In this document: positions 1 to 64,000 of the stretch, one piece after another
How the letters are laid out: the number at the start of each line of letters is the position of its first letter
Position numbering within the stretch: the first letter of the stretch is position 1
NCBI GenBank assembly: GCA_019915015.1
Contig: JAHBBC010000028.1
Location: 310,001 to 374,000, forward strand
DNA from: Auriscalpium vulgare
Taxonomy: Eukaryota > Basidiomycota > Agaricomycetes > Russulales > Auriscalpiaceae
Direction of reading: 5' to 3'
DNA length: 64,000 nucleotides
Position numbers and translations under genes: made by a program
Notes under the pieces: model-generated
What the model saw: the letters and a program-made list of their open reading frames with translations, nothing else
The model's database searches: none
What the model was told of the DNA's origin: nothing

Positions 1-2517
1 CTATTCAAACATGTTAGGGGAATACCTGAAGTGTGTTGCAAGAAAGACGTACTGTCGCGCCTCCAAGTCGAGACCAAGCTTCAGAAATGCAGTGAGGCTT
101 GGCCGACCATGTTCCTCGCTTGCTGTGCCCCGCTCAGCGTCAAACTCCTTCTCCAAAATCAGCAACGCTTCCTTCTCGGTCGGTGCTAAGACAAGATATA
201 TTAGTTCAAGTGAGCGCAAAATTTAAAAACGACTTCACACCTTTGTCACTCGCCGGTTCATACGGGCTGACTTTTGGCTGGTCCTTTCGTGCCGTTCCGT
301 CGGCAAGTGTGGTCAAGAACTCGGTTTCGGCAGTCCGCCACTCGTCCAGTGGACGTCCGCGGAAATTGAAGGTCGCTTCGCAACGTTCATGTTGCTCTTC
401 AGCTTCCGCCGCGGCAGACTTTGCTTGGTCCAGCTTTTTTGCAAGAAACTTGGCTGATTGTAGTCAGCGCGCAACAAACAGAAGATACGCAGGAGCTATA
501 CTCACCTATCGTGAAGATTTTCTGCATGTTGAAATCTCCGTTGTGAACATTATGCGTGTCGTGGCGGTACCCTGGCCCCATCTCTTTTGTCTGAAGTGCG
601 AGTGAATTCTGCACGGCCCACCGACGCTCAGGCGCCTCGCCCTCCGTCATGCCACACCCAGGAGTGACATCCGGCGAGTTGAGAAACTTGCAGTCATCCT
701 TGTGCCCATTCAAGTGCCATTTTGGAACGACACGGATGGTAAGGGGGAAGTCTGGACGACCGGACGGAAATTTGTCCATGCGCGTGTCGAAGTTAATTCC
801 GTATTGACAATTGATATCGTATGAAGAGATGTGCAACTTGAGATCTTTGTATGGGCGTGTCGCAGACACCGTCGCAAGGTCCACATGGGCAAATCTAGCT
901 CAACAGGTGAGGCTCACAAACAGGTGATTGGACGACAACAACGCACCTTTCGCCTTTCGTCAAGTCAACGGTTGAGGACCCCATGATCATCCCGTGCGGT
1001 GCGCATACTAAAGACACCACTCCCGTGATGCGCTTGCCGTCGAGTCGCTTGCCATTGAGAGCAAAGAACTTGTTGCACGTCGACGTCTACAATATGTGAG
1101 ATACTTCGTCAATTGTAGACGGTTGCATACGTACCTCTTTGCTGCTATCCGGGTCGTTGTCCATGATCTTGAGGTGATTCGCACACTCAACATCATCAAC
1201 ATAATAACCACCGCCCCTCGTGAACGCGACGTCATCAAGATCCATCTTCTTCATGTGTTGATGGAGCTGAAAGTTCCCGTCTTTTGCATAAAACAGTGCA
1301 TGGATGTATCTGCACGCGGCGTCAGCAGACAGCGAACTCTGATATATTTGAGTGTACTCAACTGGTCTTTTGCTGGTACGTCTCTCCAACCGGGGTCCAT
1401 GTTCTTCCCAGGTTGAGGACAGGCAGGACATAGGACGACGAGACTTCCGGCGGCGTATCGATCCTGTACACTCGCTCCAAACTGCTTGAGCGTCTGGATG
1501 AACATGAATTGCCGTTGGCTTGTGAGAAGCTGCCTATATCGATCCTGCGAGGATCAGCATGGGCGACAGTCATGATGAGCGCAAGATAAACTCACCGGTA
1601 CGTCGTCACGAAAAGCGTTGTTTGTCATGCGCAGCTTGACACGGTTGTAGTCCATCACATTCACCTTGGCCTGGAGGGAGAACTGATTGTACTCCCGTGC
1701 TGAGTGGAAAGTTGTCGCCGTTCGGGGGTTCTTATATGACGCGGGCCAGAGCCCTGCGTTTGCCAGCTGCAGTGGGACATCGACAGGATTATACTTGTCG
1801 GGTGGAAAGCAGCCGCAGAACTGGACATTGCAAGTGTGAATGCCGTTGACATGGGTCACTGTCATCGAAACAGGTTCCTTGGCGAAGGGACAGTTGTCGC
1901 CCCCATGTCCAAGGCGGATGACGAGGCCTAGCTCTTGAAGTCCTCTGCGCTTGAAGTACGTGCCGACCCATTCCTCCACTTGGTGAAACGGGTTATCGAG
2001 GTGAATTTTGACGGCGCAGTCTCTGCAGAGCATTCGACGATAGAAGCAGTCACGACAACGGATGTCAGCTGCGGTGCTCGAGCAGCCAGCGGCGGAGCAA
2101 GGGCGGCCAAGGTCATCTGCAGCCTCGTAGCCTAAGATGGCCTCCAACATTTTTGGGGCCCACTCAGTACGCCATTCGCTGTTGACAGTGTGCGTTGGCT
2201 ACCAGGTCTCGTTAGAACACCGAGGCATCAGACATGTAATCCAAACTCACAATATATCTGCTTGTTGACGCAGGAGCCATTTCTTCCTCCTCAGCCGCCC
2301 TCTCCATCTCACTCTCTTCCTCGATTGTCGGCAGATACGAGATGGTTGGCTTTTCGGGCCTGGCAGCGAGGGCGCGGATGCCAAGGGGAACCTGTCGCTT
2401 GTCAACATCACCGTTGCGACGTCGGTGAACTAATTTGATGGTTTCGTCCAGTACGGCTGCACGCGACGGCTCGTATTTGCGCTTTTTGCAGGGGCCATCG
2501 CAATACTGCAGCAGCAA
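1..2517 (-). CDS. KDZ-superfamily transposase with CxC2-like cysteine cluster, 3' end cut by window edge
   Basis: Several minus-strand exons together read as a basidiomycete KDZ (Kyakuja-Dileera-Zisupton) transposase. The exon at about 2150-1605 has the cysteine-rich cluster (CSAAGC, CRDC, CRDCAVKIH, then CNVQFCGC). Next come CPACPQPGKN (about 1435), AKDGNFQLHQH and GGGYYVD (about 1230), a CAPHG...VDLTKGER segment (about 1015-955) where the family usually has C-x-RH, and the catalytic core with SYDINCQYG (about 830) and HLNGHKDDC followed by PGCGMTEGEAPERRW (about 725-625). The terminal segment is acidic/helical and runs off the left edge. The reading frame changes by one base near 1355 without a recognisable intron, so the copy may be inactive or the assembly has an indel. 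The start at 2517 is the first Met of the most upstream open exon. It is a different class from the KDZ transposase at 53.6-57.0 kb. Confidence 0.82.
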
Positions 2518-2894
2518 GGACAGAGTGAGAGAATAATGTCAGTGTGGAGGGTACTGACGGTCCAAGCAAGCACATGTGCGCCAGACCGGCCACACTGGCA
2601 GGAACAATGGAAAACGGATAATTGTAAGCAGAGTTATGATACGAAGTCCAACTACAATTTCGGGATAGGCTACCTGACAAGTGTGAACTGGATATACGTG
2701 TCATATAGTACAAAGATAAAATTGCCATTAGGAGGGGAGCAGACGAGCAAGCACATACAGGACAGCATGACCACATGAGCAAGGAGGATCGTCAATGTAG
2801 CGTAGGCAAACTGGGCGCACTAGGCGGTTATCGGGCGCGACGAGAACATGACCCCCTCCACGCCTGCGGAAATCGGGCTGCACACGACCGCAGC
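2518..2894. other. Gap between KDZ transposase and cyclin pseudogene
   Basis: No supported gene. Short ORFs on both strands lack recognisable composition or splice structure. It probably contains the KDZ transposase promoter, but no clear TATA box was picked out and no terminal inverted repeat for the left element was found here. Confidence 0.4.
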
Positions 2895-3796
2895 TCATAA
2901 GATGACAACCTCCTCGCCTTGCGCAGAGTCGAGCGGGGTCGACGGGAGTACACGTGGGACTTCAACGCGGAATGTGAGGGAGGTCTCGGGGGTGTCAGGC
3001 GGCGAGGCCGGCGAGGGGTACGTGATCGTCAGGCTCGGGATCATGATGGGCGCGGCCCCGGGCGACGCGCGGTGCCCGAACGACGGGACGCTCGACGCCG
3101 TGCTGGCGCCGGGGTGTGCGAACGGCGAAGGCGCGGGCGTCGGGAGGGAGATGGGAGAGTACGGGCCCAGGCCGGCGAAGTCGCGGCGCACCTGGATCTC
3201 AAAGTCGTGCAGGGTGGCGGGGTCAACATTGAGCTACCACTCGAGATAGCTACACATCTCGCGCTCCATCTGGTTGATTTCGCGGAGCGCGAACATGCCC
3301 TGGCCGACGATACACGAGCTCTTGATGCTGTATGTGTCGTCGCAAATGATCTTGGAAGCAATCATGAAGGCAGAGATGAACAGTCGATGGCCGGAGGAGC
3401 CCTTCGCTGCGGGGAACCGGGCCTTCAGACGCTGGAGGAGGTAGAGGGCGGCGAAGGTAACCGATGCGTGCAGCCGGGTGCGGTGCAGCGCATATGCGAT
3501 GAAGTGCTCCAGGCGCGGGTTGGGCGCGTTGGTTGGGGGCGCGGGGAGGGGAGGGAGGTCGGGACAGGCGAAGAGGTGCGAGACGAATCTAGCACAGAGC
3601 TTCGCTGTTGGCTCATGGCCGTGGTACGGATCGCTCGCCGACTGAGGCGGAGATGAATATATATAGAACAAAGGAAAGCGCGGGGGATGCGCACCGAAGG
3701 GGCCGCGCCGTGTGCGGACGGGCGGGAGATCTTGTGGGCCTTGCGGAAGGCGGGCGACGGGTGCCGAGCGACGGGAGGACCGGAGACGGTGGCCAT
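2895..3796 (-). pseudogene. PHO80-like (Pcl) cyclin pseudogene
   Basis: The minus strand encodes a cyclin-box protein of the PHO80/Pcl type, which in fungi binds Pho85-class cyclin-dependent kinases. The segment from ARFVSHLFACPDL through HFIAYALHRTRLHASVTF, LLQRLKARFP, GHRLFISAFMIASK and GQGMFALREINQMEREM is typical of the family. Immediately after CSYLEW a TAG (about 3234-3236) sits where the family has Gln (CAG), and translation then resumes in the same frame with LNVDPATLHDFEIQVRRDF and a Pro/Ser-rich tail ending at 2895. The N-terminal part (Met at 3796, MATVSG...) is in another frame from the cyclin box, so at least two lesions or one lesion plus an unrecognised intron are present. Substitutions next to the normally conserved ICDDTYS stretch support relaxed constraint. 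A sequencing error at the TAG is possible but would not explain everything. Confidence 0.8.
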
Positions 3797-3949
3797 GGGG
3801 GACGGGGGCTGGTATGGGGTGGGGAGGGAGGGATGAACTCGTACGGATCGCATGAGGTTGGCGCGCTATGAACAAAAATAGTGAGCAAGCGCAGAGTATC
3901 GCTACGAAGTTGGACGTACCGTGAACACACCTTGCGACACGCGGTCCAA

Positions 3950-5210
3950 GGTTGGAGACACAGAGACGATCGGAGGAAGCAGAGAGACGTGGGGGAACAC
4001 CCGCAGCTCACTCGGAGTAGACGGCACGTCAAACTCTTCGCGGGCTGTGTGCGCTGCAGTGCAGAGGGGATAGGACGATGTAGGAGTAGACGGCACGTCG
4101 GACTCTCTGCTGGTGGGGAAGGAGGAGGGTGTGGGTGTCTCAGCCGACGGCGACTGGTGCTGTAAAATAACAATCAGTGAGAAAAATCGCAGAAGAGAAG
4201 AAAAAACACACCGAAGGAGCCAGAGTGTGTTGCGGACTTTCCGGGAGGGGCAGGGACAGAGCAGAGGGTGAGAGCAGAGTGGGGACACGCGAACGCCGCT
4301 GCCTTCGCTCACGGAGACCCGGAGGTTGGAGACGCCGAGCAGGACGCGCGGTAGGGAATAAAGCAGAGGGACGGGGGGTAGCACGTACAGCACGCTCGGA
4401 GTAGACGGCACGTCCGACTCTCTGCGTACTGAACACACTGGGGGTGGGGAGGGGAGGGGAAGGGCGGAGGGTGAAGGTGACGTGGCGCGAGAAGTGCGAC
4501 TTGTCATGCGAGCAGCTGTGGACTTAGAGTTCAGACTTCGACCGGCAGCGCCCGACTTGCGCTGAGTGTGAACTCTAAGTCCACAGCTGCTATCATCATC
4601 AAGTCGCACTTCTCGTGCCACGTCACCTTCACCCTCCGCCCTTCCCCTCCCCTCCCCCACCCCCAGTGTGTTCAGTACGCAGAGAGTCGGACGTGCCGTC
4701 TACTCCGAGCGTGCTGTATGTGCTACCCCCCGTCCCTCTGCTTTATTCCCTACCGCGCGTCCTGCTCGGCGTCTCCAACCTCCGGGTCTCCGTGAGCGAA
4801 GGCAGCGGCGTGCGCGTGTCCCCACTCTGCTCTCACCCTTTGCTCTGTCCCTGCCCCTCCCGGAACGCCCGCGACAGACTCCGGCTCCCTTCGGTGTGTT
4901 TTGTTTTGGCCGAATCCATGCATTTGTGCCTACTAACTGTTATTTTACAGCACCACTCGCCGCCCGCTCGGACTCCGGCTGCTTTCTCCAGGTGCGCTCT
5001 CGCTGCTCTATCGCCATGTCTGTGCTCGTGCTCATTGTCTGATTTAACAGCAACAGGCGTCACCCGTTGGACCTCAGCGCCCTCCGCCGCTCTGCCCCTC
5101 TCTCCAGTGCATCCAGTTTGCAGAGAGTTTGACGTGTCGTCTACTCCGAGCAGGCTGCGTGTGCTCTCCCACATCCCTCTGCTTCTTCGCCACTGTGCAG
5201 TGCTGCTCCG
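3950..5210. repeat. Large foldback inverted repeat with repeated DVPSTPS-coding modules
   Basis: Two arms of about 390 bp are nearly reverse-complementary: left about 4140-4533, right about 4569-4970, with a 35-base loop (4534-4568). The innermost stem is perfect over 23 bp (4511-4533 against 4569-4591). Weaker homology continues outwards to about 3950 and 5210. A short module encoding E-S/F-DVPSTPS recurs about five times, inverted on the left (about 3985-4050, 4080-4110, 4385-4440) and direct on the right (about 4675-4750, 5115-5195). Acceptor-like TTATTTTACAG sequences precede some modules on each arm. Both arms are open for long stretches in the strand that reads outward from the loop. 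It may be an inverted duplication of part of a repetitive gene or a foldback element; transcription across it would give a long hairpin RNA. Confidence 0.8.
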
Positions 5211-5473
5211 CGGTTTGCATTGTGCGGCGGTCCGCGTCTCTCTCGTACCTCTGTCTGCGCCACATCGGTGTAGACTCCGTACGTGGTTCACCATGCATTC
5301 TATTAATTCAGACACTAATGCGCCGGCTTGTAGTACGCGGGGTTCACGTTGGGTTGATCGTACGGTAAACACGCACCTCGTTGTAGTCGACCTCAAGATT
5401 GCCTACGTGAGTCTCAATCTACGTTATTTACAATTCTGATCGCTAATTCTAGGACAGGGTCAGCCGCGAAGAG
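5211..5473. other. Gap upstream of uncharacterised gene
   Basis: No gene supported. It joins the outer edge of the foldback repeat to the start of the next gene and would hold that gene's promoter, but no clear element is visible. Confidence 0.3.
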
Positions 5474-7540
5474 ATGGTTCCGTTCCCGTTCCCGCTAGCA
5501 TTCTGGACGTCCGATGACGAGTCCGATACCGTCGTGATCGCAGCCAACACATCATTCATCCCCTGTCCCATGCCTTCCGACCCCCCGCCATCTGTCCACG
5601 TCCAAAGCGACGGCTTGTGGGGCGTGTATGAGTGGACGCGCATACCCCAAACCTATGACGTCTCCTCGCCTTACTTAGCGTATATCAATGTTCCTCACCA
5701 TGGCACCAATGACATTCTCACGGACTCGGTCGATAAAACAATGTGGATGCCACTTGACAAGGACGGCCGGCACCGGCGTACAATGGCTGACAAAGTCCGA
5801 GAGCCTCTGCACGCCAGGCTGAACGATGCGTGGAAGGTCACCAACACCGTCTTCCCGCAGGCCCGTCGTCATAAAACCGTTGCTCACGTAACAATCCCTG
5901 ACGAGGCGCTGCGACGTGCGCAAGATAGCTATTATCGTCTTGAGGATGGGGTCCAGTCATGGGATGACTTCGTGGATTTGTTCCGCGCTGCACAACGTGG
6001 CCTGCTCGAAGTCTTTGCCTTCCGCGACTGGTGGGAAGATCAAAAGAATGACATCCTGAAACCTGTCGGGTCTGCCCCTCCCATTCGGCCGAGTACTCGC
6101 GGCTCCATCGTAACTACTATCACCCAGTTCCACGACTACCATCGCATGAATGTGGCTGTCTACATGGTTGTCCGTGCGGGGCAGTGGGATCTCTCACCTT
6201 CTCGTTGGCGCCCTCGATCACCACTGCATGATCGTGGACGCCTCACGGGCCCGCGATCTGTCACCGAAAAGCATACGAAGCCCCTTGGTTCTACCCGCCT
6301 CACGTCATGCATGTTCGGTCTTTCGAGTCGGCAGCCAGGGGCCACTGTCCGCGGGAGGACAGCCTCAATCCATCCGACGAATACCAAGCATCCATGGGAA
6401 TCGTGAAGGGTCCCAAGCAGAAGCGCGGCCATGGTGCGTTGTCCTATTCTCATATGACAGCTCTCTTGCTCATGTGAAATCCACAGCAACGGAAAATCGT
6501 GACAGACTTATGCACTTGAAGGAGATCCGTCGATCATCGGACATTGCTGACAGCCCAGCGTACTTTCCTCCCATATCCATGTTGTACTTCACTGCTAAAT
6601 GGACCAATCCTCCGAGCTTGTTGCGCAACGATGAGTCCGTGAGCCGCCAGCGCCGCATGTTTTCCCACCCACCATACTATCTTTTTTGGGGGCTCAGACG
6701 TCAGAAAAGCAAGCCCTTTACTTCACGCGCTACCTCCAGCTCTTTCCCTACATCCGGGATCGCCACCTTCATGTTCCCGATGGCGGCGCGCGAGGGATCA
6801 ACGGCCTTGACACCAAAGACTGGCGGGAGATTCTCGGCGACACATACTGGAAAAAGTGCTGGCCGCTACCCAGCGTAGGGACGCCGTACGACCCTGCTGC
6901 ATTTTACCGGTATGGAGGTCGCCTTCTGTTTGGTGATCAAATCCACGGGCAAATCATATCTGGCGACCTCAATCCCATTCAGCCGATGGCCTGTGGATGC
7001 CCCGTGACGGCGGAGGTCTTTCAGAGCAGCGAGTTGCGATACTCTGTCATTGCCCAGTCTCTCCTCTGCTCAATCGCCGATGAGCTGCATGCCCTGGAGC
7101 ACACACTTCGCGCCACATCCAGCTTCGTCAGGGAGGGCTCCTTCGAAGAGCTCGTTTCTCGGTTCATTTGGCCATTCGGTGCCGACTCGCTTCATGGCTG
7201 GGAGGTGATCAACCCGGAAGGTCGGAGAGAGTGGTTGGACATAGTCAGGGAAATCGTCAGTGCTTGGCCGATCTTCGACAGCTATCCATGGCGGGGTTAC
7301 ACAGCTGCAGAGTTGCGTGCCCTTACTTTCCAGACACTCTCGCGCGACGTCTACGTTGACGTTGAGGGCCAGCTCCTGGCATGCTATGTTCGAGCGTTCA
7401 TGGTGACTTTCGGCTGGTATTCTGATTCCACATTGGGAATCAGTTCTTTCAAGGAGAAGAATAGCGCGTCGGAGTCCGAAGTAAAGTACACTTTACGGGT
7501 TCACCCGAGGCTCACCCGCGTTTTTCCGGAGCATTATTAA
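5474..7540 (+). pseudogene. Uncharacterised basidiomycete family protein, frame-broken
   Basis: Several open segments belong to one long protein of a family common in Agaricomycetes but without known function. Segment 1 (5474 to about 6180) begins MVPFPFPLAFW and includes GVYEWTRIPQTYDVSSPYL and SWDDFVDLFRAAQRGLLEV. A third-frame segment around 6275-6470 reads AYEAPWFYPPHVMHVRSFES. The next (about 6480-6690) contains SPAYFPPISMLYFTAKW, and the last (6690-7540) starts GAQTSEKQALYFTRYLQLF and includes YRYGGRLLFGDQIHGQ. Introns may account for some frame changes, but at about 6690 the frame slips inside a T/G homopolymer with no room for an intron. The final 40 codons lie inside the first unit of the 469-bp array, so the original C-terminus may have been replaced. 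No signal peptide or membrane segment is seen. Confidence 0.65.
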
Positions 7541-9398
7541 ATTCTTTCTGAGCACAATACATATTAAAAGACTCAATGTCGCTGGGTCAGCTCAGAGGCT
7601 GAGTGCTATTGAGTGCGACATATATCAACATTTGAATATTGACAGCTCTATTGGCTTCTGGGCAGGTGCAATATGAAATAAATTTGAGCTCACCGAAATA
7701 AAGAAAGATTACTTTTCATTTGCGGTCCAGAAGAATTAAAGATCGCAAACTGCCATGCCTGTGCATCTTGAAGGGGGACTACGAACCTTTGAAGGGTCCA
7801 TACATTTTCTTGAAGGGTGTCTACAACTTCCTGAAGGTTCGTACATTTTCGACCTAGGCACCCTACACATCTCTTGAAGCATATCCTGTTCTGATTCCAC
7901 ATTGGGAATCAGTTCTTTCAAGGAGAAGAATAGCGCGTCGGAGTCCGAAGTAAAGTACACTTTACGGGTTCACCCGAGGCTCACCCGCGTTTTTCCGGAG
8001 CATTATTAAATTCTTTCTGAGCACAATACATATTAAAAGACTCAATGTCGCTGGGTCAGCTCAGAGGCTGAGTGCTATTGAGTGCGACATATATCAACAT
8101 TTGAATATTGACAGCTCTATTGGCTTCTGGGCAGGTGCAATATGAAATAAATTTGAGCTCACCGAAATAAAGAAAGATTACTTTTCATTTGCGGTCCAGA
8201 AGAATTAAAGATCGCAAACTGCCATGCCTGTGCATCTTGAAGGGGGACTACGAACCTTTGAAGGGTCCATACATTTTCTTGAAGGGTGTCTACAACTTCC
8301 TGAAGGTTCGTACATTTTCGACCTAGGCACCCTACACATCTCTTGAAGCATATCCTGTTCTGATTCCACATTGGGAATCAGTTCTTTCAAGGAGAAGAAT
8401 AGCGCGTCGGAGTCCGAAGTAAAGTACACTTTACGGTTCACCCGAGGCTCACCCGCGTTTTTCCGGAGCATTATTAAATTCTTTCTGAGCACAATACATA
8501 TTAAAAGACTCAATGTCGCTGGGTCAGCTCAGAGGCTGAGTGCTATTGAGTGCGACATATATCAACATTTGAATATTGACAGCTCTATTGGCTTCTGGGC
8601 AGGTGCAATATGAAATAAATTTGAGCTCACCGAAATAAAGAAAGATTACTTTTCATTTGCGGTCCAGAAGAATTAAAGATCGCAAACTGCCATGCCTGTG
8701 CATCTTGAAGGGGACTACGAACCTTTGAAGGGTCCATACATTTTCTTGAAGGGTGTCTACAACTTCCTGAAGGTTCGTACATTTTCGACCTAGGCACCCT
8801 ACACATCTCTTGAAGCATATCCTGTTCTGATTCCACATTGGGAATCAGTTCTTTCAAGGAGAAGAATAGCGCGTCGGAGTCCGAAGTAAAGTACACTTTA
8901 CGGGTTCACCCGAGGCTCACCCGCGTTTTTCCGGAGCATTATTAAATTCTTTCTGAGCACAATACATATTAAAAGACTCAATGTCGCTGGGTCAGCTCAG
9001 AGGCTGAGTGCTATTGAGTGCGACATATATCAACATTTGAATATTGACAGCTCTATTGGCTTCTGGGCAGGTGCAATATGAAATAAATTTGAGCTCACCG
9101 AAATAAAGAAAGATTACTTTTCATTTGCGGTCCAGAAGAATTAAAGATCGCAAACTGCCATGCCTGTGCATCTTGAAGGGGGACTACGAACCTTTGAAGG
9201 GTCCATACATTTTCTTGAAGGGTGTCTACAACTTCCTGAAGGTTCGTACATTTTCGACCTAGGCACCCTACACATCTCTTGAAGCATATCCTGTTCTGAT
9301 TCCACATTGGGAATCAGTTCTTTCAAGGAGAAGAATAGCGCGTCGGAGTCCGAAGTAAAGTACACTTTACGGGTTCACCCGAGGCTCACCCGCGTTTT
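7421..9398. repeat. Tandem array of 469-bp units, about 4.2 copies
   Basis: The segment starting TCTGATTCCACATTGGGAAT recurs at 7421, 7890, 8359, 8826 and 9295, giving spacings of 469, 469, 467 and 469 bases; the last copy stops near 9398. Copies are almost identical; the seen differences are single-base losses in G runs (near 8437 and 8711). Each unit starts with a short palindrome (TGATTCC/GGAATCA) and contains several TTGAAGGG submotifs (about positions 340-420 of the unit). The first unit holds the 3' end of the preceding gene, so the array arose by duplicating gene end plus downstream DNA. Small minus-strand ORFs in each copy are repeated shadows and are not called as genes. Confidence 0.95.
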
Positions 9399-10190
9399 CC
9401 GAAAAAAATCGATTTTAAATTCAATTACTTTATTCTTTATATATATATATTATGCATAATATATAATCCTTTTTATAACCTACATGTTTAATTTAAATGC
9501 TTTCATTGAGCGCTACTGTAGCAAATAACAAAATGCAAACATGTAGAACTCATCATATGTAAGTATATAATTGTAGCTCCCTTTTCATCTCATTAAATAC
9601 ACCTCAATCAGTAGCTAAGGAAACCCTTAAAATCTTGCATCCCAGGAAATCTCCAATTTGTCACAGGTATCAACTGTTACATTTTCGAATTCATGATATA
9701 TTCTTCTTCACTTTAGTTCCCATGCTTGCGTGGAATCGCCTGCCGTGCGTAGCAACGGCTCTCTTCAACATGTCCTTCACCGTGGACGCCGCGTCCCAAT
9801 TTCACCGAGCGGAAGTGTCTCGCGCACCTGGCAGAGATGGACCTTGACGTGTAATTTGTATCTGTACTTGACATGATCTGAGTGTATCTATATTTGACAT
9901 ACTTGACATCTTTCCAGCTATGATTGTATTGATTTGCTGCACTGATTACCTGCGCGACAGCGAACACCACTGAAGCAGTAAGTCCCCACGCTAACAATGG
10001 CGACCGAGCTAGCCGATGACGGCCACACTCCCCGCGTCACAGGTGCCGTAGGCATATTTTGTTTGTACGTGTATCTACTGACGGTCTTTTGTTTGCAGAC
10101 TCGAACCGGGACCCAGCTTCAACCTGCTCTTACTCTTCACTCACAGATTCGACGTCCTTTTCCACCCATCACACTCACCATCCACTCGTC
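9399..10190. other. AT-rich spacer after the tandem array
   Basis: From about 9405 to 9640 the sequence is clearly AT-rich, with TATATATATATATTATGCATAAT-type runs (about 9436-9460), unlike the GC-rich surroundings. No coding signal is seen. The last 200 bases before 10191 are less skewed and contain plus-strand pyrimidine-rich and CTCACC-type leader sequence that could belong to the next gene's promoter and 5' UTR. Confidence 0.6.
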
Positions 10191-12044
10191 ATGCCGAATC
10201 CTCGCTGGGCTACACAGGAAGAATGGGATTGGCTAGTCCAGTATTGCCGCACACACTGCAAGCTATCGTTCACTAGAACGCAAGCTTCGACGTTTCGGTC
10301 AACTATGGTGGAGGCATTTTGCGAGAGGTTTCCCGTCGAGCGAAAAGAAGTTGACGGCGTGCGGGAGGACACGGAGGTGTGGATACAGAGGAGGATTGCG
10401 CGCAAGGAGGTGCGTGTGCGACTGTCTCCATTTCTTCATCTCTAACTCACGTCTACTTGTAGAAAGTCAGACAATGGATCAGCAACCATGCTCGCAAGAA
10501 TGCGGGCGACGCTCCAACCTCCGAACCCCTTCCCAAGTTTCTCCAACTCACGGACGTGCCCACCGGTGGCCGTGCTCACAGTGCTCTCAACCTCTTCCGT
10601 GCCGACCCTAAACCATCACGTTGCGCAGACCGCCCGCCAGACATTCATCGACAACGCTAAGGCAAGCGGAGATGAGATCGTTCAAAGCCAACTCCAGGCG
10701 CACGTCAACAAGGCAGTTGGGGAGGCGTATCGCGCCGATCCGGAGGCCGTGGCAAAGTACAGTGCCCTGAGTGAAGAGGAGAAGGCGGCTGCGGCTGCCA
10801 GACGCAAACAGGCGAAGGACTCCGTGGCCGGACCATCAGATGCAGCGGAGGGGTCGGAGGAAGCAATAGCTGCTCGACAAACGTACGTCCATCATTCCAT
10901 GTAGCTATATCTTTGTCTCATCAGCGGTACGCAGGATGTTACGCAATCTCGACTACACCCTGCAAAACATCCGCGCCGACTATTCTCAGAAGACGAACTG
11001 CGTTATCTTGACTGTTGTCGGGACTCTCAACGAAGTCGGTGGCCTTCAATTGATGTGGTGCGCGCCTTCAGTCCGCTGAAATGATGATTGTCTGATTACA
11101 TCTTTGCAGGGTGCCTCTGATCCGTCTGGCGAGGACGGCTTTGGCATAGCGGATGAAATCGAGCGAAGCGACAAATCTTTCAAGGCGGCCATGACGGAGT
11201 GTCTCACCCGTGTATTTCCAAGCATGCAGGATCCGACTGCTGAGGAACAGGCATCAGAGAACTCACCCGATGACGGTGCTACAACGCTTCCACAGACTCC
11301 CCGACGCCTCGCCACGCCCGCCACCCCTTCTACGAGTTCTCGGCGCTTTGTGAGAGCGTCGGCTACTCCTCAGCGCCCTTCGCAGCGGGATCCGGCAGTT
11401 GAGGAACCGAAGATACTGTCCCCGATCTTTGAGACCTCTTCCGCTAGTCAAGATCACACGCCATCCACAGTCGTGCCTGCCGGCATTCCTCCTCTTGACA
11501 TTCCTGAATACATGCCCCTAGTGGCCCATTGTCGTACACAGACAAAGACGAAGCGTCCCATCGGGACCAGGCAACTCCTACTGAAAATCAGGATGGCGTA
11601 CCCGATCAGGATGCCGAAGGTGCTCGGGATGCGGTCACTGCTGTTGAGGGGGGCGTCCTCGCTCAGGACGCCGAAGCTGCTCAGGATGTGGCTCAGGATG
11701 GCGTTTCCGCTCAGGAAGTCGCAGTCGAGCGCATTCAAACTTCCAAGTCGAAGGGAGGTCGCAAGAGAAAGGTGGCAGAGGTCGCACCACAGGAACCTCG
11801 TCGTTCAGGTCGTCGTAATACACAAGCACAGGTCCATGAAGAACTGTACGTATTTAAGCTAGCAATATTCTCTCGTCGCTCATTACTTATCGGTTTTTTG
11901 GGGTCAAGGGTTCCTGTAGCAAGCGCCTCAGTTGATGAAGCAACTAGCATAGTGCGGAGGTCGACACGGGGGCAACCGGCAGGGAAAAAGGAGAACGGTG
12001 ACACTCAGCCGGCAGCTAAGCGGCGTAAGACGACGAAGAAGTAG
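10191..12044 (+). CDS. Uncharacterised basic-tailed protein, multi-exon, with a likely frame break
   Basis: Exon 1 (10191-10409) begins MPNPRWATQEEWDWLVQYC. An intron with GTGCGT donor and TTGTAG acceptor (10410-10462) joins it to KVRQWISNHARKN. This W-rich start with a QWxxNxxR motif resembles fungal proteins found near transposons, but I do not know a function. The frame then shifts by one base around 10605-10640 to reach AQTARQTFIDNAKASGDEI. Later parts include NLDYTLQNIRADYSQKTNC (about 10945), LTVVGTLNEVGG, an acidic Ser/Pro-rich stretch (about 11110-11500), a QDAEGARDAV-type repeat of Gln/Asp/Ala, and a C-terminus with RRSGRRNTQ and RRSTRGQPAGKK that could act as AT-hook-like or nuclear localisation sequence. 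The stop is the first of two TAGs after lysines. Whether it is a resident gene or transposon cargo is open. Confidence 0.6.
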
Positions 12045-12359
12045 TAGTATATTTGTTATGTCGTTGCAATAATCCACAGTTTCCAAACGAGAGTTGCTTG
12101 CGTTCAAAAAACATGTACGTGAACTTGTACCGGTATTCGTTCTGTCCGTTACACAATAGCTGACGACATGTGGCCGGAAAATCCATAGATTATGAGGGTG
12201 TGGCCGTCCTTTCAAACTAGTTAAATCGAACAATGACATTATCGTCCCGCGTGACTACGGCCGGCCAAGACTCCTGGCCGGAATAAATAGTTGGTACCCT
12301 TGGCCTTTTTCACCGTAGTTCCCCCCGACCCACTCTCCCTCCCGCCTTGATCTTTCCGC

Positions 12360-13242
12360 ATGATGCTGAACGTTTCAGACGTTGAATACCGAAGAGTGCT
12401 GAAGACTCTCCCCCCTTCTTCACAGAAACAGCTCAAGGCCTTCGTAGTTCGCCTTGCTGGACGAAAGCCTGGGAGAACGGCTCCGTTTTGCAATCCCAAT
12501 CATAGTGTTGCCGCTATCGACATCCAGTACCGCTCTATGAACGAAAATCTCGGTCGCTACTATACAGTGGTACGTCATGAATTAATTCTTGCAGCATTCC
12601 TGACTCTTGCACAGTGCAAGGAACAACGACACATCAACTTCCTTACGCCTCCTCTCTCAGACGTGCAACACAATGAAATACTCGACATGTGCAAGTCATT
12701 GTCTGAAGCTCGACATGTCGTGTCGTCTCCCGTACGCGGCAGGTCTCGTCAACAGCGTGGTGACAAAAGACAGGTCGCCAGTTCCCCTGCTCGATCTCAA
12801 AGACGACGCACACCTCCAGATGTATTGCCGACCGAGGAGCCCGTACGCCGCACTCTGTTTCCTGTGGGACAGGGACACGTCCCAGTCCGCACACACGTTC
12901 TCAGTATTGCATATCTTGCTGTAAGCGGTCGTCTGTGTTTGTCCAAGAGTCAAGCGATCTGACTTCTTTGATTAGAAAGATGAAGACCCGGTTGCATGCA
13001 CACTGGCGTGGAACGACGGGTCTTCATTCCGGCTCCAAGACCACTGGAAGGACTACGAGCATCTTGATGTCAAGCCCACGGACAAGATATGGGTGTACGA
13101 CCCTGCGGCTGATCTCTGGGTTCATGACATTGTGCAGGATGTTCTGATTGAGGCCCCCGACATGCCCGAGCTTTTTGTATGGTGTCGAGACCATATATCA
13201 CCCCCCAACGTCTTTGATCTTTTCTCTGCCGTTCACGGTTGA
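12360..13242 (+). CDS. Uncharacterised protein of the 5.1-kb repeat, intact copy
   Basis: Two exons: 12360-12920 and 12976-13242, separated by a 55-base intron with GTAAGC donor and ATTAG acceptor. The join keeps phase (187 codons, then 88 plus stop), giving 275 aa starting MMLNVSDVEYRRVLKTLPP and ending in a Trp-rich region (KIWVYDPAADLWVHD, MPELFVWCRDH). A Lys/Arg/Ser-rich stretch (VRGRSRQQRGDKR) lies in the middle. The ATG is preceded by a pyrimidine-rich leader and an AATAAATAG box about 75 bases upstream, as expected for a fungal promoter. It faces the gag ORF tail to tail across the minisatellite. No family recognised. The correct splicing in this copy indicates a real gene rather than chance. 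Confidence 0.65.
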
Positions 13243-13329
13243 TGACACATGTGCGTCGTGCGTCGAACCATTCTTTTGTATAGTCATTTGGCTGACATCA
13301 AAGTAGTTCATTGCCATCTCTTCGAACTA

Positions 13330-13830
13330 GATCATCTCCCACTCCTTCGAAATAGTTCGCCGCATTGAAATACTTCATCATGAACTAGATCATTCCCCCA
13401 CTCCCCCATTGAAGTACTTCATCATGAACTAGATCATTCCCCACTCCCCCCTTGAAATACTTTGTCGTGAACTAGCTCATCCCGCACTCCCCCCTTGAAA
13501 TACTTCACGTTGAACTAGCTCATTCCGCTACTGGCCTTGAAGTATTTCACGTTGAACTAGATCATTCCGCACTCCACCCTTGAATTACTTCACGTTGAAC
13601 TAGCTCATTGTGCTACTGGCCTTGAAGTATTTCAGCGTGAACTAGATCATTCCGCACTCCACCCTTGAATTACTTCACGTTGAACTAGCTCATTGTGCTA
13701 CTGGCCTTGAAGTATTTCAGCGTGAACTAGATCATTCCGCACTCCACCCTTGAATTACTTCACGTTGAACTAGCTCATTGTGCTACTGGCCTTGAAGTAT
13801 TTCAGCGTGAACTAGATCATTGGTGACTGA
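13330..13830. repeat. GAACTAG minisatellite, copy 1
   Basis: About a dozen units of roughly 42 bases, each with TTGAA(G/A)TA(C/T)TTCA followed by a TGAACTAG box and CTCATT or ATCATT. In the second half they form an 84-base higher-order unit (alternating 'GATCATTCCGCACTCCACCC' and 'GCTCATTGTGCTACTGGC' types) repeated three times almost perfectly. The TTGAAGTACTTCA core is itself nearly palindromic. It lies between the convergent 3' ends of the upstream gene and the gag ORF. Confidence 0.9.
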
Positions 13831-13945
13831 CGCGCTATCAAACTATTTGGATTCTGCGGTGTAGAAGTATATTAACTGATAGTCATATTGAAGTAGTTCG
13901 GTATCGCATGAACTATTTGACATAAGACTAATTACTCAGCCTGAA

Positions 13946-16133
13946 CTAGTCCGGGTGATAGCAACGGCTCACCTTATTGTATGCTGGGTCCGCCTTGCGC
14001 TGCCCCGCGCTCCTTTGGTAACTCGCCGGCCCTACGTACGTCGCGTCGGGCACCTTCGCAAAAGGATGGATTGGAGTTGTTGACGGCTCCTCACCCGCTG
14101 TGGTGTCTTCGTCGGCCTGCCTTTGTTTGTCTGCGCTATGTCCAGTCTCTCCCGGTCGGTCGACTGCCTCCGGCTCGAAGGAAACCTGCTTCTTGGCTTG
14201 TGTAAACGGCTTCCTCTTCGGGATGACCACCTCTGGGACTCGTCGCGATCTTTCGCGCTCGCCGGGTAGCAGCCCTATTGCCTGGGGAAACTCGCCCGCG
14301 TCCAGTGCGGCCTGCCGGCGTTCCTTCTGAGCTTGCCTTTCCGCTCGGGCCGTCAGGGGTACTGCCATCTCCTGCTGGAGTTCCGTCATTCTGTCTTCGT
14401 TGGTCAATTGCGGCGTCAGTTGGATTAGGCCGGCGACTGTCTGCACTCTGGCCGGCACCGGCTCGTAGTCCATCGTCGTCAGCATCATGGCTTCTGACTG
14501 CCCGTGTTGATTCCCGGCGTAGTACGCATCCACCCGCTGCTTCAGCGGGCCTTCTCCTAGCGGGATGAGTCCTCACCCTTCAGAACGACCCGGTTGTTGT
14601 GGTCCCTTGATACGCGACTCGTCGCGATGTAGTCCTGGACCACCATACATTCCCTGACGAAGTGCCCCGTTTGGCCGCAGAATAGGCAGCCTGACGGCCC
14701 CCCTGCCCGCCTTGATTTCCTTGCGTGGTGCGCGGCTGTTGAGTCCCCGAGGCACCCCCATACCCCTGTGACCTCCGTTGTTCCCCTGGCTGACGAGCAT
14801 CCGCGCGAACTGTTCGGCGACCGCGGCTTTGATTGCTTCTTGAAACTGCTCTATGTTGATTGCAGGCTCTGTCGATGCGACCGCCACTGCCGGACCTGCG
14901 CTGACCGCTGGTACGATCGAGGGAGTGCCCCTCAGCTTGTACTCTCCTGCCTCTAGTACGTCGGCCATGGGGTACCGTGTTTCTTTATCGTGGTCCGGCA
15001 ATTTGATCTGCAGTCTCGTCGCCACCCGGTTCATGAGGCTGCCCTGGAAAGCGCGAAGGAACACGATATCGCGCTCACGGGTCGAGATCCTGCTTTTCTT
15101 AACCAGGAAGTCGGTGATCGCGAAGGTCTGCCGATAGATTCGCTGAGCTCGCCGCTGGACGCAATGCCCAGACGGTACCGACTGCCTACGAGCGCGTCCA
15201 TGTCCGCGATGGTATACTTGCGGTCCTCATCGGCTCCCGGGTATAGTTTAACAATGGCGTCCTGAAAGTCTTGGTAGGTCTTGGTGGGATCCTTAAACTC
15301 CGGCCTCGCTTCCCACTCCTCAGCCGTCGCGACGTCTAGGTAACGCACTGCGTGGCCCTTCTTCGCCGTATCATCCGCTAGTTGAGCCGGGCAAAGAGAT
15401 GGTTCAGCTCGTCAAAGTAGCGCGGTAACTCCCGGGCTTTCTGATTGAAAGACGGTGTGTTGCGGTCCCCGCGGGTAGGCATTGCGACTGGCGCGACGTT
15501 GGGCTGAGGCGGTATTACCGGTTGTCCGCCGCCTCCCCCTCCTCCACCGCCGCCGCCTCCACCGCCGCCACCTCCTCCGCCACCTGTTCCACCGCCTCCG
15601 CCGCCCGTTCCTGTTCCTTGTTGCTGTGCGTTCATTCCTGACTGTGTTGGCGACTTTGGGTTGCTGGGGTTCGAGCTGCTTGATAGAGCTCGTTGGGGAT
15701 TGTTGCTAGGTTCCGTGACGTTTCGTGAAGTCCTATCTTGTAAGGAAACGGCCTGTCCCCATCCCGGACTGACCCGTCCGTTCCTCGAGCATTCTCCCTC
15801 CGGATCATGCCCTGTGTGATGGTCGCTATCGCCACCATCAGAATTCAGAAGCAAACCTTCTAGTCCCTCGATTGTGACGCGATCCCCTCCTGTGATCAGG
15901 GACCTAGGGTCCTCTCCGGCGCGTCGGATCTCCCTACTGAGGGTCGGTCCACGCGGATCCTCTTCTTCTGATGGCAGACTTGATAGCGGTGAGACTTCCC
16001 CTTGCTCATCTTGTGGTTCCTCGATTTCTGCCTCTATGGCCGCCTGTCGCGACGTATTGCGAGCGTCCGCCCTCGTGGTCCTCTGCGGCTGTGTTCGCGT
16101 TGGGAGGTGGGCTATCTTGGGTTTCGGCGCCAT
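13946..16133 (-). pseudogene. Gag polyprotein of a Ty3/Gypsy-like element, copy 1 (frame-broken)
   Basis: Minus-strand segments in order: MAPKPKIAHLPTRTQPQRT start (16133), acidic PLSSLPSEEEDPRG, a glycine tract of about 25 residues encoded by GGN repeats (about 15535-15605), NTPSFNQKARELPRYFDELNHLF, a capsid-like stretch EWEARPEFKDPTKTYQDFQDAIVKLYPGADEDRKY (about 15330-15230), then the CCHC zinc knuckle region (about 14690) and a Lys/Glu-rich tail to 13946. Single-base frame breaks are visible near 15384, 15135 and around the knuckle. No protease, reverse transcriptase, RNase H or integrase follows: downstream is the minisatellite and an unrelated gene on the other strand. It therefore looks like a gag-only, non-autonomous element or a domesticated gag that has decayed. 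Confidence 0.75.
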
Positions 16134-17275
16134 GTTGATCAGCGACCGGGTGCCGTCTACGAGGCTGATTTTAAAGCTCGAACACGATCGTCATCACCAT
16201 ACCCCTCGCGGTGGGCTCCAAAATGATACGCTATCACCCGGGACGGACCCTAGCGGGGCGTGCGGCGAGTGCCTCTCAGGACAACAACCACCAACACTGC
16301 CTCCTACACGTCGCGATCCCAACCGGGTGACTAGACTTGCAGAGTGGGAAGGTGTTCGTGTCGCTGTCGCGCTTCGCGCCCTCCCGCGGTCGTGCGGGGC
16401 CACCTCCTACCGCCTAAACACCAAACTAAAACACTCACCTGCCTGTGGATGCCCTCTACGGGATCCGCCTCCGAGTGCTTCGCAACCGTGTGCGAAGCGT
16501 CCGCCTATGGGCCGTCGCGCCCCCTCTTGCCTGTCCACCTGCCTACCTGTGCCCACATCGGTGGGGTCCTGCCTTCCTAAGTCTGGTAGCGCCTCAGGCT
16601 ACAGTTTCTGTGAGGTAAAGGGTGTGGGTAGCTTGCGCCGCCCACAGGTTGATTGGGTTGCTACATCTCGCGCAGCTCCCTAAGTAGTGTCTCTACCTAC
16701 GTCGCTAAGCCCTCCCGATCTAGCCCGCTCCGGTGATCCGTTCCGTCACCAGTCCCGGTTGCTCCTGGGTCGCCGGACCACGTTCCCATCACCCACGCTC
16801 CCGCGACCCTGCGCATCGCATGCTGCTTCCCCGTCTCGCGACGTCTCGCTACACGCTTGCCCGCGGCCTGAACCTATCACCGCGCGATGCTGTGACGAGT
16901 GACATCACGGTCAACTGTGATGCCGGCAGCACGCAGGACAGTGCGCGCCGTCTGCGTGATTTTTGCTTGGGGTAAGTATTCCGAGGCTGCTAAGCTCACG
17001 AATCATGACACGCGCGGAGTGCGCAATCATCCCACCCTTCTCCTTGAAGCGGAATGCGCGCTCGAAAGGGTGGTCACGGTCCTCTCGCGCCGGTGAAAGT
17101 TCTCGAGCACGCGAGATTTGCCCAATTGAGGCGGTAGACGCGCATGCGAAGCGCGTTTCTTGTCCTTCTTGAGCCGGGCGACCTCCGTCATAGAAGGCTC
17201 TTGCTGACTGTGCCTGGACTCAGGCTGCATCATGTGGACTGTTGCAATTTCACGCGAACTTTGACTATACAGTTG
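16134..17275. other. Noncoding tail of repeat unit, copy 1
   Basis: About 1.1 kb upstream of the gag start, conserved in both copies of the unit. CT-rich on the plus strand, without a convincing ORF or splice pattern. By position it would be the leader or LTR-like region of the gag transcript. No primer-binding site was identified with confidence. Confidence 0.45.
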
Positions 17276-17507
17276 TACCGGTATTCGTTCTGTCGTTACA
17301 CAATAGCTGACGACATGTGCCGGAAAATCCATAGATTATGAGGGGGTGGCCGTCCTTTCAAACTAGTTAAATCGAACAATGACATTATCGTCCCGCGTGA
17401 CTACGCCGGCAAGACTCCTGGCCGGAATAAATAGTTGGTACCCTTGGCCTTTTTCACCGTAGTTCCCCCCCGACCCACTCTCCCTCCCGCCTTGATCTTT
17501 CCGCATG

Positions 17508-18372
17508 ATGCTGAACGTTTCAGACGTGAATACCGAAGAGTGCTGAAGACTCTCCCCCCTTCTTCACAGAAACAGCTCAAGGCCTTCGTAGTTCGCCTTG
17601 CTGGACGAAAGCCTGGGAGAACGGCTCCGTTTTGCAATCCCAATCATAGTGTTGCCGCTATCGACATCCAGTACCGCTCTATGAACGAAAATCTCGGTCG
17701 CTACTATACAGTGGTACGTCATGAATTAATTCTTGCAGCATTCCTGACTCTTGCACAGTGCAAGGAACAACGACACATCAACTTCCTTACGCCTCCTCTC
17801 TCAGACGTGCAACACAATGAAATACTCGACATGTGCAAGTCATTGTCTGAAGCTCGACATGTCGTGTCGTCTCCCGTACGCGGCAGGTCTCGTCAACAGC
17901 GTGGTGACAAAAGACAGGTCGCCAGTTCCCCTGCTCGATCTCAAAGACGACGCACACTCCAGATGTATTGCCGACCGAGGAGCCCGTACGCCGCACTCTG
18001 TTTCCTGTGGGACAGGGACACGTCCCAGTCCGCACACACGTTCTCAGTATTGCATATCTTGCTGTAAGCGGTCGTCTGTGTTTGTCCAAGAGTCAAGCGA
18101 TCTGACTTCTTTGATTAGAAAGATGAAGACCCGGTTGCATGCACACTGGCGTGGAACGACGGGTCTTCATTCCGGCTCCAAGACCACTGGAAGGACTACG
18201 AGCATCTTGATGTCAAGCCCACGGACAAGATAGGGGTGTACGACCCTGCGGCTGATCTCTGGGTTCATGACATTGTGCAGGATGTTCTGATTGAGGCCCC
18301 CGACATGCCCGAGCTTTTTGTATGGTGTCGAGACCATATATCACCCCCCAAAGTCTTTGATCTTTCTCTGCC
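17508..18372 (+). pseudogene. Second copy of the 5.1-kb repeat gene, frameshifted
   Basis: Same gene as at 12360-13242 with the same intron, but a T is missing 18 bases after the start (near 17526), which throws the frame. A C is missing near 17957, and several more indels or substitutions occur (near 18231 and 18361). As written it cannot make the full protein. Either it is a dead copy or these are assembly errors. Confidence 0.7.
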
Positions 18373-18454
18373 GTTCACGGTTGATGACACATGTGCGTCG
18401 TGCGTCGAACCATTCTTTTGTATAGTCATTGGCTGACATCAAGTAGTTCATTGC

Positions 18455-18960
18455 CATCTCTTCGAACTAGATCATCTCCACTCCTTCGAAATAGTTCGCC
18501 GCATTGAAATACTTCATCATGAACTAGATCATTCCCCACTCCCCCATTGAAGTACTTCATCATGAACTAGATCATTCCCCCACCCCCCCTTGAAATACTT
18601 TGTCGTGAACTAGCTCATCCCGCACTCCCCCCTTGAAATACTTCACGTTGAACTAGCTCATTCCGCTACTGGCCTTGAAGTATTTCACGTTGAACTAGAT
18701 CATTCCGCACTCCACCCTTGAATTACTTCACGTTGAACTAGCTCATTGTGCTACTGGCCTTGAAGTATTTCAGCGTGAACTAGATCATTCCGCACTCCAC
18801 CCTTGAATTACTTCACGTTGAACTAGCTCATTGTGCTACTGGCCTTGAAGTATTTCAGCGTGAACTAGATCATTCCGCACTCCACCCTTGAATTACTTCA
18901 CGTTGAACTAGCTCATTGTGCTACTGGCCTTGAAGTATTTCAGCGTGAACTAGATCATGG
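18455..18960. repeat. GAACTAG minisatellite, copy 2
   Basis: Same arrangement and nearly same unit count as the array in copy 1, including three 84-base higher-order units, with scattered single-base differences. Confidence 0.9.
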
Positions 18961-19072
18961 TGACTGACGCGCTATCAAACTATTTGGATTCTGCGGTGTA
19001 GAAGTATATTAACTGATAGTCATATTGAAGTAGTTCGGTATCGCATGAACTATTTGACATAAGACTAATTAC

Positions 19073-21256
19073 TCAGCCTGAACTAGTCCGGTGATAGCAA
19101 CGGCTCACCTTATTGTATGCTGGGTCCGCCTTGCGCTGCCCCGCGCTCCTTTGGTAACTCGCCGGCCCTACGTACGTCGCGTCGGGCACCTTCGCAAAAG
19201 GATGGATTGGAGTTGTTGACGGCTCCTCACCCGCTGTGGTGTCTTCGTCGGCCTGCCTTTGTTTGTCTGCGCTATGTCCAGTCTCTCCCGGTCGGTCGAC
19301 TGCCTCCGGCTCGAAGGAAACCTGCTTCTTGGCTTGTGTAAACGGCTTCCTCTTCGGGATGACCACCTCTGGGACTCGTCGCGATCTTTCGCGCTCGCCG
19401 GGTAGCAGCCTATTGCCTGGGGAAAACTCGCCCGCGTCCAGTGCGGCCTGCCGGCGTTCCTCTGAGCTTGCCTTTCCGCTCGGGCCGTCAGGGTACTGCC
19501 ATCTCCTGCTGGAGTTCCGTCATTCTGTCTTCGTGGTCAATTGCGGCGTCATTGGATTAGGCCGGCGACTGTCTGCACTCTGGCCGGCACCGGCTCGTAG
19601 TCCATCGTCGTCAGCATCATGGCTTCTGACTGCCCGTGTTGATTCCCGGCGTAGTACGCATCCACCCGCTGCTTCAGCGGGCCTTCTCCTAGCGGGATGA
19701 GTCCTCCACCCTTCAGAACGACCCGGTGTTGTGGTCCCTTGATACGCGACTCGTCGCGATGTAGTCCTGGACCACCATACATTCCCTGACGAAGTGCCCC
19801 GTTTGGCCGCAGAATAGGCAGCCTGACGGCCCCCTGCCCGCCTTGATTTCCTTGCGTGGTGCGCGCTGTTGAGTCCCCGAGGCACCCCCATAACCCCTGT
19901 GACCTCCGTTGTTCCCCTGGCTGACGAGCATCCGCGCGAACTGTTCGGCGACCGCGCTTTGATTGCTTCTTGAAACTGCTCTATGTTGATTGCAGGCTCT
20001 GTCGATGCGACCGCCACTGCCGGACCTGCGCTGACCGCTGGTACGATCGAGGGAGTGCCCCTCAGCTTGTACTCTCCTGCCTCTAGTACGTCGGCCATGG
20101 GGTACCGTGTTTCTTTATCGTGGTCCGCAATTTGATCTGCAGTCTCGTCGCCACCCGGTCATGAGGCTGCCCTGGAAAGCGCGAAGGAACACGATATCGC
20201 GCTCACGGGTCGAGATCCTGCTTTTCTTAACAGGAAGTCGGTGATCGCGAAGGTCTGCCGATAGAATTCGCTGAGCTCGCCGCTGGACGCAATGCCCAGA
20301 CGGTACCGACTGCCTACGAGCGCGTCCATGTCCGCGATGGTATACTTGCGGTCCTCATCGGCTCCCGGGTATAGTTTAACAATGGCGTCCTGAAAGTCTT
20401 GGTAGGTCTTGGTGGGATCCTTAAACTCCGGCCTCGCTTCCCACTCCTCAGCCGTCGCGACGTCTAGGTAACGCACTGCGTGGCCCTTCTTCGCCGTATC
20501 ATCCGCTAGTTGAGCCCGGGCAAAGAGATGGTTCAGCTCGTCAAAGTAGCGCGGTAACTCCGGGCTTCTGATTGAAAGACGGTGTGTTGCGGTCCCCGCG
20601 GGTAGGCATTGCGACTGGCGCGACGTTGGGCTGAGGCGGTATTACCGGTTGTCCGCCGCCTCCCCCTCCTCCCCGCCGCCGCCTCCACCGCCGCCACCTC
20701 CTCCGCCACTGTTCCACCGCCTCCGCCGCCCGTTCCTGTTCCTTGTTGCTGTGCGTTCATCCTGACTGTGTTGGCGACTTTGGGTTGCTGGGGTTCGAGC
20801 TGCTTGATAGAGCTCGTTGGGGATTGTTGCTAGGTTCCGTGACGTTTCGTGAAGTCCTATCTTGTAAGGAAACGGCCTGTCCCCATCCCGGACTGACCCG
20901 TCCGTTCCTCGAGCATTCTCCCTCCGGATCATGCCTGTGTGATGGTCGCTATCGCACCATCAGAATTCAGAAGCAAACCTTCTAGTCCCTCGATTGTGAC
21001 GCGATCCCCTCCTGTGATCAGGGACCTAGGGTCCTCTCCGGCGCGTCGGATCTCCCTACTGAGGGTCGGTCCACGCGGATCCTCTTCTTCTGATGGCAGA
21101 CTTGATAGCGGTGAGACTTCCCCTTGCTCATCTTGTGGTTCCTCGATTTCTGCCTCTATGGCCGCCTGTCGCGACGTATTGCGAGCGTCCGCCCTCGTGT
21201 GGTCCTCTGCGGCTGTGTTCGCGTTGGGAGGTGGGCTATCTTGGGTTCGGCGCCAT
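19073..21256 (-). pseudogene. Gag polyprotein of a Ty3/Gypsy-like element, copy 2 (frame-broken)
   Basis: Same ORF as in copy 1, starting at the ATG complementary to 21254-21256. Here the zinc knuckle is open in frame (CLFCGQTGHFVREC, C-x2-C-x4-H-x4-C, about 19825-19785), as is a GELSEFYRQTFAITDFLL segment (about 20265) that is broken in copy 1; conversely other segments open in copy 1 are broken here. The glycine tract is shorter and interrupted. As with copy 1, no pol domains are present. Confidence 0.75.
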
Positions 21257-22384
21257 GTTGATCAGCGACCGGGTGCCGTCTACGAGGCTGATTTTAAAGC
21301 TCGAACACGATCGTCATCACCATACCCCTCGCGGTGGGCTCCAAAATGATACGCTATCACCCGGGACGGACCCTAGCGGGGCGTGCGGCGAGTGCCTCTC
21401 AGGACAACAACCACCAACACTGCCTCCTACACGTCGCGATCCCAACCGGGTGACTAGACTTGCAGAGTGGGAAGGTGTTCGTGTCGCTGTCGCGCTTCGC
21501 GCCCTCCCGCGGTCGTGCGGGGCACCTCCTACCGCCTAAACACCAAACTAAACACTCACCTGCCTGTGGATGCCCTCTACGGGATCCGCCTCCGAGTGCT
21601 TCGCAACCGTGTGCGAAGCGTCCGCCTATGGGCCGTCGCGCCCCCCTCTTGCCTGTCCACCTGCCTACCTGTGCCCACATCGGTGGGGTCCTGCCTTCCT
21701 AAGTTGGTAGCGCCTCAGGCTACAGTTTCTGTGAGGTAAAGGGTGTGGGTAGCTTGCGCCGCCCACAGGTTGATGGGTTGCTACATCTCGCGCAGCTCCC
21801 TAAGTAGTGTCTCTACCTACGTCGCTAAGCCCTCCCGATCTAGCCCGCTCCGGTGATCCGTTCCGTCACCAGTCCCGGTTGCTCCTGGGTCGCCGGACCA
21901 CGTTCCCATCACCCACGCTCCCGCGACCCTGCGCATCGCATGCTGCTTCCCCGTCTCGCGACGTCTCGCTACACGCTTGCCCGCGGCCTGAACCTATCAC
22001 CGCGCGATGCTGTGACGAGTGACATCACGGTCAACTGTGATGCCGGCAGCACGCAGGACAGTGCGCGCCGTCTGCGTGATTTTTGCTTGGGGTAGTATTC
22101 CGAGGCTGCTAAGCTCACGAATCATGACACGCGCGGAGTGCGCAATCATCCACCTTCTCCTTGAAGCGGAATGCGCGCTCGAAGAGGTGGTCACGGGTCT
22201 CTCGCGCCGGTGAAGTTCTCGAGCACGCGAGATTGCCCAATTTGAGGCGGAGACGCGCATGCGAAGCGCGTCTTGTCCTTCTGAGCCGGGCGACCTCCGT
22301 CATAGAAGGCTCTTGCTGACTGTGCCTGGACTCAGGCTGCATCATGGTGGACTGTTGCAATTCACGCGAACTTTGACTATACAG
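21257..22384. other. Noncoding tail of repeat unit, copy 2
   Basis: Counterpart of 16134-17275, with small indels. No coding signal. Confidence 0.45.
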
Positions 22385-22467
22385 TACAAGTGACACTCTT
22401 TGCGCTCCTCACTTCTCCTCACGACTTCGACTGCAAGCCCTGCGTGAGCTGAATCTATCGATAATCG

Positions 22468-23250
22468 TCAGCAGTAGTCATCGAAAACACGCATGGCGAA
22501 GCACACCTCTTCCTTCGTGATGGTACGAAGCTCGCCGGGCGCGCTGCCTTTGCCGGTAACAGACGCGACCGCGGTCTTCACGGTGCGACCCACCGCGCCG
22601 CTCGTCGCGACCCAGTAGCGGATTTCATCGGGGATGACCTCAATGGCGACGACACGCGGGTCGCTCTCGTCGCCCTTGTGGATGCCGTCACCGAGGTCGC
22701 CGAAGTACGCGGCGGTCCTGTGATGCGTCATTCAGATGGTGATGACGATGCCGCAGAATGTGAAAACGTACAAAGAGCTCCAATGCTGTTTAATGACGGC
22801 CTTGTCCGTGATGATTTGGGCACGCCCGCAAAGCTCGCCCAGTTGGTCGACGAAGTGTCGAAGAAACTGACGTTGACGTTCGAGTCGTTTTGGAACTCCT
22901 CGAACTTGAACGACGCGTTGTTCGCAATGAACACCAGGTTCACCTGGGTGGGGCTGACGGCTATTTGGACGAGCGGTCAGGTGCTGCTAATTTCTAAGCG
23001 ACGAAGGGCAAGCGAACGTACGCCCTGCGGGGGTCATGGCGCGGGAGTGAAGCTGGCCATTAGACGCACGCGACGTGAGCATGCCGGTCTTTGCGCTCTC
23101 TACGAGCTTGTGGAGATCTGCGCGTCGCAAGAATGAGTAGCGCCTTTTGGGAACGGTCCCCATGATACGCACCTGTGATCTTCTGCGCCGGTGTAATGTC
23201 ATCGTTCTGCGCGTTGGCGGTGTAGGGGTCGAGTTGGGATTCGGCGACAT
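22468..23250 (-). CDS. Bli-3-like FMN-binding split-barrel (general stress protein) gene, two single-base frame breaks
   Basis: Exons together match the fungal Bli-3/pyridoxamine-oxidase-like family, cytoplasmic flavin-binding split-barrel proteins of unclear reaction, named after a blue-light-induced Neurospora gene. Visible parts: AESQLDPYTANAQNDDITPAQKITG, intron, DLHKLVESAKTGMLTSRAS then LHSRAMTPAG, intron, NLVFIANNASFKFEE and NVNVSFFDTSSTNWASFAG, then KAVIKQHWSS, intron, YFGDLGDGIHKGDE and DPRVVAIEVIPDEIRYWVAT to the stop at 22468. The ATG (23248-23250) is one base out of frame with AESQLDPY, and a second one-base slip occurs after SFAG in a G run (about 22825). Either the gene is newly dead or these are assembly indels; all family blocks are otherwise conserved. 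A TATATATA box lies about 45 bases upstream. Confidence 0.8.
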
Positions 23251-23290
23251 GGTGGTGGTCGGGAAGAAAGCGAAGATTGGAAACGAGAGG

Positions 23291-23300
23291 GTATATATAG
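23291..23300 (-). promoter_or_regulatory. TATA box of the Bli-3-like gene
   Basis: TATATATACC on the minus strand, about 40-50 bases before the ATG at 23250. Confidence 0.5.
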
Positions 23301-23309
23301 GAAGATGCG

Positions 23310-24247
23310 TGCCATTGCGTCCATGAATCGTCCATGGCGTCATGGAGTACCCCACCTGCAAGAGCCAACCAAGCCCAGACCGTGCTCCATTAGGGAACAC
23401 TTGCGCACGGACGGCGAGATAGTCCAAAGAATGGTCGGACGACAAACATTCTGTCTGAAAGCATAGACAAATGACTCGGATTGAGAGTTGGTGAGGACCA
23501 CGGCGTGGTTGAGAGTCGGAGGTGTGCGTGACACTGTGACACTCATGCTTATGAGTCACGGATGTCACCGTGACAATTCGCCGTTGAGAAAGGGCTGTGG
23601 CAAGAGCTCTCGCTCAGGCCACACTGCCACCTGCCAGCTTGGCCACCTCGCGATGACGAGTCCATGGCAAGTGCTCGGGCGCTCCGACTCGAGGATACAG
23701 CTCGATACCCGGGCTGTTGACTATTTGACTGAGGACTATCTTTCAATGGTCCTCCGAAGTTTTCAGTGCCATGACCAGACGTCCGCGCTTCGACAACGCT
23801 CCTTCAGCGTAATTCTTCCCCGACTTCTCTTGACTCTTGAGCCGCTTCACTCAGCGACACAATGAACCACGTACGGAGCGTCTACAAGCGACACCAAAAA
23901 CAACCTGTCATACGTTGGCGTGTGCTCCGTTGCTTGCCACTCATCGTCGTCGCGCGGATAATTCTGTCACTAAGCAGTAAGATTGTGAGAGCAGGCAACT
24001 ACGAGGTACTTCAGATCTTCAGGCATTGAACAGTATGAGATATTGAGGAAGTGTCCTTTCAAAGCCGATTCGAATGCGAAGACGTCGAGCGCGCGGTGAC
24101 AGAAGCAGACCGAAGCCCAGAAGCCTCCAGCGCTGTAACTCACCACAATCAACCACCCATTTTATTTTTCATTTGTCTGCCAACGTTGAATATTTTTTCG
24201 AACGCGCCTTGGTGGTGCTAACTTGGCAACTCAACCACCTCTATGCA
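23310..24247. other. Gap with no supported gene
   Basis: Short overlapping ORFs exist on both strands but none has recognisable domains or a consistent splice pattern. A GAGTCACGGATGTCACCGTGAC-type imperfect palindrome near 23551-23573 and CACTGTGACACTC nearby are the only structure noticed. Confidence 0.35.
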
Positions 24248-25220
24248 TCAGGCCAGCTGGAGAATGGGCATGACGCTTCCTGGCGACACCGCAACGATGC
24301 CGACGAGGATGACGTTTGCAGGACAGATCTCATGCGGCTCCTCCCCAATGACCCATGTAGTGTCTACATCGCCGACATCCACCGGCGCCTCCTGCCGGCA
24401 CAGTAAGCCAGGCTCATGGAGCGCAAATATGAGACGCACGCACCGTCATAAATTTCTCTACACGCTTCGCGACGTGGCGCATGATGTCCAGCAGCGTGAA
24501 CGGCGCCGAGCCCCCATGGCGCTTCTTGCGCAGCTGCATCTGGTCGACCCACTTCTCGTATCCCCGCCACTGCATGGACCGACAGCGTCAGCGTTCCATG
24601 ATGAGCACAGCACAGGAACGCGACACATACGCAGATGCGAAGCTTGATCGACGAGCGCTCCGGCATGGGCTCCCAGTCCGGGGAGAGCAGCGCGGCCTTG
24701 GTGGCGGTCTTCGCCGCGAGAAGGGGCACACCGACGGCGCCGTCAGGGTGGACAAAGAATATGGGCGGCCCGAGGGAGGCAGCTTGGAGCGACGCCGCTT
24801 CCCGCGACTGCCCGGCGTATGGCGACCAGCGGCGTTGAGGGACGATGCGCACCGCGCGGGCAGCGTGTAGTCAAGCACGACGCGCAGGGCGCCGTCGGCG
24901 GAGCACGCGTTGGCGCGCAGGTACGGGAAGTCCGCGGGCGCGACGGAGTAGGACGATGGAATGCCCGCGGTGGAGAAGGTAAGGGGCGTGCTGAGGAAGA
25001 GCGCATCGTCGAGCGCGGCGAGGGGGAAGCAGAGGACGTCGCGCCATATGAGGACCGTTGCGGGGCGGAGAGAGAAGGTGCGGCCAACGTAGCTGTGCTC
25101 GAGCATGGAGGACAGCCAGGCGCTCGGTGTAACCGGTATCTGTAGAAGGGAGTCAGTGAACGTGCCATGCAGGTTGTGTGTTAGTGAGGAGCCTACCTGA
25201 AGTGTAGAAGTGGGGTCCAT
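24248..25220 (-). CDS. Uncharacterised Agaricomycete family protein
   Basis: Spliced minus-strand gene. A short first exon MDPTSTLQ is followed by an intron (GTAGGC...CTACAG), then IPVTPSAWLSSMLEHSYVG, DVLCFPLAALDDALFLSTPL, FPYLRANACSADGALRVVLDYTL. A one-base slip near 24850 leads into RRWSPYAGQSREAASL, PPIFFVHPDGAVGVPL and SSIKLRIC; an intron (GTATGT...CATGCAG) gives WRGYEKWVDQMQLRKK; another (GTGCGT...GGCAG) gives the last exon EAPVDVGDVDTTWV to the stop at 24248. The family is widespread in basidiomycetes, often multi-copy, and has no assigned role to my knowledge. No signal peptide or membrane segment. Except for the slip the splicing is regular. Confidence 0.7.
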
Positions 25221-25307
25221 GTGGTAGCTTCAAAAAGACGAAAGAATATTGGTACAGCGGGTGTGGGGGGACTAGATTGGGGTTAGATCAAGCTTTCACG
25301 GCGCCTT

Positions 25308-25316
25308 GATTTATAC
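25308..25316 (-). promoter_or_regulatory. TATA box of the gene at 24248-25220
   Basis: GTATAAATC on the minus strand about 90 bases upstream of the ATG at 25220. Confidence 0.5.
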
Positions 25317-27122
25317 GGGAGGCAGCTAGGAACAAGAGCCGGGACGGTGGAGGAAGTGAGTGGAGGTGCACAGCGTATAGCTGGCGAGTATTGTTTCGGT
25401 CTTAGTGCCCAGACACTCTGCACTTCCGGTGCTGGAGGATCTGACCGAAGCTGCGGTACCGCAGCTGGTGGGATTGTGTGACTTTGTAGGTCCACAATTC
25501 CGATAGAACGGTTCCATGCGCACGGCGCCCGTAGAAAATTTCGAGGCTGTGTTTAACTGGCCCGAGGAGAAATCAGGAACACTTAATGAACGCCAGACGC
25601 GGATACAGTACTTACCTGCGTGCCAGTGCGCACCATTGTAACGAGCGATTGGAACCTGGATTACTGGTCATGTGAAATCAGAAACCGTGCGCCGACCTGT
25701 CCGCCGGCGGAGCTACTTTCCCTTCTGTCGCCGATCGCCGCCGATCGCGATGAGTGAGTATTTGGCTCGCTACCCGGTCTCTGCACTATATGCATTGGTA
25801 TGTTCGGCCAGTCCGGGCAAGCGGTCGATGAAGCCTGCGGCACAGCAGACGGCGAAAGGCAGCGCCCGCTGGATCTAGACATGGCGCTTGAGCTCGACAT
25901 GGAGCCTGCGACTCGGAGTCTTGAGACTCGAGAGGCAGTATGGCGGGAGCGAGCCGCGTGTCGCTCAGACTTGTGCTTGTGGCGGGGCGCTGGCAGTTCT
26001 CACAGGCGCAGGCTTGCAGCGGGAAGGAGTCTTTCTTCGGAAAATAACATCCTGTGCAGTGTATATGTAGCGCTCTTTGCAACAGATGGATGCAGTTAGT
26101 TGCGGAGCGCCCCCTTACGTCCTTCAGCGCTTCAGCCTTTGCAGCTTGTCTGCTGAGACGTGTGCCGCAGATTGATTGCACCAAGAATCCTCTAGAACTG
26201 GAAACAGTATGCACTAGCGAGTTGCGGCGCTATAAAAGAGGTATATTCCGAGTACGGGAGAGCGTGGCACAAAGTAGAGGTGGACCATACGAACGAGTCG
26301 CGAATGACGCATGTCATCGCCTATGAGATCTTCATGAACAAAGAGGTGCACGTAGTAGCGATGATGGCGGACGCACCTCGCCGACGACCTTGCCTTCAGC
26401 TACTCGCTTCTCCTTCTCTGCTGCGAAGGTTTTGATAGTGCAACCTTGTTCCTGCAGAAGAAATGCCAGGTCTGCAAATTGGCCCCCTTCATCCCAAGAT
26501 GCACATGTCGCGGAGACATACAAGGGCTTGATCCAGGCGGTTAGTAGAGACGCGTTGTCCGTCTGGCCCTCCGGCGAACTGGAGCTTGTTGGGATAAGAT
26601 TCGATGATCCTGAGCGAGCCCCCTCGACTGTTCCAGCGTGAGGGGTAATGCCAGCATCTGCCGAGGCGTAGATGCTGAACGTTGAAGGAGCCACTATCGC
26701 AGTGGGTGACAAAGCCTGCGGTCACCACAGTGCGTGACTGCGACTTGGCGTATCGTGACAGGCGCGTGACATTTCCTATCTTTGTCACAAACTTTTACCC
26801 TGCTGCAACGCGCGCTGTGCAAAAGGTTCATAAAACAGCGTTGAGTTATGGCAAGTCGCCGACTGAACACGCAACCAACACCCAAAACCGCCACTCATGT
26901 GACACGATCTCCAAGAGGATATGATATTCGGGGCCGAGGCGGCCTGTACTGGCGGCTCAGCGGGCTTCTTTGCCACCTGCCCTCCGCTACTGTGTTAGTA
27001 CTGCATTGAAGGAGAAACCCTACGAAAGCCCGCCAGACATTATCTAATAGGCGCCAGACCAGCCTCGCGACGACGCGCCCGACGTCTTTCCCCTGTCTTT
27101 CCCCTGCCCCCTCCCCCAAAAG
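25317..27122. other. 1.8-kb gap with orphan TATA box and doubtful ORFs
   Basis: No gene recognised. A minus-strand open stretch at 26332-26712 ends GCTIKTFAAEKEKRVAEGK and could be an exon of an unknown gene, but no partner exons are convincing. A clear plus-strand TATAAAAG box (26231-26238) has no recognisable gene downstream. The 80 bases before 27123 are strongly pyrimidine-rich (about 27083-27118), fitting the leader of the next gene. Confidence 0.4.
27083..27122 (+). promoter_or_regulatory. CT-rich leader of the helical-domain/chromodomain gene
   Basis: Runs of C and T (CTTTCCCCTGTCTTTCCCCT and following) directly before the ATG, a common feature of fungal transcription start regions. 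A role here is inferred. Confidence 0.4.
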
Positions 27123-28547
27123 ATGACACGCAGCCGCCCCGCAGCCCCCCACACACCAAAAAAGCATGCAAAGGTCGAGCGTACCGCTGTCATTGCTGGC
27201 CGCGAGCTCCCCGTCTCGCCCGTCCTCGACACGTTCTTCCTCTGGACGGCGGAACGCCACTCAATTCACCAAAAACGCGTCGCAGGCGAGTCCTGGCCGT
27301 GGACCGAGGACCCCATCTTCCAGCAGCACGCGTTCACCAACGTCTTCCGCATCTTCGATCGTACCACGCAGTATATCCTCCGACACGTAGTGCACGAGGG
27401 CGACCCCGACCTCCACGAGACGTGTTTCCGCGTCATCCTCTTCCGATTCTTCTGCCGCATATCGACGTGGGAGCTCCTCGTCGCCCGCCTCGGCACGCCG
27501 ACGTGGTGCGATTTCGACCTCGACGCGTACGAGGCCGTCCTGCGCGTGGAGTACGACAGCCAGCGCCCGCTTTACGGCACCGCGTACATCATGCCGGCGC
27601 CCCCGCTGGGGGGCGCGACGAACTTCGCCAACCACCTCCGGCTGCTCAAGCTCATGATGGACGTGGACCTGCCCGGGCAGCTCGCGGGCCTGTCGGAGAT
27701 GAGCGACGCGTTCGAGCGCATTGCGCTGTTCCCGAGCATGGGCGACTTCCTCGCCTTCCAGTGAGTTTCTTGACATCTCGCCTTGCGCACATATTCTGAC
27801 GCGCTGTCAACGCGTCAACTTAGGCTTCTGCTAGATCTGAACATGATCCCACAGATCTCGTACCCGGAGGACTGGGCCATCTGCGGGCCCGGCGCCGACG
27901 CGTGCCTGCGCAAGATCTTCGGGCCGGGCGTCGTGGGCCACTTCGGCGAGGCCCTCAAGTGGCTGCACGACACGCAGCAGCGGCACTTCGCGCGCCTCGG
28001 CATCGCACCGGAGCGCCGCCCGCGCGTGCACCGCAGCGCGCCGCCTGGGCTGTCGCTCGTCGACCTCGAGCACTCGCTCTGCGAGACGGACGTGTACTCG
28101 CGCGTGAAGCACCCGGACATCCCCGGCCTGCGCCGCGTGCACATCAGCGGCAAGCGCAATTTCAAGCCCGGCGCCGCGCCGCTCACCTGCGACCTCCCGC
28201 GCAACTGGAAGGTGGCGGCGGAGGCGGTGCGCGCCCGCGCGCGCAAGCACAAGCCGCTTCCCCCCGTCGACGCGGCGGACCCGGACCCGGAGTGGGTGCT
28301 CTCGCACATCGTCAAGGAGGCGGTAGGCGCCCGCGGCGTCCCGCTTTACCTCGTGCGCTACAAGGGGTACACGCCGGAAGACGACCTGTGGCAGGACGAG
28401 GAGGACCTGGAGGGCGCGGTGGAGCTACTCGAGGAGTGGCGCTCCCTGAAGGAGAGCATCTCGTCGGGGATCGCAAGTTCGAAAGCGAACAAGTTGAGCT
28501 CCAACAAGAGGCGTGCGTCTACCAAGCTGTCAGGAAGGCTTGTATGA
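27123..28547 (+). CDS. 5-hmdU-DNA-kinase helical domain (ADDT/aGPT-PPlase-like) protein fused to a chromodomain
   Basis: Exon 1 27123-27760 and exon 2 27824-28547 join over a 63-base intron (GTGAGT/TTAG) to give 453 aa with no frame problem. Residues about 35-290 match the helical domain first described as alpha-glutamyl/putrescinyl-thymine pyrophosphorylase and later assigned to phage 5-hydroxymethyl-dU DNA kinases: FFLWTAERHSIHQKR (38-52), WPWTEDPIFQQHAFTNVFRI (58-77) with DR, ETCFRVILFRFF, YGTAYIMP, MGDFLAFQLLLDLN at the exon junction, and the ISYPED...ICGPGADACLRKIF block. No P-loop kinase domain is seen, so catalysis may be lost or differ. Residues about 369-421 (EWVLSHIV...PLYLVRYKGYTPEDDLW...LLEEW) form a chromodomain retaining the aromatic positions that bind methyl-lysine, with Tyr in place of the usual Trp in W-K-G-Y. 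A Lys/Arg-rich linker (about 330-350) precedes it. Predicted nuclear, on chromatin; substrate unknown. Confidence 0.75.
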
Positions 28548-30086
28548 TGGGTTTTTCCGTAAGCAACGTAAGTCCTCGTTACGGTACATAGTTTGTCCTT
28601 ACTCACGCGCTCACAGTGCCTTCACAAGAGGTCTCAGCGCTTGCAGACCCCGAGGTGATGCATCCCCGAAGTTGTTGCTCTCACCATCACAAATGGCATG
28701 TTTGCCAGCACCGTTGGCGCGTGTCTTCCGTAGGCGCGGCTGATTCGATTTATTAGTATTTTACTTCTTGTGCGTTATCTAATGTATATCTTCTTCATGG
28801 GTTGAGGCCTGCACTGCCACGATTTCGGGCCGTTTACTCAAGGCCAACTGATTCCCAGAGGGGCGGTCGACGTCTTCGGCATTCGCGCAGGTACCTCGTA
28901 GCTGGCTGCTCTGGCAGGTAGCGACAGAAGCATCCTCATTGAGCAAGTCACGAAGCACACGGTAACGTATGACAAGTTGCCATTTGTCTCGCTGGTCAAC
29001 GCTCGGTACGTGGTTTATTGTGTCGCTCTGAGTAAAGCAGCTCAAGAGTTAAGAGACGTTAGAGAATCCCCGAGCCTAAGGAGCGTTGTCGAAGCGCGGA
29101 CGTCTGACGGGTGCGCGGCAAGTCCAGGACCGTGGATTGAGGGGTAAGTAAGGTTATTCAGAGATGGCTGCGTCTTGCCATGGACTGACAAAGCTTTCTC
29201 AATGCAGTTCCATGGCGACAGTGTGGGCGGTCTTGGGCCTGCTCTTCAGCTTACTTGTCATGAAGGGTGCAGGCGTGCATTGCTTCAAGTACGTGCTTCC
29301 ACTCCTCGAGCGTTGCGAGTCTCATTCGGCGCTAGACACCGTTGTCCAATGGTCTTCCGTTGCCACTGCTCGCCGACAACAAATCTCTAAGTGGTGTTCT
29401 GCTCTGTCCGAGTGTCGTTGCTTCTCGTCGACGCAAACTTGCTATCGAGGACTTTGCTCTATTTGCAACAGATGGGCGCGCGGAATCCAAGTTGCTCTGC
29501 TTTTGAAGGTAGAGTCTGGAAAATCACGCCGCTAGAAAATCGCAGTCTCTGTTAGCGCTTCAGTGCGACATATCCCTTGTCAAGAAGGCGGTGGCCGGGG
29601 GGTATATCGCAAAATCCAAGACAGCGAGTATGTACCTCTCGTAGAACCGAATTGTGGTGCTGATTTTACTTTATCCTCAAGGATTTGCATTGCATTTCCG
29701 AAGATTGGCCGGGTTCTACCAGGCGCTCTGTGCCCGGAACTGCTTGGATCTGATTCTTAATCCTCTCCAAGATCAACCCATACTGCGCGATGATTATATG
29801 CTAGTGCTGAAGCAGGATCCAGTAAGTACTTTCAGCGGTCAAGGACACGTTCGTCATCAGCTATCGGGCTTGTGTTGCACTTCTACGCGAGCTCGGAGTC
29901 GTAAATTGTGGTGGGCTCATCCCCCGGGTGCCATGTACAGGAGAGTCACCGGTCATCAACGGGCTTCGCGTCAAGCCAAGAGGATCGTTCGGACTCCGAT
30001 CCGGCGGTACTTACCTTTGAACATCGTCAGCATTCTCAATTCATTTTCTACGCTCAACAACACCTGCATCCAATCAGTATTCAGAC
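28548..30086. other. 1.5-kb gap without recognised gene
   Basis: Several ORFs of 60-125 codons on both strands, none with known domains or convincing splice structure. A plus-strand ORF at 29164-29535 has a hydrophobic stretch (AVLGLLFSLLVMKG) but poor context. Confidence 0.35.
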
Positions 30087-31177
30087 ATGTCTGTCATCGG
30101 CGTCGACGAAAATCTGCCCGTCAAGGAGGTCCACGCGTGAGTTGTCCGGCCGTCCAGCGTTGCTGTTGGCTGAAAGACGATCTAGTATCTACCCAACCAT
30201 CGACCCCAAGCAGCACTATGCTGCTCAGACGTTCAAGGGCAAGATCGTTTTGATCACCGGCGCCTCTCGCGGTATCGGTCTCGAGTCCGCCTTGCAGTAC
30301 GCGCGCGCCGGCGCGTCGCTTGCGCTCGCCTCGCGCAAGCAGGCGACCCTCGACGAGTCGAAGAACCTCATCCTCAAGGAGTTGCCGAACGCGCAGGTCA
30401 TCACGTTCGTTGCGGACGTCAAGGACGTGAAGCACGCTGAGGCCGCCGTCAAGGGCACCGTGGCCCACTTCGGCAAGCTCGACATCCTCATCGCCAATGC
30501 GGGAAAAGTCCGCGCGATGGGCAAGCGCAAGTCGCCCGTCATCTTCGCCTGTGGCATGTCTGACTGTAAGTACAACAGCCTTTGCCGAGAATGACCCCGT
30601 CGGCTGGTGGGATACCCTGGAGGTCAACATTCGAGGGGTCTACAACTTCGTCCAGTGAGTGTTGCATATCATGCAGATGCTGCTGAGAACCCGAGCGCGG
30701 TCATGCACAGCTACGCCATTCCGGAGCTTGTCAAGACCAAAGGTCGGGTCATCATCACCACGTCCATCGCTGCGCAATTCCGTGTGCCCTCTGCTAGCGA
30801 CTATATGATCTCCAAGTTTGCGGTCGGCCGCTTGGCCGAGTTCATCGCCGTCGGTAAGATGTTCTCAAACCGCTTTTTATCCCATGTATAATGATAATCT
30901 CTCCCCGAAAACAGAGTACCCGGACGTCAAGGTGTTTGCGGTGCATCCTGGAACCGTCGATACCCAGATGAGCGCTGAGTCTGGGTCTCCGTTCCCGCCT
31001 GTCGACCCTCCGTCGCTTCCTGCGGCAGTCTTCCTCTACCTGTCAGCCGGAAAGGCCGATTACCTCAACTCGAGGTATGTGTCGGCTACCTGGGATCTCG
31101 CAGAGGTCGAGAAGGACTGGAAGAAGAAGATCATTGCGCAGAACGGGCTCGTGAGCAAGCTCTCTATTCCCGCCTAG
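30087..31177 (+). CDS. Short-chain dehydrogenase/reductase (classical SDR)
   Basis: NAD(P)-dependent oxidoreductase of unknown substrate. Exons: 30087-30136, 30186 to about 30507, 30579-30654, 30711-30853, 30915-31177. Motifs: cofactor-binding TGASRGIG (TGxxxGIG), ADVKD, NAG, and the catalytic Ser...Tyr-x3-Lys as TTSIAAQF...DYMISK, followed by VHPGTVDTQMS. Length about 280 aa, normal for classical SDRs; no signal peptide. Introns 1, 3 and 4 have ordinary GTGAGT/GTAAGA donors. The second has no good donor: GTCCGC at 30508 is nearest but does not fit the reading phase of the clear acceptor at 30578, so this junction may be damaged or use a site I cannot identify. Otherwise the enzyme is complete. 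Confidence 0.85.
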
Positions 31178-31610
31178 GCGATGCCTTCGCATCTGGACCT
31201 TGAATACTTAGATAGTATCTTTGTATGAGTTGTTAGATAGATAAAGCCGTGCTAGAAAGAATCAATGCACCATCACCTACTCGGATGCCCAGAACGCGAC
31301 CCCTCCATTTACCGCATGATGCATATGGCTAGCCACTCTGAGGGCAACTACACAGGTATGTAGCGATCTTGTATTCTGCCCTCAGACGGCGGGGGCAAAT
31401 AATAATATTTGATAATGGCGCGGCCTCGGGGCCGCTGTGCACTGCCACCGGAGCCAATCGCCGATGGATCGCCGATGACGCAGGTCAGGTCCAGACCGAA
31501 CCTGCTTTTACGTCCGTTTGGCTCCGACAAGTAATGCAGCCTCATAAAGGCGGCCGAGCAGTCTGTCTCCTGTCTCATCCCATCCTCTTCTCCTCCCATA
31601 ACTTCACGAC
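31178..31610. other. Intergenic region between SDR and small gene
   Basis: Contains the SDR 3' UTR (ATAAAG near 31240) and the leader of the next gene, which becomes CT-rich from about 31560. No gene seen. Confidence 0.4.
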
Positions 31611-31902
31611 ATGTCCCCGACCCACACACCCACTCGCCCCGCCTCGTTCATGTCCACGATCACCATGCTCTTCAACACACCCCTCGTGCCCACTTCGCCC
31701 CCGCCCCCGACAGAGGTGCAGCTCACAGAGATGCCTGCGCGTCGTTCGGTGAGTCCTGGGAGACCTTTCACTTCTTCGCGCGCTCATATTATGACGCCAG
31801 ACGAGCACCGTCGAGACCATGTCGTCGGCAGCGACGACCAGCACGCGCGCCAGCGCGCAGTCGCGGGGCTCGAGCACACGAATCCAAAATTTGGAGATGT
31901 GA
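31611..31902 (+). CDS. Small Ser/Thr/Pro-rich protein, 79 aa
   Basis: Two exons, 31611-31748 and 31801-31902, with a clean intron (GTGAGT donor, GCCAG acceptor). The joined frame is 46 plus 33 codons and a stop, beginning MSPTHTPTRPASFMSTITML; a second Met (MSTITMLFNTPLV) at residue 14 could be the true start. The mature sequence is low complexity (PTSPPPPTEVQL, RRSTSTVETMSSAATTST) and ends NLEM. A CT-rich leader precedes the ATG. No domain known; likely disordered. Regular splicing makes a real gene plausible. Confidence 0.5.
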
Positions 31903-32975
31903 GACAAGCGAGGTACGTCAGGTTGGGCTCTCAGAATTGCGTTTTCGACTGACCGCGTCCGTTAGTTCTCAGCACGTACTCCAGTCCGCGTCATGCAGTC
32001 ACGGTGTTGCATCCATTCATGACCTGAAAACTACATTATTTACGTCTCGTCCGCATAACGTCCGCCCCGCACAGTATCCTATCGCGCACCTATTTGTCTG
32101 GTCATCTGCTGTATTTCTCTGGTTTTCTGCGCGCGTCTGTATACTATATCGCCATACATATCTGCTCTGCCTAAGTCTCCTATTCTAGACAATCATTTCA
32201 TAATAAAAGTCGCTTGTATGTTCCAGCTCATCCCAAAGCTGGGGGCGACCTCATGCTGAATCAAATTGGAGAGTCATGCTAGTGTGTTTCCTCGGGGCGC
32301 ACGTCAGTCGCGCTGGATGGCCACCCTAGCTGACACGCACCTTGGCAATGAGAAGCCTTTCGCGTGAGTGTGTTGATGGACACCGATATCATTGTCCCCG
32401 CCGAAGACAGTGACCACATGGAGGACGAACCAGAGGAGCGCGCAGCAGCGTAACTGCGCGGCTCTCGATAGAGAAGGTACACGGCGAAAAGCTCTGTCAG
32501 CTACTATGAGGCTCACCAGGCGTCTTACAGAGACCACGCTTGAACATGCACCACCGGCGCGGGCTACGCAGCCCACTCACCGAATGCATGGCTTTGGATG
32601 TTCAGTGGCCTACGCAGTGATAGACGCGTCATGCGACAAGGAGCCGTACCGCAGTTTGACTGCTAGAGTCTGCATTACGCCGGTATCCATACCAAAAGCA
32701 TGCAGCATGTAGTTCCTGACAATCCGAGCGCAGATTTGCGATATTCACGGCGACGGGGCAGCGTAACCTAGTTCCGGCTGTCCGTTGCAAGGCACAGCAC
32801 TGGCGATGATGGGATGTTCCTGTCCCGGGACTGAGGGCGCGCGGGGCGCAATCTCCGAGCCTCATGGTCGTACCAATACAATAGGCGCCCAGCCGTGACG
32901 AGGTTCACGGGCGATGGGCTATCTCACTCACGCTCAGCGGGGTCATCCTCTCGTCTATTGCCGGGCGACCGGTAC
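31903..32975. other. Gap between small gene and GOT1
   Basis: About 1 kb with no supported gene. An AATAAAAG polyadenylation-like signal lies near 32201 on the plus strand. Confidence 0.4.
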
Positions 32976-33896
32976 TCATACTACAGACGTCCGTGACCCC
33001 GCAATTCGGTCGACGACCTAAAGCAATCCGTCAGAGGTTCCAAATGCGAGGCGGACACGGAACGCGGGTACGCACTGTGCTTATATAGGGCATGTTGAGC
33101 GCTTGGCCGACGAAGGGTAGTTGGCGGAGGAAGGTCACGATGACGGGGAAGAAGTCCCTGCGTGGACACAAGCGCGTTAGTTCTCCGACACACATCTATG
33201 CGAATGTCCGGGGACGCTGCCAAGAATCCTCATCGCCGCATACGACCGACAAAAGCACGCACAGGTGCCTGTAATTTAGGAAGAGAACAACGCACCCAAA
33301 CAAGTTTAGGAACCCAAATGTCTCGACAACGACACCGATGAAGGGCCACTTGAGGAATACCAGCAGGATGCCGCCGAGGAAGCACAAGGTGCCGCGCAGT
33401 TTGTTCTTGCGCGCGAAGAAGTAGAAGGTCTTTTGCGGACCGATGATAAGGCAGAGGCCGCTGAGGAAGAGGAGCTGAGAGAGGAGGGTTAATGGCGCAC
33501 AAAACAGGTCGATGGTTATGGAGGACAGATGCGGAGGTGGGTGCGCGTGAGGTGAAGCGTAGGCTGATTTTAGCGATGGGTGGGGTAGGTGAGAGACAGA
33601 TCGCTGGGTTCAAGGATGTGAGCGTGCTTGCGCACAGTCACTGTAGATGGAGGGATTCCTAGACACTCCCCAGCGCACACCCGCTCATGGCGCTAAGACA
33701 TGGACAGCATAGTGTTGAATACTCACATTGCCGAGAGCAAGCAAGGCACCGTCGAAGAACAGCATGACCCCCAGGAACATGAACAGTCCGCCAAAACTTG
33801 TTAGCGCAACGCCGATCTCTGCCGACAGACGTACGTGAGCAACATCACCAGCTCTGTCCGAACTCGCTACTCACTTTGCATGTCGGTCAACCACAT
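32976..33896 (-). CDS. GOT1: Golgi transport protein 1 (Got1/Sft2 family)
   Basis: About 139 aa, the usual family length, with four hydrophobic membrane segments. Got1 is a small Golgi/ER membrane protein assisting vesicle traffic and fusion. Exon 1 MWLTDMQ (start 33896), then KIGVALTSFGGLFMFLGVML...ALLALGN, a longer intron of about 245 bases, LLFLSGLCLIIGPQKTFYFF...LRGTLCFLGGILLVFLKWPFIG...LNLFG, then DFFPVIVTFLRQLPFVGQ...MPYIST, and the last exon VVDRIAGSRTSVV with stop at 32976. All joins keep frame with normal splice sites. The gene lies head to head with the nucleoside hydrolase gene, 260 bases apart. Confidence 0.9.
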
Positions 33897-34156
33897 GGTG
33901 GGCAGCGTGCAGGGGTGGTGGTGGGAGGATGAAGGTTGCGTGGGCGCAGTAGCTTCGGCGACAGCGACACGTCGAAGGCGGAGGTGAGGCACGTGACACA
34001 GATGGTCCGGCCCGGGTGCCGGCCAAGAGCCGTCTCCCACTCGATTTCTCCTTTCAAGTCAACCTCGACCTCAACCTACCTTCTGCGCACAGTTCGCTAG
34101 CAGTTGCTGCCTGACTCTCGCTCTTTTAAATACCCTAGATTGTCTCGTAATCAACC
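33897..34156. promoter_or_regulatory. Shared divergent promoter region of GOT1 and nucleoside hydrolase gene
   Basis: 260 bases between two divergent starts. A TTTTAAATACC box near 34125 lies about 30 bases before the hydrolase ATG; CT-rich tracts (about 34040-34080) are present. Shared regulation is inferred from spacing only. Confidence 0.45.
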
Positions 34157-35855
34157 ATGACGAATTCTGCAACGCCGAAGAGGAAGATACCCGTAATCAG
34201 TGCGTTTGCTTATATTCTGTTAACCCATCGCCTCAATGTAATGCTGCCTACAGTTGATACCGATCCTGGTGTAGACGACACTGTTGCCATGTAGGTGGTC
34301 CACCTCCGTGAGGATATATGCCATACTCAGCGAGCATGAGATAGCCTCCTCGCACTGACGCTGCCCGAGCTGGACATCCTCGGCTTCATCGTGCATTTTG
34401 GCAACACCGACCTGGAGGCATCCTAGTCCGTCTTCCTCCCGATTAGCTCTTGGCACATCTGATTTTTGTATTGGCCAAATAATGGATCACCGCTACAGCA
34501 TCAACATCTTTAAGATCTACCACAATGTCTCCCTGCAGATAGAGGAAGATCCTGCTTCTGCCGCGCGATTCCCAAACTTCTCGCAGGCGCGCAAACCGTT
34601 TGTTGCGCGTGGTCCCGCGGGCCCTCTCTCCGGCGAACTGCACTCCGCATCGTACTTTCACGGCAAGTGAGTATATATAATCTTACTGTCAACCCTACCA
34701 CTGAATCGCATTTTCCACATCCAGGGACGGTCTGTCCGGAATTACTGAAACTCATCCCGAGCTCAACCCGCCCCCGCTCCTCATTGGTTCGCCCTCTCAC
34801 CCGCAGCTCGCCCCGACCGACCGACCAGGGCACCTCGTCGCTCTGGACCTGCTGCGCGAATTCCCCGCACGCGAGATCACGTATATTGCACTCGGCCCGC
34901 TGACGAACCTCGCGCAGATGCTGCGCACGGACGCCCAGCTCGTGCGGGAGAAGATCGGCCGCGTGGTCATCATGGGCGGCGCGCTGGACGTACCAGGCAA
35001 CACGAGCCCCGTGGCGGAATGTGCGTGCCGTCACTGTCCCCCCGCACCACCGGTGTATCTTACTGAAGCGCACATGCAGTCAATTTCTTCGCGGACCCGT
35101 ACGCCGTCGCCGAGGTGCTCACCCCGACCGGCGGCGCCCTTGGCCTCCCGCTTGAGCGCGTCCTCCTCCTCCCGCTCGACATCACCACCTCCCACGAGCT
35201 GCCTTTCCCCGCCTATGGCACCGCCGTCGATGCGGCGTTCTCCCAGCCCCCCAGCGACCCCGATGCCGTGCTTGCGAAGAACCCTGCGCTCGAGCCCATC
35301 GCGTACTTCACGTCTGCGATCCTCGGCCGTCTGCGCGGCGTGATGAACGCGTTCGGGAACGACGCAATGGAGCTGCACGATATCACGGCCGTCTGGTGTG
35401 CCGCACACAACCCGCCGCAGCCCGACGCTGCCTCAGATTCCCAGACGCAAGTCGTGGCGGCCGACGGCTGGAGCGTGCGTCGCCGCATTATGACCATGGA
35501 GCGGTGCGCCTATCTCTGCCTCACCTCTGCCTGTACACCGCTAATCAAAAGTTCAACTTTCAGCACTGGCGAACACACCCGCGGCATGTGCATCGTCGAC
35601 CGCCGCGCCGACGTCGGCGCGTACGCCCCCGGCGCAAACCGCGCGCACGTGCAGGCCATCCTCGAGCGCGCGGCCGTCGAGCACGGACCGTTCGAGAGCG
35701 CGGTGCTGCCTGCGCAGGTCGAGGTTGAGGAGGCGCCGCCGCCGAGTCGTCGCGTTAGCGAGGAGGGCGTCCCGGTGGTAATCGGGACGCCGGGGCCTGC
35801 GGTCCTGCTCGAGCTGATGCTAGAGAGAATTTGGGGCGTGCAGGGGCCGAAGTGA
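34157..35855 (+). CDS. Inosine/uridine-preferring nucleoside hydrolase family protein
   Basis: Hydrolyses the N-glycosidic bond of ribonucleosides in the purine/pyrimidine salvage family IUNH. The metal-binding signature DTDPGVDD is at the start of exon 2. Following blocks: LLALTLPELDILGFIVHFGNTDLEASY, FKIYH, ARFPNF, DGLSGITETHPEL, LLREFPAREITYIALGPLTNLAQML, GRVVIMGGALDVPGN, FNFFADPYAVAEVL, LPLDITTSHELPF and NAFGNDAMELHDITAVW, so Ca-site Asp and the active-site region are present. Exons start at 34157 and are joined over six introns, all in phase; one donor is the unusual GTCCGT at 34426. The C-terminal extension after GMCIVDRR is Pro/Glu-rich. Ends at 35855. Start at 34157 fits the divergent promoter. 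Confidence 0.88.
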
Positions 35856-36038
35856 ACTTGTGAGATAGATTGGAAAATTGAAAAATTGAAAAGGTTTTAC
35901 AAGCAAGTACCAGCATCGACTTGGACTGGAAAATCCTCCAGGTATAAGCGTTCATATTCATATATCAATAAACATTTCTACGGTCATCCTGACTGTAATA
36001 AAAAATACATCTTCATACAAGTATAGTCACCATCATCC

Positions 36039-39000
36039 TCATTCCTTCGTCGCACTATCACTCGACTCTCCTGTCTCATCCAAAGGGTCCTGACCGGGGT
36101 ACTCAGGCGCAGGCGAGCAAGGCGTGACCGGATCAACAGCCCTGTCCTTCCCCTTACTTGATTCGACCACGTCCGCCTCTTCTGACGCCGCTGCTTCTGC
36201 ACTATATTCTGGAGCGGGCGTCCGAGGCGTAATTGGCTCTGCGCTTTGTCGAGGCTTGTCAGCGGCATCCTCCTTCGACGCCACAAGCGCCGCGACCTTT
36301 TCCAAGTCGGCCCACACGATGCTGTCCCTGGTGCTGTACCGGGGCGCAGGCGACCGGGGTGTGCTGCCCTCGGCTTGCAGCATAGCACCCGCATCTTTCT
36401 CCGGATCTGGCACGATGATGCTCGGGATCCTTGAGCCGCCGACAATGCGTGGCGCGTTGTCCTTGGCGAAGATTACAGACCGACGCAATGTGTATTTCCG
36501 GAGGAACAACACTGCAAATCATTTAGTGACATCAACACACGAAACGAATGTGCAAGACAAGCTCGAGTGGCGCACCAAGGACTAAGCACATTCCGAGGAG
36601 GGGCGTGTCGACCATCCAGATTGTGGCGAGGCTCTTGGTGTAAGCGTGGATGACCTGCTGGCGCAGCTCCGGAGGCTGTGAACCCGTCATGAGGCGTTAC
36701 AATCTTCGTAGATACGGATCATTAAAGCTGGCACTGACCTCGATAGTCTTAAGCAAGCGCACACTATCTGTGAGCTCCGCGCTTGACGTGGGGAAGGGAA
36801 AATCGGGAATGCTCTTTATCCGTCTCCTCAGTTCCTAATAAAGTATCAGACTCCAGATTGTTTTCTCGATCGTAATGAACGGCGCACCGAAGACCAGATC
36901 GCCTGGCCCAATGAGACGGCAACAGTAGCTCCAATACCTCTGCAAGTAAGGTTATTGGGATACATGCGCCTCTTTTTTTTCCGAGCTCACCGAATTAAGC
37001 CCATGGTGGTAGTCGTCGTGGCCAGGTCCCGAAGAGGCATCGCTGCTTGTAGACCGACCAAAGGGACCTGGAAGAGTCCTCCCAGTCCAAGACCCGCAAT
37101 CATAGTGAAGATTTCTTGTACGGGACTGCGCAGAGGCAATGCGGAAAATTAGACAAGCGGGAGAACTGATGCTGGGCGACGTACAGCGAAGACTTATCGT
37201 CCAGTGAGATCAATAACCCGAACCCGATGGTTGCGACGACCTGTAAGTTCGTTGATCAAAAAAACTTTGAGTAGGCTGATATACTCTGGGGACGTACGTA
37301 TGACCCCCATATCGCAGGTCTGAAGTCTCCGAGGGGGCGGACACTGAAACCAGCAAGCGCAGCAAGTGTTGCCAGTCCTAGCGAGCATGGAATCATCCTA
37401 GCATCGCGTAAGGCGGGCCTGATATTGATTACTCTGAGAATTAGCAACTCACTTGATTCCCGCCCTCGTAGCTGATGCACCGCGAACCTGGAAGTAGACC
37501 GGAAGGAAGAAGGCACCTGATGCTTATGAGAAAAGTAGTATATAGGCACAGACACTTGTAGGCAGCGCACCGGTGAAGAACGCGAGGGAGTGGAAGAACA
37601 CCGTCGTGAGAATGATACACGTCGTGCGGACCTGGAACGCGTAAATGTCAGCAACATCGAAGGTTTTGGATGAAGATCTATACTTTGAACAGCCGCGGAG
37701 GTATGATTGGCGACTTCGTGTTCGCGGAGTTGACTTCCCACGCCCCGGCACATATGAGCAAAAGACACCCAATCACGAGCAGCGAGATAGTCGGCGCCGA
37801 AACCCCTGGATGTGCATACTCGTAAGAGCGCAGTGCGAGGGCACGATCGAGAAGGAGTCTTACACTGCGTCTCGCTTTCATTGAAGCCGACGAGCAAACA
37901 GACGACGCCGACAATAATGAGAAGCAACCCAACGAAATCAAACTCGCGGACGTGCTCGCGGAAGGTCTTTCCGTGGTGCGGGTTGAGGTGCAGGATGAAG
38001 AAGAGCAGCGCTATGGCAATGCCTCCGATCGGACTGTTCGAGGAATGAGCGCCCGGAAAATTGAGATGTGCGTTGAAAACACACAGGTTGATCCAGAAAC
38101 ACCTGGGAAAGCAACAGCATGTGAGATTCAAACGACGCAGCACGATGGCATAGAAATGTTCCTCACCAGCGCCAGGATACATGATCTGTGAGTATCTGAG
38201 CCCAGCGATGAATTTCCACGCGTGGTTGAATAAGTTCAACACGCTCACCCCGCCGACAAGGGGGCCAACAATCCTACGTAACATGTCAGTGATCACAGCA
38301 GGCTGGGGAAAATTGACACGACGTACGCCGAAAGGCCCCAAGTGGCACCGATATAGCCGCCATACTTGCCGCGGCTGACGACATGTGGCAGTCAGAACTC
38401 GACTCGCTATTTTACAAACGCGCATTCAGTCATGACACGCACTCTTCAAGGGGGACGATGTCTCCCATGACAATCTGTACGAGTTGTATGATAGCTACGA
38501 GGCGATGTGAATGGCCGTGCAAAAATCATGGACAGAGATGACGTACCTCCGCCCCCAATTCCTTGCACAGCACGAGATACAATCAGCCAATTCATGGTCT
38601 GAGCGGCACCGCAAAGCGCCGAGCCAATCTGAGGGTCGTGAGCTTCATGTAGGACAGATTTCACGAATGCTAACCAACCAGGAAGATGAGGATTCCGGGA
38701 AAGAGAACGAGTTTGCGGCCGAGGATATCCGCGAACTTCCCGTACAGAGGCATAAACGATGCAGACGCTAAAAGATATGCACTACTGCGTGTCAAAGGCG
38801 GCATGATGAGTGTGCCACTAAAAACAGACCTTCCGACCCATGCGTAGTCCTTTCCTCCACCCAGGTCTGCAACGATCGTTGGCAGCGCAGTTGCGATGCT
38901 GCGAGCCCGAGATATATCGTTAGTCCTGACACATTGTGACGGAAGTTGCGAAGTGCCTGCTCACATGGTTTGATCAACGGATGCCTGCACAGACAGAATG

Positions 39001-39217
39001 TGAGCATGTGAGGCAGACCATCTACGAGAGAACATACAAGGAACATCGCAGTCATAAGAGTGCAAAACACGAGCGGCAGGTTGTTATCCGGCAGGAGGTG
39101 CTCTTCATTTTCGAGGTCCAAATCCGACTGTGGCATTGGCTGCGGTACTGATAGCACTTTCTCGACATCGACGGCCTTGATGTCGCTATGATCGCTCTCT
39201 GTGATTTGAGAAGACAT
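36039..39217 (-). CDS. MFS multidrug transporter, DHA2-like (paralogue 1)
   Basis: Membrane transporter of the major facilitator superfamily, probably a proton antiporter for small toxic molecules. N-terminus MSSQITESDHSD (cytosolic, acidic) then LPLVFCTLMTAMFLV; next exons give [43 protein letters not shown] (motif A), [27 protein letters not shown] (motif C-like), [26 protein letters not shown] and LLLICAGAWEV.... Many short introns. The C-terminal tail of about 150 aa after LRKYTLRRS is long, Ser/Pro/Glu-rich (three copies of a TP-x-SPAPxY-type motif) and unusual for the family. Stop at 36039. A close paralogue with the same exon pattern is at 58279-61189. Individual intron borders were not all resolved. 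Confidence 0.85.
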
Positions 39218-40490
39218 GGCGAGCGTCGGAAAGGGAAGGGCGGTGCTAATCAGAGGGCAGCCAGCGCGCTCAGCTTCTCATCATGGGCATTGTTCATATA
39301 CTGAATACTGGCCGCGCCACGCCAGAGTGGAGAAGCTTGCGGTTGCTTGTCCCTGCAGTAGAGGTTGCAGGGTCCAAATCAAACCTATTGATGCTCGGCG
39401 ACTGGCCGCGACTGGCCGAGCTGTGAAATGGGCTTGAAACTAGTACTAGTTGAAAATTTGATATTACTCTGATGTGCGCGTAGATCGATGAAGACAAGAG
39501 GAAAGTCGCAAAGAAAAGCGCATGGTGCAAGCCGTAGTCCGCATGCAATCTGCAAGAAGCCCAGGGACGCTTGCTGGCTTCCAGGATGTTTGCCCGAAGA
39601 TGCAGGTAAAAAGACAATGAGCAGAGGCAGAAAGGTGATGCGGAAGATGAACAGATCAAACTTGAATCCGATGCAGGGACTCCAGTCCGTGGGAGCCAAG
39701 ACTCGCATATAAATTGCTATAAATTGTCGCCAGTGCCACCAAGAAGCCGAGGTCTAAAGGCACCGAGCGGATCACTGGCCGCGGAGGGCTGCGTGTCGGG
39801 TGAGAGAGCGTATGATCTCCTGCTGAGGTCGTACAAATGAAGGGAGACGGTTACATAATTTAGGTGACGTCTGGGCAAGCGCTTGCTGGCACCTGCTTCG
39901 TCCTCTGGCAATGCGGAACGAATACACCAAGCTATAGCAGATCTTGCCAAATTGATCGTCAGGGTCGTTACGACGCCGACAACTCCGAGCATACTCCCCG
40001 GGAAGGCTGGGGATTATGCTCACCGCCGGCCGGTCGCTGTGCGTGGGCATTTGTCCATTCTGATCAGAACACTGGCAGGACGAAGAGCCGTCGGTGAGGT
40101 TTGACTCTGCGCGAGTTGGCCCTCCGATGCTCAGGGTGTACAGTATACGTGGCCGGCCGGGTGGGTTCGTGACTGTCGAGTGGTTCGAAATCAAAAGTAA
40201 CAAGTTGGCGGAACACGGCCCGATCAGCCGACCTTCCGCCGCCTGCCCCGCAGTACTTACGATTTCTCAGGGACTCGCAGATCGATGTACAGATTTTACA
40301 TGCCAGTACTTACAGCCGAGGACATCGTGGAGTAACTTATGTAAGTCTGCGCAGGATTTTACAGATTTATACGTATTGCTCTCCCCTCACAGACGGCTTT
40401 ATTGGTGCAAGGGTAGGCCACTTGTCCATGGGCGCCGCCGCGGCCAACTGTCCGTTCGGCTTCGTTCCATTACCCTACCCGGATATTCAT
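39218..40490. other. Gap between MFS paralogue 1 and aldo-keto reductase
   Basis: About 1.3 kb; ORFs of up to 172 codons on both strands have no known domains. The MFS promoter lies at its left side. Part near 40490 may include further 3' sequence of the reductase gene. Confidence 0.4.
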
Positions 40491-41926
40491 TTAGCCCTGT
40501 GAAGACGCCAGATAAGACAAGTTGGTGTACTGACAATCAGCCAAGTCGGGAATCCGGCATCAAACGGCAGTATGCTCTCAAGGTAATCGATCTGTTCCTG
40601 CGTGAGGGATAACTGCAGCGCTTCGATGTTTTTCTGCAGGTTCTCAACCTTGCGACCGCCGATGATGGGGAACACATAAGGCGCTTTGCTCATCACGTAT
40701 GCAATGGCCACTGGTCATCCACGTCAATATTGATGCAACAGGTGACACAGTCGGGCGTACGTACCGGCTTGAATACTCGTCGCACCGAGTTCGTTCGCGA
40801 CCTTCTCAAGCGCGTGGCTCATTTTTATCTCTTCCTCCGTGCGCTGCCATTTGCCGTCAGTGGAGAATCCCGTCCGGCCCTCGTCGCCGGCGGCTTGGCG
40901 TGCTTCGTCCTCGGCGTCCGTGCGCAGTCTCCCTGCGGCGAGAACGTTCCATGGGGCGATGGCCATGCCTGAAAACCAACAAAGCAGTATGCCTTAGCCT
41001 ATAATCGGGCTCCCGATGGCTGATATGAACGCGCCTTCGTCACGGGCCATTGGCAGGATGTCGCGCTCGAATGAGCGGCGCATGACGTTCCATTCGCCTT
41101 CATAGATGCAGAATTGGGTCTTGCCGTGGTCGCGGGCGTACTGGTTCGCCTTGGCGACGATGTACGCGGGTGTGTCCTGTCCAGACTATCACGCACACCG
41201 CCGCAGCGAAACGTTTGACGTACGTACTGAAGCCCCCTGTTCATGTGCTCGCTGTCAGTGTTCGTTCGAGCGAGGTTCGCAGAAGGAACTTACAAGGTAC
41301 AAAACTTTGCCCGAAACAACGAGGCTGTTCAAGCTATTCATGAGCTCTTCGACGCTCGTTTCCCAGTCCCACCAGTGCACGTAGAGGATGTCGATGTAGT
41401 CAGTGCGCAGCTTCTTGAGCGAGGCTACCACAGAGATGTGCTGCGACTTGGCCCCACTGCCGACGTAGTGCACTTTCTGTGCAATGCTGGTATCATTTCT
41501 CTTCCAAGAGGCAGCGTACTGGCGTGTGCGTGAGCATGCGAAAATGTACATTGGAAACGGTCAGTGCCGATCGTACCTTTGTGGCGACGACGATTTGGTC
41601 CCGGATGCCTCTCTGCTCCATCCACTCGCCAATGAATTCCTCTGACGCGCCATCGTGGCTATCGATCACATGAGTGGGCCTCCGCGAAACAACCTAAGAG
41701 CAAGCGAGACGACTCACTAGGCGTTCGCAGTATCGATGAAGTTCCCACCCGCATCATAGTAGGCGTCGAGCAGCTTGAAGCTCGCTTCCTTGTCCATCTT
41801 GCCCATCTTGTCCCATTTATCTCCGATGGACATCGCGCCAAGCACGATTGGGGAAACGCGAATGCTCGCGCGCGGAGAGAGGAGGCGATAGCGGCCGAGC
41901 GGGGTAGGAGCCTCTGGAAGCGACAT
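40491..41926 (-). CDS. Aldo-keto reductase, aryl-alcohol dehydrogenase-like
   Basis: NADP-dependent reductase of the AAD branch of the aldo-keto reductases, in wood-decay fungi linked to aryl-alcohol/aldehyde turnover. Start chosen at Met 41926 ([16 protein letters not shown]) since the TATA box at 41975-41981 lies too close to the Met at 41971. Exons: [14 protein letters not shown] and NFIDTANA (catalytic Asp), intron, [13 protein letters not shown] (catalytic Tyr split by the intron), VVATK (Lys), intron, [14 protein letters not shown] (His), [15 protein letters not shown] exon near 41150, [14 protein letters not shown], and [22 protein letters not shown]. The last exon is uncertain: simple splicing gives a stop at 40491, about 25 residues shorter than usual, so the C-terminus may be truncated. 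Confidence 0.85.
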
Positions 41927-41974
41927 GACAGGCCTGAGTCGGATTGCGGGCAGTTCCACATGTACACTCAAGAG

Positions 41975-41981
41975 CTTTATA
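41975..41981 (-). promoter_or_regulatory. TATA box of the aldo-keto reductase gene
   Basis: TATAAAG on the minus strand, about 50 bases before Met 41926 but only four bases from the alternative Met at 41971; it decides the start. Confidence 0.55.
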
Positions 41982-43042
41982 CTTTCCAGCAGAGATGACA
42001 GCGATAGTCAGGTGTATGGAACCTCGTCATGAGCGCGTCATCCACGTACTCGAAGTGGACCGCGAAGTACCCAAAACGCCAAAAGCCAAGCCGATCTAGC
42101 GCAGGGACCTTGGCACGCAAGCGAAGGTCATTCTAGTGTTCCGCTCGAGTGCACATCAAGGCAACATGAGAGGCTTCACTTGAGGATTATATTCTCTGAA
42201 GACATATGAGTCCAGTATCCTCACTTCCGTGCATCGACATATGTCTTGGCAGATGCTGCATAGGCTGCAATCCTGAGGTTCGTGATAGAAGGTTTGTTCG
42301 TCTCAGAATCGTTGCGTCAGAGCGAATGGGAGCTAACCACGTAGAAGGGCACGGGTCCCGACGTTTGCTGCAAATGTCTGGTGTAAGAACAGAGTGATCC
42401 GCAGGAGACGTTGAACAGAAAGACAATATGATTTTATGCGCGTGTGCGCGTGATAGATACAAACCCATTACTACATACTCACGAAGACAGGTACGGACAA
42501 GAGAAAATGCATGAGAGGCGGAGGGTAAGAGGGATTTCGCAATGCAGGGCACGAGATAGGTGGGAGTTCTCAGAGATCTGCTGGTAGATAACGCCGAAAT
42601 GAGCAATAAAGTCACAGTAGATGCGCGTGGGATTGATGAGAAAGAGATCTTCGACCAGCGTGTATGAGTCGCTTGTGTATCCGATGATTCCGATTCCGGG
42701 AGCGCGAGGGGGACGAGAATTGTTTTTCAGAAGGGAAGGCATGCCGTAGACGTGATAGGCCGGATAGAGAGGTGAATCGAGTGCAGTTGCCAGAGATGTC
42801 GCCAGAGATGTGCAAGAGAAGGAGAGATATACCATGCGATGCGAGACACAGATAATCGGAAAGAGAAAGATTGAAAAAGAGGGAATGGCGTCAAGGTGGA
42901 AGCGTGTATGTCGACCAAGACGGGTATCACTATGCTGGGGATATACGCAGAGATTGCGGGGTATCCAGGTGCGAGTTGATTGAGCAGGGTATCCAGAGCA
43001 AGGGTATCCATGATTGTAGTCCGGGTATTGACAGAGCAGTCA
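41982..43042. other. 1-kb gap downstream of coiled-coil gene
   Basis: No supported gene. Minus-strand ORFs (42187-42615, 42479-42835) have no domain or good context and overlap likely 3' UTR of the coiled-coil gene. Purine-rich AGAGAAAG stretches occur around 42480-42880. Confidence 0.4.
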
Positions 43043-45293
43043 TCAGAACATTGGGCAGAAGACTGGTATGCGAGAGGGCGAGAGGGATGGCGAGGGCGTA
43101 GGCGAGAGTGATGGTGACCTATTTGGGGAGCTCGGGCTCTTCGGCACCCATACTTTGCTCGGAGTTGGGCTAGTAACCTCATCGTCGTCATCTTCGTCGC
43201 CCCAGGAAGTACTCCGCAGGCCAGAAGAATTCGAGAGCGGCGATGGAATGCGCGTCGCCTTGTGGAACGAACGCCACCCGTCGCGTAGCGCATACGGGCG
43301 GTACTCGACTGGCGCAGGAAGGCGGTGCGCGAGCTCCTCGACGTCCACGCGCGGCAGCGGCGCGTGGCAGAACTTGAGCGCCTCGCGCACCAGCACGCCC
43401 GCGCGGAGGATCGGGCGCTGGCGGTCGGTCACCTTCGTGGAGGAGGATGTCATCGGCGGCAAGTCGGAGGGCCAGGTGTCGTCGTCATCAAAGTCAGAGT
43501 CGGAGGACTCGGGAGTCGCGGGAGGAGTGATCAATGGAGTGTCTTTCGTCGTGAGAGACGCAGGTTGTGCAGCGGGTCTCGAGCTGGACCAGAACTGGTT
43601 CTCCAGCTTCGACTCCAGGTGCTCGATACGTTCGCGCAGTGCGGCGATCACCGCGTCCTTCTCATCGACCTGCTCTGCGAGCTCCGTCTTGTCCGCGATG
43701 AGCTCGTCGAGCTCGCAGACGCGGGCGTCCGTCGCCTCGACATACTTCTCGAATTTGATCTCGAGCGCCGACATGTCCTTCTCAAGAGCGGCGAAGGCAG
43801 AAGTCTGGATGTCGATCTGGACCTGGTAGTCTTCAGAGGTAGCCTCGGCAGATGCGAGCTGCGCAGAAAGCTCGTGCTGGGTGATAGAGGAGACTTCGAG
43901 AGCGGCCTCGAGGCGCTTGACTTCAGCCTGCGCCATCGCAGCCGCCTCGACGGCCTCGCTCTTCTCGGTTGTCAGCGCGAGTTCATCTTCTGCAGCGACA
44001 GACAGCAGCAGATCCTTCTCGACGGTGGCAGCGTCGAGCATATCCTTCTGGTCATTGGATTCCTCGATGAGCTCCATCAATAGTGTCTCCTGATCAGCTA
44101 CCTTGTGCGCGAGGTCAGCCTTCTCCGTGGTCAGAGAGGCAATCGTCCCACGGAGCTGCTCGACGAGAGCCTTGAGCTGGTCATTCTACAAGACAGTCAG
44201 TGGGTGCGGATATACACAAACGGCGCACTTTACTGACCTCCTCGGAAAACGCCTCCTTGCCCGCAGCAATGATAGAGCGCTGCTCGTCGTCTTCAAGCCG
44301 AGCCTCCGCGAGCATGGAGAGTAAGACTTCCTTCTCATCATCGAGCGCCTGGAGCTGATCCTTCTGCGCATCGGTCTCCTGGACGAGTTCGATGAGCCGG
44401 GCATCCTGATTCTTCTCCAACTCGGCGACACGAGACTTAAGGTTCTTATTCTTGAGGAGGCCGGATGTGAGCGGAGTGCAGGTGGAAGGATGAAGAGAAG
44501 CGTACCTTGAGCCGCAGCCTCGTTCGCATCTGCAGCATCGCCTCCGATAACTGCTTGATGTGCGCGGCCTTCTCGGCGACGAGCTGGTAGCCGACATCCC
44601 TTGCTGTGGTCATGACGAGGAGGCATACCCTAGTATCGTCGTGCTCGGCTTCCAACTTGGAGATGGCCTGGCGATGCTATAAAGAAACTAGGATTTAGAC
44701 GCAAGGCAGAGTCAATTCGGCAAAGTGCGCACCTCGGCAAGTGTCTGCGCAGTTTCGTCAACCGCCGCGTCGAGAGCCTCCTCGAGCTTCGCAATCTGCG
44801 CTTCGAACGCACGCTCGACGGCACCGCGACCGGCTTCCTGTCGTAGAAGAGCGGCCCTGTCGCACTCGAGCTCCGCGATCCTCGCCTGAAGAGCTGCGTA
44901 GGTGGCGTCGTGTGCGGACATGGTCGCCCGCGCTTGCTCGAGGTCGGCCGCGAGAACAGCGGCTTGGGCGTCCTTGTTGCGCTGCGCACGAACGAGCTCG
45001 GCGACAGTGATGGCGCAGGCAGTGCGTAGAGCCTCTTGACGCGTCTCAGCATACGCGGACTTGAGAGGACGTCCTTCTTCGCAAGGTGGGAAGGCAGCTT
45101 CGTCGTCGTCGCCTTGGTCGCGCAGGACGATGCAGATGACCTTGCCAATGAAGACAAGGAATAAGATGACGAGGAAGGTGATGGCAAAGGTGCATGAGGG
45201 TGGGATAGCTGCGCTGGACGCGAGGTGCACACCGCGCCGCGCATCAAGAAAGAGTGAGAATGTGGAAGGAATGAAGTGCGAGAGTGGGGCCAT
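43043..45293 (-). CDS. Membrane-anchored coiled-coil protein
   Basis: Starts MAPLSHFIPSTF at 45293 with a hydrophobic segment TFAITFLVILFLVFIGKVIC (about residues 37-56) that is a likely signal anchor. It is followed by a long Ala/Glu/Lys/Leu-rich coiled coil in several exons: AELVRAQRNKDAQAAVLAAD..., KLEAEHDDTR..., SRVAELEKNQDARLIELVQE..., then SVAAEDELALTTEKSEAVE.... The heptad region covers about 500 residues; a phrase of type 'LIE-x-Q/N-DQKD-x-LQA/DA-x-(V)EK(D/E)xLLS' recurs, so it may have grown by internal duplication. The tail is acidic then Ser/Pro-rich (SPTPSKVWVP...PSLSPTPSPSLSPS). Function unknown; possibly a tether or scaffold at an internal membrane. A TATA box lies 100 bases upstream. 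Confidence 0.75.
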
Positions 45294-45392
45294 CGCGAAT
45301 GAGTGTGAGTGGGGAACGACTGTGGGGGGTGCGCGTGCAGGTGGGGGTAGGAAGGAGAGTTGGTCCGGAGGGCTGTCAGCCAGCAGCCCGCG

Positions 45393-45400
45393 AATTTATA
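45393..45400 (-). promoter_or_regulatory. TATA box of the coiled-coil gene
   Basis: TATAAATT on the minus strand about 100 bases before the ATG at 45293. Confidence 0.5.
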
Positions 45401-45906
45401 GACAGCTGCTCAGGTAAGGTGAGACATACCCGTCGGGCTGGAAAGAAATGAATATCTGGCCATGCTCACACCAATGGCTGGAGAAGGGGAGGTTAGCAGC
45501 TGACGTCCCTCGTCGTTCGCGTAACCGTCGGGAAGCTGGCAGGAGGTGCAGTTGAAGCTTCAATCGCACCGTCTCCAACGTTGTACGTTGAATTGAACTC
45601 CGAGTCATCGATTGGGAATCCGGTGGCGATGAGACGATGAACCTGCCGCTGAGCGTTTGCTGGGAGTGCATGACATGAAGATGATCCAATTTTCCGTGGC
45701 TTTCGTTCAACCCCACTTGTGCGTGGTCTAATTTGAGGAGTTAGGTCCTCAGTGTCGTCGTGTCTCCTAAATTGAATTAAATTGCTCACGTCTCCGACAA
45801 CGAATGGTGCGCAGCAAATCTTTGTATGTCCAGATAGCCATCCAGGAAGATGGGATGCAATGATAGGCCAGCCGGAGATGACGGGGCGTCGAGGAGACTG
45901 GAGAGC
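45401..45906. other. Left flank of the KDZ transposon
   Basis: No recognised gene. Small ORFs only. The right-hand continuation of this DNA resumes after 57467, so the element inserted in intergenic sequence as far as can be seen. Confidence 0.4.
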
Positions 45907-45914
45907 CGCGAGCG
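45907..45914. repeat. Target-site duplication, left copy
   Basis: CGCGAGCG, identical and in the same orientation at 57460-57467. Eight bases is the known size for Zisupton-type elements. Confidence 0.9.
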
Positions 45915-46265
45915 CACCTGGTAGTCCCTATAACCGGGGCTAGTAAGCTACGGGATGGTGGGGGGGATCTGTAAGCTAGCTAGCTAGATTTACCTTGATT
46001 TCTGTACCCCGCCGCGGGCCCCGCCGTGGCCGTCCAAGTCGGGAAAGCTCGGCTGATGGGATCCAGCCCGTCCCTCCGCCCCGCGCGGCATATCGGCACT
46101 GCGCTCCCGCCCCGAGCGCCGGACTTCCGCAGCCGGCGGCAACGCTGCCCGTCGTCCCTGACGTCGAGCTCGCTGTCGCCGACGACGACGACGACTTCCC
46201 CGCCCCCCTTGCCCCCTACCCCCAACATCTATATATCAATGGACTCGTATTCACCGTGCGAACTC
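45915..46265. repeat. Left terminal inverted repeat of the KDZ transposon
   Basis: 351 bp, reverse-complementary to 57109-57459 with four mismatches noted. It includes a G run, a (CTAG)n-like GCTAGCTAGCTAG stretch (about 45974-45987), a GC-rich middle and a (GAC)n run (about 46180-46194), features that may serve as transposase binding or end-definition sites. Confidence 0.95.
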
Positions 46266-46407
46266 GTTTATGTATCTTCCCTTTGCATTCACTCTGCTGT
46301 GTGCGTGTCTTTGCAGGCTTTTTCAGGCTAAGTGGTGTATATTAAGGTAACGGGCCCTACAATGTACGCTACTGCTCGATATGAGGCTCTGGAAGTAAAT
46401 GAAGACA

Positions 46408-48080
46408 CTATACCCAAGTCAGAGTGGGGGTCGAGGCAGAGGAGGAACTGGAGGAGGCGTCAGATGTGACAGCAGGGGCCCAAGAAATGGGCGGGCCCCC
46501 GAGCAACGACGGCGCATTACCGTAGGGCGTGAAGTCGCCGCCGGTGGACGCCGCTCCGTACGGTGTGTTGTTGGGAAGGGCGAGCGTGCCGTCAGGGAGC
46601 CCTTGACCCCCGAGGAAGGACGAGCCGACGGCGTCGCCGTCGAAGTTGAAGTTGCTGCCCATGTGGGCGAGGGCCTCGAGGGCGGCGGCCTCTGCTGGGG
46701 TAGGCGGCGCGATCTGGAAGGTGAAAGCGGGTGTGGTAGCAGCAGTCGGAGTGATGAGGGCGGAGGGTGTCAGCTCGAGACTCGAAGGGGCGGGGGAGGG
46801 GTTGGCAAGCTCCTGGAGACGAACGCGCAGCTCGTCGTCGGTCAGCTTCTCCCAGCGGCACCTCCCGTCCTTGAGGGCGTCGATGACCATGTTTAAGTTC
46901 TTCCTGGTGAGCTTGGCGATGTCGTTGACCCTTTCCTCGAGCGGCCAGCCGTGAAGCTCAACGCCGAACTTCTTGACGATCTTCTCGGGGTAGTTTTTAT
47001 ACTCCATCTTGATCTTCTCGCCTCGCGAAATGAGCCGTGCGTCGACGAGGAATGCGACTGTGAGGGAGGGCAAGAAAGGTCAGAAGGTGCACAGGCTACG
47101 ATACGACTTTGTTACTCACCCAAGCTCTCGGAGATCCTCTCTCTAACCCACCCGACGTGATCGTTAATCTTATTTCCTACAATTGTGAACTCTCCTACAG
47201 CAAAGAAGTTAGCTTCGTCGAGTCCGACGTCAAAACGGCCAGGCTCACCGCTTGCGATGTTGCCAACCACGAAAGCCTCAAAGTGGAGAGCCATGTCTGA
47301 CAGGGACAACTTGAACTTGAAGGAGATCCACGACTTCGCGCGAGGGCTGGCGTAGACTATCGGCTTGGCTGTGTGCATCGTGTCACCGCGGACCGCGAGG
47401 ATTATGATCTCGCAGCGCGTTCGCTCCTGCACGGCCACCGCCTGTGAACTGTCAGTAGAGGAGGGCAAGCCATCGACCCGTTACTCACCTCTTGGATCAA
47501 GCTGCCGAAGGTCGCGTCGAAATCCTTCTGCCGCCCTGCCTCCGTCTGGCGACCTGCAGTCTCCTTCTTCTTCCGGGACTTAGCGCCTTCGTCTCGTAGC
47601 TCCTCCAGGTCCCCTTCTGCCATCTCCTTGTACTCTGCCTTGATCTCCGCCATGATTTCTGCGGGTATTGACGAAACCTTGAGGCGATCTCCCGTCTTTC
47701 GTTCTGTGCACCGTCGTCAGCGCGGCGCCCTTCGACTCGCTGGAGAAGCCTGCTTACTCGAATTCAGCTTCTGAAGCTTCTGAGCAAGAAACACGGTCCA
47801 CGCGTTGGGCCCTCGCCTCGAGCGCAAGAGCCTTCCACCCATGAGAAGTCGGCCGGTTACCCAAGGTAGGCTTCTATTTAAGTAATAGCTCAGTCGACAT
47901 CCGCGCGGAACAGAAGACGGGCTTACTTTCCGTGGTCTGTGGCAATTTTCTTTGCCCATCCCAAGAGGACGCCCTGCGCCGCCGATATGTCCTTCTGCAG
48001 GGCCTCCGCCTTGTCTTTTCTGTGTTTCTTCTGAGCAGCGGTAGGCTGCGCTCGCTTGCCTCGCTTTTGGGAGACCATTG
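46408..48080 (-). CDS. HMG-like protein of the KDZ transposon
   Basis: Start at 48080 (MVSQKRGKRAQPTAAQKKHRKD). Exon 1 ends in ATDHG-K; a GTAAGC/AATAG intron restores phase into SLPWVTGRLLMGG and GPNAWTVFLAQKLQKLNS; the next exon gives KVSSIPAEIMAEIKAEYKEM, a Lys/Glu helix region like the DNA-binding HMG-type box (Trp-Phe pair, basic helices). Middle exons carry CEIIILAVRGDTMHT and a hydrophilic ALHFEAFVVGNI block. The C-terminal exon has EYKNYPEKIVKKFGVELHGW followed by LTDDELRVR, then a Pro/Thr/Ala/Gly-rich tail to 46408. The YKNYP...GWP module recurs in basidiomycete transposon-linked proteins. Probable role: DNA binding/bending for transposition or chromatin targeting (inference). Last gene before the left TIR. 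Confidence 0.7.
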
Positions 48081-48351
48081 GGAGCTGGAGGTTTTATGAG
48101 GAAGGGACGACGGCGAGGGTGTGCGGGCAAGGGACGTCGCAGTCCGAAGGACCTGTTTCAAATTGCGCTCAATGTTGACAGAAATAAACAAAACAATCAT
48201 CGAGATCCACGCGTCGCGACGCGATCGAGCACGAGTCGGAGAAATAAAGCCCACCGCCGGAAGCCGGCCCCGTGTCGGAGTTGAAGCTGAAGAGATGGCA
48301 TTACAGTACTGCTACATGAAAAACAGATGGTCACCTGGTGGTGTTTGTACC

Positions 48352-50166
48352 CTAAGGAAGCCCCTCTGCCATCTTTCTCTCCCACTCCATCAACTTTTCA
48401 CGATCGTCTGCCAGCTCAGAGAGCTTGGAGAGGCGGTCGAGCTGAGCCTCCCAGCGACCGGCGTCCAGGGTCGTCCGCTGTGCCTTGGACAGGCTGCCCG
48501 CCGGCCGACATCCGTGCCGAACCCATCGAATGACGTCTCCCCCGCAGAACTGCGTGAAGGAGTAGCGACGCTCCCCAGCCTGAATGTTGGCGTTGCCGTG
48601 GCGAAGACCCGCAGAGGGAAGGAGAATCGTGGAGCCGGAGGGGAATCGAATTTTGATCTTCAAGTCGGCGAGGTACAAATGGCCGCCCTTGTCTGCGTCG
48701 AAGCAGCCGAGCGCTGTGATAACGCAGGGGAGGCTGGGATAGTTCTTCAAGTCGTTGTGCTCGAAGGCCACGGTCTCGGGGCCCATGTTGAAGCACGCCA
48801 TGGGATACGCGCTGTTCTGGAAGTTAGCCTGGAGCTCAGGCTGCGTCTCGAACAGCACAGCCAGGGCTTCGCACATGTCTTGATAGGCCTTGGGGAAGTA
48901 CGCCGCGAGGGCAGCTGTACAAGGCGTCAGAGGGCTCACAACCCAGCAGCACGCCTGGCACTCACCGCTACCGAAGCCCGCGATCCTCTGCACGTCTGCG
49001 CTGCTTAACAGAATTTTCTTGAGCTCCTCGAACTCCGGACTTCCGACGCCGTAGTTGTGCGGCTTCTGTGCGAGGGGTAAGAAACAAAGGAGGCGCCGCG
49101 CTGCAAGCTGCGCACCTTCGGACCTCCGCCGTGGGAGATACCCACGTTCACGGCTGCGTACTTGCCGCGCCTATGCTCGACCACCGGGAAGTGTTTGGGG
49201 TTCTTGGATCTCACCTCTTCGAATAGATCTGCCGCTCGGGCAGCGGAGGCCTCCCAGCGTTCTTCCTCTCCGCGATCCGACGACTCGGCAGGCCGGCCAA
49301 CTAGCACCACGATGATCCTTTCCTGGTCGTCGAGGATCACGTAGGGCGTTCTGCTTGAACCCAGTCAGCGTCACGCTCTGCAGGCTACGGCTAGCCACGC
49401 ACCTTCCATCCCACTCAAAACTCTGGAACCCTCGCTCGTCGAGGTCCTCTGACGCCCAGCGCACCCTCTCCCACGTGTCCAATCGGCGCACGGAGTAGCC
49501 CCCCAGCTTCGTGGCGCCGATGCCCTCGGTTTTGAAACTTGAGATCGCCTCCCGGACAATCGCAGCGTTAAGGTCCTCGGCGTAGAGGCGGAGGACTGCA
49601 GGAGACTGCGTGGAGCCCTGGACCGTTGCAAAGGACCGGGCCCTGCGAGACGCGCGATCGTCGCGGTCTTTCTTCCTTCGCACCCTGCGCGCCTCCTTGT
49701 TCTTGGCCTTGCTTGCCGCCCTCTGCTCCTTCGTCTTCGGCTTTCGAGTCCTCTTCTTTTTGGACGGTGCTCCTGCAGCGCGTTCGCCTGCGGACTTGTT
49801 GGAGTGCGATGGAGCCGGGCTCTGCGCAGAGAGCCGTCGATTGACCGCGCGAAGGTCCAAGGGTTCGACGCGACGCGCGCAAGCCCCGCGGCCGGGAGTG
49901 CCTGCGCCAGAGGATGTCGGAGAGCTGGAGGCGCTTGAGAGCGGCGACTCGGTGAGGGGGCTGAGGGAAGTTGGCGACCAGTCGACTGCCTCCGACGCGT
50001 CTCTGTTTTCGGCCGCAAAGTCGACAGCCCTCGCCACCCGGTCCTCACTCTCGATCGCCCTTTGAAGCAGAGTGCTGAAACGAAGCCTTGTACGAAGAGG
50101 AGCCGGCGGCATGAACGCGCCATGGTCGCGTCCAGAGCGGGTCTGGCAAAAGCCGGCGGTTAGCAA
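48352..50166 (-). CDS. TET/JBP-family 2-oxoglutarate/Fe(II) dioxygenase
   Basis: Oxidises 5-methylcytosine or thymine in DNA in this family; the exact base for this member is unknown. N-terminal Ser/Pro region, then a Lys/Arg-rich segment (KKKRTRKPKTKEQR and onwards, about 49770-49640) suited to DNA or nuclear binding. Core exons: RLDTWERVRW, FQSFEWDGR, ILDDQERIIVVLVGRP, RRGKYAAVNVGISHGGGPK, then KPHNYGVGSPEFEELKK and IAGFGS, AAYFPKAYQDM. The catalytic exon has His-x-Asp as FEHND (His 48757-48759, Asp 48751-48753), FPSGSTILLPSAGLRHGN with the second iron His (48598-48600), and GERRYSF with the 2-oxoglutarate-binding Arg. C-terminal coiled-coil-like tail, stop 48352. Splicing is regular. The start could also be 50123 or a tiny upstream exon near 50209. 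Confidence 0.88.
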
Positions 50167-50654
50167 GGGAAGCGATCGGTCAGGGCTAGCGCCGCGTACT
50201 GACCTTCATAACGACGGGCGCGGAGTCCACTAATTCAAGTAAGCAAGGGAACGGGCAGGAGTGAGGGGAAGCGGGAACAAGAAGTAGAACGAGGCCCCGC
50301 CGCTCGCCAGTTCCTTGGCTAGAAACGTCCGTGGCGGCGGGGAAGAATCTAAAGTAAAAAGACGCGACACCGAGGGAGAGCTCACCACAGAAAGTTCAGA
50401 CGGACAGGCAGGTGAGGAAGAGAGTCGTGTAGCAGGGCGGGCCTCAGCTTCGCGTCTTTTGTGGGACGTCTTTTGTGGGGCGTGCGTGTGGCCGTTAGGG
50501 AACGAATGTCGGTGTAGATGCCGCGACGCGCCTGTGGCGGGTCTCCGGCAGTTGCCGGAGCGCGGCTTGCGATCTGGCCCAGACGCTAGCATTACCGGCG
50601 GAACGTACGTAGAGTAACTAGGACAAAGCAAGAGTAACTACGAAGCTACCACGC

Positions 50655-51452
50655 CTACCAGCCGTACACCTGCCTGAAATGTGAGCGATTCACCCTGCCA
50701 TGACAAGTAAGCTTTGGTGTGAAGTGCAGAGGGGAAGACAAACTCACATATGGCCCTCGAAGATGAGCACACGATCCTTCTGCGCCGCCTCAAACGCACC
50801 CGCACCCTGTCGAAAGAGGTCCAAAAGCTGGTGGAAGCCCGCGACGCGACGGCGGCGAGCGTGCAAGGCGGTCGTGAAGCGGTTGTCGGAGCGACGACCG
50901 TGAGCCTCACGTCGAAAGGCAGATGCACTCCGGAGGGAGATCTCGAGCTGGGCCTCTAAGTCCTCCAAAAGGGGCTCAAGGCCCGAGGCTGGCCCGCCCT
51001 CTTCAAGCTGTTCCTTGAGCTCGACGCACTTCAGAAGTGCAAAGTCTTCGTCGTCGCGGTCGTCTGCGCTGACGTCGGGATCGAAGGGACTGCTGACGCC
51101 GATGCGACGTACCCGGCCCATTGGACTGTAGTAAGAGCTGCGAAAACATACGATCAGTCAGTTTGCGGTCTTGGGGAGGCTGGGACCACTCACGACGTCT
51201 CCCCATCCAACACACTAAACCTCCTTGCCATGGTGACCACCCTATCGACCTCCGAAAGCCTGCGGCCGCCTTTGCGAAGACCTTTGCGAAGGTGGTACTG
51301 GTACCGTTTCTTCTCCGCCAGCTTCTCTTTGTTCCTAGTAAATAGATAGCAGATGAGTATACTTAAGAGAGTGAAGTGTGTGGTCAGGCGCACCTGGCAC
51401 GGTACCGTCGCTGAGCGGCCTTTCGCTTCTCGCCTGACCGGTTCTCCACCAT
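50655..51452 (-). CDS. Short basic protein of the KDZ transposon
   Basis: Start ATG complementary to 51450-51452: MVENRSGEKRKAAQRRYRAR, an intron (GTGCGC...CTAG) and NKEKLAEKKRYQYHLRKGLR, then RRLSEVDRVVTMARRFSV, an intron, and SYYSPMGRVRRIGVSS followed by an acidic, Leu/Glu-rich helix (about 51060-50900) and an Arg-rich end. A last short intron may lead to a stop at 50655; without it the stop is at 50744. The RRYRxxNKEKL motif, a positively charged helix repeated in basidiomycete transposon-associated proteins, suggests DNA or RNA binding. No catalytic motif is seen. It lies between the TET/JBP and viroplasmin-like genes on the same strand. Confidence 0.6.
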
Positions 51453-51877
51453 TCAGAAGTGTGGTTGCAGTGGATAGTACGTGTTGATGAAAGTGGCGGT
51501 GACGAACCGTCAGGCTTGAGACGCTCTTGATGCCAGCCAAAGGTCACGTGTACGCGAGTCTCGAGAACGAAGTTCAGCTAGCTTTGGGAGATCGACGAGA
51601 CCTGGCAGCGCGCGGATATATAGAACTGCAAACCACAGACAGCCCCAGCTCAGATCTCTACTTACATTTTGTCAAGGATCCAGTCATGGGATGTAAGGTC
51701 TCTGACATTGATTCATGGAGTCTGAGAGCCAGTGTAATGCACGAGTGCCAGGTCTGACTCTTGGCTCACAAATTTTTAGAAGCAGCTCAATTATCGTGGA
51801 GAGGCTCAGACTTCATCATATATAGCCGTTGAAGCAGATATTTATATTCTGTACAGAGGATACATATGTGAATAAAT

Positions 51878-53447
51878 TCAATGTGCTACATGGACACGGC
51901 CCCGAGCCCGTGCGTGTCTGAGCTCTGTGCGAGCAGCCGAGAGCGTCCTGTAGCTACAATGTACGGCGCAACTGACACGGTGAACCTGTTCCTTCGCCTC
52001 TGGCCTGCGCTCGTGTCATCTGGCTGCATATGTTCGGAGAAAGAATCTACTCACCAGGTCCCATAGATGCCGGGCTGGCGACCAACGAAGACCACATACC
52101 ATGGCCCCAGGTCCGACTCCCAAGCGCGGCCGAGGACGGGTTCCACCCGAAGCTTGCTCGCTGTCGAGTGTCTAGAGGCAGTTAATGCGCTTGCGCGACT
52201 CGAGGCGCTCACGCTTGATACGCTCGAGGTGCTCGAGGCAGAAGACGTTGGAGGACCGCCGGAAGCGGCGGCAGCAGGCGGCGAGAGAGTCCACACCCCG
52301 CCGTAGGATTCCGCTGCGGAGCGGAACTGCTGCTGTCGCTATTTGCCAGCGTAAGCAGCGGGCTGCCTGAGGTTTAGAGAAGGGCGTACCTGGATGTAGG
52401 AATGCTCTCCCAGAGCCTCCACATGTCCGTCCTTCAGGGCCTGTCGAAAGAAGTCCGCGGCTTCGAAGGGCGAGTCGAACTCGGTCCATTTCGCGTCGCT
52501 AAAGAAAGCGACCTGAAGGAGGGCGTCTTGGCTGAGAAGCTGCATCAGCGTGTGGGCTTATCGCGACGTGCACCAACTCACCGATTGTACAGGCCTGGAA
52601 CAAAGCCGCGAGTGACGGCTGCGGTCAGCCCTGCAGGAAGAAGTGTCTGTCCTTGGCGACGCAGTAGGACGTGTCTCTGTGAAGGGCGGCTCTGTGAGTG
52701 AGCTGCTCATATTGAAGAGGGAGCGCACGCACCTCCTTGGCGCCGCTGGTGCCTGAGGCAACCACTATGCCTCTCTGATACGCCTCCCGCATCTTATCGG
52801 CCAACGCCCAGGTGGGCACGCTCTTGAACGAGTTTGGGTACAGCCCGAAGACGTGCGCCTCTGCCGTCGCCCTGTGGAAGGCATCAGAGAGGTCCAGGCC
52901 ATAGACGCAGCTACTCACCAGTCTGGGTAGATGCCAGGCACAAAACCCCGACGCACGACGAAGGACGCGGGCTCGTCTTGAAGGCGCGTGTCGACAGGGC
53001 TTGGTGCGGAGCCCTTCTTCGACGCTCCCGCTGTAGAGCTCAGCCCGGAGGTCGGCGCTGTGGCCTTGAACGCCTTCACCGCAGTTCCCGGTACACCTTG
53101 CGTGCGGGCTGCAGCTTCGTACCTGTCGTTCGCCACTGTTGTGAGCGTATACCTTGATGTGATGAGACACCACGCACCAAGGACCAACAATCGACACCTC
53201 TCCTGCCTCCCGAACACGGTAGTTATGACTGTTCCTCTGAGCTGGCTGCGGGGAGGCGGCGGTCTCGTGTTCTAACTCTGTTGTTGTAAGTTCAACGTCA
53301 CAGGAGATGCTGAAGTCACTCACTGCGCAGATCCGACAGGTCCAAGGACGCGATCAACTCCGAGAGGTCGTCATCCGCGTCGATGGAGGCCTCCACCTCG
53401 AGGTCTTCCAGGTCAATGTCGATGACGCGCGAGAGGTCGATGGGCAT
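51878..53447 (-). CDS. Protein with several RNase H1 N-terminal/viroplasmin-like modules
   Basis: Starts MPIDLSRVIDIDLEDLEVEA (acidic). At least three copies of the small module with an FVxG(R)xPG(I/L)Y(x)xW core: RRGFVPGIYPDW (about 52925), TRGFVPGLYNR (about 52585) and WYVVFVGRQPGIYGTW (about 52055), each followed after an intron by a Ala/Phe-rich helix such as FEAADFFRQALKDGHVEAL. After the last, splicing to the acceptor at about 52000 gives PEAKEQVHRVSCAV and a stop at 51878. The module is the fold shared by RNase H1 N-terminal domain and caulimovirus viroplasmin, and binds RNA/DNA hybrids or duplexes; here it stands alone, without RNase H. Likely a nucleic-acid-binding accessory protein of the transposon. 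The middle exon borders are not fully resolved. Confidence 0.7.
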
Positions 53448-53590
53448 GTTCGGAGTGGGGGATGGTGGTTGCAGAGCCAAAGGTGTGTTTGTTATCTCTC
53501 GGAGGCTTATCACTAAATCTTGTTGATCTCGCGTGCGCTGGTCTCACGACTTGGCAAGCTTCATTACATCTGATCTACACTACTCAAACA

Positions 53591-56500
53591 CTACAGTACA
53601 GACATTCGATGTACAATATCGCCCAGCTGCAGTATCTCTTCGTTGACCTCGTCGTCATCCTCTATCTCTGCCACGTCCTCGCCCTCGCCCTCATCGTCGT
53701 CTTCCACCCGCCGCTCGACTCCTCTGTAGCTGATGGTGGGCGTCGGGCCGGTATACCCCTTAAGCGAATAGATTTGCGAGAGCCGGCGTCTGTGAGCGTC
53801 GTTGACTTTAGCGCGAGCCGCCTGCAGCTGTGACATGTGTGAGGAGAGGTGAGGTCGGCTGGCTTCAAGATCGCGTGCCCGAGCGGTGAGGTGTTCATCC
53901 TCGTAGTCGACCCAGGCTTGCAGTCGGGAGGCTTCGACGTTGAGCCGGATGAGCTCCTCTCGGGCGCGCTCAACCTTGAAGTGCTTCATAGCCGCCTCTC
54001 GATTGGCCGGTTTCGACCACGGCCTGTCCAGGATGTCCGACCGCGATTCCTTCAGAAGGTTGAAGTCCGCTACCCAACTGTAGTCCGCAACCTCGGAATA
54101 ATTCAGGACGGGCCGCGGCGGAGTCTGGAGAGGCGCCAGCACGTTGTAGTGCTCCAGCGCGGTGCGGACGGCGCCCGACCGACGGGTTATTGCATGCGAG
54201 ATGTGCTTGCGAAGTTTGTAACCTGTACGTAGTTTAGCGGGTAGCATAGAGAGGGAATAGAGAGGCTCACCAGTTCCTGAGATGTTCGCCTTGGCAAGCT
54301 CGAAAAGTCTTTGCACAACGAGGCCCTCGAGAGCCTCCACCGCACGAACGAATTTTGATCTGTCAATGTGCCGTTGCACGGTGACGAACTCGGGCGAGTC
54401 GGACGTCCAGCGCTCCTCGATGGCGAGTCGGCGCTCCAAGTCATCAACCACGTTCTGGGCGAGGACGAGCTGGCGGTGTGCGGTTCGGCGTTCAAGCTCC
54501 TTGGCCTTCACAGTGGCACTCCGTAGGACCGAGGGGTCATAGCCGTTTGGGAAGCTCGCAGGCGTGTGCGTGAGGAAGTCTACCGTGGTGATGCCACCGT
54601 ACTTGGACCTTCAGAAGAGTCAGATGGCGAGGAATATGATGTAAATGGAAACGTACTCGGCTGCCTCTAGGTGGATCAACGCCTCTACATAAGCTACCTT
54701 CTGTAGATCTTCTTCGGGCTCCTCTGCGAGGTTCTCAAGGTATTCACGCTCCTCCACCAGCCAACGCTCGAAGTTGGCCGCACCGAAGCCTGTCAGCTGC
54801 CTGAAGACTTCAAGCTCACCCGTGTACTCTGATATCATGGCCAGACACTGCCGGTAGTTGTTAAATATAAATTTGCCTGCTACAAATCAGAGAAGTCCAA
54901 GAGAGAAGAGCAAGAGACGTACTCAGCTCGGCGTATCGATCTTCGTCCCACTGACGAAGATGCAGGTCTAGGAATTGAATCCAGTGGAAGTAGGAGGCAT
55001 GCCGGACCGTCCTCGCAACGCCGTTGAGACTGGAGAATATTCGCTCACAGGTCTCCAGGTCTTCAATGCCCATCCCAAGCTTGTAGAGGACGTGGAAGAG
55101 AAGCTGGCACCCTCTGTTGTGCGCATATCCATGGAAGGCGTTTACTACGAGTTGAAGCCGACGAGCGTAGGCCTCGGGACCCAGAGACGTCGACTTCACA
55201 GTTGATGTCATCGAGCAGCCGATGTCGTATCCGACTGCCTGGTCATCGCCATAGATCTTCATAATCGAATCCAAGGAGGCCAGCGCGTACTTGGCACTGG
55301 CGATGCAAAGGTCAGTGAAAAAAAGTAGGACTTGCGGCGCACGCTCACAGCTCTCCGCTCCTCAGCATCTCCGTCATCAACTCAACAATCCCGTGGCGGC
55401 AGGTCGTCAGGAAGACGCCGGTCTGGTCAAAGACCTCGGTCACGGACTTACCCATCGAGGTGGCGTTCGCAGCTTGCCAGCCATCGGTACACTTCGACTT
55501 GGGTTGATTTGAGATAGGGAGGCCGTCGACGTCGTCAGGCACAGGCGGCCCGGGCTCCGGGACCTTGCGCCGCTTGCCGGCGACTTCGTTGGCGAAGACG
55601 TCGACTTGTGTGGGGGACAGGAAGTAGTCGCTCTGGAACTGCCGCAGGTCCGCGCGGCCGGCGCCTCGAAGACGCTTCTGCGAGCTGTTACCATCCATCG
55701 CATGTAGCCGCGCAGGTACCAATGCTGGCTCGTTGTCCTGCTAGAGCTCCCAGTAAATACATTGGGAAGATGATTGAAGACTGAAGACTCTCACCTTGAA
55801 CCCACAGCAGGGACAGCCGTTGAGCGCACGCCAGTTGGGCGTGTTCCGACCGAGGGCCTCGTCAGTGAGATTCTGGAGCCGGGACCTCAGATCCAGATAC
55901 GCGTCGAAAGTCCTCGATAGCTTCTCCTGAAGCTTCGGATAGTACAAAAGCTAAATGTTCAATTAGAAAGACTTTAACAGCATATCCAGAATGTCGTACG
56001 TACCCCATGAAACGCGGAGATCGTCCTAGCAAAGCTTTGGATCCCAAAGGAAGGCTGCCGACGCCGTAGTTGCCGATAGAACTCCAGCAGATCGAGTGAG
56101 AAGGCGAGGGTGGGGGTAAAAGGTGACGCACCGAGGAGACCACGCCGGACGAGTGCAACGTTGGGCTCTTCTTGAGGAGCCTGTTCAACGACCGTGCTCT
56201 CAGAGTAATCTGCAGAAGTCGTCAACTCACCGGACTCTCGCACATGGAGGCAAACATAACTCACCCGACAAACCGATGACCTGCACCGTGAACTGCTGCG
56301 AAGCTACGGACTCCGTGCACTCGTCAGGTCTCCCGTACTTCCAGCCAAGGTATGCGTCCAGGAGCTGGGGAGCGATGCGCGACCACGCGTCATCCGCTGC
56401 CCTCCGACGCTGTAAGCGCGTTCGGCGATCCTTGCCACGCATCTTGCCTCCGTAGATGCTGAGGAAGTGGTGACGAATGGGCCTGAGTTGGAGTATTGAG

Positions 56501-56958
56501 AACTCACCTAATGATAGCATGGAGTTGAGCCCGATGCATAGCGATTTCCGCAGCGCTGAGGCCGTGGGTCTCAAGGCCATCCTCCTCTTCATCGTCGGTC
56601 CATTCCTCGAAGCCGTCGTCCTGCGCAGATGGCTCCGGCTGCGTCTGAAGGTATTCCTCGAGTTCAGGCGGGAAGTCGCCGGCCTCAATGCCTGCTTCGA
56701 CCAGGGCCTGCCGAATAAGCGCAGTTATACCTATGAACAACAGAACACGTCAGATAAGATCAGCAAGAGGGAGACGGGCCACGCACGCGGTGCTTGAGCC
56801 TTCCGTGCCTCGTCCTCCACAGCTCTCTCTCTACCGAGCTGATGCATGCCTTTCCTCTTGCCCAGAACGTCCGGCTGCTTCCCCTCGGAGAGCAAAGAGG
56901 CCGAATACTCCCGGACGTGATTTGACGTGGCCTTGAATCGCTTGTAGCGGTGTGCCAT
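53591..56958 (-). CDS. KDZ transposase of the complete element
   Basis: Multi-exon, from MAHRYKRFKATSNHVREYSA (56958) to a stop at 53591. N-terminal acidic region EEWTDDEEEDGLE; then LDAYLGWKYGRP, EPNVALVRRGLLGASPF and LDLLEFYRQLRRRQPSF. NGCPCCGFK is the CxC-type zinc site; RLHAMDGNSSQKRLRG, FLTTCRHGIVELM (C-x-RH), KYALASLDSIMKIYG and AVGYDIGCSM contain the DDE-type catalytic start, continued by NAFHGYAHNRGCQ and GIEDLETCERIFSSLN...ARTVRHASYFHW. C-terminal coiled coil and an acidic end (DDDEGEGEDVAEIEDDDEVNEE). Every join found is in phase. Complete and probably functional. First gene inside the right TIR. Confidence 0.92.
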
Positions 56959-57108
56959 GGCTGGGAGGAGATGGGAACAGGGTGGGGAAGACGCGTCGCG
57001 GCCACAGACACGTTAAGTTGATCTTATCGAGTGTCACGTGCCCAACAGTACTGATGTTCGTGTATTACTATACATGCTTGAACATTCCTACGTAAGCCAT
57101 ACACCATT

Positions 57109-57459
57109 GAGTTCGCACGGTAAATACGAGTCCATTGATATATAGATGTTGGGGGTAGGGGGCAAGGGGGGCGGGGAAGTCGTCGTCGTCGTCGGCGACA
57201 GCGAGCTCGACGTCAGGGACGACGGGCAGCGTTGCCGCCGGCTGCGGAAGTCCGGCGCTCGGGACGGGAGCGCAGTGCCGATATGCCGCGCGGGGCGGAG
57301 GGACGGGCTGGATCCCATCAGCCGAGCTTTCCCGATTTGGACGGCCACGGCGGGGCCCGCGGCGGGGTACATAAATCAAGGTAAATCTAGCTAGCTAGCT
57401 TACAGATCCCCCCCACCATCCCGTAGCTTACTAGCCCCGGTTATAGGGACTACCAGGTG
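57109..57459. repeat. Right terminal inverted repeat of the KDZ transposon
   Basis: 351 bp, same as the left repeat in opposite orientation; mismatches to it at about four bases. Confidence 0.95.
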
Positions 57460-57467
57460 CGCGAGCG
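57460..57467. repeat. Target-site duplication, right copy
   Basis: CGCGAGCG, matching 45907-45914. Confidence 0.9.
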
Positions 57468-58278
57468 GCGGTGAACCGGTGTCCTAGTGATTAAAGTATT
57501 CGTTTGCTTACATAAGCAACGTCGTCCGGGCTTCCGGCCTCCGACTCACTCAGACTCAAAATTATTGTGACGCTGCCGCAACACGAAGAATAAGACATAT
57601 CCTGGTCTCGCAGCACCCGCCAACGCGGGAGTCATTCGCGCGGTCCGTGCGCATCAAGCACTAACCGGCCCTAAACTCCCTCAGGCTATATAAATTCCTC
57701 CTCTCGCATGCATGTTGCTTATCTCTTGTGCTCGGGCATGTACTGTCGCCAGTGAGGTTTTTACCGAGGCACAGTCTTTTGCTGGTTGAAAACAACCCAT
57801 CCGAACCCGTCTGTTGGCTTCGGCCTTCGGCAATTTTTGGACGACCCTCCTTCCTCCGTGTTTTCCCGGTGAAGGTGCTCGAAGACGGGCGCTGGAGGGC
57901 TTCCGACGCTGGTGTGCAGTTCGCATCGTAGCGTAGTTTGTGAGATGCAATAGAATGGTATTCCATTGGTATGCCTCGCCGAGCTTGTTAAGAAACATCT
58001 TGAAAGGGATCTTATAAGACTTCTGATCGAACACGAATGTCTGAACTAGAGGCCCCCAACTACACTCCACTCTACCTCATCGCTGTGCATCCTTCCTACA
58101 AAATGCACGCAGCTACTTATGGATTCCCCACTCCGCCCGTGCCCGCACCACCGTTCATCGTCGCCGGCAGCACGTCCGTTCCCATGACCGTATTCGGAGT
58201 GCCGCTCCTGGGCCCGTGAGTATCACCTAGACACCATGCTACCGCACCACAGCTACCTACCAGACCTGGATATGCGAC
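57468..58278. other. Right flank of the KDZ transposon
   Basis: No recognised gene. A plus-strand ORF of 60 codons at 58037-58219 (MSELEAPNYTPLYLIAVH...) and a minus-strand open stretch at 57681-58070 have no known domain; either could be an exon but there is no supporting splice pattern. It also contains the terminator region of the MFS gene. Confidence 0.35.
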
Positions 58279-61189
58279 CTATACGCGATCGATAAACTCG
58301 AGTGCGGGCGACCGAGGTTTGCTTGACTTTGCCTGATCTTGCAGGTCCTTCTCCTCCAAGCCTAATACGCCGACAGCTGGCGTGACATTCCCGCCACTGC
58401 CTACGTCCGACGCTGATGACGCCGTGCGTGCGTTACGCACAATAACGCGCTTGAGCGTGTATTTCTTGAGGAATAACACTATCCGCGCGTGAGACAGAGT
58501 GAAAAAGGGAGGAGTGAATGAAATACCGAGGAAGAGACATATTACGATGAGCGGCGTGTCGACAATCCATATCGTGGCGATGCTCTTCGTGTAGGCATGC
58601 ATGACTTGTTGGCGGAGTTCCGGCGGCTGCGGAGCACGTCTCAGTCTTCGCCGAGAGTGTGTACATCTAATGCAGAACACACCTCGATATTCTTGAGCTG
58701 GCGTATGCTATCCGCAAGCCCACCACTCGACGAAGAGATCGACAGGTTCGGGAGCTTCGCGATGCGCCTGCGGAGCTCCTGTGACGACGCCTTCATGAGA
58801 ATGACCGAAACACCATGAGCACGGCTGAGGACGCACCGACGACCAGATTGCTTGTCCTAACGACACGCCCACCGTCGATCCAATGGTCCTTCACCACAAA
58901 GGTTGAGCATGCGAGAAGAACGAAGCGATGGAAATGAAGTAGAACCTTATCAGCCCCAAACTTCCCGTGCTCGTGGCCATATCTTTCAGAGGCATCGCCG
59001 CCTGCAGCGCCACATACGGCAATTCGAACAAGCCGCCAATACCGAGGCCGGCAATGAGAGGATATATCTCTTGCACCGCCCTATATATGTGGATGATGAA
59101 CATCAGTTCGCTGGATACACGTATTGAGAAAACGCACACGGAAGAATTCTCGTCAAGCAGGATGAGCAAGCCGAACCCGATCGCCGTGAAGAACTGCATT
59201 CACGATCAAGGTTGGCGTAGTACATATGAAATGAAGTGAACATACGTAGGAAGCCCATATGAGGGGCCGGAAGTCGCCCAGCGGGGCCACGAGCAGTCCG
59301 GTGAGAGCAGCCGTCACCGCCGAGCCCAAAGAGAAGGGTAACATCCTATTGCCCATCAAGGGCCTTCAGACGATGTCCAAGGAGCTAATGGTTGTGCGCA
59401 CTTTATCCCAGCCCTGGTCGCGGACGCGCCAAGCACTTGATAGTACACCGGGAGGTAGAAAGCGCCTATGATGTGTGAGCGACGAAGGAAGGAAGGGAGA
59501 GCCAGGAGTTCCGCACCAGTGATGGAGATGAAGCCATGGAAGAATGACGTGGTAAGAATGATCGCGGTTGTGCGCGTCTGATGAATGTATGCGTATCAGG
59601 ATGTCTGCAAGTGGGCACTCATGGACGGATGAGATGTACTTTGAAGATCCGCGGGGGAATAATGGGTGATTTTGTAGTTTTGCCTTCCCATACCGCCGCA
59701 GACACTAGCAGGATCGCACCTACGGCGAGCAGCGCGATCGTCGCTGGCGAGTGCCCTGCGCGCAACGCCGTTAGCACCACACCACTGACTGCGTCGATGC
59801 CAGAGACAGCATGGGGAGGGGCACTCACACCTATTTTCGCTCTGACTGAACCCCATGAGCACGCACACAGCGCCGGCGATGAGCAGGAACAGCCCAATAA
59901 AGTCGAACTCCTGCACGTGCTCTCGCAGGGGCTTTCCGTGGTGTGGGTTGAGATGCAGAAAGAAGAGAAGCAGGACGACCCCGATGCCGCCTGTGGGGCT
60001 GTGCATGTTTGTGAGCACGGAAAGGTAAGGGGTGCACGAAGTGGCCCACAGGTTTATCCAAAAGCACCTGTAAGCGGATAGCAATTAGTATTCGCGTGTA
60101 GAGGAATGGTAGCACGGTAGCTCACCAGCGCCATGAAACATGATCCGCGAATAGCTATGGAGGACGATAATAGAAGGTGAGAGGTATTACGCATTTTTAA
60201 CACGCTACGCACCCCTCCGATCAGCGGTCCAGCGATTCTGCGCGCAAGTCAGCATCAAGGTGTCTGCTGCAGTGAAAGGTGTACTGACGATGAGACTCCC
60301 CACGTAAATCCTATGAAGCCGCCAAATTTACCACGCCTAGATATCAATCAACGCCGTTGCTTTCTTCCATATCTCAACATGTGCACGCACTCTTCGAGAG
60401 GAATGATGTCGCTCGTGACGATCTGCGTCATCTGCAGTATTCCTGCATTGCGGAGATGAATTCACGAATTAGGGTTGAAACAGCATGCGCACCACCAGCA
60501 CCAATGCCTTGCACTGCCCGCGCGATGATGAGCCAGGTCATGCTCTGAGCTGCGCCGCACAATGCCGAGCCAATCTGCAAGTCGTGTCATATCGTCAGTG
60601 CGGCACTAGGAATTTTGGAGAACGGCAGAGCTCACGAGAAAGACGAAAATGACGGGGAACAAGACGAGTTTTCGGCCAATTATGTCCGCGAGCTTGCTGT
60701 ACAGAGGCATGAGAGACGCCGATGCCAATAGATATGCGCTGCGCTCTCGACGTCAGCTTGTAAGTCCACAGATGAGCGAGGACGCATACCTCCCGACCCA
60801 TGAGTAGTTTTTTCCACCGCCAAGCTGGGAAACTATTGTTGGAAGCGCAGTGGCGACGCTGAGCAGACGAGGAACTTGATTTAGCCTTATCATCGCAGAG
60901 CAGAGCAGATAACTAACATCATTTGGTCCAAAGCTGCCTGTAGACATATCATGAAGTCTCGTTGTATGAAAACAATCTAAACAGCCTTATCATGGTAGGA
61001 GCGACGTACCAGGAACGTTGTAAGCATGAGCGCAAAAAATACCAGGGGAATGTTGTTGTGCGGCAGGGTCTGCTCCTCGTCTGCGAGGTTCAGTCCCGGC
61101 GGAGGATTTGCTGGTGATGGCATGGGCTCCTTGACATCGAGTTCATCCACGACCGAGTGTTCCTCCGGGCCCCGGGATGTCGAAGACAT
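58279..61189 (-). CDS. MFS multidrug transporter, DHA2-like (paralogue 2)
   Basis: Same family and layout as the transporter at 36039-39217. Starts [20 protein letters not shown], then [68 protein letters not shown] (motif A), [57 protein letters not shown] and [11 protein letters not shown]. The C-terminal tail is short, ending [15 protein letters not shown] at 58279, unlike the long tail of paralogue 1. Fourteen membrane segments expected; not every intron border was resolved. Substrate unknown. The two paralogues are close enough to come from one duplication and now lie on either side of the KDZ element and four unrelated genes. Confidence 0.85.
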
Positions 61190-62057
61190 CGTTTGCCCTG
61201 ATTACCTGTCACGGAGGGAGCTGAAGGGACAGAATGGCAGAGTCCCATGGTAAGATGTTGTGCCGTTAGGTAGTTTAACTTGATATCAGTGTGCTGCTGC
61301 GGATTGATTGGGCCGGGAAGATTGCGTAACTGCGGATGGACGAAGGCGAGTGTACACCCGCTTGTCGGTCCGGCCAAGGCCCAGCTGCTCTGGGCCGCCC
61401 GGCGGTGTGCCGCCACCAGCCTGCTCGAGTTGTCCCCAGAGTCCAAACAGCTTCCTGCCATGGTAAGTACAGGAAGATGTATGATTGCAGAATAAAACAT
61501 ATGCCACGTCGCGGCAACCAAGTTCAACCTCGCCTACCCCGCGCTTACGTACAGGTATACTTTTTGCAGCGATGACTCAGCGCATCGCCACTTCTTCTCC
61601 GCTCCAGCCTCCGGAGCTATCTATTCAAAATTATTCACTCAGTCTTAGCGACTATTAGGATTCCACGATTCCGATGCAGCTCCTGGCGTTGCCAGCGTGC
61701 TGAGCGAGACGAATCGATATCAATCCTTGTGGCCGTCGTCTTTTATCTCGTGTCTCCAACTAATTGTTCTTGGATACTGGGAACTTGGCAACATGTGTCA
61801 AGGCGATTGGCGCATGTCATCTGGCGACGTCCGTTTATTGTCTTACATCGCAACCATTCGCTTGGAGTACTAAAGGTCAGCAGCGTGCATAGCACTGCTC
61901 GCTGGTTCATAAAGTCCACCATCCGGAACCACGTCCCACATTGACCCCCCTCACTGTAGTAAGTTTCTGAACGTGTGTTATTATCGGTTATTGCTAACGT
62001 GACCATAGACCTACGCGCTCTCATTTCGACCTGCACCTCGCCGCTGCTCGAACCTAG
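61190..62057. other. Gap between MFS paralogue 2 and small plus-strand ORFs
   Basis: No supported gene; promoter of the MFS gene at the left side. Short ORFs only. Confidence 0.4.
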
Positions 62058-62593
62058 ATGCCGTCAGCAGAGACGCCAATTGCTCGTGAAGCTGATCATC
62101 CTGATTTCGTACCGGGACTCATGGAGGACCCATGGGAGGTCCCCATTCCCAGGACTAGAGAGGAGTTGCGGGGTAAAGGGTTTTCTGAAGACGCCATCAA
62201 CGAAGGCATGTACATATTCAGCAGACCCGTTACTCGCTGAAACACTGACATCATCTTCGGAACAAGTGCTATCCCAGGGTTACCCAGGGGAGGTTGGGTG
62301 GGACAGACTGAGGGATGCCACTCAAAAGAGTCGGATGAAGGTAATATATCTTTGAAACGAATCTTGAACAATCTAGTTGATGGTGACACTCAACCCTCTT
62401 ACAGATGGATGCGGAGCTCGATAAATTAGAGGAATCGCGCGTCGATCAAGAAGCACGCGAGAAACATGACGAGGAGACCGACCGAAGACTTATGAATCTG
62501 ACAGCGCAGGTAAAAGAAACGGATGCCAAAATAGTGGAATTGTACAGGTCCCACGGCCAAACACTGCCATCGTGGTATAAGCCACAATTCTGA
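62058..62593 (+). CDS. Doubtful small gene, acidic coiled-coil protein
   Basis: Three short open pieces in one strand: MPSAETPIAREADHPDFVPG (62058), GYPGEVGWDRLRDATQKS (about 62285) and MDAELDKLEESRVDQEAREK...LYRSHGQTLPSWYKPQF (62405-62593). A GTAATA donor after RMK (62340) and CTTACAG acceptor (62404) join pieces two and three in phase; the first junction could not be resolved. Charged, helix-forming; no family known. It may be a degraded gene. Confidence 0.3.
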
Positions 62594-62681
62594 TGCGTAC
62601 ATATCTCATCCTAGTCGTGCTCCCAACATCCCATATATATACTTACATAGTGTACAAATGTCCGCACGCGTGCGTGGCGTG

Positions 62682-64000
62682 TCATGCAGAAACTTCATCT
62701 GTCCCTTCATTGAAAAATGAAACGGAAGGCACGAACGCTGAAATAATTAGGTTCTGTTGCGCCACCCTTGCTTCCAGGGCCAGTATGTGACTGTCCCTGG
62801 CAGAGACCTGCTCGTCATATTTGATGCGCAGTTGTCGGTATTTCGCCTCCCATTTGCTCGACCAAGCCTGGGAAGCAGCTGACTCTTCTTGCAGTAGCAC
62901 AATTTTCTTATTCTTCTTCGCTACAGAAGCCAAACCTACGTACCGGAAATATGAGTACTGTTCGAGCCGCGGAGACTAAGGCAATCACACTCACCCCTTG
63001 CTATCGCTTCCGCATGCAGAACACTCGGCGCAATGCCACACGCGGCTCGCAGAGGCCACAGAGCCTCAACGATGCTTACAATACGCTCGGTGGCTGCAGG
63101 AGGTTGCATCTGTCAGCGGGTCATCGCAGGGTAGTGGTAGCTGGAGGACTAGCATACCTAGCACATGAGCAGCTTCCTTTGTGTATGACGCGGGTATTTG
63201 GAGATGTGGCCTAATGATTCGCAACTCGTCGTTACGTCGATCCCGCACTTGTTTCGATGCATCTCTGTTTTTATCAGCATCGCGTTTTCGCTCAGGCTTG
63301 CCACCTTTCTTGACCGGTGCGGCGACAGAGGGGACATCTGCAGCTGGTGCAACAGCAGCAGGCGATTCCATAGCTTTGACTGGCTCGGAACCTGCATGGC
63401 GTTGAACTACCGCCGGCGGCCCATCATTTTCCAGCCTAGTCTGACTGCTGCAGTCCATGCGCTGCCTCTTCCGGTCGCGCGAAGGCGAATTAGTTGCGCG
63501 ATCTCCACGCTGTAAAACGCCTACGGAATCGGCTGGAACTTCGGATGAATCTCGCCGCTTCCTTCTCCCAGTGACTGTAGGCGGCACTTGTTCGATCGCC
63601 TCGCCGTGGAACGATGGCTCGTAGCCGGTCGCCGGAGAAGGCACGAGATCGTGCGGACGCGCACTCCCGACAGAACAGGCAGCGTTGACGTTGTCCCTGT
63701 ACGAAGAGACGTGCGAAGATACCAAGGTCGTCGACAGGTACCGGCGAGAGGAGGCTGTCTCCGTTGTGGCGTGCCCAGAATGCAACGTAGCCGCACCGCT
63801 GTCCTGGTGCAAGAACTCGGACCTGGCAGGGAAGCCCAGGGAAGAGTGACCATCGTATGAGTAGAAAAAGGAAGCTGCGTGTGCTCTAGGGGATGAAGGG
63901 CCGGGATGTGCAACCAGCGCAGTGTCTGCCAGAGATGTTGTTGGCGAGAGCATCGATCCCAGGTTACGTCCGTGCTGTGCGATATCGAGGGGAGGCAGGG
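62682..64000 (-). CDS. Putative HLH/coiled-coil DNA-binding protein, 5' end may lie beyond window
   Basis: Open from the right edge; first Met inside is at 63953 (MLSPTTSLADTALVAHPGPS). A long Ser/Pro-rich N-terminus with basic patches (GRRKRRDSSE, RDRKRQRMD) leads to KPERKRDADKNRDASKQVRD and RRNDELRIIRPHLQIPAS, a basic-then-amphipathic pattern like a helix-loop-helix start. An intron (GTATGC...CTGCAG) gives ATERIVSIVEALWPLRAAC; another gives LASVAKKNKKIVLLQEESAA and a coiled coil to the stop at 62682. All joins keep phase. Probably a nuclear regulator; exact family not certain. Confidence 0.55.

What the first reader, a model, noticed from the sequence alone, without database searches (positions are those of the whole stretch)
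27123..28547. Fusion of a 5-hmdU-DNA-kinase-type helical domain to a chromodomain
One intact spliced frame joins a domain associated with DNA base hypermodification to a methyl-histone reader. No P-loop kinase domain is visible, so the helical domain would act alone or with a partner. This suggests base modification (or its reading) directed to histone-marked chromatin.
Basis: partly seen in the sequence, partly recalled or inferred. Interest (0 to 1): 0.88.

Follow-up and report, generated by a model that had tools for sequence, protein, structure and literature searches.

The report
DNA-hypermodification domain fused to chromodomain
A mushroom gene joins, in one protein, a domain known from bacterial and phage thymine-modifying gene clusters to a histone-mark reader domain, so it would likely bring the handling of a modified DNA base to marked chromatin; its activity is untested.

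Summary
Exons 27123-27760 and 27824-28547 encode 453 aa with PF18723 HMUDK_hel (345 bits) and PF00385 Chromo (28.6 bits, cut-off 25.1). The window is from Auriscalpium vulgare or very near it. The fusion is old: of 45 long fungal or fungal-like relatives, 45 match HMUDK_hel and 42 Chromo at E <= 0.01; the cage positions are aromatic in 44, and the intron place shows as read-through in 9. Nine residues are identical in those 45 and in 55 other relatives, so the pocket is probably functional. The helical domain is predicted to have a DNA-glycosylase-type fold, with modest scores. In 110 viral loci the domain lies near thymidylate-synthase-like genes (76), TAGT glycosyltransferases (25) and possible kinases (24), so a missing P-loop is no oddity and the Pfam name is narrow. 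ADDT is not matched. Most likely the protein docks on methylated histone and holds or helps modify a 5-hydroxymethyl base, plausibly made by the genome's TET/JBP enzymes. That chemistry is inferred.

The parts
27123..27760 (+). exon 1 (start codon to split codon 213)
   Evidence: same protein in P0001
27761..27823 (+). 63-bp phase-2 intron, GTGAGT...TTAG
   Evidence: same position seen as read-through peptides in 9 of 45 relatives
27824..28547 (+). exon 2, ends with the stop codon
27219..28121 (+). HMUDK_hel domain (PF18723, aa 33-312), interrupted by the intron; predicted DNA-glycosylase-type helical fold
27348..27359 (+). codons of R76 to D79 in the motif FTNVFR..DR; R76 and D79 identical in the 45 fungal and 55 other rows counted
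28080..28085 (+). codons of C299-E300 in the motif EHSLCE; identical in the 45 fungal and 55 other rows counted
28308..28442 (+). chromodomain (PF00385, aa 375-419 by profile; structural matches span about aa 365-427)
28293..28370 (+). aromatic cage codons W370 (28293-28295), Y392 (28359-28361), Y395 (28368-28370)
   Evidence: aromatic at all three positions in 44 of 45 relatives; which positions form the cage is recalled from HP1-type chromodomains

Best explanation
One host gene encodes a protein that joins an HMUDK_hel (aGPT-Pplase clade 1) domain to a chromodomain with its aromatic cage positions kept, and it likely docks on methylated histone H3 and would flip out and hold a 5-hydroxymethylated pyrimidine in the DNA there, either reading it or presenting it to a modifying enzyme. 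Shown: the fusion, its conservation in Agaricomycetes, the kept cage positions, the kept family residues, and TET/JBP and Pre-SET matches in the same genome. Predicted: a DNA-glycosylase-type fold. Inferred: that the ligand is a 5-hydroxymethyl base (5hmU or 5hmC; 5hmU is suggested by the thymidylate-synthase-like neighbours of phage and bacterial relatives), that TET/JBP enzymes make it, that the histone mark is H3K9me-like, and that any chemistry is done with a partner or in the domain's own pocket rather than by a built-in kinase.
Confidence: 0.45

Rival explanations
1. The domain is itself an enzyme: a chromatin-targeted transferase that puts a group on a 5-hydroxymethyl (or phosphomethyl) base, as the name aGPT-Pplase clade 1 proposes.
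Against: In PaMx11 the glycinyltransferase is another gene (gp46, ADDT) near gp50 HMUDK_hel, so the fold relative with a named activity is not the orthologue; profile comparison is weak (probability 0.7 and 12.5).
Confidence: 0.25
2. It is the recognition half of a split 5-hmdU DNA kinase and works with a separate P-loop kinase.
For: Fused TMK-like kinase + HMUDK_hel proteins exist (P0071); PaMx11 gp49, with P-loop matches, adjoins gp50; a Walker-A ORF is commonest at the -1 position (10 of 65).
Against: Kinase candidates near only 24 of 110 viral loci by a loose motif; no PF18748 match in the genome, with a silent control, and PF02223 rings at one place only.
Confidence: 0.12
3. It acts on free nucleotides or RNA, and the chromodomain only localises it.
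For: Bacterial clusters with MazG_C, thymidylate-synthase-like, dCTP-deaminase-like and TMK-like genes; DUF2419, a queuosine salvage enzyme, is the top fold match.
Against: The chromodomain cage positions are aromatic in 44 of 45 relatives, which fits a chromatin-bound substrate better.
Confidence: 0.1
4. A decayed or non-functional fusion, or a gene-model artefact.
For: One relative of 45 lacks a full cage (P0038, Meripilus lineatus); five shorter named fungal records end before the chromodomain (P0043, P0051, P0066, P0248, P0250).
Against: Same protein in an independent record, a shared intron place and identical residues, spread over several orders. Of the five short records two are marked partial and three run out just past the intron site (aa 213-216), as exon-1-only models would.
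Confidence: 0.03

Closest known systems
HMUDK_hel / aGPT-Pplase clade 1 of phages (PaMx11 gp50, ViI; M6-like SN1) and bacteria
   Same: Same Pfam family and shared identical residues in the rows counted; an M6-like cassette lists aGPT-Pplase1 with a nucleotide kinase and aGPT-Pplase2 (PMC9476957, passages)
   Different: The fungal gene is nuclear, has an intron and is fused to a chromodomain; I did not look for linked partner genes beyond the whole-genome profile searches named
PaMx11 gp46 5-PmdU glycinyltransferase (PUGT, 8z2m; PF18724 ADDT)
   Different: No ADDT profile match in the fungal protein; separate gene in the same phage
5-hmdU DNA kinase of Bacillus phage SP10
   Same: Best viral structural match, E 9.7e-13
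   Different: The SP10 record is 637 aa and named a kinase; the fungal protein shows no P-loop domain
Chromodomain-guided DNA modifiers such as DNMT5 or plant ZMET2
   Same: A histone-tail-reading chromodomain in one chain with a DNA-base domain (DNMT5: PMC13297926, passages; ZMET2 among structural matches)
   Different: Those carry cytosine methyltransferase domains; this one carries a hypermodification-family domain

Membership tests
HMUDK_hel / aGPT-Pplase clade 1 (PF18723) | profile match over the curated cut-off | tested here: met
   345.3 bits against 25
HMUDK_hel / aGPT-Pplase clade 1 (PF18723) | family-invariant residues kept | tested here: met
   F71, R76, D79, F209, G234, G236, C299, E300, R306 identical in 45 fungal and 55 other rows; 11 shorter fungal-like rows of the 111 in A2 were left out of this count
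HMUDK_hel / aGPT-Pplase clade 1 (PF18723) | DNA-glycosylase-type fold | tested here: inconclusive
HMUDK_hel / aGPT-Pplase clade 1 (PF18723) | acts on a 5-hydroxymethyl base | not testable with these tools
   no assay
5-hmdU DNA kinase (whole enzyme) | P-loop kinase domain in the protein | tested here: not met
   only HMUDK_hel and Chromo at E <= 1
Amino acid:DNA transferase ADDT (PF18724) | profile match | tested here: not met
   no match at E <= 1
Amino acid:DNA transferase ADDT (PF18724) | remote homology by profile comparison | tested here: inconclusive
   hhalign probability 0.7 and 12.5 over 33 columns
HhH-GPD DNA glycosylase | HhH-GPD profile match | tested here: not met
   no such family at E <= 1
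HhH-GPD DNA glycosylase | catalytic Lys/Asp | not tested
   no residue-level structural alignment was available
Chromodomain (PF00385) | profile match over the cut-off | tested here: met
   28.6 bits against 25.1; relatives: 42 of 45 at E <= 0.01, 28 of 45 by precomputed labels
Chromodomain (PF00385) | three-residue aromatic cage | tested here: met
   W370, Y392, Y395; aromatic in 44 of 45 relatives; positions assigned by recalled comparison with HP1
Chromodomain (PF00385) | binding of methyl-lysine histone peptide | not testable with these tools
   no assay

The most novel reading that the evidence does not exclude
Mushrooms have a histone-directed system that writes a hypermodified DNA base: TET/JBP enzymes make 5-hydroxymethyl bases and this chromodomain protein carries a bacterial-type hypermodification domain to marked chromatin to decorate or read them, giving eukaryotic DNA a modified base not yet described.
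Probability: 0.22. Interest if true: 0.93.

Novelty: new variant of a known kind. Interest (0 to 1): 0.7.

Why it matters
It gives a concrete, single-gene handle on whether any fungus hypermodifies its DNA and whether histone marks guide that. The gene is found over several mushroom orders and the test (nucleoside mass spectrometry with and without the gene) is direct. It also suggests that the Pfam name of the domain is too narrow, since in the loci examined its relatives keep company with glycosyltransferases and thymidylate synthases as well as kinases.

Tried and rejected
Kinase fusion: no P-loop family found. ADDT: no match, profile comparison inconclusive. Solved structures by sequence: the A1 profile gave 75 matches, and the 60 shown all match in its chromodomain part; PaMx11 gp50 and gp49 found nothing. 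Transposon origin: the DNA search found the gene at two places only, on two contigs, so not a repeat family. Segmental duplication against allele: C45 aligns with window 22358-45906 (240 substitutions in 23,388 aligned bases) and the contig ends there; an unmerged haplotype is likely but not proved. Window 27000-28999 shows no substitution and one indel base between the two, but lies in a low-divergence block, so I draw no selection claim from it. Donor of the fungal domain: the quick tree puts 19 fungal rows on one side of a branch (SH-aLRT 96) apart from 70 bacterial or metagenomic rows; phage branches are very long, so the donor is open. Thymidylate-synthase-like 260-aa neighbour: only weak matches (Pfam E 0.0091, below cut-off, and none for a second member; PDB E 0.026). 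PADLOC and NCBIfam: no match for the fungal protein; PHROGs: phrog_2396, unknown function.

Papers: Iyer 2013, Lee 2018, Lee 2021, Wen 2024 and Hutinet 2021 are not held; nothing of them was read. I recall that Iyer 2013 discusses eukaryotic members and cannot say whether it names this fusion. Searches listed no paper that I could recognise as describing it; two of the lists were cut (20 of 36 papers, 30 of 655).

Full report
The observation. The spliced frame is real: ATG 27123, intron 27761-27823, stop ending at 28547, 453 aa. Pfam finds HMUDK_hel (PF18723) at aa 33-312, E 3.3e-103, and Chromo (PF00385) at aa 375-419, 28.6 bits over a cut-off of 25.1, and no other family at E <= 1. The nearest public protein is from Auriscalpium vulgare, 5 differences in 453, order Russulales.

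Conservation. From I took the 45 long relatives (374-561 aa; 33 named fungi, three of them records marked partial, and 12 unnamed metagenomic ones that I count as fungal-like from identity). This choice by length favours proteins that have room for a chromodomain. All 45 match HMUDK_hel and 42 match Chromo at E <= 0.01; precomputed labels give Chromo in 28 of 45, and P0002 for example is below the cut-off at 21.6 bits. The three cage positions (370, 392, 395; assigned from memory of HP1) are aromatic in 44 of 45; the exception is P0038. Nine of the 45 hold a short extra peptide beginning YV exactly at the window's intron site, which I read as translated introns at a conserved position. Five shorter named fungal records lack the chromodomain part: two are marked partial (P0043, P0051), and three (P0066, P0248, P0250) run out just past aa 213-216, the intron site, as exon-1-only models would. 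Named carriers lie in Russulales, Agaricales, Hymenochaetales, Corticiales, Jaapiales and Gomphales (the Gomphales one, Ramaria, is a partial record that ends before the chromodomain), and in species that I place from memory in Polyporales and Gloeophyllales. The first search listed 120 of 121 hits and the third 120 of 122; both scored only about 8000 candidates, so I make no claim on where the gene is absent.

The helical domain. Nine residues (F71, R76, D79, F209, G234, G236, C299, E300, R306) are identical in 45 fungal and 55 other rows of A2. Nine long kinase- or MazG-type proteins had been left out of A2, and 11 shorter fungal-like rows of its 111 were left out of the count; over all 111 rows only F71, R76, D79 and F209 are invariant and the other five are at 90% or more. 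The fungal model has pLDDT 93.9 and the solo homologue P0052 95.1. The structural comparison of the latter shows 45 DNA glycosylases or homologues, 3 DUF2419, 1 PaMx11 5-PmdU glycinyltransferase and 1 unnamed protein in its 50 rows. These are a second look at Foldseek's own choice; Foldseek itself gives 0.11 as its best E. The fold is therefore likely, not shown.

What its relatives live with. In PaMx11, gp46 (ADDT), gp47 (FAD oxidoreductase), gp48 (acetyltransferase), gp49 (P-loop; HMUDK_HMUD1 at E 0.002, below cut-off; the record calls it terminase small subunit), gp50 (HMUDK_hel) and gp51 (thymidylate synthase) are neighbours. In Brevibacterium phage LuckyBarnes the domain follows a thymidylate synthase and two TAGT glycosyltransferases, and none of the 14 genes that I checked has the Walker A pattern. 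Of 161 loci, 152 had a recognised core, and 110 remain at 90% identity: a thymidylate-synthase relative is in 76, TAGT in 25, ADDT in 9 (each anywhere within the fetched locus) and a possible kinase in 24 (pattern within 4 genes, or fused once); 22 have none of these. Kinase and ADDT go together (8 of 9; Fisher p 1.4e-5), kinase and TAGT avoid each other (1 of 25; p 0.013). The kinase pattern is loose: hits occur at many offsets, commonest at -1 (10 of 65), and a kinase further off would be missed. Of 58 bacterial loci, 56 had a core; within 6 ORFs they show MazG_C in 41, M78 peptidase 39, thymidylate-synthase-like 38, HTH 26, TMK-like 10. In DefensePredictor a 5-hydroxymethyluracil-kinase domain is among newly validated defence domains (PMC13092281, passages); I did not show that it is this domain.

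The genome. TET/JBP gives 17 exon matches, 11 over cut-off, one of these with four stops inside; Pre-SET 1; DNA methylase 5 exon matches. MazG_C, HMUDK_HMUD1, ADDT and TAGT gave none; in the first three the controls were silent as well, so absence is not shown. The gene is on C28 and, identical over 1425 bases, on C45, which looks like the other haplotype.

Reading. Because the pocket residues and the cage are both kept, I hold that the protein likely binds methylated histone and a modified base together. Which base, and whether it is read or changed, is inferred. Oxidised 5mC is reported for Laccaria and Coprinopsis (PMC8889193, listing and passages), and the terms 5hmU and hydroxymethyluracil do not occur in that main text, so 5hmC is as open a ligand as 5hmU. 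TET/JBP genes in fungi are often near transposase genes; the authors say that an action on thymine cannot be excluded for the PU and PE types, while Russulales are listed under their AG type (PMC12730594, passages).

Noticed in passing
L005-L061 (56 bacterial loci): A conserved bacterial gene cluster around HMUDK_hel: MazG_C 41, M78 peptidase 39, an unannotated thymidylate-synthase-like 260-aa protein 38, HTH 26, AcpS 15 of 56; it resembles a defence or nucleotide-modification system.
   Followed up: partly
L073 4840-8855 (phage LuckyBarnes): HMUDK_hel directly after two TAGT glycosyltransferases and a thymidylate synthase, with no Walker A pattern in the 14 genes checked.
   Followed up: yes
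own genome, C8, C9 (two), C13 (two), C14: Six TET/JBP matches with the same score and length on four contigs, like dispersed recent copies, perhaps transposon-borne.
   Followed up: no
window 22358: Similarity between the two haplotype contigs begins about here; to the left only a 120-base patch at 17129-17247 aligns in the stretch fetched, so an insertion or rearrangement is likely.
   Followed up: no
P0241, P0271: A Lenzites betulinus record of 949 aa adds a DnaJ domain, and a metagenomic 207-aa protein pairs HMUDK_hel with PF00925; either may be a gene-model join.
   Followed up: no
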